From contig NZ_JAGMUK010000182.1 of assembly GCF_019049245.1 (NCBI RefSeq), forward strand, positions 122,142-186,141: 64,000 nucleotides of DNA. Reading direction: 5' to 3'. Shown in pieces: positions 1 to 64,000 of the stretch (position 1 is its first letter; every line of letters begins with the position of its first letter). Made by a program: the position numbers and the translations under genes. This DNA comes from Streptomyces sp. AC555_RSS877. GTDB taxonomy: Bacteria; Actinomycetota; Actinomycetes; Streptomycetales; Streptomycetaceae. Below the pieces are notes generated by a model. It saw only the letters and a list, made by a program, of their open reading frames with translations. It was not told the DNA's origin and searched no databases.

Positions 1-302
1 GCCGCAAGGCGGAGGCGGGGCGGGCAGGTGGCGCAACCCTGCCGCAGCAGCGGCAGACAGAAACGAGAGACCGTCCTCAAGCCGAAGCCCTCACGCTTTG
101 GTGACGAGACGGACCTTCCGGGCAGAAAAGCCCGGAACGCTGAGAACCGCTGAGGTTCTGAGCAACGGCGCACTGGCGCTGTCGCTACACATGAACATCG
201 AACACGACACACCGCCGACCCCTCCCGAACTCGTGTACAGATGCTTTCGGTTCTCGAGTTCTGGCTCACTTTCCGTGGAGGCTGACTGAGTGTGATGTCA
301 GT

Positions 303-332
303 GGTGTGTGGTGGGATGGTGTGTGGTGGGAT
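303..332. repeat. Two-copy tandem repeat, 15-bp unit
   Basis: The 15-bp unit GGTGTGTGGTGGGAT occurs twice in perfect tandem (303-317 and 318-332), about 40 bases before the first credible gene. Bases 1-373 otherwise hold no gene that I recognise. The repeat could be slippage debris or lie in the leader of the next gene. Confidence 0.8.
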
Positions 333-373
333 GGCCGGACTTTGCTGCCATGACCTGCTGGGAGTCCATCTTG

Positions 374-649
374 ATGCCCGTGTACTCGTCTCTGACTCAC
401 GCCCTGGCCGAGGCTTTGGTCGATGTCCTGTGGTTCGTCGAGGGCAGTGAAGAGGAGCAGATGGATCCGGACGACGCCGTCAAGGTCTTGGAGGGTGTCG
501 CCCACCTGGTCAGCAAGCTGTCGGGCGACCAGCGGAACGAGTTGATCGAACTGCTTGGAACCATGGCCGAAGCCGAGTCCGACCCGGCACGGCGCGAGTT
601 CTTGGAAGGGTTCCCAGAAGGCTTCGGGCTCATTGAAGATGGGATCTGA
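374..649 (+). CDS. Small conserved hypothetical protein (91 aa)
   Basis: The product is a small, acidic, probably all-helical cytoplasmic protein. I do not recognise a named family. The residue pattern is typical of a real protein: it is rich in Glu, Asp and Leu in amphipathic spacing and free of the Arg/Pro runs that mark shadow frames here. The chosen ATG at 374 begins MPVYSS and has GGGAG about ten bases upstream; the longer frame from 308 starts in the tandem repeat and has no ribosome binding site. It stands alone, about 100 bases from the convergent end of the next gene. No function is assigned. Confidence 0.6.
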   Translation: MPVYSSLTHALAEALVDVLWFVEGSEEEQMDPDDAVKVLEGVAHLVSKLSGDQRNELIELLGTMAEAESDPARREFLEGFPEGFGLIEDGI

Positions 650-749
650 CCTGTGCTTTACGAGTAGAAGGCAGGGAGAAGGACGAGCACTGATGACCGA
701 GCTGCCCATGGCTGTGTGGAGACGCCATTGAGGGCTCGGGGTGCCGCGC

Positions 750-2081
750 TCAGGCCGACCTGATCGGCCGGGCCGCCGCGTCCGGTCGTGCGAGGTGGGC
801 GGTGAACCATTCACAGGCGAGCTCCGCGACGGTGTCCAGAGCACCCGGCTCGGTGAAGAGGTGGGTGGCGCCGGGGACCACGGCGATTCGGTGCTCGCAG
901 TGCATCCAGTCGGCCGCGAGCCGGTTGAGGCTGAGCACCCGCGTGTCGAGTCCGCCGACGATCAGCAACGTCGGAGCCCGGACGTGTGCGAGTGCGGCCG
1001 GACGGGCCAGGTCCGGACGGCCCCCGCGGGAGACGATGGCGCGGATGTCGTCTCCCGCGGCTGCCTCCAGGGCGGCGCCCGCACCCGTGCTGGCTCCGAA
1101 GTAGCCCACGGGCAGGGCGGTTTCCCGGCGCAGCCATTGGGCGACGGCCTGCAGTCGTCGGGCCAGCAGGATGATGTCGAAGACGTTGTGGCGGTCGCGT
1201 GCCTCGTCCTCGGTGAGCAGATCCAGCAGCAGCGTGCCCAGACTCCTGCGGTTGAGGACTGCGGCGACATGCTGGTTGCGCGGGCTGTGCCGGCTGCTCC
1301 CGCTGCCGTGGGCGAACGCCACCACCGCTTGTGCCGTGGCGGGTACCACGAGTCGTGCGGCCAGCCGTACCGGCCCGGCGGGGACCTCCACCTCGTCGAC
1401 GGTCAACGGGCGCTCCGGTCGTCGTGGGCTGTCGGGCGACGAGCCGGAATGGCCGGCCTCGGCCAGCAGCGCGGCCACCTCCGTGTCACTGGTCTGTGAG
1501 AAGTCGCGGTACCAGGCCCCGACGGACCCCAGATGACGCGATGCCTGCAGACAGAAGACCTGGTCCGCTGTTTCGCGCAGGCGCGGCACGGTCGTTTCCG
1601 CCCCGACGGGGACGGCGAGGACGACCTCGCCCGCCCCACGAGCGCGGGCCACCCGGCAGGCGGCCTCGGCCGTGGCACCGGTGGCCAGCCCGTCGTCCAC
1701 CACCACAGCGGTGCGGCCGGCCAGGGGCAGGGGTGGGCGGTCGGCGCGATACCGGCGCACTCTCCGCTCCAGCTCGGCACGTTCGGAGCGCTCGACGTCT
1801 TCCTGCTCGATGGGGCTGAGCCCGCTCTCGCGGAGGACGTCCTGGTTGATCACGCGGAGGCCCTCCTCGCCGATCGCACCGAATCCAAGCTCCGGCTGCC
1901 ACGGCACGCCCAGCTTGCGCACCACGAGCACGTCCATGGGCGCGCCGAGCACGCGGGCCACTTCGTACGCGACCGGGACCCCGCCTCGGGGCAGTCCGAG
2001 CACCACGGCATCCGTGCCCCGCAGGTGCTGCAGGCGACGGGCCAGATGACGCCCGGCGTCCGTGCGGTCTTCGTAGCGCAT
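750..2081 (-). CDS. Phosphoribosyltransferase / dienelactone-hydrolase-like fusion protein
   Basis: This 443-residue protein joins two enzyme domains. Residues about 1-215 are a type I phosphoribosyltransferase: the PRPP-binding loop is seen at 126-137 (VVVDDGLATGAT) and an N-terminal LGLPRGG motif at 28-34. Residues about 230-430 are an alpha/beta hydrolase of the dienelactone hydrolase type, with an AHGSGSS oxyanion segment near 257, nucleophile Ser331 in GASTG, Asp379 and His407. The ATG at 2081 is preceded by GAGGAGG at good spacing, so I use it rather than the upstream in-frame ATGs. Such fusions are known in actinobacteria, often in stress regulons, but the substrate is unknown. Both active sites look intact. 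Confidence 0.85.
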   Translation of the reverse strand: MRYEDRTDAGRHLARRLQHLRGTDAVVLGLPRGGVPVAYEVARVLGAPMDVLVVRKLGVPWQPELGFGAIGEEGLRVINQDVLRESGLSPIEQEDVERSERAELERRVRRYRADRPPLPLAGRTAVVVDDGLATGATAEAACRVARARGAGEVVLAVPVGAETTVPRLRETADQVFCLQASRHLGSVGAWYRDFSQTSDTEVAALLAEAGHSGSSPDSPRRPERPLTVDEVEVPAGPVRLAARLVVPATAQAVVAFAHGSGSSRHSPRNQHVAAVLNRRSLGTLLLDLLTEDEARDRHNVFDIILLARRLQAVAQWLRRETALPVGYFGASTGAGAALEAAAGDDIRAIVSRGGRPDLARPAALAHVRAPTLLIVGGLDTRVLSLNRLAADWMHCEHRIAVVPGATHLFTEPGALDTVAELACEWFTAHLARPDAAARPIRSA

Positions 2082-2180
2082 GCGCCACCTCCTCATGCGC
2101 GGCGGCAGCAAGCCGCCTCACTGTTCATTGCACCGCGCCCGCAGCCCGCTCGCTCGCGAAGGGCCGGGCGGCCCGTCGCG

Positions 2181-2762
2181 TCAGCCGGTCGTCTGGTTCC
2201 ACCGCGGGCCGACCTGCTCCCACTCCTTGGCCCACCGGGCGAGGCGACGCCGGTCGAGTTCCCACCGGAAGAGGGCGCCGGCGCCGAAGGCGAGGCCGGA
2301 CAGGGCTGCGGCTGCCGCGAAGCCGAAGAGCGCCGACTCCACGGCGGCCTCCGTCGGCCCAGTCGGCTCGGTGGTGAGCGCACCGCGGGGGTCCAGCCAG
2401 ACGGTGACCGTCGATCCGGAGTGGAGACCGGTGCCCACCAAGGTCCGTCCGGTGCGGGTGGCGCCGTCGTCAGCCGTCCAGCTGACCTTCGCCAGGGCCC
2501 GGTCGGTGCCCCTGGCCGCCGACCGGGTCTGCGGAACATCGGTGAGCAGCACAGCTGCGACAGAGTGCCGATCTGCGCGCTCCCGTGCGAGCACCTCGTG
2601 GGCGGCGTGCGCCGTCACCAGCCCGGCGATCGCCCCGCCCACCACGACGACCGTCCACATCACCAGCACGATCCAGGCTTCGACCACGTCGTCGTGCCGG
2701 CGCACCGGATTGCTGCGCCATCGCCACAACCGACTCTTCGTACCCCTGCTGCCATCGGGCAT
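2181..2762 (-). CDS. Two-helix membrane protein, Rv1733c-like family
   Basis: The 193-residue protein has a basic N-terminus, a first transmembrane helix at about residues 28-52 (AWIVLVMWTVVVVGG), an extracytoplasmic domain of about 90 residues containing GSTVTVWLDPRG, a second helix near 140-165 and a basic C-terminal tail. This layout matches the Rv1733c-like membrane proteins common in Streptomyces, whose biochemical role is unknown. The ATG at 2762 has GGAGG nine bases upstream. It lies about 100 bases upstream of the fusion gene on the same strand, so co-transcription is possible. The family call rests on topology and recalled similarity. Confidence 0.7.
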   Translation of the reverse strand: MPDGSRGTKSRLWRWRSNPVRRHDDVVEAWIVLVMWTVVVVGGAIAGLVTAHAAHEVLARERADRHSVAAVLLTDVPQTRSAARGTDRALAKVSWTADDGATRTGRTLVGTGLHSGSTVTVWLDPRGALTTEPTGPTEAAVESALFGFAAAAALSGLAFGAGALFRWELDRRRLARWAKEWEQVGPRWNQTTG

Positions 2763-2873
2763 GGTCGACACCTCCTCGACCTCGTGCCCCTTCGACGGTC
2801 GCAGCATCAGGGGACCCAGGACAAGGGCTGATGAGGCGGCGTACGGGGGCCGACCGGCCCCAACCACAGGTGA

Positions 2874-3278
2874 TCGCGGTCGGCCCGGCGCTCGTCGAGC
2901 GCAAGGGCGCCGGTCACCCGATACCCTCGCCGATGGCGTGGCGAGGCAATCTCCGGCGCCTACAGCCGCTACTGCCTGGATGAGCTCCGCGCGATCCTGC
3001 AGCACGGGCAAGAACCCGTCTACCACGTCGGCAAGCTCTGCAACCTGGCGGCCGCCGAGGCCGCGCGCCGGCTCCACGAGGAGACCGGGCTGGACTGCGC
3101 CGTCGCACTGGTCTCCCAGTCCGGCCAGGGCCTGACCGACCCGTGGCAGGCGATCGTGCAGACCTCCGGCCCCAACCCAACCGACGCCGGAGGCGTCCGG
3201 CGAGTGATCGCCGCCGTGGTGGAGGACTTGGGCATGCTGCGCGAGCAGCTGCTGAACGGAAGGCTGGCCACCGCATGA
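2874..3278 (+). pseudogene. 5'-truncated remnant of an unidentified gene
   Basis: An open frame after the TGA at 2871 has convincing coding character (for example ISGAYSRYCLDELRAILQ and HEETGLDCAVALVSQSG) down to the TGA at 3276. It has no start codon with a ribosome binding site in frame. Its stop overlaps the ATG of the next fragment (ATGA), so the two were probably a translationally coupled operon. I do not recognise the family. Confidence 0.45.
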
Positions 3279-3463
3279 CCGGCGACGTCACCGGGCGGTT
3301 CGCGCCCTGCCTCAACCCGGCCACCGTCTCCGGCCTCCCGCTGGAGCAGTTCCTCGCCCTGGCCGCGGGCGCCGGATTCCCCACGCACGCGCCTCGGCCC
3401 AGACCAACTTCGCGCCTACTCACCCGTCCGTCAGCGGACCGCAACCCGACCAAAGCTGCGTGA
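3275..3463 (+). pseudogene. N-terminal stub of a sugar phosphate isomerase/epimerase-like TIM barrel
   Basis: The first 36 or so residues from the ATG at 3275 include LNPATVSGLPLEQFLALAAG, which resembles the first strand and helix of xylose-isomerase-like TIM barrels. After about position 3380 the frame turns into Arg/Pro/Thr-rich noise and ends at 3463, so only the amino end survives. It is coupled by an ATGA overlap to the preceding remnant. Confidence 0.4.
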
Positions 3464-3692
3464 CGAGCCAACAAGCAGCCGATCGCTCACCTGTTGTCGC
3501 AGCCAGCAAGATCAAGTAGAGTCCCCGACGTGAACACCGGACCGGCGCTACGCCACGCACAGATTGGCAACCCGGTGGAGGGCTGATCGCACAGCGGGTG
3601 CGGCGAAGGCACCCCAGTTCGGCACGTGGACCCCCAGTGCTCTTGCACTACGAGTCCGTTTTTTCGTGTCGAACAATAGCGAGGTCAACCGA

Positions 3693-4067
3693 ATGCCGGC
3701 CACCTTCAACCACACCATTATCGCCGCCAAAGACCGCAGCGAGTCGGCTCAGTTCTTCCGCGAGCTCTTGGAGCTTTCGGAAGCGCCGTCCTGGGGCCCG
3801 TTCACCAACATTCAGCTCACCGACGGCGTGCTTCTTCAGTTCGCCGAGCCGCCGGTGGAGATCCAGATGCAGCACTACGCGTTCCTGCTCGACGACGAGC
3901 TGTTCGATCGGGCATACCAGCGACTGTGCGATCGCGGCATCGAGCACTGGGCCGATCCGCAGATGCAGCGCTCGGGCGAGATCAACACCGAGCACGGCGG
4001 TCGCGGCGTGTACTTCAAGGACCCCGCCGGTCACGCGATTGAGCTGATCACCCGCCCGTACCTGTAA
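3693..4067 (+). CDS. VOC (glyoxalase/bleomycin-resistance) family protein
   Basis: The 124-residue protein has the two-module vicinal-oxygen-chelate fold. An N-terminal FNHTIIAAKDRSESAQFFRE segment supplies the first metal-ligand position (His6). The C-terminal GVYFKDPAGHAIELITRP is the standard last strand, with Glu in IELI as the usual final ligand. The ATG at 3693 has GAGG eight bases upstream. The substrate cannot be told; family members include glyoxalases, dioxygenases and antibiotic-sequestering proteins. A strong hairpin follows immediately, so the gene looks monocistronic. Confidence 0.85.
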   Translation: MPATFNHTIIAAKDRSESAQFFRELLELSEAPSWGPFTNIQLTDGVLLQFAEPPVEIQMQHYAFLLDDELFDRAYQRLCDRGIEHWADPQMQRSGEINTEHGGRGVYFKDPAGHAIELITRPYL

Positions 4068-4076
4068 CCGAGGCAG

Positions 4077-4115
4077 TGCCTGGTCGGGCACCCAAAACGC
4101 GGGCCCGACCAGGCA
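4077..4115 (+). terminator. Strong hairpin terminator after the VOC gene
   Basis: A perfect 13-bp stem, TGCCTGGTCGGGC at 4077-4089 pairing with 4103-4115, encloses a 13-base loop. It begins nine bases after the VOC stop codon and fits an intrinsic terminator of the U-tract-poor kind common in Streptomyces. Confidence 0.75.
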
Positions 4116-4395
4116 ACCAATCGCCGAAACCCCCTGCTGCCCCGGAGCACTACGGCGATCGTGCAAGTCGCCCCCGCCATCCATGCCGCCGACATGAGAC
4201 AGCGCTCCGTTTACCCGGTCAACGGTGCGAGTCTGACCATTGGCTCATTTGTGGCCGGTCAGGGCGAGGTCGCGGCTCTGGCGCCACGCGTCGCGCACAG
4301 CAAGGCACCGATCGTCAGTCGAAAGAGGGTTCCATTTACGCCGGATGGCGGGTGAAGGTCACATTCCGCGAAGATCTTGCACGGAGGTGCCCGGG

Positions 4396-4946
4396 ATGGA
4401 GAACAACGCGCCCGCCCGCCGAGGCCCCCCAGGCCCCCAGACCGCTGAGGGGCAGCTGACGAGCCGCCAGTCGGACATCGTCCGCTACATCACGCAGACG
4501 GTCGACCGGCAGGGCTACCCGCCCTCGATGCGGGAGATCGGAAGAGCCGTGGACCTCGCCAGTACATCTTCTCGGTGGCCTACCAACCGATGGCCCTGGA
4601 GAGCAAAGGTGTGCTCTACCGCGACCCGCACCGTCCCCGCGCCTATCGGGTGCGGCCCTCGTGGGCGCCCGACGTCGGTGGCAGGAGCGAGGCGCCGGTC
4701 GACGTGCCGCTCGTCGGGCGAATCGCTGCCGGCGCGCCCCTGCTCGCCGAGGAGATGATCGAGGACGTTTTCTCCCTGCCTCGCCAAGTCGTGGGCGATG
4801 GCGACCTGTTCGCCCTGACGGTCTCCGGCGACAGCATGGTCGACGCGGCGATCTGCGACGGTGACATCGTGACCGTCAGGCGGCAGGACAGCGCCGACCA
4901 CGGCGGCATCGTCGCTTCTAGCGGGGGCAACCGTCGTGCAGCGTGA
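4396..4946 (+). pseudogene. lexA: Frameshifted, 3'-truncated lexA
   Basis: LexA is the SOS repressor: an N-terminal winged helix joined to a self-cleaving S24 peptidase domain. The DNA-binding part ([30 protein letters not shown]) runs in one frame from the ATG at 4396, which has GGAGGTG upstream. Near 4570 an apparent duplicated CT (TCTTCT) shifts the frame. The rest continues in another frame with [11 protein letters not shown], the Ala-Gly cleavage site in VGRIAAG and the nucleophile Ser in SGDSM. The gene then breaks off near 4915, before the catalytic Lys region. It cannot make a working repressor as read. It lies just upstream of the first IS5 fragment. Confidence 0.8.
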
Positions 4947-5065
4947 TCCGATGAGAATCGGTGCAGTTCAGCAGCAGTGCGAAGGACGTTACCGCGTGCA
5001 ACAGGTGTGGCGCTATCACTCGATTAGGTAAGGGATGCACTGCCCCATAGGGGCCGCATCTCAGT

Positions 5066-5340
5066 GGACGTCAAGTCCGATCTTCCTCGGTTCGTGATCG
5101 CTCGATCGAGGTACTGATCGTCGGGCAGACCACCTGCTGGGCATGTGCATGCCGAGATGCGGCCATGGAGCGAGAGCCGTACCCCAGCGACTTAGCGGAC
5201 GAGTAGTGGGCGTTGATCGAGCCGATGATCACGGCCTGGGAAACAGGCCCGGGTGGCACGGTCAGCGACCGGAGATCCCGGATCCTGCGATCTGCGGGAG
5301 ATCGTGAACGCGATCTTCTACCAGAACCGGACGGGTTGCC
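5066..5340 (+). mobile_element. IS5-family element, left-end fragment (copy 1)
   Basis: These 275 bases match 11011-11285 almost base for base, starting with the palindromic GGACGTCAAGTCC and including the start of the transposase (MEREPYPSDLADE). Within the copy a TAG replaces a Gln codon (ADEQW in copy 2) and two compensating one-base indels are visible. Homology stops abruptly at 5340/5341, so the rest of the element was lost. It lies in the same orientation as copy 2, about 5.9 kb away. Confidence 0.9.
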
Positions 5341-5724
5341 TCGACGGCGGCCGTCTCACGCTCCTCCACGAAGCAGGAGACCGCCGCTCAACACCCTGTT
5401 TTCCTCGTGCAGCGGCCGGGCGCCCATGCCAACCCCGATGTGATCCGGGTGCGTGACGTCCTCCGGAGCGCCGCCCACGACCGGCAGGCGAACCGGACCC
5501 GATTCCGCGGCACAGGAGTGCGCATTTTTGGCTTGCGGCTCACGGCGCCGTCATGCGCTCACCGCTCACTGGCCTCAGGCGGCCGACCGATCCGCTTCAT
5601 GCCAATCCGTTCCATGCCCCAGGTAGTGCGGTGTCCGAACGTTCCCTCGGCGGACAGCTGTGGGTGGTCCATGGGGTCGCGGTGGAACTTCGACCAGAAC
5701 GAGCCGGGACTGGAGCAGCGCGGG
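5341..5724. other. Non-coding stretch, nothing recognised
   Basis: Between the IS fragment and the 3' end of the LacI gene all six frames are low-quality. I see no convincing gene, RNA or repeat. Confidence 0.5.
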
Positions 5725-6759
5725 TCAGGAGCGGCAAGGTGCCCTCGTGGTGCTTCGTATGACGAGGTGTGGTGTGACGACGACTTCTCGTTCGTCGTCC
5801 GCCGCCCCACCCTCCAGCCGGGCGACGGCCCGGCTCACGGCCCGGCGCGCCAGCTGGCGGGCTTCTTGCCCGACCGTGGTGAGTTGGACGTGGGCGAGGC
5901 GGGCGAGGTGGCTGTCGTCGAAGCCGACGACCGAGATCTCGTCGGGCACAGGGATACGGGCGCGCAGGAAGGTGTCGAGGACGCCGATTGCGCAGTGGTC
6001 GTTGAAGGCGAGGACAGCGGTGGGGCGGGCAGCCTCGGCGAGGAGTGTTCGTGCGGCTGCCGCGCCGTGGTCCTCGGTCAGCCCGCCCGGCACGAGGCGG
6101 ACGCGGTCGGTGAGGCCGTGGTGCTTCATGGCCGACTTGTAGCCGCGGCGCCGGTCGGCCGCGCCCGGCGCCCTGCCCCCGTCGATGTGGACGATGTCGC
6201 GATGGCCCAGTGCCACAAGGTGGTCCACCGCCTGGCGGGCGCCCTCGTCGTCGGCCGCGCGGACGACGTCGACGCCCTCGGCGAGCGGACGCAGCCGGCG
6301 GGCCACGGAGACGACGGGTAGCTGCGCCGCGAGTTCTGCCAGCCGGGCCGCCGGGGCATGGGGGCTGAGCAGGATCAACGCCTCGCAGCGGTCGTCGAGC
6401 AGCGTCTCCACCGCATCCTGTTCGCTGCGGCTCGCGGCAACGGCGCTGAGCGCGATCTGATAGCCGGCCGCCCCCGCCGCGGCGTAGAGCGCCTCAACCA
6501 TGTCGGCGTGGAAGGGCTGTCGCAGGTCGAACTGCACTCCCACCAGGTGCGAGCGGCTGCTGCGCAGGAGGCGGGCCCTGCTGTCCGGCCGGTAGCCGAT
6601 CTCCTGCGCGGCCCGCAGCACCCGCTCGCGACTTGCCGCGCTGGGCCCCTTGGCACCGCGCATGACCATGGAAGCAAGCGGCACGGAGACACCTGCCCGC
6701 GCCGCGAGGTCGCTGAGTGTCGGCCGCTTTCCGTCCGGGACGGCAGAGCGCGATGGCAC
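5725..6759 (-). CDS. LacI-family transcriptional regulator (block 1)
   Basis: The 344-residue regulator has an N-terminal LacI helix-turn-helix (PTLSDLAARAGVSVPLASMV, about residues 14-33), the hinge-region motif RERVLRAAQEIGYRPD and a periplasmic-binding-protein-like effector domain ending near VVGFDDSHLARL and TTVGQEARQLARRAV. I use the GTG at 6759, which has AGGAAGG six bases upstream and gives a length matching the paralogue at 24893-25924. It is divergent from the isomerase at 6941. The intergenic space holds a repeated 13-mer that is a good operator candidate, so it probably represses the block until an inositol-like sugar binds. The effector is inferred from the neighbouring genes. Confidence 0.88.
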   Translation of the reverse strand: MPSRSAVPDGKRPTLSDLAARAGVSVPLASMVMRGAKGPSAASRERVLRAAQEIGYRPDSRARLLRSSRSHLVGVQFDLRQPFHADMVEALYAAAGAAGYQIALSAVAASRSEQDAVETLLDDRCEALILLSPHAPAARLAELAAQLPVVSVARRLRPLAEGVDVVRAADDEGARQAVDHLVALGHRDIVHIDGGRAPGAADRRRGYKSAMKHHGLTDRVRLVPGGLTEDHGAAAARTLLAEAARPTAVLAFNDHCAIGVLDTFLRARIPVPDEISVVGFDDSHLARLAHVQLTTVGQEARQLARRAVSRAVARLEGGAADDEREVVVTPHLVIRSTTRAPCRS

Positions 6760-6841
6760 CGTCGGCCTTCCTGATCGAGGGTCTTCTCCGAGGTGATCGT
6801 AGACCGAGCCCAGCAGGACACACACTGGTCACGGTTGTTAC

Positions 6842-6930
6842 AACGTTATAAGTCGAATGTCCGCACAAACCCTTGACAGGCTGCCCGGCGCCTGGCGTAC
6901 TGCTCCTGTTCTCTTAGAACGTTATAAGTC
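6842..6930 (+). promoter_or_regulatory. Promoter with two LacI-type operator candidates
   Basis: The 13-mer AACGTTATAAGTC occurs twice, at 6842-6854 and 6918-6930, each with a palindromic AACGTT core. A TTGACA hexamer at 6873-6878 fits a -35 box; the -10 is poorly defined around 6896-6901. The second copy ends ten bases before the start codon at 6941. The spacing would let one LacI tetramer bind both sites and control both divergent genes. Confidence 0.65.
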
Positions 6931-6940
6931 TGGAGCTGCG

Positions 6941-7723
6941 ATGTACACGTTGGCGGTCTGTGCCGAGATGGTCTACCGCGACCTGCCGATCGAGGAGCGG
7001 GCCCGGCGCATCCACGAGGCCGGCTTCCAGGTGGAGATCTGGGACTGGACCCGGCACGACCTGAACGCACTGGCCCAGACCCCCGCCGAGTTCTCCTCGA
7101 TGACCGGCTACATTCGCGGCACTTTGACCGACCCGGACGGCGCAGCCGAACTCCTGCGCACAGCCGAGGAGTCGATCAAGGCGGCCGAGCATCTCGGCTG
7201 CCCCCGGCTCAACCTGCATGGCACCGGCCTGGACGGCGAGGGCCTGCCCGTGGTGCCGGTGACCGGCGAGGCCACCGGCGAGATGTGGATCACCGCCCAC
7301 CGCACGCTCACCCGTCTGGCCGAACTGGGTGAGAGCGCGGGCGTCACCTTCACCTTGGAGAACCTCAACACCGCCGTCGACCACCCCGGTGTCCCGTTCG
7401 CCACGGCCGCCGACGCCTTCTCCCTGGTTGCGGCAGTTGATCGGCCCGGTCTGCGGATGAATCTGGACCTGTACCACGCCCAGATCGGCGAGGGAAACCT
7501 CATCGAGCTCGTCCGCCGCGCGCATGGCGCGGGGCTGATCGGAGAGATCCAGGTCGCCGACGTGCCCGGCCGCCGTGAACCCGGCACCGGAGAGATCAAT
7601 TATCCGGCCGTCGCCCGCGCTCTTACCGACCTCGGTTACGACGGCACGGTCGCCCTGGAGGCATGGCCCTCCGGCGACAGTCACACCGCCATGGAGCGGT
7701 TCCGTGCCGCGTTCGCCCTCTGA
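6941..7723 (+). CDS. Hydroxypyruvate isomerase-like TIM-barrel protein
   Basis: The 260-residue protein belongs to the xylose-isomerase-like TIM-barrel superfamily. The C-terminal signature EIQVADVPGRREPGTGEINY is characteristic of the hydroxypyruvate isomerase group, and metal-binding acidic residues appear in TLENLNT and MNLDLYH. Known members interconvert hydroxypyruvate and tartronate semialdehyde or act as keto-inositol or keto-sugar isomerases. The ATG at 6941 has GGAG five bases upstream; the longer frame runs back through the operator. As first gene of an operon with a sugar-binding lipoprotein and a dehydrogenase it probably acts in polyol breakdown. Confidence 0.8.
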   Translation: MYTLAVCAEMVYRDLPIEERARRIHEAGFQVEIWDWTRHDLNALAQTPAEFSSMTGYIRGTLTDPDGAAELLRTAEESIKAAEHLGCPRLNLHGTGLDGEGLPVVPVTGEATGEMWITAHRTLTRLAELGESAGVTFTLENLNTAVDHPGVPFATAADAFSLVAAVDRPGLRMNLDLYHAQIGEGNLIELVRRAHGAGLIGEIQVADVPGRREPGTGEINYPAVARALTDLGYDGTVALEAWPSGDSHTAMERFRAAFAL

Positions 7724-7837
7724 TCCCGACCCCCGCAGAGCCGGCCACCCAATAGCTCCCGCCCGACCCACAACGGGATGTGTGGCGTCCCGCCGTTGGA
7801 TCACCCTTCCCGCAAGTCAGCACAGTGAGGTGCCGAA

Positions 7838-8857
7838 ATGAACCGCTCGCTCCCCTCCCGCTCCCGCAGATTCACCATCCTGGTGGCCATGGCCGCCAGC
7901 GCAGTCCTCACGGTCGCCGGCTGCACCAGCAGCTCGGGCGGCAAGAAGTCGGAGGAGAGCGCCGGTGGCGTCTCCGCAGGCAAGGCCACCACGCCTCGCA
8001 TGACGGTCGCGATGATCACCCACGCGGTCCCCGGTGACACGTTCTGGGACACCATCCGCAAGGGCGCCCAGGCCGCAGCCGCGAAGGACAACATCAAGCT
8101 GCTCTACTCCTCCGACCCGAACGGGGGCAACCAGGCCAACCTGGTGCAGAACGCGATCGACCAGAAGGTCGACGGCATCGCAGTCACCCTCGCCAAGCCC
8201 GATGCCATGAAGGGCACCGTGGCCAAGGCGGTGCAGGCCGGTATCCCCGTGGTCGGCTTCAACTCCGGTGTGGACGACTGGAAGAAGCAGGGCCTGCTCC
8301 AGTACTTCGGACAGGACGAGACCGTCGCGGGCGAGGCGGTCGGCAAGAAGCTGAGTTCCCTCGGCGCCAAGAAGGTCGCCTGTGTCATCCAGGAACAGGG
8401 CCAGGTCGCCCTCGAGGCACGCTGCGCTGGCGTCAAGAAGGGCTTCTCGGGCACGACGGAAAACCTGTTCGTCAACGGCGCCGACATGCCGTCCGTGAAG
8501 TCGACCGTCACCGCCAAGCTCAAGCAGGACCCCTCCATCGACTACGTCGTCACCCTCGCCGCCCCGGTCGCGCTGACCGCCACGCAGGCGGTGTCCGACG
8601 GCGGCAGCGAGGCCAAGGTCGCCACCTTCGACCTCAACAAGCAACTCGTGAAGGCGATCCAGGGCGGCAGCATCGAGTTCGCCGTCGACCAGCAGCCTTA
8701 TCTGCAGGGCTACCTGGCGGTCGACTCCCTCTGGCTCTACAAGAACAACGGCAACTACAGCGGCGGTGGCGTGGCGCCCGTGCTGACTGGCCCGGCCTTC
8801 GTCGACAAGTCCAACGTCGCAACCGTCGCCACGTTCGCCGCCAAGGGAACACGGTGA
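7838..8857 (+). CDS. Sugar ABC transporter substrate-binding lipoprotein (RbsB type), block 1
   Basis: The 339-residue protein starts with a basic signal peptide and a lipobox, TVAGC, so it should be anchored outside the membrane through Cys29. The mature part is a type I periplasmic binding protein, with [20 protein letters not shown] at the first strand-helix, [18 protein letters not shown] and a C-terminal [18 protein letters not shown]. It is roughly 80 percent identical by eye to the protein at 31177-32181. The upstream string CAGCACAGTGAGGTGC is also shared. No ABC ATPase or permease follows; the next gene is a dehydrogenase. An inositol or pentose/hexose ligand is likely but unproved. 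Confidence 0.9.
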
Positions 8858-8951
8858 CGCGTACGACCCGGGTCACGGCCGGACCCGTGTGGGTTCGGCC
8901 GGCCCTCTGCTGACCGTCACCGCCATCGCCCCCCTCAAGTCAAGGAACCAC

Positions 8952-9971
8952 ATGACCTACCGCACCTCCCTTGGAGTCGCCGTGATCGGCGCCGGCCGCA
9001 TGGGAGCCGACCACGTACGCCGGATCAGCGAGGTGACCAGCGGCGCCCATGTGGCCGCCGTCGTCGACGTCGACATCGATCGCGCCAAGACGGTTGCCGC
9101 CGACGTCGAAGGATGCGCGGCCTATGGCGACGTCGCCGAAGCGATGGCCTCACCCGACGTCGACGCGGTGTTGCTCGCCTCCCCGGGCGTCGCCCACGAG
9201 GCGGCACTGCTCACCGCGTTCGAATACGACCTGCCCGTCCTGTGCGAGAAGCCCCTCACCCCCGACGCCGCCTCCGCCCTGCGCGTGTTGGAGGCCGAGC
9301 AGCGGCTCGGGCACCGCCGGGTGCAGGTGGGCTTCATGCGCCGCTACGACCACGAGTACATCAGGCTCAAAGCGCTGCTGGACAGCGGGGAACTGGGCCG
9401 GCCGCTGATGCTGCACAACCGGCACCGCAACCCGTCCTGCCCGCCGGACTTCACCAGCGCCATGCTCATCAACGACTCCGTGACCCACGAGATGGACATC
9501 ACCCGCTGGCTGCTCGGCCAGGAGATCACATCCGTCACCGTCATGCGGCCGCGGCCCTCCGGCAACGCGCCCGAAGGGCTGGCCGATCCGCAGTTCGTCG
9601 TCTTCGAAACCGACGGCGGCGCCCTGGTCGACGTCGAGATCTACGTCAACGCCCGCTACGGCTACCAGGTCCAGGCCGAGGCGGTGTGCGAGCACGGCAC
9701 CGCCCGCGTCGGCGACCGGCACGACATGCTCGTCAGCGCCGGCGGACGCTGGGGCGGCACGGTCACCCCCGGCTTCGTCGAGCGGTTCGAGGAAGCGTAC
9801 GACCGCGAGGTCCAGGCATGGATCGACGCCACTTGGCGCGGCGAGGTCACCGGCCCCAGCGCCTGGGACGGCTACGCCGTGGCCGCGGTCTGCGAGGCGG
9901 GCATCCGCGCCCAGACCGAGGGCCGCCGCGTCGAGGTGGAACTCGCCGACCGCCCGGCCCTCTACATCTGA
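8952..9971 (+). CDS. Gfo/Idh/MocA-family dehydrogenase, inositol 2-dehydrogenase-like (block 1)
   Basis: This 339-residue NAD(P)-dependent oxidoreductase has the N-terminal Rossmann motif [16 protein letters not shown], the family signature CEKPLTPD with the catalytic Lys, [14 protein letters not shown], and the conserved [11 protein letters not shown] and [11 protein letters not shown] segments typical of IolG-like inositol dehydrogenases. It presumably oxidises an inositol or related sugar to the keto form used by the neighbouring TIM-barrel enzymes. The ATG at 8952 has AAGGA upstream. It shares the same motifs in the same order with the iolG-like gene at 28904 but is clearly diverged from it, so the two may act on different isomers. 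Confidence 0.85.
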
Positions 9972-9996
9972 CCCCCACCGCCGGCACACCGAACCA

Positions 9997-10018
9997 GCGG
10001 GGAACGACCGCTCCCCGC
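9997..10018 (+). terminator. Intergenic hairpin between dehydrogenase and TIM-barrel genes
   Basis: A 7-bp GC-rich stem (GCGGGGA / TCCCCGC) with an 8-base loop lies between the two genes. It could attenuate transcription or stabilise upstream mRNA; it has no U tract. Confidence 0.45.
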
Positions 10019-10045
10019 CCGACCACACCGCAGACGGGACGCATC

Positions 10046-11008
10046 ATGAAGATCGGTCTGAACACCGACAGCGTCGGGCACCTCACGCTCGACGAGACCC
10101 TGGACCTGGCCGCTGAACTCGGCCTGGACCACGTGGAGTTCGCCACCGGCGCCTGGTCCACCGCCCCGCACATCGACATCGACCGGCTTCTCGACAGCGA
10201 CGGCGCGCGCCGCGAACTGCTGGCCAAGGTCGCCGACCGAGGGCTCACGATCAGCGCCCTCACCTGCTCAGGCAACCCCCTGCACCCCGGGCCCAGCGGC
10301 CGCGAGCACGACCAGGTCGCGCGCAGGACGATCGCTCTCGCCCCGCTCCTCGGCGTCGACCGCGTGGTGATGATGTCCGGGCTGCCGGGCGGGCCGGGCG
10401 ACGCCAACCCCAACTGGATCACGGTCTCCTGGCCGCCGGAGACCACACAGATCCTCGACTGGCAATGGACCGAGGTCGTACTCCCGTACTGGCGAGACCT
10501 CGTCGCCCACTCCCGTGACCGGGGCGTGCCCAAGCTCGCTCTGGAGATGCACGCCCACCAGGTGGTCTACAACGTCCCCACCCTCCTGCGCCTGCGCGAG
10601 GAGGTCGGGCCCGTGGTCGGTGCCAACTTCGACCCCAGCCACCTGATGTGGATGGGCGCCGACCCGCTCGCCGCCATCGAGACCCTGGGCGAGGCGATCT
10701 ACCACGTACACGCCAAGGACACCCGGCTGGAACCCTCCCGCCAGGCCCTGACCAGCAGGCTGGAGACGCTGCCGGTCATGGCCGCCAAGGAACGCTCCTG
10801 GAACTACGTCACCCTCGGCTACGGCCACGACGACGCGTTCTGGCGCGCTTTCTGCCTCGCCCTGCGTCGAGCCGGCTACGACGACGTCCTGAGCATCGAG
10901 CACGAGGACGTTCTTGTGGCCCCCGTCGAGGGCGTCACCAAAACCGTCGACCTCCTGCGCCGCGTCGCCCTGCGCGAACCCAGCTCCTACAAGCCCCAGG
11001 AGATCTGA
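10046..11008 (+). CDS. Sugar phosphate isomerase/epimerase (xylose-isomerase-like TIM barrel), block 1
   Basis: The 320-residue TIM-barrel protein starts MKIGLNTDSVGHLTLDE and shows the expected metal and substrate residues in ALEMHAHQVVYN, VGANFDPSHLMWMG, IYHVHAKDTRL and VLSIEHED. Related proteins sit beside inositol dehydrogenases and dehydrate or epimerise keto-inositols (IolE/IolI-like). The ribosome binding site is weak (GGGA). It is the last gene of the block: its TGA ends two bases before the left end of the full-length IS5-family copy, so downstream genes of the original operon may have been displaced. Confidence 0.85.
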   Translation: MKIGLNTDSVGHLTLDETLDLAAELGLDHVEFATGAWSTAPHIDIDRLLDSDGARRELLAKVADRGLTISALTCSGNPLHPGPSGREHDQVARRTIALAPLLGVDRVVMMSGLPGGPGDANPNWITVSWPPETTQILDWQWTEVVLPYWRDLVAHSRDRGVPKLALEMHAHQVVYNVPTLLRLREEVGPVVGANFDPSHLMWMGADPLAAIETLGEAIYHVHAKDTRLEPSRQALTSRLETLPVMAAKERSWNYVTLGYGHDDAFWRAFCLALRRAGYDDVLSIEHEDVLVAPVEGVTKTVDLLRRVALREPSSYKPQEI

Positions 11009-11010
11009 GC

Positions 11011-11967
11011 GGACGTCAAGTCCGATCTTCCTCGGTTCGTGATCGCTCGATCGAGGTACTGATCGTCGGGCAGGCCGTCTGCCTGGGCATGTGCATGCCG
11101 AGATGCGGCCATGGAGCGAGAGCCGTACCCCAGCGACTTAGCGGACGAGCAGTGGGCGTTGATCGAGCCGATGATCACGGCCTGGAAACAGGACCGGGTG
11201 GCACGGTCAGCGACCGGAGATCCCGGATCCTGCGATCTGCGGGAGATCGTGAACGCGATCTTCTACCAGAACCGGACGGGCTGCCAGTGGCGTTATCTCC
11301 CGCATGATCTGCCGTCCTGGTCGGCGGTGTTCTACTACTTCGGCCTGTGGCGCCAGGACGGGCTCGACCAGCAGATCTCCGAACTCCTGCGCTGCCAGGT
11401 GCGGGAGAGAGCGAAGCGATTAGAGGACCCGTCTCTCGTGATCATCGACACCCAGTCCGTCCGCGCGGCAGCCGGTGTCCCGAAGAACACGACGGGGCTG
11501 GACGCCAACAAGAAGGTGTCGGGCCGCAAGCGGGGACTGGCCGTCGACGTTCTGGGACTGATCATCGGCGTCGTGGTGCTGGCCGCATCCGCCCACGACA
11601 ACGCGGCCGGCACCGCCCTGCTCGACCAGGCCGCCGAGCGGTGCGGGATGCGTCTGGAGAAAGGCCCTGGTGGACCAGGGCTTCAAGGACGAAGTCCTCA
11701 TCCATGGCGCGTTGTTGGACATCGACGTCGAGGTCGTCCGCCGCAACGCCGATGACCAGGGCAAAGGCTTCGTCCCGCAGCCGAAAAGGGTGGATCGCGG
11801 AGCAGGTCAACGGCACGTTGATGCTGCACCGCCGTCTGGCCCGGGAGTACGACCACCGCCCCGACACCTCCGCCTCACGCGTCTACTGGGCGTCGATTGC
11901 GAACATGACCCGCCGCCTCACCACGCCGAGTCCGTCCTGGCGCGACACACTCGAGCTGGCCGCGTGA
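11011..11967 (+). mobile_element. IS5-family insertion sequence (copy 2), near full length
   Basis: The element begins with GGACGTCAAGTCC and carries a transposase of the IS5 group with an intact N-terminal region and DDE-type sequence spread over three frames. The left end matches copy 1 at 5066. The right end is not obvious because no clear inverted match to the left end was found; the transposase stop at 11967 is given as a minimum boundary. The coding frame is broken, so this copy is probably not autonomous. Confidence 0.75.
11111..11967 (+). pseudogene. IS5-family transposase with two frameshifts
   Basis: The frame starts MEREPYPSDLADEQWALIEP and holds the first catalytic region LVIIDTQSVRAAAG. 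Near 11660, in GAGAAAGGCC, it shifts to the frame reading KALVDQGFKDEVLIHGALLD. Near 11785, in CCGAAAAGGG, it shifts again to WIAEQVNGTLMLHRRLAREY with the expected C-terminal Glu motif and the TGA at 11967. Single-base insertions in short A/G runs explain both. Programmed slippage is possible for some IS5 subgroups but two sites make decay more likely. Confidence 0.8.
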
Positions 11968-12361
11968 ACATCACCGAACTCCTGGCGGGTCTCCAGGCCA
12001 GCACGACCAGACCACGGCCCGGGCCAGCGAACTCCGCGGACAGATCGAGCACTTGACCGCGGCCTTGACCGAGACCGAAGCGCGACTTGCGGAGCTGGCC
12101 ACCACCCGGAAAGTCATCGCCGAGATCGCACCAGCCCAAGGCGACCCCGAACCGCCCGAGACCAACAACGTCTACCAGGCCATCGTGAGCGCCTTCAACC
12201 AGCACCCCGACCGGGAGTTCCGAGCCTGAGAGCTGCACGAACTCCTCGACATGCCCACCGACGAGGCATCGGCCAACGTCACCCGCGCTCGCCTCGGACG
12301 CCTCACTCGCCAAGGCTTCCTCACCCAGCCCGGACGAGGCCGCTACCAGAAACGGACTTAA
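11964..12361 (+). pseudogene. Degraded coiled-coil/winged-helix gene behind the IS
   Basis: Reading from the GTG at 11964, with one frame correction near 12005 and one in-frame TGA at 12227 (apparently CGA to TGA), gives a coherent protein: MNITELLAGLQA, then a helical segment QIEHLTAALTETEARLAELA, then a winged-helix-like end (ELLDMPTDEASANVTRARLG, GRLTRQGFLTQPGRGRYQKR). The start overlaps the transposase stop, so it may belong to the element. The gene is broken as read. Confidence 0.55.
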
Positions 12362-12441
12362 CGCCCTCCCAGATCGAATGCCAGCGCGTTGTTTGCGGCG
12401 CGAGATACAATTTCAAGATAAATCATGATCAAGGAGGCCGT

Positions 12442-12645
12442 ATGGAGGCCATCACCAACAACTACCGCCCCATCTGCCGGCCGCCCGGCATCCGGCCTGT
12501 GCCGACGGCCTCACCGACCGGCAGCGGAAAGCTTTGACCTGCATCACCGACTCGGTCGAGCAGCGTGGCCATCCGCCGTCGATGCGCGAGATCGGGCAGG
12601 CAGTGAAACTCTTGAGCACCTCGTCGGTCGATGGAGGCGCTGACC
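12442..12645 (+). pseudogene. Remnant of a second lexA-like gene (DNA-binding domain only)
   Basis: An ATG at 12442 with a perfect AAGGAGG upstream opens a frame that is soon broken. After a shift around 12500 the sequence reads [20 protein letters not shown] and [19 protein letters not shown], the LexA winged-helix motif. No peptidase domain follows. It differs clearly from the lexA remnant at 4396, so it is a paralogue rather than a recent duplicate. From here to 13066 I see only short low-quality frames. Confidence 0.65.
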
Positions 12646-13066
12646 GATGCCTGGGAGAGCCCCGCGGAGTTCAGCATCGCCTGCGTGCTCACCGGACCGG
12701 AACGGTGACGGTCGAGGTGGGCGACGCGGTGGCCCAGATGAACGTGTTTCTCGCCGCGGCCGCGCCAAGTACGTGAAGCTTCTGGACTATCTGTGCGGCC
12801 AGCATCCGGACGGCCGACCGGTCGAGACCCACTATCCGTCTTGGCGATCGGTGGAGGGGACGGCGGACGCTGACGGGCCCGACGGTTCCTGAGCGCCCCC
12901 CGGCTCGCGCGGCGGCACATGTACCGCCAGGCTGAGCCACCGCGGCCCCAGGCACGCCCGCGCCACCCGGGCCGTCCTGGATCCGACACCTCCCGGAGGC
13001 GTCTGGCGTGCGACAGGACGCGGGGTGTGGCGCCCAGCCGACTACCGGTGATCAAGGGGAGTTGAT

Positions 13067-13260
13067 CAAGCCGTGCGTGCCGACGACGTGTCCGTTCCCG
13101 CCCGGGTCGCATCCGCGCCCCAGCTGGCCAGCAGTCGCAGAGCCTCCGCCGACGGGGAGTTCGGTTCGGCGTGATAGGTCACCAACATCTGCTCGTGGGC
13201 GTCGGCTTGGTGGAACGACTCGAGGCGGAGTTGTGGCAGCTGCAGGGCGAACCGACCCAC
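13067..13260 (-). pseudogene. C-terminal fragment of a MmyB-type regulator
   Basis: The minus strand encodes LQLPQLRLESFHQADAHEQM followed by LVTYHAEPNSPSAEALRLLA and a stop. This is the characteristic end of actinobacterial XRE regulators with a MmyB-like ligand-binding domain. The rest of the gene is gone; upstream sequence belongs to the DUF2461 remnant on the other strand. Confidence 0.5.
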
Positions 13261-13311
13261 GCGACCCGCGAGCGCCACCGCGCGACCGCGAGCGCCTGGT
13301 CCGGCAGCCGA

Positions 13312-13817
13312 TGATCGCCCTGCTGAACGAGGTGGCCGACACCGACCCCCGGTACGAGGACTTCTCCGTGTGGCACTACCGCACCGACTCCTGGTGGTGG
13401 CAGCACCAGAGCGCGGTGATCCGGCTCGCCCGCAAGATCGAGATCGGTCTCCGGTTCGACCTGGACGGCCTGCGGATCCAGGGCGCCTGGTGGCACCCCG
13501 ATCCCGGCCAGGTGGACATGTTCCGCAAGGCCGTGGCCTGCGAGGGGAGCGGTCGCGAACTGTCCGGCATCGTCGAGGAGGTGCGGAAGAAGGGCTACGA
13601 GATCTCGGGGGACATGATGAAACGCCCTCCGCGCGGCTATCCGACGGACCATTCCCGTACGCAGCTGCTGCGCCACCGTTCGCTGATCGCCGCCCGGCCC
13701 CTCGGTTGCGAGGAATGGCTGCACGCGCCCGAGGCGGTCGACCGGGTGCTCTCGGCCGTCGCCGACCTGGATGCCCTGCTGATGTGGCTGGTCCGCCACG
13801 TGAAGCGCGCTGCCTGA
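13312..13817 (+). CDS. DUF2461-like protein, probably N-terminally truncated
   Basis: The 168-residue frame from the ATG at 13312 contains SWWWQHQSAVIRLARKIEIG, LRFDLDGLRIQGAWWHPDPG and MMKRPPRGYPTDHSR, which match the order of conserved blocks in DUF2461 proteins (function unknown). Those proteins normally have another 40 or so residues at the N-terminus. The sequence before 13312 is instead the opposite-strand MmyB fragment, so the 5' end seems replaced. There is no clear ribosome binding site. Confidence 0.5.
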
Positions 13818-14344
13818 CATCAGGGGGTGACGGGAAGCCCCACACCCGTGCCGCCGACCCCCGCTCTCAGAAGGTGATATGCACCTTCAGCGCCGACCGA
13901 CGTCCATCGCCCGACAAGAGCACCGGGCGTCGCGGAACGTTGCAGTGTCCCGGACGCTTATCGCCCTGATGACCCGTCATCGACGTGCAGGCCGACGCCG
14001 ACAGACTCCCGGGCGGGCCGACTTTCGGCGCCGGCCGCTCCCCTCGGCTCACTCGGGCCTTCGACCACGGAGGTGGGGCGACGCCCGGGGCTACGGCCGT
14101 TGCTGTCGCCCCGTGCACAGGTCGGGGCCGCACCGCTTGGTGGCGAGGAGTGAGGACCGTTATCGGCGGTACCTTAATTCCTGTTCGCTTGGAGTTGGAG
14201 CGATCCTGCCCAGACGGAGAGGCAACGATCCCTGGTCATCGGCAGACAGCAGGGGGCCAGGAATGCTGGTTTGGGTGGCCGTACTCGCGCAGGTAGGTAG
14301 TACGGAACTGGTGACGGCAATGGTCAGTGATGTCTGGCAAGAGT
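13818..14344. other. Stretch without a recognisable gene
   Basis: About 530 bases between the DUF2461 remnant and the IS debris. Frames on both strands are Arg/Pro/Gly-rich and lack conserved-looking segments; nothing else was recognised. Confidence 0.5.
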
Positions 14345-14930
14345 GAGGGACGGGTCCACCAGCTCGAACCGGGTGCAGTCGGCACTGCCCGGCCGTGACG
14401 ACCAGCGAGAACACCCGGCAGCGGCCGTCCGCACTCAGGTGAATCTTGATGGTGAACCCGCCGAGTGAGCGGCCGAGCGCCTCACGTCCCGCGCCACCTC
14501 CGCCAGCCGGTCGACCAGTTTCGCCCGGATCCGAGCAGCTTTGACCGGGCGGGCGAAGCTCTTGGGACGGCGGGCGGCGGGGCCTGCCGAGCGGCAGCGG
14601 CGTGGTCGTGCGCAAGCATCGATGTCGAGTCGACAGAGATCTCCCAGTCGATCTCGCCGACCGCGCCCGCCTCGGCCTGGGCCCCCTGGATGAGCATCTC
14701 CCACGTTCCGTCCGCCGACCAGCGGCGATGCCGCTCGTGCACCGTCTTCCATGTCCGTACACTCAGGCAGATCACGCTCCACTGCACGCCCGTGCGTATC
14801 CGGTAGAGCACCCCATAAACGGCCTGGCAGTGGCCCGTTATCTGCCGCAACGTCCCTTGCTCACCGGTAGACGCGGTTCCAGCCACTCCCACTGAGCATC
14901 CGTCAAGTCACCTCTGTCTCCCACAGTCCT
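14345..14930 (-). mobile_element. Decayed IS5-family transposase
   Basis: On the minus strand, pieces of one transposase appear in order but in different frames: GDLTDAQWEWLEPRLPVSKG near 14900, GVLYRIRTGVQW near 14810, WKTVHERHRRWSADGTWEML near 14730, the DDE region WEISVDSTSMLAHDHAAAA near 14630, and LGRSLGGFTIKIHLSADGRC near 14450. Several frameshifts separate them. It is a different IS5 subgroup from the copies at 5066 and 11011. Confidence 0.8.
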
Positions 14931-15036
14931 ATCAACGACCGGATTTGATCGCCGGAACGTCGTCCAGCCCCAGCCATGCTCGGTGCTGACCGCTGAATCC
15001 GGTGGAGGGGCCGGTTGACTGAGAGGGCGCGAAGAC

Positions 15037-15702
15037 GTGGACGTGTATGAGGCCGTGGACAGTCGCCGGGCCGTGCGGGCGTTCAACGATGAGCCGGTGC
15101 CCAAAGAGGTACTCGAACGCGTGCTGACGGCAGCGACGCGGGCTCCGTCCAGTGGGAACCTCCAGCCGTGGCATGTGTACGTCGTGACCGGCGAGCCCCT
15201 GGCCGACCTGAAGAAGCACACGACCGCCAGGGCACTGGCAGGCGACCCGGGTGATGAGCGGGAGTATCCGATGTACCCGGACGAACTGGCCTCGCCGTAT
15301 CTGGACCGCTTTTCCGCCGCCGCCACCCAACGGTACGAAGCGCTGGGGATCGAGCGCGACGACCCCGACCGGCCCAAGAAGATCGCCGCCCTGAACTCCC
15401 AGGCGTTCGGGGCGCCGGTCGTCCTGTTCTGCTACCTCGACCGGATGATGGGGCCCGGCCAGTGGGCGGATGCGGGGATGTACGTGCAGACGGTCATGCT
15501 GCTGCTGCGAGCGGAAGGGCTGCACAGCTGCCCCCAGGTGATGTGGACCATGTACCGCAACACCGTCAGCCGAACAGTCGGAGCCGACGACGATCTCGTA
15601 CTGTTCTGCGGCATTTCAGTGGGCTTTGAGAAGGAGGACGTGCCAAGGCTGCGTACCGGGCGGGCGGACATGACGGAAACGGTGAGCTTCATCGGCGTGT
15701 GA
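15037..15702 (+). CDS. Nitroreductase-family flavoprotein
   Basis: This 221-residue protein has the nitroreductase fold signatures: an N-terminal SRRAVRAFNDEPVPKEVLER segment with the FMN-phosphate-binding arginines, APSSGNLQPWHVYVVTG for flavin contact, and a C-terminal MYRNTVSRTVGADDDLVLFC helix-strand. It would reduce nitro-aromatics, quinones or similar acceptors with NAD(P)H in the cytoplasm. The start is a GTG at 15037 with GAGAGG upstream. It is convergent with the caspase-nSTAND gene and separated from it by a hairpin. Confidence 0.88.
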   Translation: MDVYEAVDSRRAVRAFNDEPVPKEVLERVLTAATRAPSSGNLQPWHVYVVTGEPLADLKKHTTARALAGDPGDEREYPMYPDELASPYLDRFSAAATQRYEALGIERDDPDRPKKIAALNSQAFGAPVVLFCYLDRMMGPGQWADAGMYVQTVMLLLRAEGLHSCPQVMWTMYRNTVSRTVGADDDLVLFCGISVGFEKEDVPRLRTGRADMTETVSFIGV

Positions 15703-15723
15703 CCGCTGACGGCGGAGATCGAC

Positions 15724-15750
15724 AGGACAGGGCTCTTGAGGGCCTGTCCT
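15724..15750. terminator. Bidirectional hairpin between convergent genes
   Basis: An 8-bp stem (AGGACAGG / CCTGTCCT) with an 11-base loop lies between the nitroreductase stop and the 3' end of the convergent caspase-nSTAND gene, well placed to end transcription from both sides. Confidence 0.6.
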
Positions 15751-15811
15751 GGATCCAGATCCATGATCACCTTGACGGTATGCGCGCGTTGCCAGAACGC
15801 CCAACGCCCGT

Positions 15812-18800
15812 TCAGGCACACACATGCCGGTAGGAGATCTCGGGGATGTATAGCGCCCACTCGGCTTTGGTGAGATCTCGTCCTACCCGTGTGCACAGCC
15901 CCGTCACCAGCGTGGCAGGGTCTAAAGGCGCCTTCGTGTAGAAGACCGAGTGGCCCACTGTGGCCTGCTCACTGAGGAAATCGAGAGCACCTCCCACTGC
16001 CCGGAGCGTCTTCTCCTGCGGGCCAAAAGCAAGGGAAGCAGGCAGGAACTCCTCGCCATCCACGGACAGAGGCATCGGTGCGCCCACGTGACGCAGAGTT
16101 TGGGTATCCCACAGCTGGACCTTGGGTTCGAGCGGGTGCTGAACGGCCAGCATGCTGCCATCGACGGAGAAGGCGAGAATGCCCCCACGTGGGCGGGTTC
16201 CGTGCCCGTAGGCGTAAGCGCTGCCACCGTCGAGGTATGTGAGCCGCCTAGTGGCTTTGCTGTCCCACAAGGCCAGGCCGCCCGCGTAGTCAGTGGCCGC
16301 GAGGAACCGTCCGTCCGGGCTGAAAACCGCTTGGGTGGCCGTGGCGTAGCGGGCCAGCACAACACGCCGATGACCGCCCGTGTCCAGGTTGATGATCTCT
16401 CCATTGTCGGTCACCAGGAGCTGCCCATCGGCGCTTATGGCCATGAGCTGTCCCGAAACGCCGGAAACGGTGCGGATGACGGCGCCAGTGTCGACGTTGA
16501 GTGCCTCGACGGTTTTGCCGTTACCGATTCTTGCCACCGCGACGGTGCCGTCGCTGCTCATCAGCAGGCCACCGCCCAGTTGGAAGGACAGCTGATTGAT
16601 CGGTGCGGAGAAGGCTAGTTCTCTTACCAGGTGACGCGAACGCGTGTTCCAGACCGTTACTGTGCGTGCCCCGGGGTCTCCGACAGCCAAGACCTGGCCG
16701 TCCAGGCTCAGCACCATCGGACTGACGCGCGTGGTGCCGTCGGTATCAGCGGAGTCAGTCCGGGGAAGCGTCTTGACGACGAACCCGGTCGCCTTCCCTG
16801 TGTCCCCGTCCACGGTCCGTATCTCGTTGCGCTCGGCATCAGGGCTTTGTACCGCCACAACGGTTCCGTCTCCGCTGATGACCCCCAGCGCATTGGGGCT
16901 CGCATAGGTGCGAGGCGAGCCGGCAAACGGCCGCAGCGACCGCACAGCAGTGCCAGCATCGCTGCCGCGCAGGAATGCCAGCGTCTGTCCGTCCGAAGTG
17001 AACCCGAGATAGTCCGCCCCCTCACTCTGTAAGGAGTAGCTGATCAAGGTAGTGGGAGACTTCGGACTTACCCTGTAAAGGACGATGGCACGGTCATCGG
17101 CGACCGCCAGTACTGTCCCGTCAGGGCTGAAGGCCACTGATATGGCGAAGGGGAACCCGGGCCCCAGGACAGCGAACGGAGCCTGCGTGTCTTCGTCATG
17201 AGGGGGCCTCGCGGTCCGTGCGTTCCACAAATTGATCGCCCCGGTGCTCTGACTGCTGAAAACCGGCACAGCCAGCAGCTTCCCGTCCGGGCTGAAACGC
17301 ATCGAGCCCTCGTCGCAGACCGCCTCGCCCGGCCTGGAAGTCAAGTCCCTCCCTACTTTGTCCCCGGTTCGCAAATTCCACAGCGCCAGTCGGCCCCCGC
17401 GGCTGCCCTCCATCAGCCCGCTGTCACACAGAGCCACTCGGTCCGTCCCGTCGAGTTCCGCCTCACTCGCGGTCTGGTTGATGCGGGCCACCTGGCGGGA
17501 GGCGCGCATGTCCCACACTTCGACGTGACTCTGCATGGCGAGTACGAGCGTGGTGCCGCGCAATGCCAGCGGCCGGCTGTCGCTGTCTCCCACCGCAGCG
17601 GAAGAGGGTCGTCCCGTAGAGGTCTTCCACAGCCGTACGCCGTCCGCTGACTGGACAGCGATGGCTGATCCGTCGGTGCTGAGCGCCGAAGTCTGTCCTG
17701 TCGGGGCTGCGGGCCGGGCAGGCACGTTGAAATCTTTGGTTTGCTTCTTAGCCCGGACATCCCAGACCCGCACCCGTCCCGAACCGCGGCTGTCGACGCT
17801 GACGACTGTGCTCCCGTTCTGGGACAGGTGCTGTTCGGCAGTCGGCAAGTCCGGCAGAGAGAAGGTGTCCTGATCCTGCTGGGCAGTGGCAGTGATCAGC
17901 CCAGAGCGCGCCTCGGGGACACGTGAGGTCTTCCACGCGGCGACGTTCAACAGCATCGCCGTCTGAGGATCGAACTGCCGCAGGGTGTCGGCGCGAGCAG
18001 CGATATTGCGAGCCGTTGCCTGCAACCTGTCCGCTGCCAGAGCCTGAGAGCGCTGCCAGGCCAGCGCCCCCGCCAGCAGCGCCAGCACAGTCAGCCCACT
18101 GATCACGGCCCGCAATACCCGCCGCCTTCGGGTACGGCGCTGTCCGAGCGCCCCCGAGGCATCAAGGAAGTCCCGCTCGCCGGCGGTGAGCCGCAGATGC
18201 GCAGGGGCGGTCGCCGCCCAGGCGATCTCCTCGCCAAGCAGCACCGGCTGTTGTCGCAGGTCAGTATTTTGCCGACCAGCGGCCTCCCACTGCGCGGCGG
18301 AAGCTGCGATGCGCTGGCGGATCAGGAGCCCCGACCGGTCTTCCTCCACCCAGGCCCGCAGCCGTGGCCACGCCCGGATGAGAACCTCGTGTGCGATTTC
18401 GACCGTGCCGATATCCCGGGTCACGAGCCGCACCCGGGTCAGAGCCTCCAGCACGAGCGAGGCATCAGGCTCGGACAGATTCTCGAGCAGGTCGGCAGCG
18501 TGGAGGCGGCGACGCGTCTCGACGGTCTCTCCCACCTGGATCAGCCGCAGCAACAGCGTCCGCGTCAGCTCCTGCTGCGCTTGAGTTTCCAGGCCGTCGT
18601 AACAGGCATCCGCCGTGGCAGCGATGGCCCCATGGACACCTCCTGCCTGGCTGTATCCGGCCACCGTCAGCGTGCGACCCTCACGCCGTTCCCACACTGC
18701 ACGCAACGCATGCGCCAGCAAGGGGAGCGCCCCCGCATCAGCAAACTCTTCAGTCCTTTCGTCCCCCGCCTCCATTCCCAGATCGCGCAGCATCAGCTCA

Positions 18801-20338
18801 ACCAGTCCTGGCTGCAGCTCAAGATGGCACATCTGCGCAGGCTCGATGATGGCCTTGGCCATACCGGCGGCAGTCAGCGGACCGACGACCACAGCCTTGT
18901 CCAGCGCTCGCTGCAGACCCGGCTGGGCCAGGCAGTCGGCGTAGAAGTCAGCCCGCACTCCGATGACCACAAGCGCACACGGCGCACCACCCGAACCACC
19001 CGCTGCCGCCCCCAGGGCTTGTACGAAAGCCCACCGTTCACGCGCGTCCTTGCACAGCGCGAAGATTTCCTCGAACTGATCGACCACCAGCACCAGGCGC
19101 GCCTGGCCTATCTGCTCTCCGGCCGCCCTAGCCTCCAGCACGTTGTTGACGAAGCCACGCACATGATCAGGCCGCGCTGCCACAGCTGCGGCCATCTGCT
19201 CGACATCGCCGGCCCCCAGCCGAGCCAAGGCACTGGCCAGCGCAGCCACCGGCCGTCCGGTGGGCGTCAGCCGTGCATGGGGCCAGCTGGCGCAGCCCGG
19301 CAGAGCAACCTCGCCGCGGTCCAAAGCCGGCAGGAGACCAGCACCGAGCAAGGACGACTTGCCCGCACCCGACGAGCCGATCACCAGCAGCGGCTCGTGC
19401 ACGTCCATCTGCTGAGCCAGCCGCGCGGTCAGTTGTTCGAGCAGCGCAGTCCTGCCGAAGAACCACTGGGCCTGCTCGGGTCCGAAGGACACCAGGCCCG
19501 GATACGGGCACACCGCAGCAGCGGCGCTCTTGTCCGCTTCCCATACTTCGTCGGCCGTCTCTGCGGCCGTCGGTGGCCGATAGGCAGGATTGGCGCCCAG
19601 CACCAGTTCGCCGGCCCGCCCGCTGGCATGCTGAAGAGGGACAGGCAATCCTCGCGAGCCCAGCGACTGCTGCAGGTACCTGGACGCTCTCAGCAGCGTC
19701 AGCTGCGGGCCAGCCTGAGGATCCCCCTGCCGCAGCAGGCGGATCAGCTCGCCGGTAAAGGCGGTGTGCACCGCCCCTACCGGAGCCAGAGCGTGCTCCT
19801 CCCGTGCCGCAGCCGTCAGTACGAATCCGCCCTCGATCCGTATGAGCCCAGTCCCCATCCCCTCAGCGTCTGTCCCTAGGGTCCCGACAGCCCGTCCGGA
19901 AAAGCAGCAGTCCAGTGTGACCACCAGGGCACTCGCGTCGCTCTGCAGCAGAGCATCCCGCACTGAGGTATACGGCAGCGCTGTGAACGCCAGCGACCGG
20001 GGACGGCGGGCTCGAGTAGCCTGGGTCGCCAGATGCAGAGCCCCATTTGGGCTGACCAGACCATGCCCCACGTAGTGAAACCAGAGCACCCCTCCGGCTG
20101 CGGCCTGCTCGATCGCCTTCTCCAATACCAAGCCCAGCTCCGCGGGCTCCGCCGGATCCAGCAGCACAGTCAGGCTCTCTCTGCCCAGCCCACAGCGCTC
20201 CACCAGTGCCTCGCCTAGGTCCCGAACACTTGCAGACACCGCTGCGACATCCTCGAGTCCTGAATCCGCACCGTAGGTGCCGCACCCTGCGAGCAGAACC
20301 TGGGTGCCATCCGTCCTGAGTGCCTCCACCCCCATCAC
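15812..20338 (-). CDS. Caspase - nSTAND NTPase - WD40 protein (conflict-system sensor/effector)
   Basis: The 1508-residue protein has four parts. Residues about 10-250 are a caspase-like (C14) protease with His92 in YVGHG and Cys145 in LDCCFSG, both catalytic residues present. Residues about 277-700 are an STAND NTPase with Walker A GSSGAGKSS at 321-329 and Walker B LVLVVDQFEE at 415-424, followed by winged-helix-like sequence. A single transmembrane helix follows a basic patch at about 741-761. Residues about 830-1480 form WD40 repeats with recurring SPDGK/TxLAV motifs, ending in a conserved-looking EWALYIPEISYRHVCA tail. In this architecture the WD40 part is thought to sense a trigger, the NTPase to oligomerise and the caspase to act as effector. 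The start (GTG 20338 or ATG 20335) overlaps the stop of the upstream EACC1-like gene. The trigger and cleavage target are unknown. Confidence 0.92.
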   Translation of the reverse strand: MMGVEALRTDGTQVLLAGCGTYGADSGLEDVAAVSASVRDLGEALVERCGLGRESLTVLLDPAEPAELGLVLEKAIEQAAAGGVLWFHYVGHGLVSPNGALHLATQATRARRPRSLAFTALPYTSVRDALLQSDASALVVTLDCCFSGRAVGTLGTDAEGMGTGLIRIEGGFVLTAAAREEHALAPVGAVHTAFTGELIRLLRQGDPQAGPQLTLLRASRYLQQSLGSRGLPVPLQHASGRAGELVLGANPAYRPPTAAETADEVWEADKSAAAAVCPYPGLVSFGPEQAQWFFGRTALLEQLTARLAQQMDVHEPLLVIGSSGAGKSSLLGAGLLPALDRGEVALPGCASWPHARLTPTGRPVAALASALARLGAGDVEQMAAAVAARPDHVRGFVNNVLEARAAGEQIGQARLVLVVDQFEEIFALCKDARERWAFVQALGAAAGGSGGAPCALVVIGVRADFYADCLAQPGLQRALDKAVVVGPLTAAGMAKAIIEPAQMCHLELQPGLVELMLRDLGMEAGDERTEEFADAGALPLLAHALRAVWERREGRTLTVAGYSQAGGVHGAIAATADACYDGLETQAQQELTRTLLLRLIQVGETVETRRRLHAADLLENLSEPDASLVLEALTRVRLVTRDIGTVEIAHEVLIRAWPRLRAWVEEDRSGLLIRQRIAASAAQWEAAGRQNTDLRQQPVLLGEEIAWAATAPAHLRLTAGERDFLDASGALGQRRTRRRRVLRAVISGLTVLALLAGALAWQRSQALAADRLQATARNIAARADTLRQFDPQTAMLLNVAAWKTSRVPEARSGLITATAQQDQDTFSLPDLPTAEQHLSQNGSTVVSVDSRGSGRVRVWDVRAKKQTKDFNVPARPAAPTGQTSALSTDGSAIAVQSADGVRLWKTSTGRPSSAAVGDSDSRPLALRGTTLVLAMQSHVEVWDMRASRQVARINQTASEAELDGTDRVALCDSGLMEGSRGGRLALWNLRTGDKVGRDLTSRPGEAVCDEGSMRFSPDGKLLAVPVFSSQSTGAINLWNARTARPPHDEDTQAPFAVLGPGFPFAISVAFSPDGTVLAVADDRAIVLYRVSPKSPTTLISYSLQSEGADYLGFTSDGQTLAFLRGSDAGTAVRSLRPFAGSPRTYASPNALGVISGDGTVVAVQSPDAERNEIRTVDGDTGKATGFVVKTLPRTDSADTDGTTRVSPMVLSLDGQVLAVGDPGARTVTVWNTRSRHLVRELAFSAPINQLSFQLGGGLLMSSDGTVAVARIGNGKTVEALNVDTGAVIRTVSGVSGQLMAISADGQLLVTDNGEIINLDTGGHRRVVLARYATATQAVFSPDGRFLAATDYAGGLALWDSKATRRLTYLDGGSAYAYGHGTRPRGGILAFSVDGSMLAVQHPLEPKVQLWDTQTLRHVGAPMPLSVDGEEFLPASLAFGPQEKTLRAVGGALDFLSEQATVGHSVFYTKAPLDPATLVTGLCTRVGRDLTKAEWALYIPEISYRHVCA

Positions 20339-20736
20339 TCCCCGGACGGGACTCCTGGAGAACCGTCCCCAAGCCTCTGCGACAACTCCTCCACCAGAGC
20401 GCGCACTTCATCCGCCCCGTGCAGACTGCGCGCCAGCGGAGCCGACACCTCCACCGACGACCCGTCCGACCGGCTCAGCTTGCACACCATTTCGCCAACT
20501 GACTGGCTCCGAGCCCAGGCCACCACAGCGCTCACCAGCCCCACAGCCAACCCACCCGGTGCCAACGCCACGGTCAGAGCCTCAAGGCCACCCCCTAACG
20601 CGTCCTTACGCGAAGGCCCCTCCACCAAGCCCACCCGGCCGCGCCACTCAGGTTCCCCGGACAGCGAGCCATGAAGTGACCGCAACAGGTCACCTGGCAT
20701 CCTGCTGTCGATCTGGATTCGGACTGTCCCACTCAT
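20335..20736 (-). CDS. EACC1-like effector-associated constant component
   Basis: The 133-residue protein has a short beta-rich start (TVRIQID), a WRGRVGLVEGP segment, a hydrophobic stretch at about 51-75 (LEALTVALAPGG, LAVGLVSAVVAWA) and a C-terminal strand-helix unit (DGSSVEVSAP, VRALVEELSQRLG). The order and spacing resemble EACC1 (effector-associated constant component 1), the small invariant partner of variable effectors in actinobacterial NTP-dependent conflict systems. The ATG at 20736 has GGGGGA six bases upstream. Its TGA overlaps the start of the caspase-nSTAND gene, implying coupled translation and a complex. The family call is from recalled pattern and context. Confidence 0.75.
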   Translation of the reverse strand: MSGTVRIQIDSRMPGDLLRSLHGSLSGEPEWRGRVGLVEGPSRKDALGGGLEALTVALAPGGLAVGLVSAVVAWARSQSVGEMVCKLSRSDGSSVEVSAPLARSLHGADEVRALVEELSQRLGDGSPGVPSGE

Positions 20737-21360
20737 CAAGGTCCCCCGGATGCGAGTTGCCGTGCCCGTACAGCGGGATACTTGACCAGCTGAACGGGAC
20801 GTAATCCTCAAGCAGGTGTATACAGCGGATAATTGTCTATCCATTGCATAACACTTCATCCGGACCTACATGTCGAACCTCAAACCGACATCCCTGGCAA
20901 CCGAACGTGAACCCGGAGTCCAGCACCAACATTCCGATCGCGGCAGTTCGACGAGCCGTCAGGCTGAAGGACCAGTTGACTGGCAGTCGTACGCCTCTGT
21001 CCTCAGGCTGCCCCGCAGACCATGCGGACCGAAGCCGCGTGCACGGGCCGCTGCGCCATGCCTGCGACCGTGAGTCTGTAGGACACCCTCAGTGGCGGTC
21101 CCTCATCGAGCCCGCGGCGGTGGGGTACAGGCCCGGCTCGGAGCGGTTTGCGATTTCAGTGTCGGTCTGTGCGAGGTCGATGGTGATCGGCTCCGGTGAC
21201 TGTCCGTCGACGGAGCACAGGGCGGCGGCCGGCCATCGCTTCGTGAGGGTGAAGGGCGCACGACCATCCGGGCGTCGACCGCGTGGCGTGCCGTCGACCG
21301 TAGTCCGTGTGGTGTGCCCTGAGATCTTGTGTTGGCTCACCCGTGAAGGAGACACACGGC
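20737..21360. other. Intergenic region upstream of the conflict operon
   Basis: About 620 bases without a convincing gene. The part near 20820-20860 is AT-rich for this window and probably holds the promoter of the EACC1-caspase operon, but I cannot assign boxes with confidence. Confidence 0.4.
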
Positions 21361-21753
21361 ATGTTTGGACAGTCGCAGGCGTTCAGCGGCTTCGCGGTCG
21401 ACGACCTCGGCGAGGCCCGCCGGTTCTATGGTGAGACTCTCGGTCTCCGGGTGGAGGAGACCGGGGAGGGGGACATGCGGATGCTGACCCTCACGCTCGG
21501 CAGCGGCGCGCGTGTCTTCGTCTACCCGAAGGAGACGCACACCCCCGCGACGTTCACGCTTCTCAACTTCCCCGTGGACGACATCGAGGCCGCCGTCGGT
21601 GAACTGGAGCGGCGCGGCGTGAACCTGGAGCGCTATCCCGGATTCGACCACGACGAGAAGGGCATCGTCCGTGTCGGTGACGGCGGTCCTGCGGCGATCG
21701 CGTGGTTCACCGACCCGGCCGGGAACGTTCTCTCCGTGCTCCAGGAGAATTGA
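21361..21753 (+). CDS. VOC (glyoxalase-like) family protein
   Basis: The 130-residue protein shows both betaalphabeta-beta-beta modules: [20 protein letters not shown] at the start, [20 protein letters not shown] in the middle and [16 protein letters not shown] at the end, where Asn replaces the more usual final His-Glu pattern. The first metal-ligand position is a Gly rather than His, so it may be a binding rather than a metal-dependent catalytic member. A GAAGGAGA ribosome binding site lies nine bases before the ATG. It is convergent with katG. Confidence 0.85.
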
Positions 21754-21791
21754 CGAGCGGGGCCGCTTGGTATGAGTGGCCCTCTGGGCTC

Positions 21792-21829
21792 GGCGGGCCC
21801 GCGTGCCGTGTGGGGTGCGCGTGCCCGCC
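21792..21829. terminator. Bidirectional hairpin between VOC gene and katG
   Basis: GGCGGGC at 21792-21798 pairs with GCCCGCC at 21823-21829, with further partial pairing inside. It lies between convergent stop codons. Confidence 0.5.
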
Positions 21830-21889
21830 ATGGAAGCGCCGTGGGAGCTCTGCGGGACCAGCGTCCCTGCCCCCGCCCGGACAACGGGT

Positions 21890-24832
<2,943 letters not shown>

Positions 24833-24892
24833 TCACGCGTCGGCCGCCTCATCCTGGCTGGTGCGAACCCGACCAGCGGTGGATCACGCACC

Positions 24893-25924
24893 TCAGACCT
24901 GTGACTCCGAAGCCTGTCCGCTGGTCCCCCTCACCACGAGCTTCGGGTCCAGCACGGCCTCCCGCGGTGCCACGTCCGCGCCTTCCAACCGCTCCACGGC
25001 GAAGCGCACCGCGTGCTCCGCCATGAGGACCGCGTCCTGGCGCACCGTGGTCAGGCCGATCGGCATCAGGTGGGACAGATGGCTGTCGTCGTAGCCGACG
25101 ACCGACATGTCACGGGGGACGTCGACCCCCGCCCGCGTCAGCGACATCAACAGACCCCACGCGCAACGGTCGTTGCCCGCCAGGACCGCGGTCGGCAGGG
25201 GCTGCCCGCGGTCGCGCTCCGCGAGAAGCAACGTCCCCGTCTCGATGCCCGACAGCTCGGTGTGGTCACCGGGAATGACCCGCGCCTGTGACTCCAGCCC
25301 GTGACGGCGCATAGCGGCCCGGTAGGCACGCCGCCGCTCGGCCGACCCGGGGCCACGGCCGCCGTCGATGTGCACGATCCGACGGTGCCCCAGCTCGACC
25401 AGGTGGTCCATGGCCTGTCGCACCCCCTTACCCTCGGCCGAGTGCACGAAGTCGACGTGGGCGTGGGGCACTCGGCGACTGACCGACACGGTGACCGTGC
25501 GACGCCCGAGCTCGTCGAGGTAGGCAGCCTCCGCGTCGGAGCCGAGCAGGATCACTGCCTCGCAACGGTGACCGAGGAGCGCCTCGATCGCCTTGGCCTC
25601 CGCACGGCTGTGCGTGGCCGCGGAGAGCAGGACGTCGTAGCCGAGCCGTTCGGCCTCGGGGTAGATGCCCGCGATGAGGTCCGAGTGGAACGTCTGGTGC
25701 ACGGTGAACATCACGCCGAGCGTGCGACTGCGCCCCCGGGCGAGCAGCCGGGCGGCGTTGTCGGGGCGGTAGCCGATCTCGTCGGCGACGCGCAGGACGC
25801 GCTCGCGGGTCTCCTGGCTGGCCCCCGGCTGGCCGCGGAAAATGATTGATACGAGTGCCCTGGACACGCCCGCCTTCGCGGCGACGTCCGCCATCGTGGG
25901 CCGTTGCTTGGCCGACGCATCCAC
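24893..25924 (-). CDS. LacI-family transcriptional regulator (block 2)
   Basis: The 343-residue regulator has the LacI helix-turn-helix near residues 10-30 (TMADVAAKAGVSRALVSIIF), RERVLRVADEIGYRPDNAAR at the hinge and an effector domain with VVGYDDSHLSHLMPIGLTTV. The GTG at 25924 is preceded by GGGGGAGG, and this start gives a length matching the block 1 LacI regulator, with which it shares several segments such as IVHIDGGR. It is divergent from the iol genes. The 14-mer CTAGAGCGCGCTAG lies downstream of it and again before the distal binding-protein gene, making it the likely repressor of both. The inducer is presumably an inositol or its keto derivative. Confidence 0.9.
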   Translation of the reverse strand: MDASAKQRPTMADVAAKAGVSRALVSIIFRGQPGASQETRERVLRVADEIGYRPDNAARLLARGRSRTLGVMFTVHQTFHSDLIAGIYPEAERLGYDVLLSAATHSRAEAKAIEALLGHRCEAVILLGSDAEAAYLDELGRRTVTVSVSRRVPHAHVDFVHSAEGKGVRQAMDHLVELGHRRIVHIDGGRGPGSAERRRAYRAAMRRHGLESQARVIPGDHTELSGIETGTLLLAERDRGQPLPTAVLAGNDRCAWGLLMSLTRAGVDVPRDMSVVGYDDSHLSHLMPIGLTTVRQDAVLMAEHAVRFAVERLEGADVAPREAVLDPKLVVRGTSGQASESQV

Positions 25925-25991
25925 CTGTGAACCTCCCCCTTCGACGCGCCCCACCTTACGGTCGGCCGCGAAATCTCCCAGCAACAAGCTA

Positions 25992-26041
25992 TTGACATGA
26001 CATTTGGACAGGGCTCATCGTACTTGCCTAGAGCGCGCTAG
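25992..26041 (+). promoter_or_regulatory. Promoter and LacI operator candidate for the iol operon
   Basis: TTGACA at 25992-25997 and CATCGT at 26016-26021 (18-bp spacer) are followed by CTAGAGCGCGCTAG at 26028-26041; a partial second copy, TAGAGCGCGC, begins at 26042. A repressor bound here would sit on the transcription start. The same 14-mer is found at 30927-30940. Confidence 0.65.
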
Positions 26042-26112
26042 TAGAGCGCGCCAGTTCGAGAACGTCCCACGAGAACTCCCCGGTGTCTCCGGAGCGAAGG
26101 GAAACCAGCGTG

Positions 26113-26445
26113 ATGCCGTTCGAAGTGCTGACCATGGGCCGTGTGGGAGTGGACGTGTATCCGCTCCAGACCGGCGTCGGGCTTGCGGAGGTCACCTCGC
26201 TCGGGAAGTACCTGGGCAGCAGTCCGACGAACGTCGCGGTGGCAGCCGCCCGCTACGGCCACGCCGCGGCCGTGATCACCAAGACGGGCCACGACCCGTT
26301 CGGGGACATCGCCCGCGCGGCCCTGGAGGGCTACGGCGTCGACAGCCGCAAAGTCGTCACCACCCGCTGGCCTCCCCCCGCCCAGCTGTCGCCGCCGGGT
26401 TCGACCTCCCCACCTCCGACTGAAGGTCCCCGCCCCTCCCCGTAA
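26113..26445 (+). pseudogene. iolC: Truncated 5-dehydro-2-deoxygluconokinase (iolC stub)
   Basis: IolC phosphorylates 5-dehydro-2-deoxy-gluconate in inositol breakdown. The first 85 or so residues from the ATG at 26113 are typical: FEVLTMGRVGVDVYPLQTG, SLGKYLGSSPTNVAVAAARY and AVITKTGHDPFGDIARAALE, the PfkB N-terminal part. After VDSRKVVTT the frame becomes Pro/Ser-rich for about 24 residues and stops at 26445. The remaining roughly 230 residues, including the ATP-binding anion hole and catalytic Asp, are missing. No second half is seen downstream, so this looks like an internal deletion joined just before iolE. Confidence 0.85.
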
Positions 26446-26455
26446 AGGACACACC

Positions 26456-27406
26456 ATGGCAACGGCGCCATCCTCCCTCCGCACCATCGCGGGCAACCTG
26501 TGCCTGGGCTCCGCCCCCGACTCCTGGGGCGTCTGGTTCCCCGAGGACGAGCACCAGGTGTCGTACACCCGCTTCCTCGACGAGCTGGCCGCAGCCGGCT
26601 ACCAGTGGCTCGAACTTGGGCCCTACGGCTACCTCCCGACGGATCCGCAGCGGCTGAAGGACGAGCTGGCCGCCCGTGGGCTGCAGGTCTCCGGCGGCAC
26701 CGCGTTCGGCGCGCTGCACCGGCCCGATGCCTGGGACGAGATGCTCGCCCACGTCCGGCAGGTCGCCGCTCTGACCGCTGCCGCGGGCGCCCACCACCTG
26801 GTCCTCATCCCGCCGATGTACCGGGACGAGAAGAGCGGCGCGTTCACCGAGTCGCCGGAGCTGACCGCCGGGCAGTGGGCGGGCTTCGGCCGGAACGCCG
26901 ACCGGCTGGGCAGGCTGCTCCTGGACGAGTACGACGTACGGCTCGTCCTCCACCCGCACGCAGACAGCCACATCCAGACCCAGCCCGAGATCGAGCGGCT
27001 GCTCAACGAGTCCGACTCCCGCTACACCAACCTCTGCCTGGACACCGGCCATGTGGCCTACGGCGGCGGCGACAACCTCGACCTGATCCGCCGCTTCGGC
27101 GAGCGGGTGGGCTACGTCCACATCAAGCAGATGGACCCCGAGATTCTTGCCCAGGTCGTCGCCGAGGACCTCTCCTTCGGCGAGGCCGTCAACCGCGGGG
27201 TGTGCGCGTCGCCCCCGGCCGGTGTGCCGAACCCGGCGGACGTGGTGGCCGAACTCGCCGGGCTTGCAGCCGAGTTGTTCGTGATCGTCGAGCAGGACCT
27301 GTACCCGTGCGCTCCCGAGGTGCCGCTGCCGATCGCGGTCAGCACCCGAGAGCACCTGGCCGGCTGCGGGTTGGCGGGTACCCGGCGCCCGACTCTTGAC
27401 CGGTAG
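26456..27406 (+). CDS. iolE: Myo-inosose-2 dehydratase-like protein IolE
   Basis: IolE removes water from 2-keto-myo-inositol. The 316-residue TIM-barrel protein starts with the diagnostic LGSAPDSWGVWFPEDEHQ and continues with YQWLELGPYGYLPTDPQRLK, HPHADSHIQTQPEIERLL, LCLDTGHVAYGGGD and YVHIKQMDPE, which carry the metal-binding His, Asp and Glu residues. AAAGGA precedes the ATG. It begins ten bases after the iolC stub and ends nine bases before the permease gene, so it is part of one operon. Confidence 0.9.
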   Translation: MATAPSSLRTIAGNLCLGSAPDSWGVWFPEDEHQVSYTRFLDELAAAGYQWLELGPYGYLPTDPQRLKDELAARGLQVSGGTAFGALHRPDAWDEMLAHVRQVAALTAAAGAHHLVLIPPMYRDEKSGAFTESPELTAGQWAGFGRNADRLGRLLLDEYDVRLVLHPHADSHIQTQPEIERLLNESDSRYTNLCLDTGHVAYGGGDNLDLIRRFGERVGYVHIKQMDPEILAQVVAEDLSFGEAVNRGVCASPPAGVPNPADVVAELAGLAAELFVIVEQDLYPCAPEVPLPIAVSTREHLAGCGLAGTRRPTLDR

Positions 27407-27415
27407 GAGGCGCCC

Positions 27416-28846
27416 ATGGACGTCAGGGACGACAGGGACGACATCGAACAGGCCACCCCAGGCAGGGACGACACGCCGCCGGCGGTCTCCCGGCGGCTCC
27501 GGCTCATCACCGTCATCGCCACCTTCGGCGGGCTCCTCTTCGGCTACGACACCGGCGTCATCAACGGCGCCCTGCCCTACATGACCGACGACCTCGGTCT
27601 GACCCCCTTCACCGAGGGCATGGTCACCAGCTCACTGCTGCTCGGTGCCGCACTCGGCGCGGTCACCGGTGGCAGGCTGTCGGACGCGCGCGGACGGCGT
27701 CGTACGATCCTGATCCTCGCCGTGGTGTTCTTCGTCGGGGCGCTCGGCTGCACGCTCGCGCCGAACACCGCGGTCATGGTCGTGGCCCGGTTCGTGCTCG
27801 GCCTCGCGGTCGGCGGTGCCTCGGTGACCGTGCCCGTCTACCTCGCGGAGGTCTCGCCCGCCGAGCGGCGCGGTGCCCTCGTCACCCGCAACGAACTCAT
27901 GATCGTGAGCGGCCAGTTGCTGGCCTTCACCTCCAACGCGATCATCGCCCGGGTCGGCGGTGAGTCCGGCGGCGTATGGCGCTGGATGCTCGTCCTCGCC
28001 ACCGTCCCGGCCGTGGTGCTCTGGTTCGGCATGCTGGTGATGCCGGAGAGCCCGCGCTGGCTGGCCTCGCAGACCCGCTTCGGGGAAGCCCTGGAAGTCC
28101 TCAAGCAGGTGCGGTCCCGGCAGCGGGCCGAGGCCGAACTCGCCGAGGTGTCCGCCCTCGCCGTCAAGGAGGAGCGGGAGAAGATCGGCGGCTGGCAGGA
28201 CATGAGGGCCACACCCTGGGTACGCAGGCTCATGTTCGTCGGCTTCGGCATCGCGATCGTGCAGCAGATCACCGGCGTCAACACGATCATGTACTACGGC
28301 ACCCAGATCCTCACCGACGCCGGCTTCGCCGCCGACAGCGCTCTGACCGCGAACATCGCCAACGGAGTGATCTCGGTGCTGGCGACCTTCGTCGGCATCT
28401 GGCTGCTGGGCCGGGTCAATCGCCGTCCGATGCTGATGGCCGGTCAGATGGGGACCACGGCCGCTCTGTTGCTGATCGGTGTGTTCTCCCTGGTGCTCCC
28501 CTCCGGCGACGGCCGCGCCTACGCCGTGCTCGCCATGACCGTCACCTTCCTCGCCTTCCAGCAGGGCGCCATCTCGCCGGTCACCTGGCTGATGCTCTCG
28601 GAGATCTTCCCGATGCGGATGCGCGGCTTTGGGATGGGCGTGGCGGCGGTGGTGCTGTGGCTGACCAACTTCGCGATCGGACTGGTCTTCCCGTCCCTGG
28701 TCGACGGAATCGGGATCTCCAACACGTTCTTCCTCTTCGTGGCGGCGGGCGTTCTCGCCCTCACCTTCGTCCAGCGCTACGTCCCCGAAACCAGGGGGCG
28801 CTCCCTGGAAGCCCTCGAAGCCGAACTCCGTACGCGCTTCTCCTGA
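27416..28846 (+). CDS. MFS sugar/inositol permease, IolT-like
   Basis: The 476-residue protein has about twelve membrane helices and the sugar-porter signatures GGLLFGYDTGVINGAL in helix 1, RLSDARGRRR between helices 2 and 3, PESPRWLASQ after helix 6, QQITGVNTIMYYG in helix 7 and VPETRGRSLEALE after helix 12. The helix-1 string and the iol context favour an IolT-type myo-inositol:proton symporter; other sugar porters cannot be excluded. AGGAGG precedes the ATG and overlaps the end of iolE. It gives this block a self-contained uptake route that does not need the ABC binding protein. Confidence 0.9.
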   Translation: MDVRDDRDDIEQATPGRDDTPPAVSRRLRLITVIATFGGLLFGYDTGVINGALPYMTDDLGLTPFTEGMVTSSLLLGAALGAVTGGRLSDARGRRRTILILAVVFFVGALGCTLAPNTAVMVVARFVLGLAVGGASVTVPVYLAEVSPAERRGALVTRNELMIVSGQLLAFTSNAIIARVGGESGGVWRWMLVLATVPAVVLWFGMLVMPESPRWLASQTRFGEALEVLKQVRSRQRAEAELAEVSALAVKEEREKIGGWQDMRATPWVRRLMFVGFGIAIVQQITGVNTIMYYGTQILTDAGFAADSALTANIANGVISVLATFVGIWLLGRVNRRPMLMAGQMGTTAALLLIGVFSLVLPSGDGRAYAVLAMTVTFLAFQQGAISPVTWLMLSEIFPMRMRGFGMGVAAVVLWLTNFAIGLVFPSLVDGIGISNTFFLFVAAGVLALTFVQRYVPETRGRSLEALEAELRTRFS

Positions 28847-28857
28847 CTCCCCCAGTC

Positions 28858-28879
28858 CCCGGGCCGCCATCGGCCCGGG
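28858..28879 (+). terminator. Intra-operon hairpin between permease and iolG
   Basis: A perfect 9-bp stem, CCCGGGCCG / CGGCCCGGG, with a CCAT loop lies 12 bases after the permease stop and 24 bases before iolG. It is stable enough to attenuate transcription into iolG-iolH or to protect the upstream mRNA. Confidence 0.6.
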
Positions 28880-28903
28880 AGGCCGCAGAAAGGACCACCA
28901 CCC

Positions 28904-29920
28904 ATGACTGTGCGTGTAGGCGTCATCGGCGCCGGCTGGATCGGCAAGGAACACATCCGGCGCCTCACCGACACCGTCACCGGCTCCCGCGTCACCGCGG
29001 TCACCGACATCGACGCCGCCCGCGCCGAGCAGGCAGCAGCGCCGGTCGGCGCCCGAGTGCTGTCCGACGGCGCGGCCCTGATCGCGGCGGACGACGTCGA
29101 CGCCGTCCTCGTGACGTCCTCGGGCCCGACCCACTCCGAGCACGTGCTGAGCGCGATAGCCGCCGGGAAACCGGTGTTCTGCGAGAAGCCGCTGGCCACG
29201 ACCGCCGAGGACTGTCTGAAGATCATCGATGCCGAGACGGCCCACGGCCGCCGCCTGGTCCAGGTCGGCTTCATGCGCCGCTACGACGCCGGGTACCGGC
29301 AGATGAAGCAGGTCATCGACTCCGGCCGCATCGGTGAGCCGCTGATCGTGCACTGCGCCCACCGCAACCCGACCGTTCCGCAGTCGTACACCTCCGCCAT
29401 GGCCGCCCTGGACACGGCGGTGCACGAGGTGGACGTGCTGCGCTGGCTGCTCGACGACGAGATCATCTCCACCCAGGTGGTGACCCCGCGCCCCACGAGC
29501 AGGCGGTTCGCCCACCTCAAGGACCCGCAGATCATGCTCTTCGAGACCGCCAAGGGTGTCCGCATCGATCTGGAGGTCTTCGTCAACTGCCAGTACGGCT
29601 ACGACATCCAGTGCGAGGCGGTCGGCGAGGAAGGCCTGGTCCGACTGCCCGACCCGGCCGCGGTCGGCCTGCGCAGCGCGGGACAGCAGAGCACGGAGGT
29701 GCTCACGGACTGGGTGGGCCGCTTCGCGGACGCCTTCGACACGGAGTTCCGCGAATGGATCGCGGGCCTCGCCGCCGGCCATGAGCCCACCGGCCCCTCC
29801 GCGTGGGACGGCTATGCCGCCACCGTCATCACCAGCGCGACCGTCGAGGCCCTGGAGTCGGGCCGCGTCGTCGCCACGGACCTCAAGCCCCGCCCCACAC
29901 TCTACGGAGGTGCCGCATGA
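28904..29920 (+). CDS. iolG: Inositol 2-dehydrogenase IolG
   Basis: IolG oxidises myo-inositol (or an isomer) to 2-keto-inositol with NAD. The 338-residue Gfo/Idh/MocA protein has the Rossmann motif [17 protein letters not shown], the [12 protein letters not shown] block with the catalytic Lys, [17 protein letters not shown], the active-site [11 protein letters not shown] (Asp and His positions) and [20 protein letters not shown] precedes the ATG at 28904. Its stop overlaps the iolH start in GCATGA. Isomer specificity (myo, scyllo or D-chiro) cannot be told from the sequence. Confidence 0.9.
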
Positions 29921-30786
29921 AGATAGCTCTCGACCCGTACATGTTCCGCGCCCTGCCCATCGACGACATGGTGCGCACGGTCGCCGAACTCGGCTATCAG
30001 TACATCGAGTTGTCACCACGTGACGACTTCATGCCGTTCTTCCTGCACCCGCGGGCGGACGACGGGCGGATCGCCACCCTCAAGAAATCGCTGCGCACCC
30101 ACGGCGTGCAACTGTCCTCGGTCCTGCCCCTCTACAAGTGGTCCTCACCCGACGAGAGCGAGCGGCAGGCCGCCGTGCGCTACTGGAAGCGGATGGTCCA
30201 GATCACCGCCGAGCTCGAATGCACCCTGATGAACTCGGAGTTCAACGGCCGACCCGAACACGCAGCGGAGAGCGAGGCCGCGTTCTGGCGCTCGCTGGAG
30301 GAACTGCTGCCGATCTTCGAGCGGGAAGGCATCGCACTCAACCTGGAGGCCCATCCGGACGACTTCTGCGAGGAGAACACCCCCGCGGTCGACCTCGTCC
30401 GCGCGATCAACGAGTCGTGGGTGAACTACCTCTACTGCGCGCCCCATTCCTTCCACCTCTCGGGCGCCTCACAAGTCGGCGCGGACATCGCGGCGATGAT
30501 GCGCTACGCCGGCGACAAGCTGAAGCACGTGCACATCGCCGACTCCTTCAACCACAAGGGCTCCTCAGGCCTGCGCTACATCCTCAACCCGCCGGGGACG
30601 GCCGCCCGTATCCACCAGCACCTCGACATCGACCAGGGCGAGGTCGACTGGAACGCCTTCTTCGGCACCCTGCGCGAGCTGGATTTCGACGGCGTCGCCA
30701 CCGCCTGCGTCTTCGCCTGGGAGGAACGGGCCCGCGAGTCCTCCGCGTTCATGCTCGACCGCATCACCAAGGAACTGGCCGCCTGA
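29917..30786 (+). CDS. iolH: IolH-like TIM-barrel protein
   Basis: The 289-residue protein is a xylose-isomerase-like TIM barrel that matches IolH in pattern: [48 protein letters not shown] and [18 protein letters not shown], with metal-ligand Glu, Asp and His in the expected strands. IolH is encoded in many inositol operons but its reaction is not firmly known. The start overlaps the iolG stop and has GGAGG upstream, so the two are translationally coupled. It is the last gene of this transcription unit. Confidence 0.88.
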
Positions 30787-30883
30787 CCGCGACCTGCGGG
30801 TCTCCATGGCCGCCATCGGCGCGACGAGTCAACGGCCCCACGCAACAACCTGCGAACTATGTCGATACGTCCTGACAAGGATA

Positions 30884-30955
30884 TTGACACCATCGATGGC
30901 TCGATCCATAGTACGAGTCACCGTCACTAGAGCGCGCTAGTGAAGCGCTCTAGTC
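30884..30955 (+). promoter_or_regulatory. Promoter and operator for the block 2 binding-protein gene
   Basis: TTGACA at 30884-30889 and CATAGT at 30907-30912 are separated by 17 bp, a good promoter. ACTAGAGCGCGCTAGT follows at 30926-30941, containing the same 14-mer as at 26028-26041, and an inverted relative, AGCGCTCTAGT, follows at 30944-30954. The binding-protein gene is therefore probably a separate unit under the same LacI repressor, with a 5' leader of about 250 bases. Confidence 0.7.
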
Positions 30956-31176
30956 AGGTATCGGACGGTCCGCACAAGACCGCCAAGTAACCGCGTCCGC
31001 CACCAGACAGGGTGTGCGCGCCGCCCCGCCGGCCCCATCGACCGAAGGCACATCCCTGGGTCACGGTGACGGACCCACCAGCAAATATTCCGCAGCGACC
31101 GGCCCACCCACACCCGAAGCCGTTCCACACCATCCGGCACAGACCATCCCGACCAGCACAGTGAGGTGCGAGGGAC

Positions 31177-32181
31177 ATGCACAGACATCACCGAGCCGCC
31201 ACCCTTTCCGCAGTAGTTCTCACCGGCGCCCTGCTCGCCACCGGATGCTCCAGCAGTTCCGGCGGGAAGAAGGCCGAGGAAGGCGGAGTCGCCGCCTCCG
31301 CGGGCAAGGCCACCACTCCCCGTATGACCGTAGCCATGATCACCCACGCCGCCCCCGGCGACACCTTCTGGGACCTCATCCGCAAGGGTGCCCAGGCAGC
31401 CGCCGCGAAGGACAACATCAAGCTCGTCTACTCCAGCGACCCCAGCGCCGGCAACCAGGCCAATCTCGTACAGAACGCGATCGACCAGAAGGTCGACGGC
31501 ATCGCGCTCACCGCCGCCAAGCCCGACGCCATGAAGGACGTGGTCGCCAAGGCCAAGGCGGCCGGCATCCCGGTCGTCGGCTTCAACTCCGGCGTGGCCG
31601 ACTGGAAGAAGCTCGGCATGCTCGAGTACTTCGGCCAGGATGAGAACATTGCGGGCCAGGCCTTCGGCGAACGCCTCAACGGGCTCGGCGCCAAGCACTC
31701 CCTGTGCGTCATCCAGGAGCAGGGCCAGGTCGCCCTGGAGGCCCGCTGCGCCGGCCTGAAGAAGGGCTTCAACGGCAAGACCGACATCCTCTACGTCAAC
31801 GGCACCGACATGCCGTCCGTGAAGTCGACGATCACCGCCAAGCTCAAGCAGGACTCCTCCATCGACCAGGTGGTCACCCTCGGCGCCCCGATCGCACTCA
31901 CCGCCGTGCAGTCACTGTCCGACGCCGGCACCACAGCCAAGATCGCGACCTTCGACCTGAACAAGCAACTGGTCAAGGCTGTCCAGGACGGCACGATCGA
32001 GTTCGCCGTCGACCAGCAGCCGTACCTCCAGGGCTATCTCGCCGTCGACGCCCTCTGGCTCTACAAGACCAACGGCAACGTCAGCGGCGGCGGCACCGCG
32101 CCCGTCCTCACCGGCCCGGCCTTCATCACCAAGGACAACGCCGCCGGAGTCGCCGAGTTCGCCGCAAAGGGCACCCGGTGA
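31177..32181 (+). CDS. Sugar ABC transporter substrate-binding lipoprotein (RbsB type), block 2
   Basis: The 334-residue lipoprotein has a basic signal peptide and the lipobox LATGC. The mature type I periplasmic-binding fold shares long identical runs with the protein at 7838-8857, for example [24 protein letters not shown] and [14 protein letters not shown]. The ATG at 31177 has GAGGTG upstream within the shared CAGCACAGTGAGGTGC string. It is controlled by its own promoter with the block's operator. Its TGA overlaps the ATG of a 43-codon frame, which suggests that a membrane component once followed. No ATPase is near. Confidence 0.92.
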   Translation: MHRHHRAATLSAVVLTGALLATGCSSSSGGKKAEEGGVAASAGKATTPRMTVAMITHAAPGDTFWDLIRKGAQAAAAKDNIKLVYSSDPSAGNQANLVQNAIDQKVDGIALTAAKPDAMKDVVAKAKAAGIPVVGFNSGVADWKKLGMLEYFGQDENIAGQAFGERLNGLGAKHSLCVIQEQGQVALEARCAGLKKGFNGKTDILYVNGTDMPSVKSTITAKLKQDSSIDQVVTLGAPIALTAVQSLSDAGTTAKIATFDLNKQLVKAVQDGTIEFAVDQQPYLQGYLAVDALWLYKTNGNVSGGGTAPVLTGPAFITKDNAAGVAEFAAKGTR

Positions 32182-32312
32182 TGAGCATGCCCCCGCACGC
32201 CGAGCCGGCGGTGACCACACCGCCGGCCCTCGGCCCGAAGCAGCTGAGCCGAACTCCCGAACCGGCACGCCAACGCGAGTGCAGCCACGGTCAATTCATC
32301 GATTGTCTCTGA
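32181..32312 (+). pseudogene. 43-codon stub coupled to the binding protein, probable permease remnant
   Basis: The ATG overlaps the binding-protein stop in TGATG, as in coupled ABC operons. The first 24 residues (MSMPPHAEPAVTTPPALGP) resemble the polar N-terminal tail of RbsC-type permeases, then the frame ends with unrelated sequence and a TGA at 32312. No membrane helices remain. A perfect 9-bp stem with a 6-base loop at 32204-32227 lies inside it and could act as a terminator after the binding-protein gene. The permease identity is inferred from position, not from a conserved domain. Confidence 0.45.
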
Positions 32313-32450
32313 CGGCACTCACGAGGTTCTGGACACATGCCGCGCACCGAGTTCCGAGCGCGTTCCGCTAGGAGTTCTAAAACCGGGGTATTCACGGAAG
32401 GGACTCCGTTGACTCCGCCGACCGCGTGGGTAACCCGCGCTTCGTGGTGG

Positions 32451-32828
32451 TCAGCGCTCCCAGTTTTCCTCGCCCCCAGGCCCGACCGTGATCGGCTCGA
32501 TTCCGTGCCCGATCAGACGCCAGGACACGAACTGCGGGTCTGGGCCCACCCATAGCCCCGCGCCGTCTTCAAAGTCGATGACCAGCACACCGCGGTCGCG
32601 GACATCGACCGTAACCACTGTCTGCCCGAACAGCGCAAGCACGGGGGCGAGGCTCACACCTGTGCCGGGGTCCAGCTCGTGCCACTCGCCAGCAGCGTCC
32701 CGGAGCAGAAACGGCGCATGCAATATCAACTCGGCACCCAGTCGGTACCCCTCGTCCGGGTCCGGGGCACCGAAACTCAGCCCGACCTGCAGATCAAAAT
32801 CTGTGCTCTCCACCCGAGCACCGATCAA
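32451..32828 (-). CDS. DUF6188-like hypothetical protein
   Basis: The 125-residue protein has alternating strands with LQVGLSFG, YRLGAELILHAPFLLRDAAG, LFGQTVVTVDVRDRGVLVID and FEDGAGLWVGPDPQFVSWRL. This matches my recollection of the DUF6188 family of small actinobacterial proteins with no known function. The frame opens with TTG at 32828 (AAGG about 11 bases upstream); GTG at 32813 is an alternative. It stands alone between the inositol block and decayed genes. Confidence 0.65.
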   Translation of the reverse strand: MIGARVESTDFDLQVGLSFGAPDPDEGYRLGAELILHAPFLLRDAAGEWHELDPGTGVSLAPVLALFGQTVVTVDVRDRGVLVIDFEDGAGLWVGPDPQFVSWRLIGHGIEPITVGPGGEENWER

Positions 32829-33294
32829 CGCGGTAGGAACCTTCCCTGCCCCTCAAATCCTCGGCACGCTGCCAGCATATGACTCGACGACGGTGACCAT
32901 CCACGGTGGAGTCGCCTCGGGCCGGCATCCACTACTTGGGCGTGTGGACACCATAGTGACCTGGCGCGCCGCCTGGACCTCCTGAGCGAAGCGATGTCGA
33001 AAGCCAGAGGCCTGAGCCAGGTCCCCACGGGTCATCCTGACCGCGACGGATCTGCCACCGGGAGTGCGCCCCGAAGAACACCTGTCCCATGCCACCTCTG
33101 AGAGCTGGACCCGGCTGGGGGCCTCCGCAGCCGTGCTCAACCGACCGGCGACATTGGCAAGGTCCGTCTCCTGCGACAGTGCCACCTTCCTACAGCTGCC
33201 GAGCGGGAAGGCGTTCCGCGTCCGGGCGGCGGCCGATGTGTTCCTCGACTCGCTGAGCGAGGGACCAGCTCACTGGTTGTTGCGGGACAGGACG
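32829..33294. other. Decayed region, possible integrase fragment on the plus strand
   Basis: At about 33166-33276 the plus strand reads CDSATFLQLPSGKAFRVRAA then DVFLDSLSE, which recalls the start of the core-binding domain of actinobacterial tyrosine recombinases. It breaks off after a few more residues. No catalytic domain is present and I see no attachment-site repeat. Nothing else in the interval is recognised. Confidence 0.25.
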
Positions 33295-34075
33295 TTATTG
33301 ACGCCGCCTCCAGGGCGTATACCCCCATTGCTCTTTGGGGGCATGGACCTCAAGCCGGTGGTCGGGGCTCTCTGGCTGGAGCCACACCTGGTAGTCGACC
33401 TCGACCCCTCCGACGGTTGGGTGTTGCAGACGCATGGTGCCCACGGTGCAGTCGGCGACGTCGCCTTTGGCCCAGAGCCTGGCGAAGTCGCCGCTGTGCA
33501 TGGAAAGTTCGCCGATCAGTTCAGCCAACCGGGCGTCGGTGCGATACCTGCCCGCGGTGAGCCGCAGGTAGGCGACATGAGCTCGAGCCAGTTCATCCCA
33601 GTTTCGGTGCAGGTCGCGGGTGAGAGAGTCGAGAAAGAACATCCGAGAGATGGACGGCCGTCGCGCGAGATCGTGAGGCGCGTCGAAGTCGACGTGTTCT
33701 GCGACGAGGGCATGTCCGGTGCGGTTCCAGACCAGTACGTCGCCACGGCGGCCGAGCACGACGGCCGGTGTGGTCTCCCCGAGGGAGGCCAGGAGTGCCA
33801 GTACTCGTGGGTGCGGCCTTTCCGGGCGGGGGCGGACCAGGCGTGAAGTGGCGGGCTGACGGGCGAGGTTGTGCAGGTGGGCGGTCCCGGCCGAATCGAG
33901 CTGGAGCACGCCTGCGAGCGCGTCCAGGACCTATGGGGAGGCTGTACTTGCCTGGCCCTGTTCCAGCCGCGTGTAGTAGCCGGCGCTCACGCCGGCGAGC
34001 TGGGCCACGGCCTTCAGCCCCGCCCCGCCACGGCGGCGAGTTCGTCTTCGGCGACCCGGCCACCTGGAACCCCCC
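33295..34075 (-). pseudogene. MmyB-type XRE regulator broken by a stop and a frameshift
   Basis: These regulators have an N-terminal helix-turn-helix and a C-terminal MmyB-like ligand-binding domain. The minus strand gives EDELAAVAGRG near 34040, then in another frame LKAVAQLAGVSAGYYTRLEQ, then ASTASP, a TAG at 33931-33933 and, in the same frame, VLDALAGVLQLDSAGTAHLH and a full MmyB domain (LVWNRTGHALVAEHVDF, NWDELARAHVAYLRLTAGRY) ending at 33295. The TAG between the two domains and the 5' frameshift would prevent a functional regulator. Confidence 0.75.
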
Positions 34076-34101
34076 GACGCGGCGACCGTCACACGTGGTC
34101 C

Positions 34102-34686
34102 TTACGAGCGGGACACTCCGTACGAACCCACCAGGCGGGCCAGTTGTCGGCCCGTCACGCGTAGTGGTTCCTCGCTGCGGTTGACCTGGGCCGTCACTTC
34201 GGCGCCTTCCAGGGCGCTGATGATGGTGGTCGCCAGCTCCCGGGCGTCGCGGGCCTGGAAGCCGGAGCTCCGGAGCTTGTCAGTGACGATCTGCTCCCAG
34301 TTGCGAAGCGCGTCGGCGCATGCCTGCTGGATTTCGGAGTCGGTTCCCAAGGTCTCCAGTGCCGCTGCCGTGACCGGGCAGCCGTCGGTCCAACCCGATG
34401 CGCGCAGCCCTTCGGCGAGCTGTCCGGCGCAGGCCTCTACGGCCGCGTCCGGGTCCTCCTCGCTGTTCAGAGCGTCGCGGAGGACCGCCGCGAACTCCCG
34501 GTCGCTGTACTTGATGGCGGCGACCGCGACGGCCTCTTTGCCGCCCGGGAAGAAGTGGTAGACGGAGCCCAGTGTGGCCTCCGCCTCCTTGGCGATCTGC
34601 TTGATGCCCGTGCCGACATAGCCCTGGCGCTGCAGCAGGCTCGCTGCGGCGATGACGATCCGGTCCCGGGTGCTGGCCTGTCCCAT
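34102..34686 (-). CDS. TetR/AcrR-family regulator
   Basis: The 194-residue repressor has a TetR helix-turn-helix near residues 10-55 (RDRIVIAAASLLQRQGYVGT, IKQIAKEAEATLGSVYHFFP) and a C-terminal domain of the AcrR C11-like type (GCPVTAAALETLGTDSEIQQ). The ATG at 34686 has AAGGTG five bases upstream. It is divergent from the imine-reductase-like gene, and the intergenic region holds a 17-bp repeat that is its probable operator. It may respond to an electrophile or amine-type compound. Confidence 0.9.
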   Translation of the reverse strand: MGQASTRDRIVIAAASLLQRQGYVGTGIKQIAKEAEATLGSVYHFFPGGKEAVAVAAIKYSDREFAAVLRDALNSEEDPDAAVEACAGQLAEGLRASGWTDGCPVTAAALETLGTDSEIQQACADALRNWEQIVTDKLRSSGFQARDARELATTIISALEGAEVTAQVNRSEEPLRVTGRQLARLVGSYGVSRS

Positions 34687-34703
34687 GTGCACACCTTACT
34701 GGT

Positions 34704-34765
34704 TAGAACGTTCGTTTTAGAGCTGTGCTACATTGCTCCCGCCCTGGATAGAACGCTCGTTTTAG
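34704..34765. promoter_or_regulatory. Two 17-bp operator repeats between TetR and the reductase gene
   Basis: TAGAACGTTCGTTTTAG at 34704-34720 and TAGAACGCTCGTTTTAG at 34749-34765 differ at one base and have a centre-to-centre distance of 45 bp. GAACG/CGTTC is palindromic. They occupy the divergent promoter region and are typical of TetR autoregulatory sites. Confidence 0.75.
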
Positions 34766-34840
34766 TCTCGTCCTCGCTGCGGCACCGGCTCGTGCCCGGG
34801 CGGCGGCTGGTCGTGAACACATCCCCCGGAGGTCTTCCCC

Positions 34841-35716
34841 ATGAGCGCCAAGCAGCCTGTGACCGTCATCGGACTCGGCCCAATGGGGCAGGCAATGGTC
34901 CACGCCTTACTCGGGCAGGGACACCACGTCACCGTCTGGAACCGCACTGCGTCCCGCGCAGATGCCCTCGTAGCGCGCGGCGCCGTACTCGCAAAGAGCG
35001 TCGAAGACGCCGTCGCCGCCAACGAGCTGGTCGTCCTGAGCCTCACCGACTACGGCGCGATGTACACCGTGCTGGAACCGGCGTCCCACGCCCTGACCGG
35101 CCGTGTCCTCGTCAACCTCAGCTCTGACACCCCGGAGAAGACCCGCGCCGGAGCCCGGTGGGTGTCCGACCACGGCGGGGTCCACCTCACCGGTGGCGTC
35201 AACGCCTCGCCTACCGGCATCGGACAGCCCGGGTCCTCCACCTTCTACAGCGGGCCGCGCGAGGTTTTCGAAGCGCACCGGTCCACCCTCGAGGTCCTGA
35301 CCGGCACGGACTACCGGGGCGAGGATCCCGGCCTCGCCGCGCTCCTGTACCAGATCGGCATGGTCATGTTCTGGACCTCCACGCTCAGTTACTGGCAGGT
35401 CGTCGCACTCGCCGACGCCAACGGGCTCACGGCAATGGACGTCCTCCCGCACGCCATCGAGACCATGACCGGGATGCCGGACTTCCTCTCCTTCTACGCC
35501 GAGCGCATCGACGCCGGCGAGCATCCCGGCGACGTGGACCGCCTCGCCATGGGCATGGCCAGCGTCGAACACGTTCTGCACACCAACGCCGACGCGGGCG
35601 TCGACACCACTCTGCCGGCCGCCGTGGCCGCTCTGTTCCGGCGCGGCATGGACGCCGGGCACGCGGCGGACAGCTTCTCCTGCCTGGTGGAGCTGATGAA
35701 GACGGCCAAGGCGTAG
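34841..35716 (+). CDS. NAD(P)-dependent imine-reductase-like oxidoreductase
   Basis: The 291-residue protein belongs to the 6-phosphogluconate/beta-hydroxyacid dehydrogenase superfamily. It has the Rossmann motif VTVIGLGPMGQAM and the NADP-type NRTASRA segment. The blocks VNLSSDTPEKTRAGARWVSD, HLTGGVNASPTGIG, SSTFYSGPREVFEAHRSTLE and VLTGTDYRGEDPGLAALLYQ are characteristic of actinobacterial imine reductases (IREDs), which reduce cyclic imines to amines. The C-terminal dimerisation helices are complete. The physiological substrate of such enzymes is generally unknown. AGGTC lies before the ATG. Confidence 0.85.
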   Translation: MSAKQPVTVIGLGPMGQAMVHALLGQGHHVTVWNRTASRADALVARGAVLAKSVEDAVAANELVVLSLTDYGAMYTVLEPASHALTGRVLVNLSSDTPEKTRAGARWVSDHGGVHLTGGVNASPTGIGQPGSSTFYSGPREVFEAHRSTLEVLTGTDYRGEDPGLAALLYQIGMVMFWTSTLSYWQVVALADANGLTAMDVLPHAIETMTGMPDFLSFYAERIDAGEHPGDVDRLAMGMASVEHVLHTNADAGVDTTLPAAVAALFRRGMDAGHAADSFSCLVELMKTAKA

Positions 35717-35762
35717 CAGCGGCCCGAGGCGATACCCGCAGGTCTGGACATGATCAGCAGGG

Positions 35763-36236
35763 GTGACTCGACCAACGCTGAGTGGGCCATGCTGGAGCCG
35801 CTGCTGCCGTCGGCCAACAACCGGTGCGGCCGGTGGCGGGACACCACCAGGTGATCAACGAGCTTCTCCACCGGCTCAGCACCGGGGCCCAGTGGAGAGA
35901 GTTGCCCGGACGCAGTCCAGGCTCAGGCGGACGCCGCGGGCGGCATCGATGGGGACATCGATGGGGACATCATCGTCGACTCCACCTCTGTCCGCGCCCA
36001 CCACCACGCCGCTGGGGCACCCAAGGCGGCACTGCCCGCACCGCCAGATTCTTCAGGAAAGAGGGCTCCGCGAAGACCAGTTCGCGGAGCCGACGCGGGC
36101 GTCCTGGGCGGGGGCACCCACGTCTGCCTGGTCCTGGCCGATGACGCCCAAGCTCCAGACAGCTCAGGCAGTTCTCTGGTCAGGCCGCCTCACCGTCACG
36201 GCACTCGCACGGTCCGCGTCCGGGCCTGCGCTCTGA
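35763..36236 (+). mobile_element. IS5-family transposase remnant with internal deletion
   Basis: The plus strand gives AEWAMLEPLLPSANNRCGRW, then after a one-base shift HHQVINELLHRLSTGAQWRE, then a jump to IIVDSTSVRAHHHAAGAPK, the DDE-start region. A tandem GACATCGATGGG at about 35953-35978 lies at the deletion point. Both ends are undefined. Bases 36237-36349 hold nothing recognised. Confidence 0.75.
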
Positions 36237-36349
36237 TTGAGGCAGTGACACGCTGTGCCTGCACAGGCCGTGCAGCTTCCATCCGAGCACCCAAGTGATC
36301 TTGCGGATGGTCGCTGCGGACTTCTGGCCCATGCGCGCCCGAGTCCCGG

Positions 36350-37864
36350 CTATTCAACCTCGACCCAGTCGAGGCTGCGTTCCACGGCCTTCTTCCAGCC
36401 TGCGTAGCCCTTTTCCCGCTGCTCGTCGTTCCACTGCGGCTCCCACCGCTTCGACTCGTGCCAGTGCAGACGGAGCTCGTCGGTGCTCTCCCAGAAGCCG
36501 GTGGCGAGCCCCGCAGCGTAGGCGGCTCCGAGCGCGGTGGTCTCGGCGACGACAGGGCGGCTGACGGGTACGCCGAGGATGTCGGCCTGGAGTTGCATGC
36601 ACAGGTCGTTGGCGGTGACGCCGCCGTCGACCCGCAGTACGTCGAGCGCCACCCCGGAGTCCTGCTCCATCGCCTCGGCCACGTCGCGGCTCTGATAGCA
36701 GATGGCCTCCAGCGTCGCCCTGGCGAGGTGTCCGTTGGTGTGGAACCTCGCGAGACCGACGATCGCTCCCCGGGCGTCGGAGCGCCAGTAGGGCGCGAAC
36801 AGGCCGGAGAAGGCCGGTACGAAGTAGATGCCGCCGCTGTCCTCCACCTGCCGGGCCAGTGTCTCGACCTCCGCGGACGAGGAGATGATCCGCATCTGGT
36901 CGCGGAGCCACTGCACGGCGGACCCGGTGACCGCCATGGACCCCTCCAGCGCGTACACCGCCGGCGCGTCCCCGAACTGGTACGCCAGTGTGGTCAGCAG
37001 ACCCTTGCTGGACCGGACGATCTCCGTGCCCGTGTTGAGGACCAGGAAGTTGCCGGTGCCGTAGGTGTTCTTCGCCTCGCCCGGGCGGAAGCAGACCTGG
37101 CCGACGGTGGCCGCCTGCTGGTCCCCGAGGACGCCGGTGATGGGTACGGCGGTCCGCAGCGGCCGGGTGGTGCGGGTGGACCCGAACGCCTCCGGGTGCG
37201 AGGACGGGTTGATGGCCGGGAGCATGGCCCGCGGGATGCCGAAGATGTCGAGAAGCTCTTCGTCCCAGTCGAGGGTCTCCAGGTTCATGAGCATGGTGCG
37301 GCTGGCGTTGGTGACGTCCGTGGCGTGGATGCCGCCGTTCGGGCCGCCGGTGAGGTTCCACAGCACCCAGGCGTCCGTGTTCCCGAAGACGGCCCGGCCG
37401 TCCTCGGCCGCCTCTCGGACGCCGTCGACGTTCTCCAGGATCCACTTGATCTTGCCGCCGGAGAAGTAGGTTGCCGGCGGCAGCCCCGTCTTGCGCCGGA
37501 TGAGATCGCCGTGCTCCCGCTCCAGCGCCGCTGCGATCGAGTCGGTGCGGGTGTCCTGCCAGACGATCGCGTTGTAGTAGGGCTGACCGGTGCGGGGATC
37601 CCAGATGACCGTGGTCTCCCGCTGGTTGGTGATTCCGATGGCCGCCAGATCGGCGGCGGACAGGTCGCTTTGGCGGACGGCGTTCTGCATCGTGGAGTTC
37701 GTGCGTTCCCAGATCTCCACGGGGTCGTGCTCCACCCAGCCGGAGCGGGGGAAGATCTGCTCGTGCTCGAGCTGGTGGCGTGCGACCTCGTTGCCGTCGT
37801 GGTCGAAGATCATGAAGCGGGTGCTGGTGGTGCCTTGGTCCACCGCCCCGACGAATTCGGGCAT
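36350..37864 (-). CDS. glpK: Glycerol kinase GlpK
   Basis: GlpK phosphorylates glycerol to glycerol 3-phosphate in the cytoplasm. The 504-residue FGGY kinase starts [20 protein letters not shown], has the conserved [11 protein letters not shown] and [11 protein letters not shown] substrate blocks, [13 protein letters not shown] in the ATP-binding core and the second-domain signature [20 protein letters not shown]. The ATG at 37864 has GAGAGGG upstream. It lies 11 bases after glpF, so the pair is one operon for glycerol uptake and trapping. No glpD is adjacent. Confidence 0.96.
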
Positions 37865-37875
37865 GGTCGTCCCTC

Positions 37876-38712
37876 TCACTTGTCGGGCGTGGGCACCCGG
37901 CCGGGTTCCTGCTCGGCATCGGTAATCGGCAGGAAGGGGGTGATCAGCAGGCGGTAGAGCAGCGCACCGACCAGGCCGCCGACCAGAGGGCCGACGATCG
38001 GCACCCAGAAGTACAGGTCGCCGTTCTGATCACGCCAAGCGCCTCCGTAGCCCGTGAGGAACGCCGCCAGCCGCGGTCCCAGGTCACGGGCCGGGTTGAT
38101 CGCGTAGCCCGCGTTGGTTCCCCAGGCCATGCCGATGGCGACGACGATCAGGCCGATGATGAACGGGGCCATGTTCGCGCCCGGCGGCGTGTTCAGCAGG
38201 TCGGTGACAGCGAAGACCAGCAGCACCAGCAGGGCCGTACCGATGATCTGGTCACGGAAGGCCCCGAGCTGGCTGATCGGGAGCCCGCCGTTGCCCGGCA
38301 GGGTGGAGAAGACGATCTCCGTCTTGTCGGTGTGCCCGGGGTCGGCCCTAGCCAGGACCTCGCTGTAGTTCCAGCGCACCAGCAGGGCGGCGACGAACGC
38401 GCCCGCCGTCTGGGCCAGCGCATACGGCAGGACCTTGCTCCACGGGAAGCCCTTGAAGGCCGCGAGCGCGAGGGTGACTGCGGGGTTGATGTGGGCGCCG
38501 CTGATCCGCGCCGCCACGTAGACGGCGAGGACGACGCCGAGGCCCCAGGCCCACGCGATGCTGTCGTGGTCGCCCAGGCCACCGTCGGTCAGTGCGCCAC
38601 CGGCGACGACCTGCGCGACGACACCGCAGCCGAACAGAATGAGGATCATGGTTCCGACGAACTCGGCTGTGAGTTCACCGACCAGACGTTTCCTAGATGT
38701 GAGTTCCGGCAT
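37876..38712 (-). CDS. glpF: Glycerol facilitator GlpF (MIP channel)
   Basis: The 278-residue membrane channel has six helices and the two half-helix NPA motifs, [15 protein letters not shown] near residue 80 and [13 protein letters not shown] near 215. Asp after the second NPA (NPARD) is the residue that distinguishes glycerol facilitators from pure water channels. The ATG at 38712 has no strong ribosome binding site, and the longer frame upstream lacks conserved sequence. It precedes glpK in the same operon. Confidence 0.93.
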
Positions 38713-38812
38713 TTTTTGATCGTCGGCGGAGCGGCCGCGGGCGGCATCCGCAGGCGGTCTGCTCGGGTGAACCGGCGCTTGGCGACCGGGCCAAGGAGGC
38801 GGAACTCGCCGC

Positions 38813-39004
38813 TCAGGCTTCGGGGACGGCACCCTCGGTGCGGCCCTCGGAGAACTCCCACCAGGCAAGGGGCAGCCAGTCTCCGTTGACGAAACCGTCG
38901 ACCGCCGACCCCTGACCGCTGATCGACACGGTGGTGCCGGGCGGATAGGTGGTGCCGGACAGTCCGGACACGGAGACGAGCAGGGTGCCGAAGCGTCGTA
39001 TCAC
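38813..39004 (-). CDS. Small conserved hypothetical protein (63 aa)
   Basis: The 63-residue frame starts MIRRFGTLLVSVSGLSGTTY and ends in an acidic tail. It contains the coherent stretch AVDGFVNGDWLPLAWWEFSE and has protein-like composition, but I do not know its family. It lies 100 bases upstream of glpF in the same direction and is divergent from the formaldehyde-dehydrogenase-like gene, so it may be the first gene of the glp transcript. Confidence 0.5.
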   Translation of the reverse strand: MIRRFGTLLVSVSGLSGTTYPPGTTVSISGQGSAVDGFVNGDWLPLAWWEFSEGRTEGAVPEA

Positions 39005-39054
39005 TGTTCGCGCTCTCTCGTTTCAAAGATAAATGTGTGACGACAGTAGCCATC

Positions 39055-39098
39055 TTGTCCTATGGGGCACAACGGACGGACTATGAGATAGGGCACAA
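39055..39098. promoter_or_regulatory. Possible operator between divergent glp-side and fdh-side genes
   Basis: GGGCACAA occurs at 39065-39072 and again at 39091-39098, 26 bases apart. The first lies in an imperfect 18-bp palindrome that starts TTGTCC at 39055. The location between divergent genes suits a regulator site; no regulator gene is next to it. Confidence 0.35.
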
Positions 39099-39145
39099 AA
39101 ATACGAAGGCACGACAGCAGCACTACCGCGTGGAGGTGCTTGAGC

Positions 39146-40285
<1,140 letters not shown>

Positions 40286-40669
40286 CCTGACGCGCCACAT
40301 CCATGGGTGGGCCGTCGCTGCCGCTGATCGCCCTGCCCTGCGTGCTGCACGGCTGAGCGTGCTGCGGGCGGCGGCGGGGCGAGCACTGGCCCGTGCCCCG
40401 CGTCGTGGCCTGCGCGCTGCTCGGGCCCGGCACGCTCGTCGGCCGCAGCCAGAGCGTGCACGGCGGCTCCGCCGAACCGCCTTCGTGAGCAGCCGCAGGT
40501 CCTTGTCGGCCACGGACGCACGTCCGGCGAGCACGGCTCCGTTGAACGCCAGCAGGAGGCGGACTTTGCCGAGGAACCCGGTCGCCCGCCCTTGGACGCG
40601 GCGCGGGAAGCGGGTTCCTCTGGCCGTTAAGGCCTGGGCCGGCCAGATGAAGATCCGTATCTTGACCAC
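40286..40669. other. Stretch of unresolved coding status
   Basis: About 380 bases after the dehydrogenase. The minus strand reads GFLGKVRLLLAFNGAVLAG then ADKDLRLLTKAVRR near 40490-40590, which looks protein-like, but the rest is Arg/Ala-rich and no start or family is apparent. Confidence 0.3.
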
Positions 40670-40963
40670 ATGGTGCATGAGGGAGAGCCGAGACTCTTTG
40701 TGAATCGGTGGGGCGACACATCGGATCCGGCATCTGTAGGACGCGCGTCCTACCGGGACGAGTGCGTGTGCTTCGACCAGGCCAAGCCGCGTCCGCGAGC
40801 CCGTGTCGGTTTCCACGCCGAACGACAGGACACCTCGGCCGCTGGGTGGCGGCATCTGCTGGAGTTGATCGAAGCGGCCGCGGAAGACGGGCGGGAGGAG
40901 TTCCGGCCTCTGGTCGAACTCAGCGCCGAGGAACGTCGGCAGGTCATCACCGATTCACTTTGA
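40670..40963 (+). pseudogene. N-terminal fragment resembling a leucine-rich-repeat protein
   Basis: The 97-residue frame contains VGRASYRDECVCFDQAKPRP and HLLELIEAAAEDGREEFRPL followed by VELSAEERRQVIT. This matches my memory of the amino-terminal part of Streptomyces leucine-rich-repeat proteins, which then continue with LxxLxxL repeats. Here it stops at 40963 right after that block, so the repeats are lost, and the next sequence is another broken gene. Confidence 0.4.
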
Positions 40964-40974
40964 GTGTGGGGATG

Positions 40975-41571
40975 CCCCGGCCCGCGAATCCCAGTACAAG
41001 GAGGCAGCCCCTCGCCGTGCCGCAGCGCACGAAGCGAGTCCGGGAAGCGATCCCCGCCGACGGGATCGACCACAAGATCCACCCCTTGGCCGTCGGTGAG
41101 TCTCCTGACGGCGTCGAGGAACCCGTCGACTCTCACCACCTCCTGTGCTCCTACGGTCCTGGCCAGTTCTGCCTTCTCGTCGGTGGACACGACGGCGATG
41201 ACGCGCGCGCCGTACGACGCGGCCATCTGGCAGGCCGCGCTCCCCACTCCGCCTGCGGCTCCGTGGACGAGGACGACCTCGTCGGGGCGGAGAGCACCCC
41301 GGCGGATGAGCGCGAAATGTGCGGTCAGGTAGTTCAGTGGCAGCGCCGCCCCACTGCGGGTGTCGACGTTGTCCGGGAGAGGAAAGACCATTGACGCCTC
41401 GACAGCGACCGTCTGGGCGTAGCCACCGGTGACCGGCAGGGCCGCCACGCGGTCACCCGCACGGAATCCGGCACCGTCCGTGCGGACCGTTCCGGACACC
41501 TCCCAGCCGAGGACGAACGGCAGTTCGGGGCGCGTCTGGTACTCCCCGCGCAGGGAGCCGGCGACCGGGCA
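40975..41571 (-). pseudogene. Zinc-binding/quinone oxidoreductase gene lacking both ends
   Basis: The minus strand reads LRGEYQTRPELPFVLGWEVS, FRAGDRVAALPVTGGYAQT, ALPLNYLTAHFALIRRGAL, VLVHGAAGGVGSAACQMAAS (NADPH-binding) and QGVDLVVDPVGGDRF, in order and in one frame. It corresponds to the middle of an NADPH:quinone reductase-like protein of about 320 residues. About 50 N-terminal residues are missing at the junction with the PPOX gene stop, and about 80 C-terminal residues are missing after 40985. Confidence 0.7.
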
Positions 41572-41997
41572 TCAGTCGGTGACGCCGCCGTAGGCGATGA
41601 CCTTGGTGGGGTGGAGGTGGACGACAAGTTCGCCGGGAACGGCGTTGCGCTTGCCGAACTCCTCGGCCTTGTCCGCGCCCATGTACCGGGCACCGGCCCG
41701 GGTGGCGACATCGAGGAGTTCGTCGAGGTCCTCGCTGAACGTCACCTCGCCGCGCGCTTCGACGTAGGCGAAGGGCGGCGCGTCGTCGGCGACGCATAGG
41801 GATGCGCGGGGGTTGCGCCGCAGGTTGCGGGCCTTGGCCGTCGCGCCACCCGTCGTGAACAGGAAGTCCTCGCCGTCGAAGACGTACCAGACGGGGGTGA
41901 TGTTCGGCGTGCCGTCGGCCCCGACAGTGGCGAACCGTCCGGTGGGCGCGCCGCGGGTGACGAAGGCGTGCCATTGCTCGGTCGACATGCTGTGCAT
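41572..41997 (-). CDS. PPOX-class (pyridoxamine oxidase-like) flavin/F420 oxidoreductase
   Basis: The 141-residue protein has the split-barrel flavin-binding fold: GRFATVGADGTPNITPVWYV at the start, FTTGGATAKARNLRRNPRAS in the middle and ARYMGADKAEEFGK before the last strand. Such actinobacterial proteins use F420 or FMN and reduce diverse substrates. The ATG at 41997 has AAGGA upstream. Its 3' end abuts the broken quinone reductase. It is the last of three short genes in one direction with the two YjbR proteins. Confidence 0.82.
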   Translation of the reverse strand: MHSMSTEQWHAFVTRGAPTGRFATVGADGTPNITPVWYVFDGEDFLFTTGGATAKARNLRRNPRASLCVADDAPPFAYVEARGEVTFSEDLDELLDVATRAGARYMGADKAEEFGKRNAVPGELVVHLHPTKVIAYGGVTD

Positions 41998-42035
41998 GGG
42001 CGGTCCTTGTCCGTGGTCGGTCGGTCGGTCCGTAG

Positions 42036-42398
42036 TCATCCGGGGCGGTGGTTGCGCGGAACCGTCTCCACGACGAGGTGGTAGGAGCGGTCGACGAGTT
42101 CGGCGACCAGGGCCGCCGTGACGCCCCGGCCGGCTCCTACGGAGATCCAGTGCCGCTTGTCGAGGTAGCGGCCAGGAGTGAACGACGGGTACTGGCCTTG
42201 CAGCAGGCGCCCGTACTCCGGTTCCGCTTTGAGGGTGATGACGAGTTCTTCCGGGTCGTCGGTGACGATCAGGAAGACCTTGCCCGCCACCTTGTAGACG
42301 TCCAACTGCTCGGTGAACGGGCGCCCGTGGCTGACGCCCGGGAGCGCGAGTGCGGCGTGGCGCGCGGTGTCCTGGAGCTTCGTGCCGGTGAAGGACAT
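42036..42398 (-). CDS. MmcQ/YjbR family protein
   Basis: The 120-residue protein shows the MmcQ/YjbR pattern: ARHAALALPGVSHGRPFTEQ, LDVYKVAGKVFLIVTDDPEE, a central LKAEPEYGRLLQGQYP and the C-terminal DKRHWISVGAGRGVTAAL with SYHLVVETVPRNHR. The family has a double-wing DNA-binding-like fold and an uncertain role. The gene lies eight bases after the next YjbR gene on the same strand, and the two proteins are clearly paralogous. Confidence 0.85.
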   Translation of the reverse strand: MSFTGTKLQDTARHAALALPGVSHGRPFTEQLDVYKVAGKVFLIVTDDPEELVITLKAEPEYGRLLQGQYPSFTPGRYLDKRHWISVGAGRGVTAALVAELVDRSYHLVVETVPRNHRPG

Positions 42399-42406
42399 GC
42401 CGGAGG

Positions 42407-42790
42407 TCAGGTGCGGAGGCCGTAGGTGTGCGGGTCGACGGGCTGCTGTGACTTGGCGAGCCCGCTGACGACGAGTCGGTAGGAGTCGGTCACGAGTTCC
42501 TTCACCAGCGTCTCGTCGATCGTGTCTCCGCTCTCCAGCGTGATCCAGTGCTTCTTGTTCATGTGGTAGCCAGGGGTGATCTCCGCGTGCTCGCGACGCA
42601 GGGCGGCCGCCTCGTCGGGCGCCGATTTGAGTATCACCATGGGCTCGCCCGTCACCTGCGTCATGAGCATGAAGACCTTGCCGCGCACCTTGTACACCTC
42701 CCACTCCGGCCCGAACGGGTGCTCCAGCCCAGCTCCGGGAAGTTCCTCGGCGCAGTCGGCCGCGGTCTTCTGCAGCGTCTCTGTGTCCAT
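42407..42790 (-). CDS. MmcQ/YjbR family protein (paralogue)
   Basis: The 127-residue protein has the same blocks as its neighbour: ADCAEELPGAGLEHPFGPEW, EVYKVRGKVFMLMTQVTGEP, LKSAPDEAAALRREHAEITP and NKKHWITLESGDTIDETLVK. I take the ATG at 42790, eight bases after AAGGAG; the ATGs at 42796 and 42808 are alternatives. It is probably the first gene of a three-gene set with the other YjbR gene and the PPOX gene. From 42791 to about 43249 I recognise nothing. Confidence 0.82.
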   Translation of the reverse strand: MDTETLQKTAADCAEELPGAGLEHPFGPEWEVYKVRGKVFMLMTQVTGEPMVILKSAPDEAAALRREHAEITPGYHMNKKHWITLESGDTIDETLVKELVTDSYRLVVSGLAKSQQPVDPHTYGLRT

Positions 42791-43249
42791 GGTCATCAGC
42801 TCCTTCATCGTTTTAACGCCCCGACCAGCAGTACGGGGCACCAGTGCCGTTTCCGGCATGATCAGTACGGACAGCAGCGTCGGCAACACGACCGCGACGG
42901 TAAGCACGCAGGACGCGCAGAACCTCAGGGAAAGCCAGTGGGATCCATGACCGCTGCCATGATGTCCGGAGCAGGTTCCCGCCATCGGAGTCCCCGCCCA
43001 CCACGAGGTGCGACAGGCCGAGCTCCGCACGACGGCGTCATAGCAGTCGTTCAGGCCGGCCGGATGAGGGCAGGGACCGAACTTGGCCGCGCAGTTGGGG
43101 AATCCCATCACCAAAGACCCCGGTGCGCGAGGGACTTGCGCAGCTGGACGTAGCTTGGGATGGCGGTGGACAACGACATCCGTCCGCCCCCGTTCAGGTG
43201 CGCGACCTCGGGCAGGGGGCCCTCCGTGGAAAGGGGCCGGGCGACATAC

Positions 43250-43477
43250 AGCAGATCGCGTAGCCGTCGTGCCCTCGGATGCCGCAGGTCTTCTCTTCGC
43301 CCTGGCGAGCTGCTCCTCGCGGGACGACTGCCGCGAAACACCCTCTGGCGGCACGTTGCGAGTGAGCCCCAGCGGAGCGATGATCTTGATCGTCTCAGGG
43401 TCACGGTGCGGGTCTGAGCGAAGGACCATGTCGGCATCTTTGAGCCTGCCGGGAAGCTCGTCGGCGGCGAGTGTCAC
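43250..43477 (-). pseudogene. N-terminal stub, possibly of an alpha/beta hydrolase
   Basis: From the GTG at 43477, with AGAAAGG upstream, the frame reads TLAADELPGRLKDADMVLRS, DPETIKIIAPLGLTRNVPPE and SRQSSREEQLARAK. This is protein-like and similar to the helical lead-in of actinobacterial alpha/beta hydrolases. It then degenerates and no GxSxG motif follows. It is divergent from the AraC gene. Confidence 0.35.
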
Positions 43478-43619
43478 GTTTGCGGGGACCTTTCTCTCGT
43501 TCACAGAGGGTCGAGGGTGAGTGCCCCGGCACTCACCACGCCGACGGCACGCACACACGCGGGCCGCGGTCACCATCCTGTCCCTGCGGACGACAACTCG
43601 ACCGGTAAACTGCGGACAC

Positions 43620-44618
43620 ATGATGGTCGACAGGCGACACCCGTCGCGGTCGGAGCCGGGTTCCTCCGCCCTCTTCGTCTCGCGGCCCGGCTCCGCTGCA
43701 CGCGCAGAGCCCGAATCCGTCCCGCTGTACGGCTTCCAGCCCCCGGTCGGCACCCCGTACGGGCTGGAGGTGACCACCGTCGAGGACTTCCACGCCGACC
43801 ACGACGACTGGCCGTGGAACCCGCCCCGTCCGGGCCGTGCCACCTTCCACGACCTGATCCTCGTCACGGAGGGCGCGCTGCAGCACGACGTCGATCACGT
43901 CACGCTCACCGTCGCTCCCGGCCAGTGGCTGTGGGTACGCCCCGGACACGTGCAGTGCTGGCACGACCCCGGCACCGCCCGCGGCCCCTTCATCCTGTTC
44001 GAACCCGAGGCGTTCCGGCCCGACATCGCCCGCCAGCTGGCTCCCGGTACCTCGCACGACGCCCCCGCCATACTGACACCGCATCCCGACGACGCCACCT
44101 GGCTCGAGCAGACCGCGCTCCAGCTCCTCGACGAACACCGCGCGCTGGGGCGCCGCCCGCTCGCGGCCCACCACGCCCTGCGGTGCAGCCTCCTCGAAGC
44201 CCTGCTGCTCCGCCTCGCCAACTCACCGGACGTCACAGAAGCTCCGGTCGCCGCCGCAACCACTTCCCCAGGCGGCGCCTCGGCACGACGGCCGGTCCAC
44301 CAACAATTCCTGGACGCCCTGGAGGTGCACTTCCGCGAGCTGCACCGCGTCGACGACTACGCCCGGCTGCTCGGCTGTTCCCTTCGAACCCTCAGCCGCG
44401 CCACCCAGGCCGCCGCCGGCACCGGGGCACGGCAGGTCATCGACCAGCGCCGCCTCCTCGAAGCGCGCCGCCTCCTCGGCCGCTCCCGGTGGACCGCCCG
44501 CGCGGTCGCCGATCACCTCGGCTTCACCGACACGGCCAACTTCGGCCGCTTCTTCCGGCACCACACCGGCCTCACACCCGCCGCCTACGCGGCCAATCAG
44601 GCCACGCCGGAGTCCTGA
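43620..44618 (+). CDS. AraC-family transcriptional regulator
   Basis: The 332-residue regulator has an N-terminal cupin-like sensing domain (HDLILVTEGALQHDVDHVTL, VAPGQWLWVRPGHVQCWHDP) and a C-terminal AraC DNA-binding domain with both helix-turn-helix units (VDDYARLLGCSLRTLSRATQ; AVADHLGFTDTANFGRFFRH, followed by HTGLTPAAYAAN). Start codons at 43620 and 43623 are both possible and neither has a strong ribosome binding site. Regulated genes cannot be named from context; the divergent hydrolase-like stub may be a lost target. Confidence 0.9.
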   Translation: MMVDRRHPSRSEPGSSALFVSRPGSAARAEPESVPLYGFQPPVGTPYGLEVTTVEDFHADHDDWPWNPPRPGRATFHDLILVTEGALQHDVDHVTLTVAPGQWLWVRPGHVQCWHDPGTARGPFILFEPEAFRPDIARQLAPGTSHDAPAILTPHPDDATWLEQTALQLLDEHRALGRRPLAAHHALRCSLLEALLLRLANSPDVTEAPVAAATTSPGGASARRPVHQQFLDALEVHFRELHRVDDYARLLGCSLRTLSRATQAAAGTGARQVIDQRRLLEARRLLGRSRWTARAVADHLGFTDTANFGRFFRHHTGLTPAAYAANQATPES

Positions 44619-44619
44619 G

Positions 44620-44804
44620 ACTCCCTCGCCGATGGACATTCGCGTGTTCTGGTACACGGCCCTGGACTTCGCGACGCATTCGTTCCACACCCAGCGGCAC
44701 CGGCCCCACTCCGCCGCCAGGGCGCTGCGGGCGGTGGACGACAGGCGCAGACGGTTGGTGTACCGGGCATACTCGCCCCCCGCAGCCACCCCCACCTGCG
44801 CCAT
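44620..44804 (-). mobile_element. IS200/IS605-type TnpB fragment
   Basis: The minus strand reads YTNRLRLSSTARSALAAEWG, RCRWVWNECVAKSRAVYQNT, which is the typical N-terminal zone of TnpB-like putative transposases. It ends directly against the AraC stop codon and has no RuvC domain, so only about 60 residues remain. Confidence 0.7.
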
Positions 44805-44911
44805 CTCGCCCCCTCACAATTCCCCGGCCAGGACACTGCGCGTCCCACCGCGACAGCGACCACAGGCACACGCCCTCGCATCACTTCGGCGATACGGGTG
44901 GCCTTGGGGTC

Positions 44912-47263
44912 TCAGGCACGCCAGTGCACTTTGAAGACCCACACGTGCTGCCCCGCCTTGCGTGCGGCTTCCGGAACGTCGATCACCAGCGCCCCGTTGC
45001 TGCGGGTCCATGTCAGGGGTCGGCCGTGGCCGAGCATCGTCACCTTGTCGCCGCTCCGGATCGGGACCGGTGCTTCGACGGTGAGCTTGGCGCCCGGCTT
45101 GGCCAGGGAGTGGATGTAGAAGGCCTCGTCCGGGCGGACCGTGAACCGCAGGTCCTCGCCCAGTTCGGCCATCCGGGACCAGTACGTGGTGTCGTAGATC
45201 GCCTCTCCGTTGGTGCGCAGCCAGCGGCCTGTCTCGCGCAGCCGGGTCTGCATGATCTCGGGGATGGTGCCGTCGGCTCGCGGGCCGATGTCGAGGAGGA
45301 AGTTTCCGTTCTTGGAGACGATGTCGACGAGGCTGCGCACCACCGCTTCGGTCGTCATGTAGGCGTCGTCCGGGGTCGCCTGGTTGTACCCGTAGCTGAA
45401 CGGGTCCAGGCCGCGGCTGGACTCCCACTTGGCGACGACCGTGTTGTCGTACGTCGTGTACTCGGGGGTGGTGAAGTCGTGGAAGCCGATGCCCGAACGG
45501 TCGTTGACGGTGACCTCGATGGGCCGGGCGCGGTTCTTGGCGTGGTTGAAGTACTCGGCCAGGACATGGAGGCTGTCGTTGGCGCCGCCGATGTCGCACC
45601 AGATGAGCTCCGGGTCGTGGTCCTGGATCAGCTCCAGCATCTGCGGGGCCTGGTAGTCCTTCACGAAGTCCTTGCCCGCGGTGTAACCCGTGTAGGGCTC
45701 CGGCTCCAGGGTGTACGGATTGCGCGGGGCGTGACCCATCCAGGGGTTGTCCGGGTTGAACCACTCGGGCATGGAGAAGTAGAGCCCGCGGTGGAGTTCG
45801 GGGGTGTACCGGCGGGACGCCGCGAAGAGTTCCTTGACGAGGTCCCGCTTCGGGCCCATCTTCACGGAGTTGCGGTCGGAGACCTTCGTGTCCCACAGCG
45901 CGAAGCCCTCGTGGTGCTTCGAGGTCAGCACGTGGTACTGCGCGCCCGCGTCCCGGAACAGTTCGACCCAGGCACGCGGATCGAACTTCTCCGCCGTGAA
46001 CATCGGGATGAAGTCGTCGTAGGCGAAGTTCTCGCCGTACTTCTCGCGGTGGTACCCGTAGACGGCGTTCGCGGGGTCCTGCATGTGGTTCCAGTACCAC
46101 TCGGCGTACTGCTTTCCGACCGGCGACCAGGCCGGCACGGAGTAGACGCCCCAGTGGATGAAGATGCCGAACTTGGCGCCCTGGAACCAGTACGGCGCCT
46201 GGTGGCCGGAGAGAGAGGACGCGGTGGGCTGGTAGTCGGCGACGCCGAGGGTCAACCGGCTCTTTTGCGCGGCGGCCTCGGTTCCGCGTCCGGTGACGGT
46301 CACCGAACCGTCGCGGACCGTGCCGGGGGCGGTGCCCGCACGGTTGCGGATGCCCACGCGGATGCGGGCCTGCTCACCGGGGTCCAGGCGGCGGACACGG
46401 GCGGCCTCGACAGTGCGGGCTCCCGGAACCTCGACGCCCACCGACACGCCGTCCGCGGCCAGGACGGAGACCGTCCCCGCGTTGACGACGGTGGCTTCGA
46501 TGCTCTGTGCGCCGGACGACTCCAGCAGCGAGTTCGTGGACCGGGCCCCGCGCAGGGCCAGCGCGCGTCCCTGAGCGGCAGGTTGCAGGGACAGTGCGAA
46601 CACGTGGAGCGACGTCTTGTTCGCCTGCGCCGGGTTGGTCACCGGGAGCGTGATGGCTACGGCGTCGCGCTGTGGGTCGAGCCACAGCTCGGATGTACCG
46701 ATTCCCACGCGGTGTTCGTCCCTGGTGCCGTCCGGTCCGTAGCGGTACGGGGCCGACAGAGATCCACCCGCTGCGTACCAGTCGGCTCCGCCGAGGGTGG
46801 CGGTCGTGGTCGAGCCGTCCGCGTAGTGGACCGTGGCCTTGCCGGAGGCGTTGCCGTAGCTGCCCGCGGTGAGGAACACGGCGGAGAGGTAGCGGCCTTT
46901 GGGCAGTTCTACGCGTTGGCCGAGTGCGACGACATTGTTCTTCGCGCCTGCATCCGAGGCAGGGAAGACAAAGGGCACGCCGTCGACTTCCACACGGCCC
47001 GTGGGAAGTTCCTCGCCCGGGAACGTGTAGCCCGAGCCGTCGAAGTCGCCGCCCCGTGCGGAGGCGGTGTCGACGCCATCGTTGTCGTAGAGGGAGTCGA
47101 GCGGAACAGGGACGGGGTCGGGTACGGCAGCCCACGGCCCGGCGTCCTCGGCGAGTGGTTCGGCGGCGTGTGCGGCGGTGCCTGAGGCGAGGGGAAGGAG
47201 GGTCGCCGCGGCGGCCACTCCGGCCGCGGTGCCCAGGACCTGACGTCTCGGATACATACCCAT
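44912..47263 (-). CDS. Secreted GH29 alpha-L-fucosidase
   Basis: The enzyme removes alpha-L-fucose from glycans. The 783-residue protein starts with a Tat-like signal peptide (RRQVLGTAAGVAAAATLLP, then an AHA cleavage site near residue 31). Residues about 40-340 are a beta-sandwich N-terminal part with YLSAVFLTAGSYGNASGKAT. The GH29 TIM barrel begins near 365 with FGIFIHWGVYSVPAWSP and contains LTSKHHEGFALWDTKVSDRN and ELIWCDIGGAND near 554, whose Asp is the expected nucleophile. The ATG at 47263 has GGAG upstream. An inverted repeat TGATGA-N10-TCATCA at 47289-47310 could be an operator. Confidence 0.93.
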   Translation of the reverse strand: MGMYPRRQVLGTAAGVAAAATLLPLASGTAAHAAEPLAEDAGPWAAVPDPVPVPLDSLYDNDGVDTASARGGDFDGSGYTFPGEELPTGRVEVDGVPFVFPASDAGAKNNVVALGQRVELPKGRYLSAVFLTAGSYGNASGKATVHYADGSTTTATLGGADWYAAGGSLSAPYRYGPDGTRDEHRVGIGTSELWLDPQRDAVAITLPVTNPAQANKTSLHVFALSLQPAAQGRALALRGARSTNSLLESSGAQSIEATVVNAGTVSVLAADGVSVGVEVPGARTVEAARVRRLDPGEQARIRVGIRNRAGTAPGTVRDGSVTVTGRGTEAAAQKSRLTLGVADYQPTASSLSGHQAPYWFQGAKFGIFIHWGVYSVPAWSPVGKQYAEWYWNHMQDPANAVYGYHREKYGENFAYDDFIPMFTAEKFDPRAWVELFRDAGAQYHVLTSKHHEGFALWDTKVSDRNSVKMGPKRDLVKELFAASRRYTPELHRGLYFSMPEWFNPDNPWMGHAPRNPYTLEPEPYTGYTAGKDFVKDYQAPQMLELIQDHDPELIWCDIGGANDSLHVLAEYFNHAKNRARPIEVTVNDRSGIGFHDFTTPEYTTYDNTVVAKWESSRGLDPFSYGYNQATPDDAYMTTEAVVRSLVDIVSKNGNFLLDIGPRADGTIPEIMQTRLRETGRWLRTNGEAIYDTTYWSRMAELGEDLRFTVRPDEAFYIHSLAKPGAKLTVEAPVPIRSGDKVTMLGHGRPLTWTRSNGALVIDVPEAARKAGQHVWVFKVHWRA

Positions 47264-47469
47264 GAGCGGCTCCAATTCATCGGATGTCTGATGATGGAAT
47301 GGACTCATCATGCTGTCAACGGTGCCGACAGAGGGGGAAGTTGAAGCATAGGTAGGATGACAAGCTGAGTGGCCTGGACACCTGTACTGCCAGGCCTCAG
47401 TCGCACGGCAGGCAGGCCCCAAAGGCCGGCGGGTCGGAGCCATCGCCGGTACCCCACGGAAAGGCGGCT

Positions 47470-47757
47470 TCGCGCGCTCGGGGCGGACGAGTTCGTCGCT
47501 CGCGAAAGGGAGGACGTGCGGCGGGAGATCGAGGCGTCATCGGTGAACTGGCGGCCACGTAGCCGCGGACGCCGTCGGCAAACCAGTGATCGACGTGCTG
47601 TTGGAGGCGCTTGGACGCGGCGTTCGATACACCACCGCCGGCGCGATCCCGGTCCCGTCACGGGGATCGACCTGCGCAACTCGATCAGCAGAAACTCGCT
47701 CGGGGCCAGGCAAAGCTGCCTGCCCCCGCACATCGGCAAGCTGGTGGTCACCGCGTG
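47470..47757 (+). pseudogene. Quinone reductase remnant with frameshifts
   Basis: Pieces of an NADPH:quinone reductase C-terminal half appear in order: LRALGADEFVAREREDVRRE, then in another frame GHVAADAVGKPVIDVLLEAL and GVRYTTAGAIPVP, then back to GIDLRNSISRN and LPPHIGKLVVTA with a stop at 47757. At least two frameshifts are present. From here to 48160 the only coherent piece is TAGPNLANALAVPISEITLR ending at 48082, of unknown origin. Confidence 0.55.
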
Positions 47758-48160
47758 AGCTGACAGCTGTCGTCGGCCAACTCGCGGGCGGTCCGCAGCG
47801 GTCCGAAGAACGGATGGGCTTGCGCGGCTTGGCGCCAGGCCGCAGGACAGTGCCGCCCACTCCATCGCCCCTCAGCGTCAGCGCGACACCGGCGATCGGC
47901 TCGGATCCCCCACCCTGGGCCCTTGAGATGGCCATCGCCTTTGCCATACACCGGCCTGATCCCGACCCGTACTGCGCTGGGAGTCCCTCCGCTGGAAACC
48001 GCGGGGCCCAACCTGGCGAACGCACTCGCCGTGCCGATCAGCGAGATCACCCTGCGCACGGCCGGTGAGAACTTCGTCCTCTGAGCCCTCGCCACGCTGC
48101 GCAGAAGGGCGACACCGGAAACGGTGTCGCTTGCCGGGTAGTAGTGCCGTCGGCCGATAA

Positions 48161-48628
48161 TCAGGCGGGGTCCTCGTCCAGCTTCGCGACCACTCGAACG
48201 GAGATGTCCGCCAGAGTCCGCAGCTCTGCCGGGGTGACATGGTCCAGGAACAGCTCCCGTACCGCTTCCACATGTAGCGGGGCCGCCCTCTCGATCGCCG
48301 CCCGCCCGGCGTCCGTGATCACCACGAACGCTCCCCGCGCGTCATCGGGGCACTCCTCGCGGATCACCAGCCCTCGTCCGGCCATCCGCGCGATGTGGTG
48401 GGACATCCGGCTCTTCTCCCACTCGAGCGCGCGGGACAGATCCTGATAACGCTGCCGGCCCTCCGGCACATCCGTCAGATTGACCAGCACGCCGAAATCC
48501 GCCGCCGAGAGCTTCGACTCACTCTGCAACATGCGCGACAGCCGACCCACCAGCCGCTCATGCAACCGAACAAAGCTCCGCCAGGCGTGTTGCTCCTCCG
48601 CCGTCAACCACCGCACTTCTTCATCCAT
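48161..48628 (-). CDS. MarR-family transcriptional regulator
   Basis: The 155-residue regulator has the MarR winged helix: DFGVLVNLTDVPEGRQRYQD, LSRALEWEKSRMSHHIARMA (recognition helix), RGLVIREECPDDARGAFVVI (wing) and TDAGRAAIERAAP, with N- and C-terminal dimerisation helices. Members usually sense phenolics or oxidants. It lies upstream of, and opposite to, the DoxX-pirin operon, whose promoter has inverted-repeat sites, so it may control that operon even though remnants lie between. Confidence 0.9.
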   Translation of the reverse strand: MDEEVRWLTAEEQHAWRSFVRLHERLVGRLSRMLQSESKLSAADFGVLVNLTDVPEGRQRYQDLSRALEWEKSRMSHHIARMAGRGLVIREECPDDARGAFVVITDAGRAAIERAAPLHVEAVRELFLDHVTPAELRTLADISVRVVAKLDEDPA

Positions 48629-49114
48629 ACAAGCGAGTGTAGTGGGGTTGATGGGTCACCAAGTTGTACGAAGCCCTGTCCCTCGGCCACTGCATCTTGC
48701 GCGGTCAGGCGTACGCGGCGTCCACCCCGCCGCCCTCCCTGGCCTCACTCGCGGGCGACGCCGCTCTCCCCGCGGCCTTGGCCACGGCCAGCGCGAACTC
48801 GGAGGCACCGTCCCGCATGCCCACCAGCGGCGGCAGCAACGGGCGCGCCCGCGCCCGCCCGCACGGCGCACTCCCCCACCGCCCGCGCCGCGGCCACGAT
48901 CATGCGGTCTGTCACCCGAGAGGCTTGGCAGGCGGCAAAACCGCTAGCCCGACGGCCGTGAGAAGGTCGCTTCCCTCAGCAGGCTGACGACCGCTTCGGG
49001 TTCGTCGACATCGACGTGCTGCTGGTGCGCTTTCGAACCGACCTCACGCCCGAGCAGCATGTGTACGCGCGCGACGACACGGAGGTGGGGTGCGGTGCGC
49101 TCGATCTCGCGGGG

Positions 49115-49245
49115 TCGTGAGTGAGATGGCCGCCGCGTGCGACCGGCCGGTGATCCTTCCGCTGTCCAACCCGACCTCCCCCACTGGACCGTCGGCAGGG
49201 CGCTGATCACCGCCGGCTCCCCTTTCCCGCTGCTGAAGCTGGAGG
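49115..49245 (+). pseudogene. Malic enzyme fragment
   Basis: The plus strand reads EMAAACDRPVILPLSNPTS, the conserved NAD-binding-domain segment of malic enzymes, followed by a frame break and WTVGRALITAGSPFP, which corresponds to the conserved block that normally comes about ten residues later. A small deletion and frameshift separate them. Nothing of the remaining enzyme is present. The surrounding 48629-49274 holds no intact gene. Confidence 0.6.
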
Positions 49246-49274
49246 GGCGTGAGAAATCAGTTCGCAACCCGTTA

Positions 49275-49406
49275 CCTGATACATCAATCAGGTCGCACAC
49301 GGGGCCGTCTCGTCGTTACAGGGATCTTCCCCGTCGGGATAGTCACCTCGACCCACCCGATTGACACGTCACCTACTTCCCTTTAGTTTAGATGATACGT
49401 CAATCA
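49275..49406 (+). promoter_or_regulatory. Promoter and repeat sites upstream of doxX-pirin
   Basis: CCTGAT-N6-ATCAGG at 49275-49292 is an inverted repeat. GATACATCAATCA at 49278-49290 recurs as GATACGTCAATCA at 49394-49406. TTGACA at 49361-49366 and TAGTTT at 49384-49389 (17-bp spacer) make a good promoter, and the second repeat covers the expected start point. This fits repression by a MarR-type regulator. Confidence 0.6.
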
Positions 49407-49443
49407 ATTCATGCGGGACCACCACCGATCACAAGAGGTACCT

Positions 49444-49821
49444 GTGAACGTCGCTCTGTGGGCTGTCGCGGCCCTGCTCGCTCTTGTCTTCCTGGGGGCC
49501 GGCGCTGCCAAGCTCGCCCAGCCCAAGGAGAAGCTCACCGCATCCCCCTCCATGGGCTGGGCCGAGGACTTCTCCCCGGCGATGATCAAGACAATCGGCC
49601 TCTTGGAGGTTCTCGCCGCACTCGGGCTGATTCTCCCCGCTGCGGTGGACATCGCTCCGGGCCTCGTTCCACTGGCCGCCTCCGGCCTGGCACTGACCAT
49701 GTTCGGCGCCGGCATCACACACAGCCGGCGCGGGGAGCTCCAGTCGGTCGTCGTGAACATCGTCCTTCTGGCCCTGACCGTCTTCGTGGCCTGGGGCCGC
49801 TTCGGCCCGCACGCCTTCTGA
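49444..49821 (+). CDS. DoxX-family membrane protein
   Basis: The 125-residue protein has four membrane helices: ALWAVAALLALVFLGAGAAK, MIKTIGLLEVLAALGLILPA, LVPLAASGLALTMFGAGITH and VVVNIVLLALTVFVAWGRFG, with the KLAQPKEKL loop usual in DoxX-like proteins. These proteins are linked to quinone/thiol redox or respiratory functions. The GTG at 49444 has AGAGGT upstream. It is the first gene of a unit with the pirin gene 29 bases downstream. Confidence 0.85.
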   Translation: MNVALWAVAALLALVFLGAGAAKLAQPKEKLTASPSMGWAEDFSPAMIKTIGLLEVLAALGLILPAAVDIAPGLVPLAASGLALTMFGAGITHSRRGELQSVVVNIVLLALTVFVAWGRFGPHAF

Positions 49822-49850
49822 CAGCAAGACAGAGAAAAGGGGAAGCCCAC

Positions 49851-50822
49851 ATGCCCGCGATCACCGTGGACGACGTGCTGGTCCTGCCGCGCCTGCCGGA
49901 GCTGGACCCGGCCGGCACCGCCTTCCGGCCTGTCCGCCGCCTGACGACCGCCCAGTACGGCGTCGAGGGCGAGGGCTTTCAGGTCCGCCGCGCCTTCGCC
50001 GGAGTGCTGCCGACCGAGCTCGACCCGTTCATCCACATGGACCACATCGGCGAGACCGAGACGGCACCGGGCGAGCCCATGGGCACCCCCTGGCATCCGC
50101 ACCGCGGCTTCGAGACCGTCACCTACCTCATCGACGGCGCCGTGGAACACCAGGACTCCAACGGCGGCGGCGGGGAGATCAGCGACGGCGACACCCAGTG
50201 GATGACCGCCGGATCCGGCATCCTGCACATCGAGCAGCCGCCGGAGCGGCTGGTCCAGAGCGGCGGGGTCCTCCACGGCGTGCAGTTGTGGGTCAACCTG
50301 CCCCGCGCCAAGAAGATGAGCCCGCCTCGCTACCAGGACATCAAGGGCAAGCACACCGGGCTGGTCACCACGCCGGACGGCGGTGCGCTCATCCGCGTGA
50401 TCGCCGGGAACATCGCCGGGTTCACCGGCCCCGGCGTCACCCACACCCCGATCACCGTCGCGCATCTCACGATCGAGCCCGGCGCCCAGGTCGACCTGCC
50501 GTGGGACCCGACTTACAGCGCACTGGTCTACGCGCTGGCGGGGCACGGCACGGTGGGCGTCGAATCCCGCTCCATCCAGGAGGGCCGGCTCGCCATCCTC
50601 GGCTCCGGTGACGCGCTGCGCCTGACGGCCGACCGCGCCCAGGAGTTCCGCTCTTCCAAGCTGGAGCTCTTCGTTCTGGGCGGCCTCCCGATCCGCGAAC
50701 CCGTATTCCACTACGGCCCGTTCGTGATGAACACACGCGAAGAAGTGCAGCAGGCCTTCGAGGACTACCAGGCGGGGCGCCTCGGCGTCATCCCCGCCCA
50801 ACGCCTCCCCCACACGTCCTGA
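49851..50822 (+). CDS. Pirin-family protein (first copy)
   Basis: The 323-residue bicupin protein has the pirin metal site MGTPWHPHRGFETVTYLIDG with the two His and the later His/Glu ligands near VEHQDSNG, followed by ISDGDTQWMTAGSGILHIEQ and VLHGVQLWVNLPRAKKM. The C-terminal cupin and FVLGGLPIREPVFHYGPFVM are complete. Bacterial pirins are quercetinase-like or redox-sensing regulators of central metabolism. AAAGGGGAA precedes the ATG. It is co-directional with doxX. Confidence 0.92.
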   Translation: MPAITVDDVLVLPRLPELDPAGTAFRPVRRLTTAQYGVEGEGFQVRRAFAGVLPTELDPFIHMDHIGETETAPGEPMGTPWHPHRGFETVTYLIDGAVEHQDSNGGGGEISDGDTQWMTAGSGILHIEQPPERLVQSGGVLHGVQLWVNLPRAKKMSPPRYQDIKGKHTGLVTTPDGGALIRVIAGNIAGFTGPGVTHTPITVAHLTIEPGAQVDLPWDPTYSALVYALAGHGTVGVESRSIQEGRLAILGSGDALRLTADRAQEFRSSKLELFVLGGLPIREPVFHYGPFVMNTREEVQQAFEDYQAGRLGVIPAQRLPHTS

Positions 50823-50959
50823 ACCTCCGTGCAAGGAAGCCCGACCCAACACAGGCCAAGTACGCACGGCCTACCAAGTCCTCCACGTCGACGGGGACGC
50901 CCGGTATCCATCTCCAGCTTCGGAACCAGTCCACGGCCAGCCTGAGGGAGCGCTGAGAT

Positions 50960-51856
50960 ATGCCCAAGCAGCGGCACGAGTTGGTCTTCGGAAGTTTCAT
51001 CACGCCGAGTGCCGATCACGTCGAACAGGTCGTGGCGCTCACCCGGCTCTCCGAGCGGGCCGGACTCGACATCGCCACGTTCCAGGACCACCCCTACCAA
51101 CCGCGGTTGCTCGACTCCTGGACACTGATCTCGTACCTCGCCGCGGCGACGAGCCGTATCAAGCTGGCACCCAACGTGATGAACCTGCCCATGCGCCAGC
51201 CCGTGGTGGTCGCCCGCAGTGCCGCGACGCTGGACCTGCTCAGCGGCGGACGCGTCGAACTGGCGCTGGGAGCGGGCGGGTTCTGGGATGCCATCGAAGC
51301 GATCGGCGGCCGTCGACTGACACCCGGCGAGTCCGTCGACGCCCTCGAAGAAGCCATCACGATCATCCGTGAGATCTGGGACACCGGGACGCGCGGCGCG
51401 GTGCGGATGGACGGCACCCACTACGGCCTCGCGGGCGCCAAGCGAGGCCCCGCTCCCGCCCACAACGTCGGCATCTGGGTCGGCGCCTACCGGCCGCGGA
51501 TCCTGAGAATGGTCGGCCGCATCGCCGACGGATGGCTGCCCAGCCTGCCCTACATCGAGGGCGGACTGACCGGGCTCGCCCAGGCCGGCCGTCACATCGA
51601 CGAGGGCGCCGAGGCCGCAGGGCGTGACCCCGCATCGGTGCGCCGACTACTCAACATCGGCGCCCCTTCCGCAGGCGGCAGCTCCCCAGCCCTCAGCGGA
51701 CCAGTCACCCAGTGGGCCGAACAACTCGCCGCGATCACCCTCGAACACGGCATCACCGGCTACATCCTGGCTGGCGACGATCCCACCGCCATCCAGCAGT
51801 TCGGCGAAGAAGTCGCGCCCCAAGTACGGGAACTGGTCGGAAGGGCCACAACCTGA
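50960..51856 (+). CDS. LLM-class flavin/F420-dependent oxidoreductase
   Basis: The 298-residue TIM-barrel protein is of the luciferase-like monooxygenase type: FGSFITPSADHVEQVVALTR, RAGLDIATFQDHPYQPRLLD, TSRIKLAPNVMNLPMRQPVV, LDLLSGGRVELALGAGGFWD and IWVGAYRPRILRMVGRIADG. These mark the F420/FMN-dependent group common in actinobacteria. The substrate is unknown. GGGAG lies before the ATG. It is 138 bases after the pirin gene and may be part of the same transcript. Confidence 0.9.
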   Translation: MPKQRHELVFGSFITPSADHVEQVVALTRLSERAGLDIATFQDHPYQPRLLDSWTLISYLAAATSRIKLAPNVMNLPMRQPVVVARSAATLDLLSGGRVELALGAGGFWDAIEAIGGRRLTPGESVDALEEAITIIREIWDTGTRGAVRMDGTHYGLAGAKRGPAPAHNVGIWVGAYRPRILRMVGRIADGWLPSLPYIEGGLTGLAQAGRHIDEGAEAAGRDPASVRRLLNIGAPSAGGSSPALSGPVTQWAEQLAAITLEHGITGYILAGDDPTAIQQFGEEVAPQVRELVGRATT

Positions 51857-51885
51857 CCGGCACGTCCCTGACACCGGATGGGAGA

Positions 51886-51960
51886 ACCGCCGCCCAGGTC
51901 CGCGACTATCGTCGGCAGGGCCGTGCCGACGATCGTCTGGTCTACGGCTCCTGCCTCGCC
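51886..51960 (-). pseudogene. Tiny fragment of an EmrB/QacA-type MFS efflux gene
   Basis: The minus strand encodes EAGAVDQTIVGTALPTIVAD followed by LGG, the diagnostic first-helix motif of 14-helix drug efflux pumps. Nothing else of such a pump is present. It overlaps the last codons of the DinB gene in another frame. A perfect 10-bp stem at 51908-51933 is contained in it. Confidence 0.55.
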
Positions 51961-52565
51961 GTGGCGGGATGGGAGATCCTCTGAGCCTTGATTGGTGCGG
52001 CCGACCTGGCGGCCTGCTCGATCTTCGCGCAGTAGGCTGCACGGGCTTCCTCGTCGATCTGCTGCTCGTTTTCGGCGCGCACCCCGGTTCGGCCGTCGAG
52101 ACCCTCGCGCAGGATATCGGCGTGCCCGGCATGCCGGATGGACTCGCCGAGGACATGGACCATGATGGCGAACAGGTTCGTGTTGGGATGGGGCTCCGGC
52201 CACCACGGCACGTGGCCGGGGGCGTCGAGGGGAAGCTCGTTGATCGTCGCGTCCGAGTGTTCCCACGTGCGCCGGTAGAACCCGATGATCTGATCGCGGG
52301 TCTCGTCCTCGGTCGCCCACAGATCGCTGCCGTTGTGGTCCTGCCACCGGGGCAGCGGTTCCGGGGAAGGGCGGTCGAAGACCTCGCCTAAGTATCTGGC
52401 CTCGACGGTGGCCACGTGTTTGACCAGGCCGAGGAGGTTGGTGCCGGTCGCTGTCAGAGGTCGGCGGGCGTCGTATTCGGACAAGCCGTCGAGTTTCCAG
52501 AGCAGCGCCTTGCGGTCCCGCCGCAGTCTCCCGTGCAGGTTGTCTTTCGCGAATGCATCGATCAT
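51942..52565 (-). CDS. DinB-like (DUF664) family protein
   Basis: The 207-residue four-helix-bundle protein shows ALLWKLDGLSEYDARRPLTA, LLGLVKHVATVEARYLGEVF with the first metal-binding His, and VHVLGESIRHAGHADILREG with the other two His ligands. These are the hallmarks of the actinobacterial DUF664 branch of the DinB/YfiT superfamily, some of which are mycothiol-dependent. The ATG at 52565 gives the usual length; an in-frame ATG at 52583 is an alternative. The C-terminal end may have been altered at the junction with the MFS fragment. Confidence 0.88.
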   Translation of the reverse strand: MIDAFAKDNLHGRLRRDRKALLWKLDGLSEYDARRPLTATGTNLLGLVKHVATVEARYLGEVFDRPSPEPLPRWQDHNGSDLWATEDETRDQIIGFYRRTWEHSDATINELPLDAPGHVPWWPEPHPNTNLFAIMVHVLGESIRHAGHADILREGLDGRTGVRAENEQQIDEEARAAYCAKIEQAARSAAPIKAQRISHPATARQEP

Positions 52566-52756
52566 GCGTCGTGAGCCTGCCATGGGCTGCTCGTGGTCTC
52601 AAGATCCCGTATGTGGTCCGCAACGGCTGGCAGATTCGCCGCCAGGGCGGATCACAGTGCCCTGACGGGCAGGTTTGGTCTCTCCCTGCGGCCTGGCTGG
52701 TTTGTGCGCGTGGCCGCGAACCATGCGGAGATCCGTAGGCGCCAGTGGACGACCAG

Positions 52757-53095
52757 TCAGCCCAGGTTCGCCTCCAGCCACCGCAGGACCTCAGGGGTCA
52801 CGGGGTCGGTGATGTCGGCGAACTCGTCATGCCTCTTCAGGAACTTGGCCACGTACGGGCAGGCAGGCACGATCCGCTTCCCGGAGGCGCGGGTGTCGGT
52901 GAGCGCCTGCCGCACCAGTTCCGCGGCCAGGCCTTGTCCGGCATAGGCGTCACCGACCTCCGTATGGAAGAACACGCGCTGCTCACCGCGATCGCGGTAC
53001 TCGGTCACGCCGGCGCGCTTGCCGTCGACCACGATCTCGTACCGATGGTGTGCGTCCACCCGCTCGACGACCGGGGCGGCAGAAGGCTGGGTCAT
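52757..53095 (-). CDS. GNAT-like N-acetyltransferase (YjdJ type)
   Basis: The 112-residue protein has the small-GNAT pattern: YEIVVDGKRAGVTEYRDRGE, RVFFHTEVGDAYAGQGLAAE, LVRQALTDTRASGKRIVPAC and PYVAKFLKRHDEF. This is the acetyl-CoA-binding core without an N-terminal extension, as in the YjdJ/COG2388 group. AGAAAGG lies before the ATG at 53095. It starts 23 bases after the second pirin gene on the same strand, so the two are probably co-transcribed. Confidence 0.88.
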   Translation of the reverse strand: MTQPSAAPVVERVDAHHRYEIVVDGKRAGVTEYRDRGEQRVFFHTEVGDAYAGQGLAAELVRQALTDTRASGKRIVPACPYVAKFLKRHDEFADITDPVTPEVLRWLEANLG

Positions 53096-53118
53096 GGGGG
53101 GTGCCTTTCTGAGAGAGG

Positions 53119-54108
53119 TCAGCGGCGCGGAGGGTTGCGGCGCGGCCTGATGGTGGCGTTGGGCAGGGCGGGCGCGGGAAGCCGGCCTCCGTGAAATCCT
53201 TCTGTCGTGCCGAAGCGGTCGGAGGATGCCTCCCAGTCCTCGCGGGCCTTGACGATGTCCTCGTGGGTGCGGCCGATGAAGTTCCACCACATGACGATCT
53301 CCTCGTCGAACGGGGTGCCGCCGAGCAGAATCACCCGCGCCGGACTGTCCGACTCGTTCGTCAGCGTCAACGCGTCGGCACCTGGCGGGACATAGCCGAG
53401 CTCCGCCCGGTGCAGCAGAGTGTCGGCCACACGGACGTCCCCGGTGTCCACGAGAACGCCGTGCTCGAAGTCGGTGTCCACGGAGAGGGTGAGCGTCATA
53501 CCCGGTTCGAGGGTGATCTCGGCGCCGAGCAGCGGTGTGAACGTCCGCACCGGAGAGACGTCACCGGCGAGCGAGCCGAGGAAGACCCTGATCTCGGCCC
53601 CCTTCATTCTCACGGGCTTGGGCACATGGTGCTGGAAGTCCCGTTCGGCGTTCCGCTGCTCGTCCGGCAGCGCCACCCACAGCTGGACTCCGTGGACGAC
53701 GGTCGTGCGCGGGGTGGAGAGCTCCGAGTGGGCGATGCCGTACCCGCCCGTCATGAGGTTGATTTCCCCGGGTCGCACCAAGGCGTGCGTGCCGAGCGTG
53801 TCGCGGTGCTCGACCTCTCCGCTGAACAGCCAGGTCACCGTCTGAAGGCCGGTGTGCGGGTGCGGGGGCAGCGCCATGCCGCCCCTGTCGGTGACCTCGT
53901 CGGGACCATAGTGGTCGGCGAAGCACCAGGCGCCGATCAGCGGCCGGTCCCGCTGCGGCAGCGTCCGCCGCACCGTCATCGAGCGCGGACCGCCCAGAGG
54001 CACGTCCCGCGCGGGGAGCACGTCGACCCGTGGCACACCGGTCGGACGTACGTCGTCGCCCGACACCCCACATCTCAGCACTGCCGGCTCGGCTTCGACA
54101 TTGCTCAC
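53119..54108 (-). CDS. Pirin-family protein (second copy)
   Basis: The 329-residue bicupin protein has the metal site MALPPHPHTGLQTVTWLFSG and EVEHRDTLGT, then ALVRPGEINLMTGGYGIAHS and VVHGVQLWVALPDEQRNAER, and ends in FIGRTHEDIVKAREDWEASS. It is clearly diverged from the pirin at 49851, so the two belong to different subgroups. The GTG at 54108 has GGGAGG eight bases upstream. It is divergent from the AhpD-like gene across a palindrome. Confidence 0.9.
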   Translation of the reverse strand: MSNVEAEPAVLRCGVSGDDVRPTGVPRVDVLPARDVPLGGPRSMTVRRTLPQRDRPLIGAWCFADHYGPDEVTDRGGMALPPHPHTGLQTVTWLFSGEVEHRDTLGTHALVRPGEINLMTGGYGIAHSELSTPRTTVVHGVQLWVALPDEQRNAERDFQHHVPKPVRMKGAEIRVFLGSLAGDVSPVRTFTPLLGAEITLEPGMTLTLSVDTDFEHGVLVDTGDVRVADTLLHRAELGYVPPGADALTLTNESDSPARVILLGGTPFDEEIVMWWNFIGRTHEDIVKAREDWEASSDRFGTTEGFHGGRLPAPALPNATIRPRRNPPRR

Positions 54109-54134
54109 CGGAGCCACCTCCCATGGAGTCTAGT

Positions 54135-54156
54135 TAGTTGCTGCATCAACTATAAT
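54135..54156. promoter_or_regulatory. Palindromic operator overlapping a TATAAT box
   Basis: TAGTTGCTGCATCAACTA at 54135-54152 is an 18-bp palindrome with one mismatched pair. TATAAT at 54151-54156 is a good -10 box for the AhpD-like gene, and TATAGT on the opposite strand would serve the pirin gene. A repressor here would shut both. The -35 boxes are weak. Confidence 0.6.
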
Positions 54157-54205
54157 GTCATGATCATAGAGTGAGGGCCACAGCAGCAGACAACGAGCGG
54201 GAGAC

Positions 54206-54664
54206 ATGCGGATCTTCATCGACAAACAGAGCCCCAAGGCCTTCCACGCCCTGGTGCAGACATCGGAAGCGGTACGCGCCGTTGCCGCCGAGGCGGGGCT
54301 CGACCGCACCGTCGTGGAGCTGATCAACCTCCGCGTATCGCAGATCAACGGCTGCGCCTTCTGCCTCGACACCCACACCAAGGCGGCCGTACGCGCGGGT
54401 GAGTCGGCGCAGCGGCTGGGAGTGCTGGCCGCCTGGCGGGACGCCGAGGTGTTCTCCCCCACGGAGCGCGCGGCCCTCGCACTGGCCGAGGCCACGAACG
54501 ACCCCACCGATGCCGTGGCACAGGAATCCGCCTACGAGGCCGCTCGACACGTGCTGACCGATGACCAGATCTCCGCTGCCATCTGGGTGGCGATCACCAT
54601 CAGCGCCTTCAACCGGGTCTCGATCATGAGCAAGCATCCGGTACGGGCGAATCGGAGTACGTGA
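54206..54664 (+). CDS. Carboxymuconolactone decarboxylase / AhpD-like protein
   Basis: The 152-residue all-helical protein has the AhpD-type redox motif INGCAFCLDTHTKAAVRAGE (CxxC plus downstream His) and the helical continuation QRLGVLAAWRDAEVFSPTER. The family includes alkylhydroperoxidases and decarboxylases; the CxxC-H arrangement points to peroxidase activity. GGGAG precedes the ATG at 54206. Its partner across the palindrome is the second pirin gene. Confidence 0.9.
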   Translation: MRIFIDKQSPKAFHALVQTSEAVRAVAAEAGLDRTVVELINLRVSQINGCAFCLDTHTKAAVRAGESAQRLGVLAAWRDAEVFSPTERAALALAEATNDPTDAVAQESAYEAARHVLTDDQISAAIWVAITISAFNRVSIMSKHPVRANRST

Positions 54665-54692
54665 GACTTTCACGAGCGAGAAGGGCAGTACC

Positions 54693-54728
54693 GTCTCCGC
54701 CGTGTCCGCCGTGTCCGCCGTGTCCGCC
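54693..54728. repeat. Four tandem copies of a 9-bp unit
   Basis: GTGTCCGCC is repeated perfectly three times (54702-54728), preceded by one copy with a single change (GTCTCCGCC). It starts 28 bases after the AhpD-like stop codon. Confidence 0.85.
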
Positions 54729-55552
54729 GGTCCCTCCGGCGCACGCGGACCGGTCCAGGCGAACCCGAGCCCTCCCTGAACCTACCCAGCACCACCTCCC
54801 TGCCGGCCTCCTGGGACGCGGCCCTCGCCTACCGCGCTACGGCGCCGGTCATCGAAGAGCGTCGGAGCCTGGTGCCGCGAGGTGCCGCACCCCGTCCACA
54901 CCCTCACCCGCGGGACGGGGGCGCCGTCGTGGCCCGGAGGACGAACTTGGTGGCCAGGCGGATGCCGTCGGTGGGAAGGGTTGGGGCGCGATGAGGGACA
55001 TCAAGGTTCGGGTGGTGCCCGCTCAGGTCGTCAGGTACGGACAGCCGGACAGCCCGAGCGCTCGGGCGGCGTCGAGGGCCGCCGAGGGCGATCAGGTCCG
55101 CGCACTCTGAGGTGCTCCTGGTCGCCGAGCGGAGTGGCTGCCGAGAATTCTCGAAACTTCATAAAGCTCTGTAGGTGGATTGACAGAGACACTTCAAAGG
55201 GGCCAGCGTGTCGCTGTCATGAGCTCGACAATTGCGGAAGCGGAGTACTCGGCAGGGGCGGAGCGACATCAACGCGACGGGGCGAACTCCTCGTCAACGC
55301 CCGCAAGCCGGCCGTGAAGAAGGACGGCAAGAACAGGGACCATTTGCCTACCGTGCAAGCCGCGGCCACGGTGCTCCACGTGGTCCCGATCAGCTCGTCT
55401 TCCTGTTCTCCCAGCGGTACTTCGTGCGCAGCGTCGCGACCTCGGGGATGAAGGGGTGAGCCGGTCCCTCAAAGGAATTTCGCACAGCAGACGCTTTACG
55501 TCCCGAGCTGTGACGGACCGGGACGGACAACCTCCGACGAAGGGAACCCGCA
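54729..55552. other. Long intergenic region upstream of the galactanase
   Basis: About 820 bases with no convincing gene on either strand. TCGAAACTTC at 55151-55160 recalls the CGAAAC/GTTTCG-type operators of Streptomyces plant-polysaccharide genes, and TTGACA is present at 55180-55185, but neither is proved to belong to the galactanase promoter. Confidence 0.4.
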
Positions 55553-56599
55553 ATGACCGACAACGAACGAACCGAGCCTCAAAGCTTACGGCGACGCAGC
55601 GTGCTGCTCGGCGCGGCCGCCGGCGCCGGTGCGCTCGCCCTGGGCGCGGGCCCGCTGGCCACTCCGGCGGAAGCGGCGAGCTTCGTCAAGGGCGCGGATG
55701 TCAGCTGGCTGCCGCAGATGGAGGCGACCGGCTACTACTGGAACAACAGCGCCGGCGTGCGGCAGGACCTGTTCACCATCCTCAAGGAGTACGGCATCAC
55801 CGCGATCGGGCTGCGGACCTGGGTCAACCCGTCCAGCGATCCGGCCAACGGGCACTGCAGCATCGAGGAGACCGCACAGCTCGCCAAGCGGGCCAAGGAC
55901 GCCGGCATGCAGGTCCTCATCGGCTTCCACTTCGGCGACACCTGGAACTCGGTCGGCGTGCAGAACCCGCCGGCGGCCTGGGCCGCCATGAACTACAGCG
56001 AGATGCTCGACGCCATGTACGACTACGTGTACCACTCGTGCAACATCATCAAGTACTACGGAGTGACGCCGGCCTGGGTGAAGATCGGCAACGAGACCAA
56101 CTCCGGCATCTGCAAGCCGATCGGCAGCGTCACGCGCCCGGCTCAGATGACGGGCCTGCTGAACGCCGCGTACAACATGTCCAAGCACGTCTTCCCGAAC
56201 ACCCCGGTGATGGTGCACCTGGCCCAGCCGCAGAACCTGGCCGGCGTCCAGAACTTCCTCAACGCCTACCGGGACAACGGCGGGAAGTGGGACATCACCG
56301 GCCTGTCCTCCTACGCACAGGGCGGCAACGTGCCCACCGTGCTGGCCAACATGCAGACCATCCAGTCCAGTTACGGCAAGCCGATCATGCAGGTGGAGTA
56401 CGGCGGGCCGGTGGGCAAGCCCACCCAGGTACGCGATTCCCTGAAGGCGTTCATCACCGGTCTGAAGGGCTTCGGCGGTCTGGGCACCTTCTTCTGGGAG
56501 CCCGAGGGTTACCCGTCGTTCAACGCCTACAACAGCTCGGCCTGGGACGAGAGCACCCGGCGGCCCACCGCGGCCATGGACGGCTTCCTCGGCGTGTGA
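55553..56599 (+). CDS. Secreted GH53 endo-beta-1,4-galactanase
   Basis: The enzyme cleaves beta-1,4-galactan side chains of pectin. The 348-residue protein has a Tat signal peptide (RRRSVLLGAAAGAGALALG, cleavage near AEA-A at 41-42) and a GH53 TIM barrel starting KGADVSWLPQMEATG. Glu181 in KIGNETNSG is the probable acid/base and Glu282 in QVEYGG the nucleophile; IGFHFGDTWNS and FFWEPEGYPS are further family blocks. GAAGGGAA precedes the ATG. A secreted beta-helix protein follows 70 bases downstream. Confidence 0.92.
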   Translation: MTDNERTEPQSLRRRSVLLGAAAGAGALALGAGPLATPAEAASFVKGADVSWLPQMEATGYYWNNSAGVRQDLFTILKEYGITAIGLRTWVNPSSDPANGHCSIEETAQLAKRAKDAGMQVLIGFHFGDTWNSVGVQNPPAAWAAMNYSEMLDAMYDYVYHSCNIIKYYGVTPAWVKIGNETNSGICKPIGSVTRPAQMTGLLNAAYNMSKHVFPNTPVMVHLAQPQNLAGVQNFLNAYRDNGGKWDITGLSSYAQGGNVPTVLANMQTIQSSYGKPIMQVEYGGPVGKPTQVRDSLKAFITGLKGFGGLGTFFWEPEGYPSFNAYNSSAWDESTRRPTAAMDGFLGV

Positions 56600-56669
56600 G
56601 CATGGCCGCGGGCGCGGCACCGACACGCCCGCGCCCCTTCCGGGCGAGCAACGAAATCTGGAGCGAGTG

Positions 56670-58010
56670 ATGAGACCTGTCAGGATCGTCGGACGTGCCC
56701 TGCTGATGTCCGCGGTCGCGGTGACCCCCTTCACCGTCCCCGCCGGTTCGACGGCCGCGGGCAACGCGGCGGCCGCGAACGTCTACTACATCGCCCCCAA
56801 CGGCAGCGACAGCGCCGCGGGGACACAGGCTGCCCCCTGGGCGACGATCGCCCATGCACAAGCCGTCGCCCAGCCGGGCGACACGGTGTACTTACGGGGC
56901 GGCACCTACGGCTACACCCACGGGATCAACAGCTGCAAGAGCCAGACCGACGGAGTCGACGCCATCACCCTGAACAAGAGCGGAAGTTCGGGCAATCCGA
57001 TCCGCTACTCGGCCTACCCCGGGGAGAAGCCCGTCTTCAACTTCTCGGGCATGAAGGACGACTGCCGCATCAAGGGCTTCGACGTCACCGGCAGCTGGAT
57101 CCACCTCAAGGGGCTGGAAGTCACCGGGGTGCCGCAGAACAACAAACTCAACCACGAGTCGTGGGGAATCTGGATCTCGGGGAGCAACAACACCTTCGAG
57201 CAGATCAACACCCACCACCACATGGGACCCGGCCTGTTCATCCAGAACGGCGGCAACAACCTCGTCCTCAACACGGACTCGCACGACAACTACGACCTGA
57301 ACTCCTCCAACGGGGCCGGGGAGAACGCCGACGGCTTCGGCGCGCACATCTCGGCGGGCAATCCCGGGAACGTGTTCCAGGGCTGCCGCGGATGGTGGAA
57401 CGCCGACGACGGCTTCGACCTCATCAGCGCCTACTCGTCCGTGACCATCGAGAACTCCTGGGCGTGGCGGAACGGGTACACGCCCGGATCGACCACCGCG
57501 GCAGGCAACGGAACCGGCTTCAAGGCGGGCGGCTACGGCGGTGACTACGACGCTGGCGCCGTGAAGCACACCGTCCGCACGTCGGTGGCCTTCCTCAACA
57601 GGGCGTCGGGGTTCTACGCCAACCACCACCCGGTCGCCAACGACTACTTCAACAACACCAGTTACGGAAACCGCCCGGACTTCAACATGCTGGGAGTCGA
57701 CTCGAGCGGCGCCGCCGTCGGTCGGGGGAACCTGCGCAACAACCTCGCCTACACCGGCACCCTGACGTCCAACATGACCGGCACGAGTGCCGCGAACAAC
57801 TCCTGGAACCTGAGCCTCACCCTGTCGGACGCGCAGTTCCAGAGCGTGACGACGTCCGGCTGGGACGCGGCCCGGCAGGCCGACGGCAGTCTGCCGGTGC
57901 TGCCCAACCTCCGCCTCGCGGCGAACAGCGCCCTGATCGACAAGGGTGTCGACGTCGGCCTTCCGTACAAGGGACAGGCCCCGGATCTCGGCGCCTTCGA
58001 AGCCAACTGA
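56670..58010 (+). CDS. Secreted right-handed beta-helix protein, pectate-lyase-like
   Basis: The 446-residue protein has a Sec-type signal peptide (ALLMSAVAVTPFTVPAGSTA) and the opening VYYIAPNGSDSAAGTQAAPW, TIAHAQAVAQPGDTVYLRGG, which is standard for DUF1565/PL9-type parallel beta-helices. Repeating rungs such as GIWISGSNNTFEQ, GPGLFIQNGGNNLVLNTDSH and NADDGFDLISAY follow, and the C-terminal end has the ALIDKGVDVGLPYKGQAPDL motif. Pectate/exopolygalacturonate lyase activity is plausible given the galactanase next to it, though I cannot verify the catalytic Lys. Start ATG 56670 or GTG 56667, with GGAG upstream. Confidence 0.85.
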   Translation: MRPVRIVGRALLMSAVAVTPFTVPAGSTAAGNAAAANVYYIAPNGSDSAAGTQAAPWATIAHAQAVAQPGDTVYLRGGTYGYTHGINSCKSQTDGVDAITLNKSGSSGNPIRYSAYPGEKPVFNFSGMKDDCRIKGFDVTGSWIHLKGLEVTGVPQNNKLNHESWGIWISGSNNTFEQINTHHHMGPGLFIQNGGNNLVLNTDSHDNYDLNSSNGAGENADGFGAHISAGNPGNVFQGCRGWWNADDGFDLISAYSSVTIENSWAWRNGYTPGSTTAAGNGTGFKAGGYGGDYDAGAVKHTVRTSVAFLNRASGFYANHHPVANDYFNNTSYGNRPDFNMLGVDSSGAAVGRGNLRNNLAYTGTLTSNMTGTSAANNSWNLSLTLSDAQFQSVTTSGWDAARQADGSLPVLPNLRLAANSALIDKGVDVGLPYKGQAPDLGAFEAN

Positions 58011-58080
58011 TACCCGGCACCGGAACCGCGGATCTGTCGCAACGCCGGCACCCGGGATGCTCCGGGCGAGTTGAGCGGTG

Positions 58081-59694
58081 TCACAGCGTCCGATGGGTGA
58101 CGTGGCCCCCGCTCATCGTGAGCCGGATCGGCGCGTCGGCGAGTTCGTCGGGGGCGGTGGTGAGGGGGTCGAGGGTGAAGGCGGTGAGGTCGGCCCGGAA
58201 GCCGGGTGCGATGCGTCCGGCGATGTCCTCCTCCCCCGCGGCCCGCGCGGCGTGGGTGGTGTAGCCCTCCAGGGCGGCCAGCGGGGTGAGTGCCTGGTCG
58301 GGTCGCACGGGCGGGGTGCCGGGGTCGCCGGGGTGGCGGCGCAGTTGGGCTGCGGCGAGTACCCGGCGTGGGTCGTAGGGGGCGACGGGCCAGTCGGATC
58401 CGAGGACCAGGGTGGCTCCGGCGGCGCGCAGGTCGCGACAGCGCCAGGCCCGGGCGGCGCGTTCGTGACCGAGTCGGCGGGACCACTCGTCGCTGTGGTC
58501 CGCCCGGGCGTAGGTGGCGTGGGCGGGCTGCATGGAGGCGGCGACGCCGAGCTGGGCGAAGCGCGGGATCTGGTCGTCGGGCACGGTCTCCAGATGCTCG
58601 GCGCGGTGCCAGGCCTGCGGAGTGCCGAGAGCCTGGACGGTGTCGAGGACGCGGCGGACCGCGGCGTCGCCGATGGCGTGGGTGGCGGTCGGCACGCCCG
58701 CGCGGTCGAGGGCATGCACGGCGCGGGTGTACGCGGCGGGGTCGGGCCAGAACGGCTCGGTGCCGGCGCCATGGCAGTCGGGATGGTCGAGCCAGGCGGT
58801 GCCGCCCTCCACGGTGCCGTCGAGGAACAGCTTGACGCCCGCCACGCGCCAGTGCCGTCCGGCGCGCCCCTGGAGGGCGATCAGCCGGTGCAGTTCGTCG
58901 GGGCCGGCGCCGGGCTGGCACCAGGGCGCGATGCGCAGCCGCAGTGGCAGGACGTCCTCGTCCTCGATGGCGGTGAGCAGATCGAGCGCGTCGGGGGTCT
59001 CCAGGTCCATGACGTGACCGCCGGTGAGGCCGGTGGCGGCCATGTCGGCCAGCAGGGAGAGAAGGGTCTTGCGGCGCTCGGCGGGAGAGGGCTGCGGGAT
59101 CAGGGCCGCGACGGTCTCCATGGCGGCCTGCTCGACGAGGTGTCCTGTGGGGCGCCCGTCGGGGTCGCAGACGATGGCGGCCCCCTGGTCGAAGCGGCGT
59201 GGACCGTCGACTCGGGCGGCCCGCAGGGCCGCGGAGCCGGCGAGCGCAGAGTGAGCGTCGTACAGCCGTAGGAAGGCGGGGCTGTCGCCCACGGCGTCGT
59301 CGATGAGGTGGCGGCTGATGGGGCCGCCCTCGAAGGTGTTGTGGTCGAGGTTCCAACCGGTGATCCACGACCCGGGTGCGGCCCGCCGGGCGGCCGCGCG
59401 CAACGTGGCGCGCAGCTGCTCCAGGGTTTTGCAGCCGGACAGGTCGATGCCCTGGGCGAGTTCGAGGCCCTTGACGGCGTGGGTGTGGCCGTCGGTGAGG
59501 CCTGGGGTGAGGGTGGCGCCGCCGAGGTGGACGACCTGAGTGCGGGGGCCGCACCAGTGGCGTACGTCGGCCTCCTCGCCGACCGCCGCGATACGGCCGT
59601 CCGTGACGGCGACGGCGTTCGCCAGGGGACGCCTCGGGTCCAGGGTGCGGACGGTGGCGCCGACCAGCACGGTGTCGGCGTGGGTGAAGGGCAC
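58081..59694 (-). CDS. YtcJ-type metal-dependent amidohydrolase
   Basis: The 537-residue protein belongs to the amidohydrolase superfamily, YtcJ branch. It has the N-terminal metal motif LTPGLTDGHTHAVKG, VAGVKLFLDGTVEGGTAWLD with the bridging Lys position, THAIGDAAVRRVLDTV and WHRAEHLETV with further His ligands, and ATLVLGSDWPVAPYDP with the catalytic Asp. It would hydrolyse an amide or ring bond of an imported compound. It lies 43 bases after the APC permease on the same strand, so the permease probably imports its substrate or exports its product. Confidence 0.92.
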   Translation of the reverse strand: MPFTHADTVLVGATVRTLDPRRPLANAVAVTDGRIAAVGEEADVRHWCGPRTQVVHLGGATLTPGLTDGHTHAVKGLELAQGIDLSGCKTLEQLRATLRAAARRAAPGSWITGWNLDHNTFEGGPISRHLIDDAVGDSPAFLRLYDAHSALAGSAALRAARVDGPRRFDQGAAIVCDPDGRPTGHLVEQAAMETVAALIPQPSPAERRKTLLSLLADMAATGLTGGHVMDLETPDALDLLTAIEDEDVLPLRLRIAPWCQPGAGPDELHRLIALQGRAGRHWRVAGVKLFLDGTVEGGTAWLDHPDCHGAGTEPFWPDPAAYTRAVHALDRAGVPTATHAIGDAAVRRVLDTVQALGTPQAWHRAEHLETVPDDQIPRFAQLGVAASMQPAHATYARADHSDEWSRRLGHERAARAWRCRDLRAAGATLVLGSDWPVAPYDPRRVLAAAQLRRHPGDPGTPPVRPDQALTPLAALEGYTTHAARAAGEEDIAGRIAPGFRADLTAFTLDPLTTAPDELADAPIRLTMSGGHVTHRTL

Positions 59695-59737
59695 GTGGAT
59701 CGCCTTTCGCGGCGGCTCGGGTGACGGGGGGTAGTGG

Positions 59738-61231
59738 CTACTGCGGGGTGTCGGGGTTTCCAGCGGGCCGGTTGTCGGTGTCGGGCTCCGCGGCGAACGC
59801 CTCGTACACCTGCGGTCGGGTGCGGCGCAGCCGGTACGCGAGGGCGACGCCGGCGGCGAAGACCAGCGGGACGGGCGCGAGGAGCGCCACGTTGGTGCCG
59901 GTCCCGGCGCCGGTCAGCAACTCGACCTTGTCGATGATCAGGTAGAGCGCGGCACCCATGAGCACGGCCCCGGCGATCGGGGCCAACACGGCCCGCCAGA
60001 CACCCTCGGAGTGACTGATGCGACGGAAGAAGACGGGGACGGCGACTGCGGTCAGCACCTGAAGCAGCACGATGCCGACCACACCGGGGGTGTTCACCCA
60101 CAGCAGCAGCCGCTCGTAGGGGTCGGCGCCGGCGGCGGCGAAGCCGAGGACCACCAGGGCCGCGAGCGCGGTCTGCAGGATCCCGGCAATGTGCGGCGAG
60201 CGGTGCCGCGGGTGCACCCGGCTCAGGGCCGCGGGCAGCACCTCCTCGTGGGCAAGGGCGTGGGTGTAGCGGTTGATGGCGTTGTGGAAGGCGAGCAGCG
60301 CGGCGAAGACGCTGGTGACGATGAGGACGTGCATCACATCCGCCGCCCAGGTGCCGACGTACCGGGTGATGGCGGTGAAGAACAGCGCGGCGGGGTCCTC
60401 GGCGGCCGCGGCCATGACACCCCGCGCGCCGAACGCCTGCACCACGATCCACACGACGAAGGCGTAGAACAGGCCGAGGAAGCCGACGGCTGCGTAGGTG
60501 GCGCGGGGGATCGTCCGCTCCGGCCGACGGGCCTCGGAGCGGTAGATGGCGGTGGATTCGAAGCCGACGAAGGCCGCGAAGGCGAAGGCGAGCAGGGCGC
60601 CGGTGCCGGGCGTGAAGGCGTTGGCGGGAGTGAAGGAGGCGAAGTGGATGCCCTGTGCGCCGCCGTCCGCCAGTACCCCGACGGCCAGGACCACGAGGAT
60701 GCCGGCCTCGGTGACCAGCAGCACGCCCAGCACCCGGGCCCCGAAGTCGATGCTGCGGTACCCGGCCAGCCAGACGACCGCGACACCGACGAGGGCGGCC
60801 ACCGGCCAGGGGATGCTGACTCCCCACAGGGCCTGCAGCGCGTCGCGGACGGTGGTGGCCAGCAGTCCGTACAGGCCGATCTGCATCGCGTTGTACGACA
60901 GCAGTGCGAGGGCGGCCGAGCCGACGCCCGCGGGCCGGCCGAGGCCGCGGGTGACGTACGTGTAGAAGGCGCCGCCGTTGCCGACGTACCGGCTCATGGT
61001 GGTGAAGCCCACCGCGAACAGGGCGAGGACGGCGCCGGCGATGAGGTATCCGCTCGGTGCTCCGATGCCGCCGAGCAGGATGGCGAACGGGGCGACGCCG
61101 GCCATGACGGTGAGCGGGGCGGCGGCGGAGACGACGAGGAAGGTGATGTCACCGGTGCGGAGGGTGCCGGAGCGGAGCGAGGAGTCGGCTCCCGCGGCGG
61201 TCGCGGGTTCGGGTCTGGTGGTCGAGGCCAT
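59738..61231 (-). CDS. APC-superfamily amino acid/polyamine-type permease
   Basis: The 497-residue protein has about twelve membrane helices. It begins RTGDITFLVVSAAAPLTVMA with the unwound helix-1 segment GVAPFAILLGGIGAPSGYLI, and contains FAFAAFVGFESTAIYRSEAR in helix 6, a hallmark of this superfamily. The C-terminal tail is short and polar. The ATG at 61231 has GAAAGGTG upstream. It forms an operon with the downstream amidohydrolase and is divergent from a TetR regulator. Confidence 0.92.
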   Translation of the reverse strand: MASTTRPEPATAAGADSSLRSGTLRTGDITFLVVSAAAPLTVMAGVAPFAILLGGIGAPSGYLIAGAVLALFAVGFTTMSRYVGNGGAFYTYVTRGLGRPAGVGSAALALLSYNAMQIGLYGLLATTVRDALQALWGVSIPWPVAALVGVAVVWLAGYRSIDFGARVLGVLLVTEAGILVVLAVGVLADGGAQGIHFASFTPANAFTPGTGALLAFAFAAFVGFESTAIYRSEARRPERTIPRATYAAVGFLGLFYAFVVWIVVQAFGARGVMAAAAEDPAALFFTAITRYVGTWAADVMHVLIVTSVFAALLAFHNAINRYTHALAHEEVLPAALSRVHPRHRSPHIAGILQTALAALVVLGFAAAGADPYERLLLWVNTPGVVGIVLLQVLTAVAVPVFFRRISHSEGVWRAVLAPIAGAVLMGAALYLIIDKVELLTGAGTGTNVALLAPVPLVFAAGVALAYRLRRTRPQVYEAFAAEPDTDNRPAGNPDTPQ

Positions 61232-61289
61232 GGGGGCGGGCACCTTTCGGACGGCGCCGTTCGGCGGCAGGGGACCGCCCGGCGAGCTA

Positions 61290-61308
61290 AACCTAAAGCC
61301 TTTCGGTT
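61290..61308. promoter_or_regulatory. Operator candidate between APC permease and TetR gene
   Basis: AACCTAAAGCCTTTCGGTT is a 19-bp inverted repeat around a central C with one mismatch in nine pairs. It lies between the divergent genes, 58 bases before the permease ATG and 67 before the TetR ATG. TTTCGGTTTCGG follows as a partial repeat. Confidence 0.65.
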
Positions 61309-61375
61309 TCGGTAATGTAGCCCTGGGGCCCACTACTGGGAAGACCCGAGCGGCAACGATCGAGGAGAACGACGC

Positions 61376-61981
61376 ATGGGGCGGCCGAGCAAGGCCCTGA
61401 TCGACAGGGAGCGCATCGGCTCCGTAGCGCTCGAACTGGTCGACCGCGACGGCGACTTCAGCGTCCCGCAGATCGCCAAGAAGCTCAGCGTCCAGACCGG
61501 CTCGATCTACCATCACGTCGACGGCCGTGCCGGCATCGTCGAACTGATCCGGCTGCGCGTCACAGGCGCCATCGACCCGGCCACCCTCGACCTGCGCCCC
61601 TGGGACACCGCCCTCGCCGCCTGGGCCCGCTCCTACCGGGCCGCCTTCGCCGCCCACCCGCGCACCATCCCCCTGCTCGCCACGGCGCCCGTCCGCGCAC
61701 CCCACGCGCTGGCCCAGTACGAGCGGGCGGTCGCCCTGCTGCTAGACGCGGGCTTCCCCAAGGACCGCGTCATGGCGGTCCTCACCGCCTTGGACAACCT
61801 CGTCCTCGGTTCCGCGCTCGACCTGGCCGCGCCTGAGCCCATGTGGGAACCCGACGCCGACGGCACGACCCCGCTGCTCGCTCAGGCGCTGACCGCCGTC
61901 GGCCCCGACCGCGCAGACGCCGCGTTCGACCTTGCACTGGACGGCTTCCTGGCCCACTGCCGATCCCTGATCGCCTCCTGA
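61376..61981 (+). CDS. TetR-family regulator of the permease-amidohydrolase unit
   Basis: The 201-residue protein has a TetR helix-turn-helix near residues 12-55 (RIGSVALELVDRDGDFSVPQ, IAKKLSVQTGSIYHHVDGRA) and a C-terminal TetR_C-like domain (FAAHPRTIPLLATAPVRAPH, LDNLVLGSALDLAAPEP). GAGGAGAA lies upstream of the ATG. Divergence from the APC gene across a palindrome strongly suggests that it represses that operon and itself. The inducer is probably the transported compound. Confidence 0.92.
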   Translation: MGRPSKALIDRERIGSVALELVDRDGDFSVPQIAKKLSVQTGSIYHHVDGRAGIVELIRLRVTGAIDPATLDLRPWDTALAAWARSYRAAFAAHPRTIPLLATAPVRAPHALAQYERAVALLLDAGFPKDRVMAVLTALDNLVLGSALDLAAPEPMWEPDADGTTPLLAQALTAVGPDRADAAFDLALDGFLAHCRSLIAS

Positions 61982-62009
61982 CGGCAACGGAAGTGGTCAC
62001 TCTCCGGCG

Positions 62010-62165
62010 GCACCAGAAAGAGGCCACCGGCGGAACTCCCGCGGGGAGACACCGAACGCGGACTTGAAGACTCTGCCGAAGTAACTCGATTCCGTGAGGC
62101 CCCAGCGGGCCGCCACGGCGTAGGCCGGAAGGTGGGCCAGGCCCGGGGCCAGGTCCTGGCGAAGG
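62010..62165 (-). pseudogene. C-terminal fragment of an AraC-family regulator
   Basis: The minus strand reads LPAYAVAARWGLTESSYFGR followed by VFKSAFGVSPREFRR, the second helix-turn-helix of an AraC domain with its usual ending. The rest of the regulator is absent. Confidence 0.65.
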
Positions 62166-62301
62166 GCACCGCACCGACTCGCGCTTCGACACCCCGACCA
62201 CTATCGCGCGCTTCGGTGACCGCTTCTATCTGCCCAACGCCCGCTTCACCGTCCCCTCGCCTGTGAACGCCGAATACACCGTGGTGTCCATCCCGGCGTA
62301 G
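62160..62301 (+). pseudogene. C-terminal fragment of an SMP-30-like beta-propeller protein
   Basis: The plus strand reads DSRFDTPTTIARFGDRFYLP, NARFTVPSPVNAEYTVVSIP and a stop. This is typical of the last blade of Streptomyces SMP-30/gluconolactonase-like secreted proteins. Everything upstream is missing, and the fragment abuts the AraC fragment on the other strand. Bases 62302-62533 hold nothing recognised. Confidence 0.45.
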
Positions 62302-62533
62302 TCCGAGCGTTCCACGGACGCGCCTACCGCAACGCAAAGGGAGAAAGGTGCAGTTGGTGGCGGTGAAGGCGAGGCATCGAAGCGCGGTAGCGGCCCGCAG
62401 GTGGGCCGCCATCACGCCTAAGCGGCCCGCAAGTCGGCCGGCCCGCGGGTCTCGGGCTCACCAGTAGCGGCGTGCACTGTGCCGAGGAGCTGGTGCGGTG
62501 GCCACCGCCGGGGTTGCCACCGCACCGCATGTG

Positions 62534-62779
62534 TCACATCCAGACACGTCCGATGCTCACCCAGCGGTAATTACCGGTACCCGTGCCCGTGCACCAGCCC
62601 ACGGGCTGCGAGTTCTGAGTGTCGCTCTCGCAGTGGTAGCCCGAGAAGGTCAGTAGGGTGCTGACGGCCAGGCAGGCGGCACCTGCGTCGGCCTGGCACT
62701 GGGGCGACTGGATCGCCGCCTGGGCGGGGCCGGTGGTCACGGCCGGTGCCGCGGCTGCCGCGCCGCCTGCGGCGATCAT
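62534..62779 (-). CDS. Small exported cysteine-containing protein
   Basis: From the ATG at 62779 the product is 81 residues: an Ala-rich hydrophobic segment (MIAAGGAAAAAPAVTTGPAQ), a likely AQA cleavage site and a mature part with four Cys (PQCQADAGAACLAV, YHCESDT, VGWCTGTG), suggesting two disulphides. The family is unknown to me. The chosen ATG has no ribosome binding site. In-frame sequence upstream gives a basic stretch (FIRKRLIS) that would complete a proper signal peptide, and a GGAAGG lies there, but the codon at the expected start is ATC. Either ATC is used or the start has mutated. Confidence 0.55.
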   Translation of the reverse strand: MIAAGGAAAAAPAVTTGPAQAAIQSPQCQADAGAACLAVSTLLTFSGYHCESDTQNSQPVGWCTGTGTGNYRWVSIGRVWM

Positions 62780-63010
62780 GCTGATGAGACGCTTTCTGAT
62801 GAAGTTCCTTCCGACGCCCGCTCCATGAGTGGGTCGACAGCGTGGGGTTCGTGATGACGGTCAAACGTCTGGTGCTCGATGAGCTGTGGGAACTCTTCCA
62901 GCGGGTGGTGCCTCCCGCTCCGAAACCCGGCCGCAGGGCGGCGGACGGCGCCGTCACGGCGAGACGACCTGGCCGTCGAGCTGCCCACTCACGGGAGTGG
63001 TCGCGCCCAG

Positions 63011-63961
63011 TCAGCTCAACTCGAACTTCGAGGCGTTCTCGGCCAGCCAGTCGTCGAAGCTCTTCAGCGCCGGATTGATCTCGCGCACCCGGTTCAGGTC
63101 ACGGGCGCCGGTGAACTCCTGATCGAAGTCGCCGTAGTACTGGAACATGTTGCCGAGCTCCTCGGCCAACGGAATCTCGAGAGTGCGGAAGAAGTCGTAG
63201 GGCACGGACTGGAAGCGCACCGGCTCGCCCAGCGCCGCCGCCAGCTTCTCCGCGTACTGCGCGCCGGTCAGATGGTCGCCGGCCAGGCCGACGGTCTGAC
63301 CAATGAACTGCTCGCCGCCCTTGAGGATGGCGAAGGCCGTCCGGCCGATGTCCGCCACGTCCACTCCGGCCAGGAGCTTGCCGTCCTCCAGCGGCAGGCC
63401 CAGCGCCAGCACGCCGTCCTCGCCGCGCTGGGGGCCGAGGCCCTGCAGGAAGCCCTGGAAGTAGAAGGTCGTGTTGAGGAAGGTGGTCGGCACCCCGGCC
63501 TGCCTGAACAGCTCATTACCCTCACCCTTGATATCGAAGTGCGGCACGTTGTACTTCTCCTGCAGGACCGGCATACGGCCGTCCTCCAACGGCAGCAGTT
63601 CGCGGGTGTCCTCCAGCGTCGACCAGACCACGTGACGCAGCCCTGTGGCCGCGGCGGCCCGGGCCAGGGCCTGAATCTCCGCCATCTCCTTCGCCGCCGA
63701 ACCGTGCGCCCAGAAGTTGGTGACGAGGAAGGCACCGTAGGCACCCTCGAACGCCTTGTGCACGGTCGGCTCGTCGTCGAAGTCCGCCTGCACGACCTCG
63801 GCCCCGAGCGCCGCGAGCTCCCTGGCCGCCGGCGAGTCCGGGTTCCGGGTGAGCGCGCGGACCGTGAAGCCCGACTCCGGATCGGCCAGGATCGCTCGTG
63901 CGGCACCGCCTCCCTGCGCACCCGTTGCTCCGGCGACTGCGATGACCTTCTTGTTGCTCAT
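63011..63961 (-). CDS. NmrA/HSCARG-type NAD(P)-binding protein
   Basis: The 316-residue protein has the Rossmann glycine motif VIAVAGATGAQGGGAARAIL and the NmrA-type blocks VRALTRNPDSPAARELAALG, VVQADFDDEPTVHKAFEGAY, GAFLVTNFWAHGSAAKE and LRHVVWSTLEDT, where the catalytic Tyr-Lys pair of true short-chain dehydrogenases is replaced. This places it with NADP(H)-sensing proteins related to NmrA and HSCARG rather than classical enzymes. AAGGACA precedes the ATG at 63961. The region downstream (62780-63010) holds no gene. Confidence 0.9.
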   Translation of the reverse strand: MSNKKVIAVAGATGAQGGGAARAILADPESGFTVRALTRNPDSPAARELAALGAEVVQADFDDEPTVHKAFEGAYGAFLVTNFWAHGSAAKEMAEIQALARAAAATGLRHVVWSTLEDTRELLPLEDGRMPVLQEKYNVPHFDIKGEGNELFRQAGVPTTFLNTTFYFQGFLQGLGPQRGEDGVLALGLPLEDGKLLAGVDVADIGRTAFAILKGGEQFIGQTVGLAGDHLTGAQYAEKLAAALGEPVRFQSVPYDFFRTLEIPLAEELGNMFQYYGDFDQEFTGARDLNRVREINPALKSFDDWLAENASKFELS

Positions 63962-64000
63962 GGCAGGTGTCCTTGTCAGAAGAGATTCCGGTTGACGCAT

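Follow-up and report, generated by a model that had tools for sequence, protein, structure and literature searches.

A YxaF-type TetR regulator gene, a pair of presumed operators and a divergent Y-type imine reductase gene as a conserved module in Streptomyces and other actinobacteria

QdoR-qdoI of Bacillus subtilis is among the closest described systems to the locus presented here. In the available part of PMC8481877, QdoR (the protein also known as YxaF) acts at two operators to repress the enzyme gene qdoI and also represses its own gene, with quercetin, on which QdoI acts, as the releasing ligand. For the enzyme, the nearest described proteins are S-selective imine reductases (IREDs) of the Y type, including PDB entries 4oqy, 4d3d, 4oqz and 7y8k. 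D-type and Y-type branches, together with a rule selecting IREDs by an Asp, Glu or Tyr, are set out in the accessible portion of PMC6120462. The literature matches listed, from searches that left subscription journals mostly outside, contained no description of a regulator or operator for the Y-type clade. A third comparison is offered by the argimycin P (arp) and streptazone (stz) clusters, whose known products include piperideines, which are cyclic imines. According to the part of PMC5820336 at hand, ArpDHII of S. argillaceus is an IRED that converts the imine nigrifactin to argimycin PVII, and the TetR protein ArpRII represses the arp cluster.

The window, a stretch of 64,000 nucleotides from Streptomyces sp. 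AC555_RSS877, carries a TetR gene and an IRED gene in divergent orientation with a short intergenic region between them. Both ORFs of the arrangement described in an earlier note on this DNA, a reductase beside a divergent TetR, are present (34102-34692 on the minus strand and 34841-35716 on the plus strand), and the features assigned are as follows.

34102..34686, minus strand: TetR gene (LmrA/YxaF [QdoR]-type repressor), 194 amino acids, ATG at 34686
34693..34698, minus strand: putative −10 element, TAAGGT, of a leaderless TetR transcript, assigned by position
34704..34719, no strand: operator O1, TAGAACGTTCGTTTTA, kept in 72 distinct upstream regions
34726..34734, plus strand: extended −10 element TGCTACATT of the IRED promoter, between O1 and O2
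34749..34764, no strand: operator O2, TAGAACGCTCGTTTTA, just 3′ of the expected IRED transcription start
34828..34832, plus strand: likely ribosome-binding site, GGAGG, of the IRED gene, assigned from sequence
34841..35716, plus strand: Y-type (S-IRED-like) imine reductase gene, 291 amino acids

A GTG at 34692 provides an alternative start for the TetR ORF (196 amino acids), and the ATG at 34686 was chosen because it is common to relatives. The best match to this locus among named genomes was in Streptomyces smyrnaeus (93%). Outside the module, an ORF at 33298-33909 (minus strand) carries an MmyB-like ligand-binding domain (5e−43) and lacks the usual N-terminal helix-turn-helix; upstream of it, a helix-turn-helix-like stretch, read by eye, is broken by a stop, and the regulator therefore looks broken. 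Directly 3′ of the IRED gene, positions 35782-36141 (plus strand) may hold a remnant of an IS4/5-family transposase, based on a DUF4096 match (7.2e−5) below the curated cut-off. A phage collection searched for a possible phage origin gave no match.

The intergenic region had been described as holding a 17-bp operator in two copies. The repeat TAGAACG(T/C)TCGTTTTAG occurs exactly twice between the divergent genes, at 34704-34720 and 34749-34765, 45 bp apart from start to start, and none of 100 shuffles of the window contained two matches at up to 3 mismatches. The two copies were thus recovered exactly, but their unit is a 16-bp imperfect palindrome, TAnAACGnnCGTTnTA, with half-sites TAGAACG and TAAAACG, and not only a 17-bp direct repeat. 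A palindromic site is expected for a TetR dimer. Across the 10.36-Mb genome to which the window belongs, the palindrome TANAACGNNCGTTNTA was found without mismatch only at the two window positions, and places with one mismatch numbered 3, against 2 for the reversed control. When the consensus of relatives was used at ≤1 mismatch, both window sites plus a single additional place were identified, compared with 3 places for the control; the scan was not above control, and no further regulon member is thus supported in this genome. None of the consensus places lay directly upstream of any of the genome's four IRED paralogs, which are 35 to 39% identical to the window IRED. Next to a TetR paralog with 36% identity (C144:23814) there is a copy of the palindrome with one mismatch, which could be a related operator or a chance occurrence.

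Pfam identified NAD_binding_2 (PF03446; 3.7e−21) and RedAm-like_C (PF21761; 2.7e−45) in the window IRED, the latter scoring 154.2 bits against a cut-off of 27, which gives the enzyme a Rossmann NADP domain joined to a RedAm-like C-terminal domain. Its best PDB match was 7y8k (1.7e−131; 203 of 288 aligned residues identical), and it also matched 4oqy (4.3e−119) and 4d3d (1.2e−118), entries named (S)-imine reductase and imine reductase, respectively. Entry 7y8k was deposited under a beta-hydroxyacid dehydrogenase name, and the near-identical 7y8n is named SciR; we take 7y8k, 4oqz and SciR all to be imine reductases. In an alignment with relatives from the same genome, the catalytic column (position 187 of IRED-B) was occupied by Tyr170 in the window IRED and by Tyr in 7y8k, by Asp or Glu in the four IRED paralogs and by Lys in three distant relatives (∼30% identity). 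The window enzyme shares its domains and this Tyr with the Y-type S-selective entries named above. With Tyr, one of the residues of the selection rule, in place of Lys, it fits the Y-type branch as described in the available part of PMC6120462. The enzyme is probably NADPH dependent and probably reduces ring-shaped imines.

The earlier note had named a catalytic Lys of the beta-hydroxyacid dehydrogenase kind as the finding that would speak against its imine-reductase-like enzyme. Since the column holds Tyr, this objection falls at the level of sequence, and the RedAm-like_C domain and the matches to solved IREDs bear the assignment out. That the gene encodes an ordinary beta-hydroxyacid dehydrogenase with an unrelated TetR as its neighbor could be argued from the name of 7y8k and from NCBIfam, where the only matches, including 2-hydroxy-3-oxopropionate reductase and 3-hydroxyisobutyrate dehydrogenase, were far below cut-off. 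This identity was rejected on account of the RedAm-like_C domain, the matches to entries named imine reductase and the Tyr170 column, in which the three relatives taken as such dehydrogenases carry Lys; the co-inheritance of the enzyme with the TetR and operators, described below, also counts against it, and we give this reading almost no credence.

The window TetR contains TetR_C_13_2 (PF21993, LmrA/YxaF-like; 1e−33) and TetR_N (PF00440; 8.8e−9) domains. By sequence, its closest solved relative is YxaF (PDB 1sgm; 2.1e−28), and the AlphaFold model built from 25 aligned sequences (mean pLDDT, 94.3) likewise had 1sgm as its top structural match, with a Z of 25.6 and an rmsd of 1.5 across 183 residues; the next entry followed at a Z of 21.6. 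Domains and fold both place the protein in the LmrA/YxaF (QdoR) type, and as such it would be expected to bind palindromic operators and to be released by a small ligand. As with qdoI in the available part of PMC8481877, one enzyme gene has two operators in its promoter, judged in the window by conservation of the operator sequence, and autorepression of the kind described for QdoR there could apply to the window TetR; the likeness was judged by family, fold and operator layout. Unlike those of QdoR-qdoI, the window operators occupy one shared divergent promoter region, and the enzyme is an IRED instead of a quercetin dioxygenase. By analogy, the module may represent a QdoR-like switch with a different enzyme, in which the TetR would repress itself and one enzyme.

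Promoter anatomy was examined across 72 distinct upstream regions, a set that admitted ≤2 mismatches per operator and whose consensus partly reflects that choice. Start-to-start spacing between O1 and O2 was most often 47 bp (37 regions), with other values mostly 40 to 43 or 45 to 48 bp and a range of 35 to 57 bp; the window has 45 bp. These spacings fall on different helical phases, and contact between the two dimers is therefore not proposed. A sigma-70 consensus scan returned no promoter in the window intergenic region. The motif TGnTAnnnT was located between the operators in 71 of the 72 regions, 6 bp after O1 in 57 of them. On the TetR strand, TAnnnT was found 3 to 9 nucleotides before an ATG in 55 of 72 distinct relatives (a raw count, made without a shuffled control) and 6 nucleotides before it in all 15 of the commonest classes, which is consistent with a putative leaderless TetR transcript whose −10 would be the TAAGGT at 34693..34698. 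By position, O1 would cover the −35 region expected for each of the two divergent promoters, and O2 would cover the expected start of IRED transcription.

From this layout we infer the following course of DNA binding, repression, release and reaction. Without ligand, dimers of the YxaF-type TetR would bind O1 and O2; by covering both −35 regions, O1 would let the TetR repress itself and the IRED gene, and occupation of O2 at the IRED start would tighten repression. A ligand of the cyclic-imine type would free the TetR, the IRED would be made, and the enzyme would reduce the C=N bond with NADPH. We regard it as quite probable that the module is such a self-contained inducible switch for imine reduction, comprising the YxaF-type TetR, O1 and O2 and the IRED, with a cyclic imine as the presumed ligand.

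A scan of named genomes identified 40 loci, 28 with an IRED identity of ≥68% and 12 with ≤48%. The operator pair (≤3 mismatches) was present upstream in 28/28 of the former and 0/12 of the latter. The TetR gene adjoins the IRED gene in 24 of the 28; the four loci without an adjacent TetR keep the operator pair, and their genomes encode a TetR 55 to 58% identical elsewhere. When 295 genomes of the genus, taken as Streptomyces because records in it are identical to named loci, were scanned blindly for the pair, 53 matched, against 2 for the reversed pattern, and 51 of 55 operator-pair sites in this sample were upstream of an IRED gene. The exact pair preceded 51 of 57 IRED copies of ≥55% identity (from 56 of the 295 genomes) and none of the 18 IREDs below 55%. 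Degenerate pairs were found upstream of the IRED in genomes G100 and G013, and in G112, G118, G021 and G071 the IRED follows a second IRED, with neither an operator pair nor a nearby TetR of the clade. This comparison drew on 75 IRED, 47 TetR and 55 operator rows, with G032 (both strands) counted once; it overlaps with the named loci (one lies in G080, and the genome of two others is G189), and the two surveys are not independent. Conservation of the pair across genomes, suggested earlier as a check, thus came out strongly positive. Pair matches in G241 and G239 are at other promoters, and their first site differs in its right half; they were counted as background. In a class-wide sample, the pair was detected in 11 of 394 genomes and 6 of 137 genera, with the downstream genes checked in part.

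An adjacent divergent TetR accompanied 48 of the 57 IRED copies. These comprised 42 within 400 bp at E ≤ 1e−60 and six more diverged TetRs that were added (54 to 57% identity; G166, G128, G054, G016, G261 and G013). The TetR gene is convergent and downstream of the IRED gene in G224, G252 and G060 and lies further off in G189 and for one copy in G070. In G112, G118 and G021, the tandem IRED genes without operator are close to an HxlR-type gene (Pfam HxlR, 4.5e−33, in G112), which possibly reflects another mode of control for this IRED clade.

Across 70 distinct adjacent pairs, taken as one row per distinct IRED, IRED and TetR distances were correlated with an r of 0.819, a value inflated by shared descent; none of 2,000 permutations reached it (maximum, 0.359). 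Of 33 neighborhoods, all contained the IRED and 29 the TetR, and no other family was present in more than three. In the IRED tree, the window sequence grouped with those of Streptomyces smyrnaeus and Nocardia caishijiensis (95/100), and two sequences from other genera were placed among Streptomyces sequences, that of Actinomadura with support of 95/91 and that of Agromyces less firmly. The module is carried by other actinobacterial families as well, and the position of the Actinomadura and Agromyces IREDs suggests its spread by horizontal transfer. A plasmid collection held five records with an IRED relative (60 to 86% identity), of which the 60% record, at 11.85 Mb, is hardly a plasmid. In four linear plasmids (IRED identities of 86, 77, 75 and 54%), the TetR gene was divergent from the IRED gene in every case.

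The operator type of the module is also found before alpha/beta hydrolase genes in five genomes, with a related TetR divergent in four of them. Two sites precede the hydrolase in G254, G272 and G242 and degenerate sites in G158, each with a divergent TetR, and in G055 a pair precedes the hydrolase with no TetR nearby, the TetR of that genome being beside its IRED. The hydrolase of G242 has solved epoxide hydrolases as its best PDB matches. A single operator lies between the TetR gene and a divergent hydroxylase/amine-oxidase operon in G224 and G252 only. Direct operator control of the amine oxidase in G189 and G003 was considered and rejected, as the amine oxidase and TetR genes share a strand and the one operator there is in front of the TetR gene. 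The regulator family, as read from these sites, is therefore centered on the IRED and not confined to it. Comparison gives good support to an induction circuit, and the dedicated circuit of the earlier note stands as far as the conserved regulator, two operators, spacing and promoter element are concerned; it is not strictly dedicated within the clade, given the hydrolase and the hydroxylase/amine-oxidase operon.

These targets bear on what the TetR may sense. The circuit could be real and the TetR a broad xenobiotic sensor (for flavonoids, cationic drugs or electrophiles), with the IRED as a general detoxification enzyme whose substrate need not be the ligand. The flavonoid sensor YxaF/QdoR being the closest solved relative is in keeping with this, as are the hydrolase genes, one of them epoxide-hydrolase-like by PDB search, and the scatter of stand-alone modules among species and plasmids; the hydrolase under the same operator type is left unexplained by a pure imine sensor. 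The four tandem IREDs without an operator pair, among 57, count against the inducible imine-reduction switch. On the other hand, the main partner is the same Y-type IRED clade (51/57 against 0/18 distant IREDs), which argues for specific chemistry, the ligand in QdoR/QdoI is the enzyme's own substrate in the available part of its source, and clusters of the alkaloid type contain or adjoin five of the copies. We consider the broad sensor a serious contender, though one with somewhat less than an even chance.

Those five copies (G189, G224, G252, G100 and G032) were identified by inspecting the surroundings of the 57 IRED copies, mostly as 20-kb stretches (shorter at contig ends) and as 10 to 52 kb for the five. 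They lie in or beside argimycin/streptazone-like gene sets with varying subsets of a type I polyketide synthase (PKS), a class III aminotransferase (ArpN-like), a flavin reductase (an ArpK-like gene also being reported), an ArpDHI-like, acyl-CoA-dehydrogenase-like hydroxylase (closest to HsaA in NCBIfam, below cut-off), two SnoaL-like cyclases and a flavin amine oxidase (ArpO-like). PDB matches of the last include 6-hydroxynicotine oxidases as well as 5ttj and 8dq7, two entries that bear the name amine oxidase; 5ttj is presumably the nicotine oxidase NicA2. All seven cluster probes were present in G189 and G100. The ArpN-like probe gave no match in G224 or G252 and the KS probe none in the G252 flank, and the G032 copy is on a 10.6-kb contig with only the PKS and hydroxylase. 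In G189, a distance of 17 kb separates the operator-bearing IRED gene from the TetR gene, and PKS genes fill the interval and also flank the two. Likeness to the arp gene list in the available part of PMC5300972 was judged by domain, size and order. Unlike the window IRED, which matches Y-type entries, ArpDHII has 3ZGY and 5A9S among its PDB matches in that part of the same paper.

For the remaining 52 of 57 copies, the window included, no alkaloid cluster was found in the fetched flank. No cluster genes of the argimycin/streptazone type (PKS, class III aminotransferase, amine-oxidase-like or HsaA-like) occurred within 20.9 kb around the window IRED, and the window module was for this reason not assigned to a cluster of that type; the closest protein to the ArpN-like aminotransferase in its genome reaches only 32% identity, over part of the length, and is no close relative. 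The ligand proposal thus comes from relatives and not from the window itself. Because some relatives have this cassette within argimycin/streptazone-like clusters or next to parts of them, and because an arp IRED converts nigrifactin to argimycin PVII in the available part of PMC5820336, the TetR may sense, and the IRED reduce, 2-substituted cyclic imines such as a 1-piperideine or 1-pyrroline alkaloid. In the window genome the cassette stands alone, and a cluster product is there a less likely substrate than imines that come from outside or arise in other metabolism.

The cluster-embedded copies could also mean that the cassette originally served piperideine polyketide-alkaloid clusters for tailoring and regulation, the stand-alone copies being functionless escaped remnants. 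Although a regulator ORF that lacks its DNA-binding half and a transposase remnant border the window module, both of its genes and both operators are intact, and the 72 distinct promoters, mostly from stand-alone copies, keep the two operators, their spacing and the −10, which is not expected of functionless remnants. With stand-alone copies making up 52 of 57, we judge this origin improbable.

Extended to the family, the inducible-switch reading would have actinobacterial Y-type IREDs paired with a YxaF-type TetR that senses 2-substituted piperideine-class cyclic imines, whose reduction would be the enzyme's natural job. We advance this only tentatively and think it rather doubtful in its full breadth; if true, the IRED would be a tailoring step in producers and, elsewhere, a stand-alone, horizontally spread protection against alkaloids of neighbors. 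No description of such a family-wide switch was found among the literature matches listed, from searches that left subscription journals mostly outside, and what is new here is the connection to alkaloids of the piperideine type. The earlier suggestion that the TetR ligand could reveal the physiological imine thus gains a concrete candidate class from the arp-like context: a compound that releases the TetR would have a strong claim to be the physiological ligand, and the class to try first is given by the cluster context. The cassette could also yield cyclic-imine biosensors and a motif for finding regulated IREDs in genomes.

Several further arrangements were observed. Arp-like clusters in G268 and G211, with a PKS, two amine oxidases, two HsaA-like hydroxylases, a flavin reductase and cyclase-like genes, carry another IRED type and lack this TetR/operator pair, which speaks against a simple form of the ligand proposal; their IRED is 37 to 38% identical and, in the one aligned, Asp type. 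In Herbidospora yilanensis (locus L039, 6001-6705), the IRED match begins at residue 51, close behind the operators, and its N terminus is either missing or affected by an assembly error. In Nonomuraea candida (locus L181, 5433-6332), the TetR gene and operator pair precede a 64-amino-acid, internally deleted IRED remnant. The same genome encodes an intact IRED at another locus, which has an operator pair of its own, and the regulator has been kept after loss of the adjacent enzyme.
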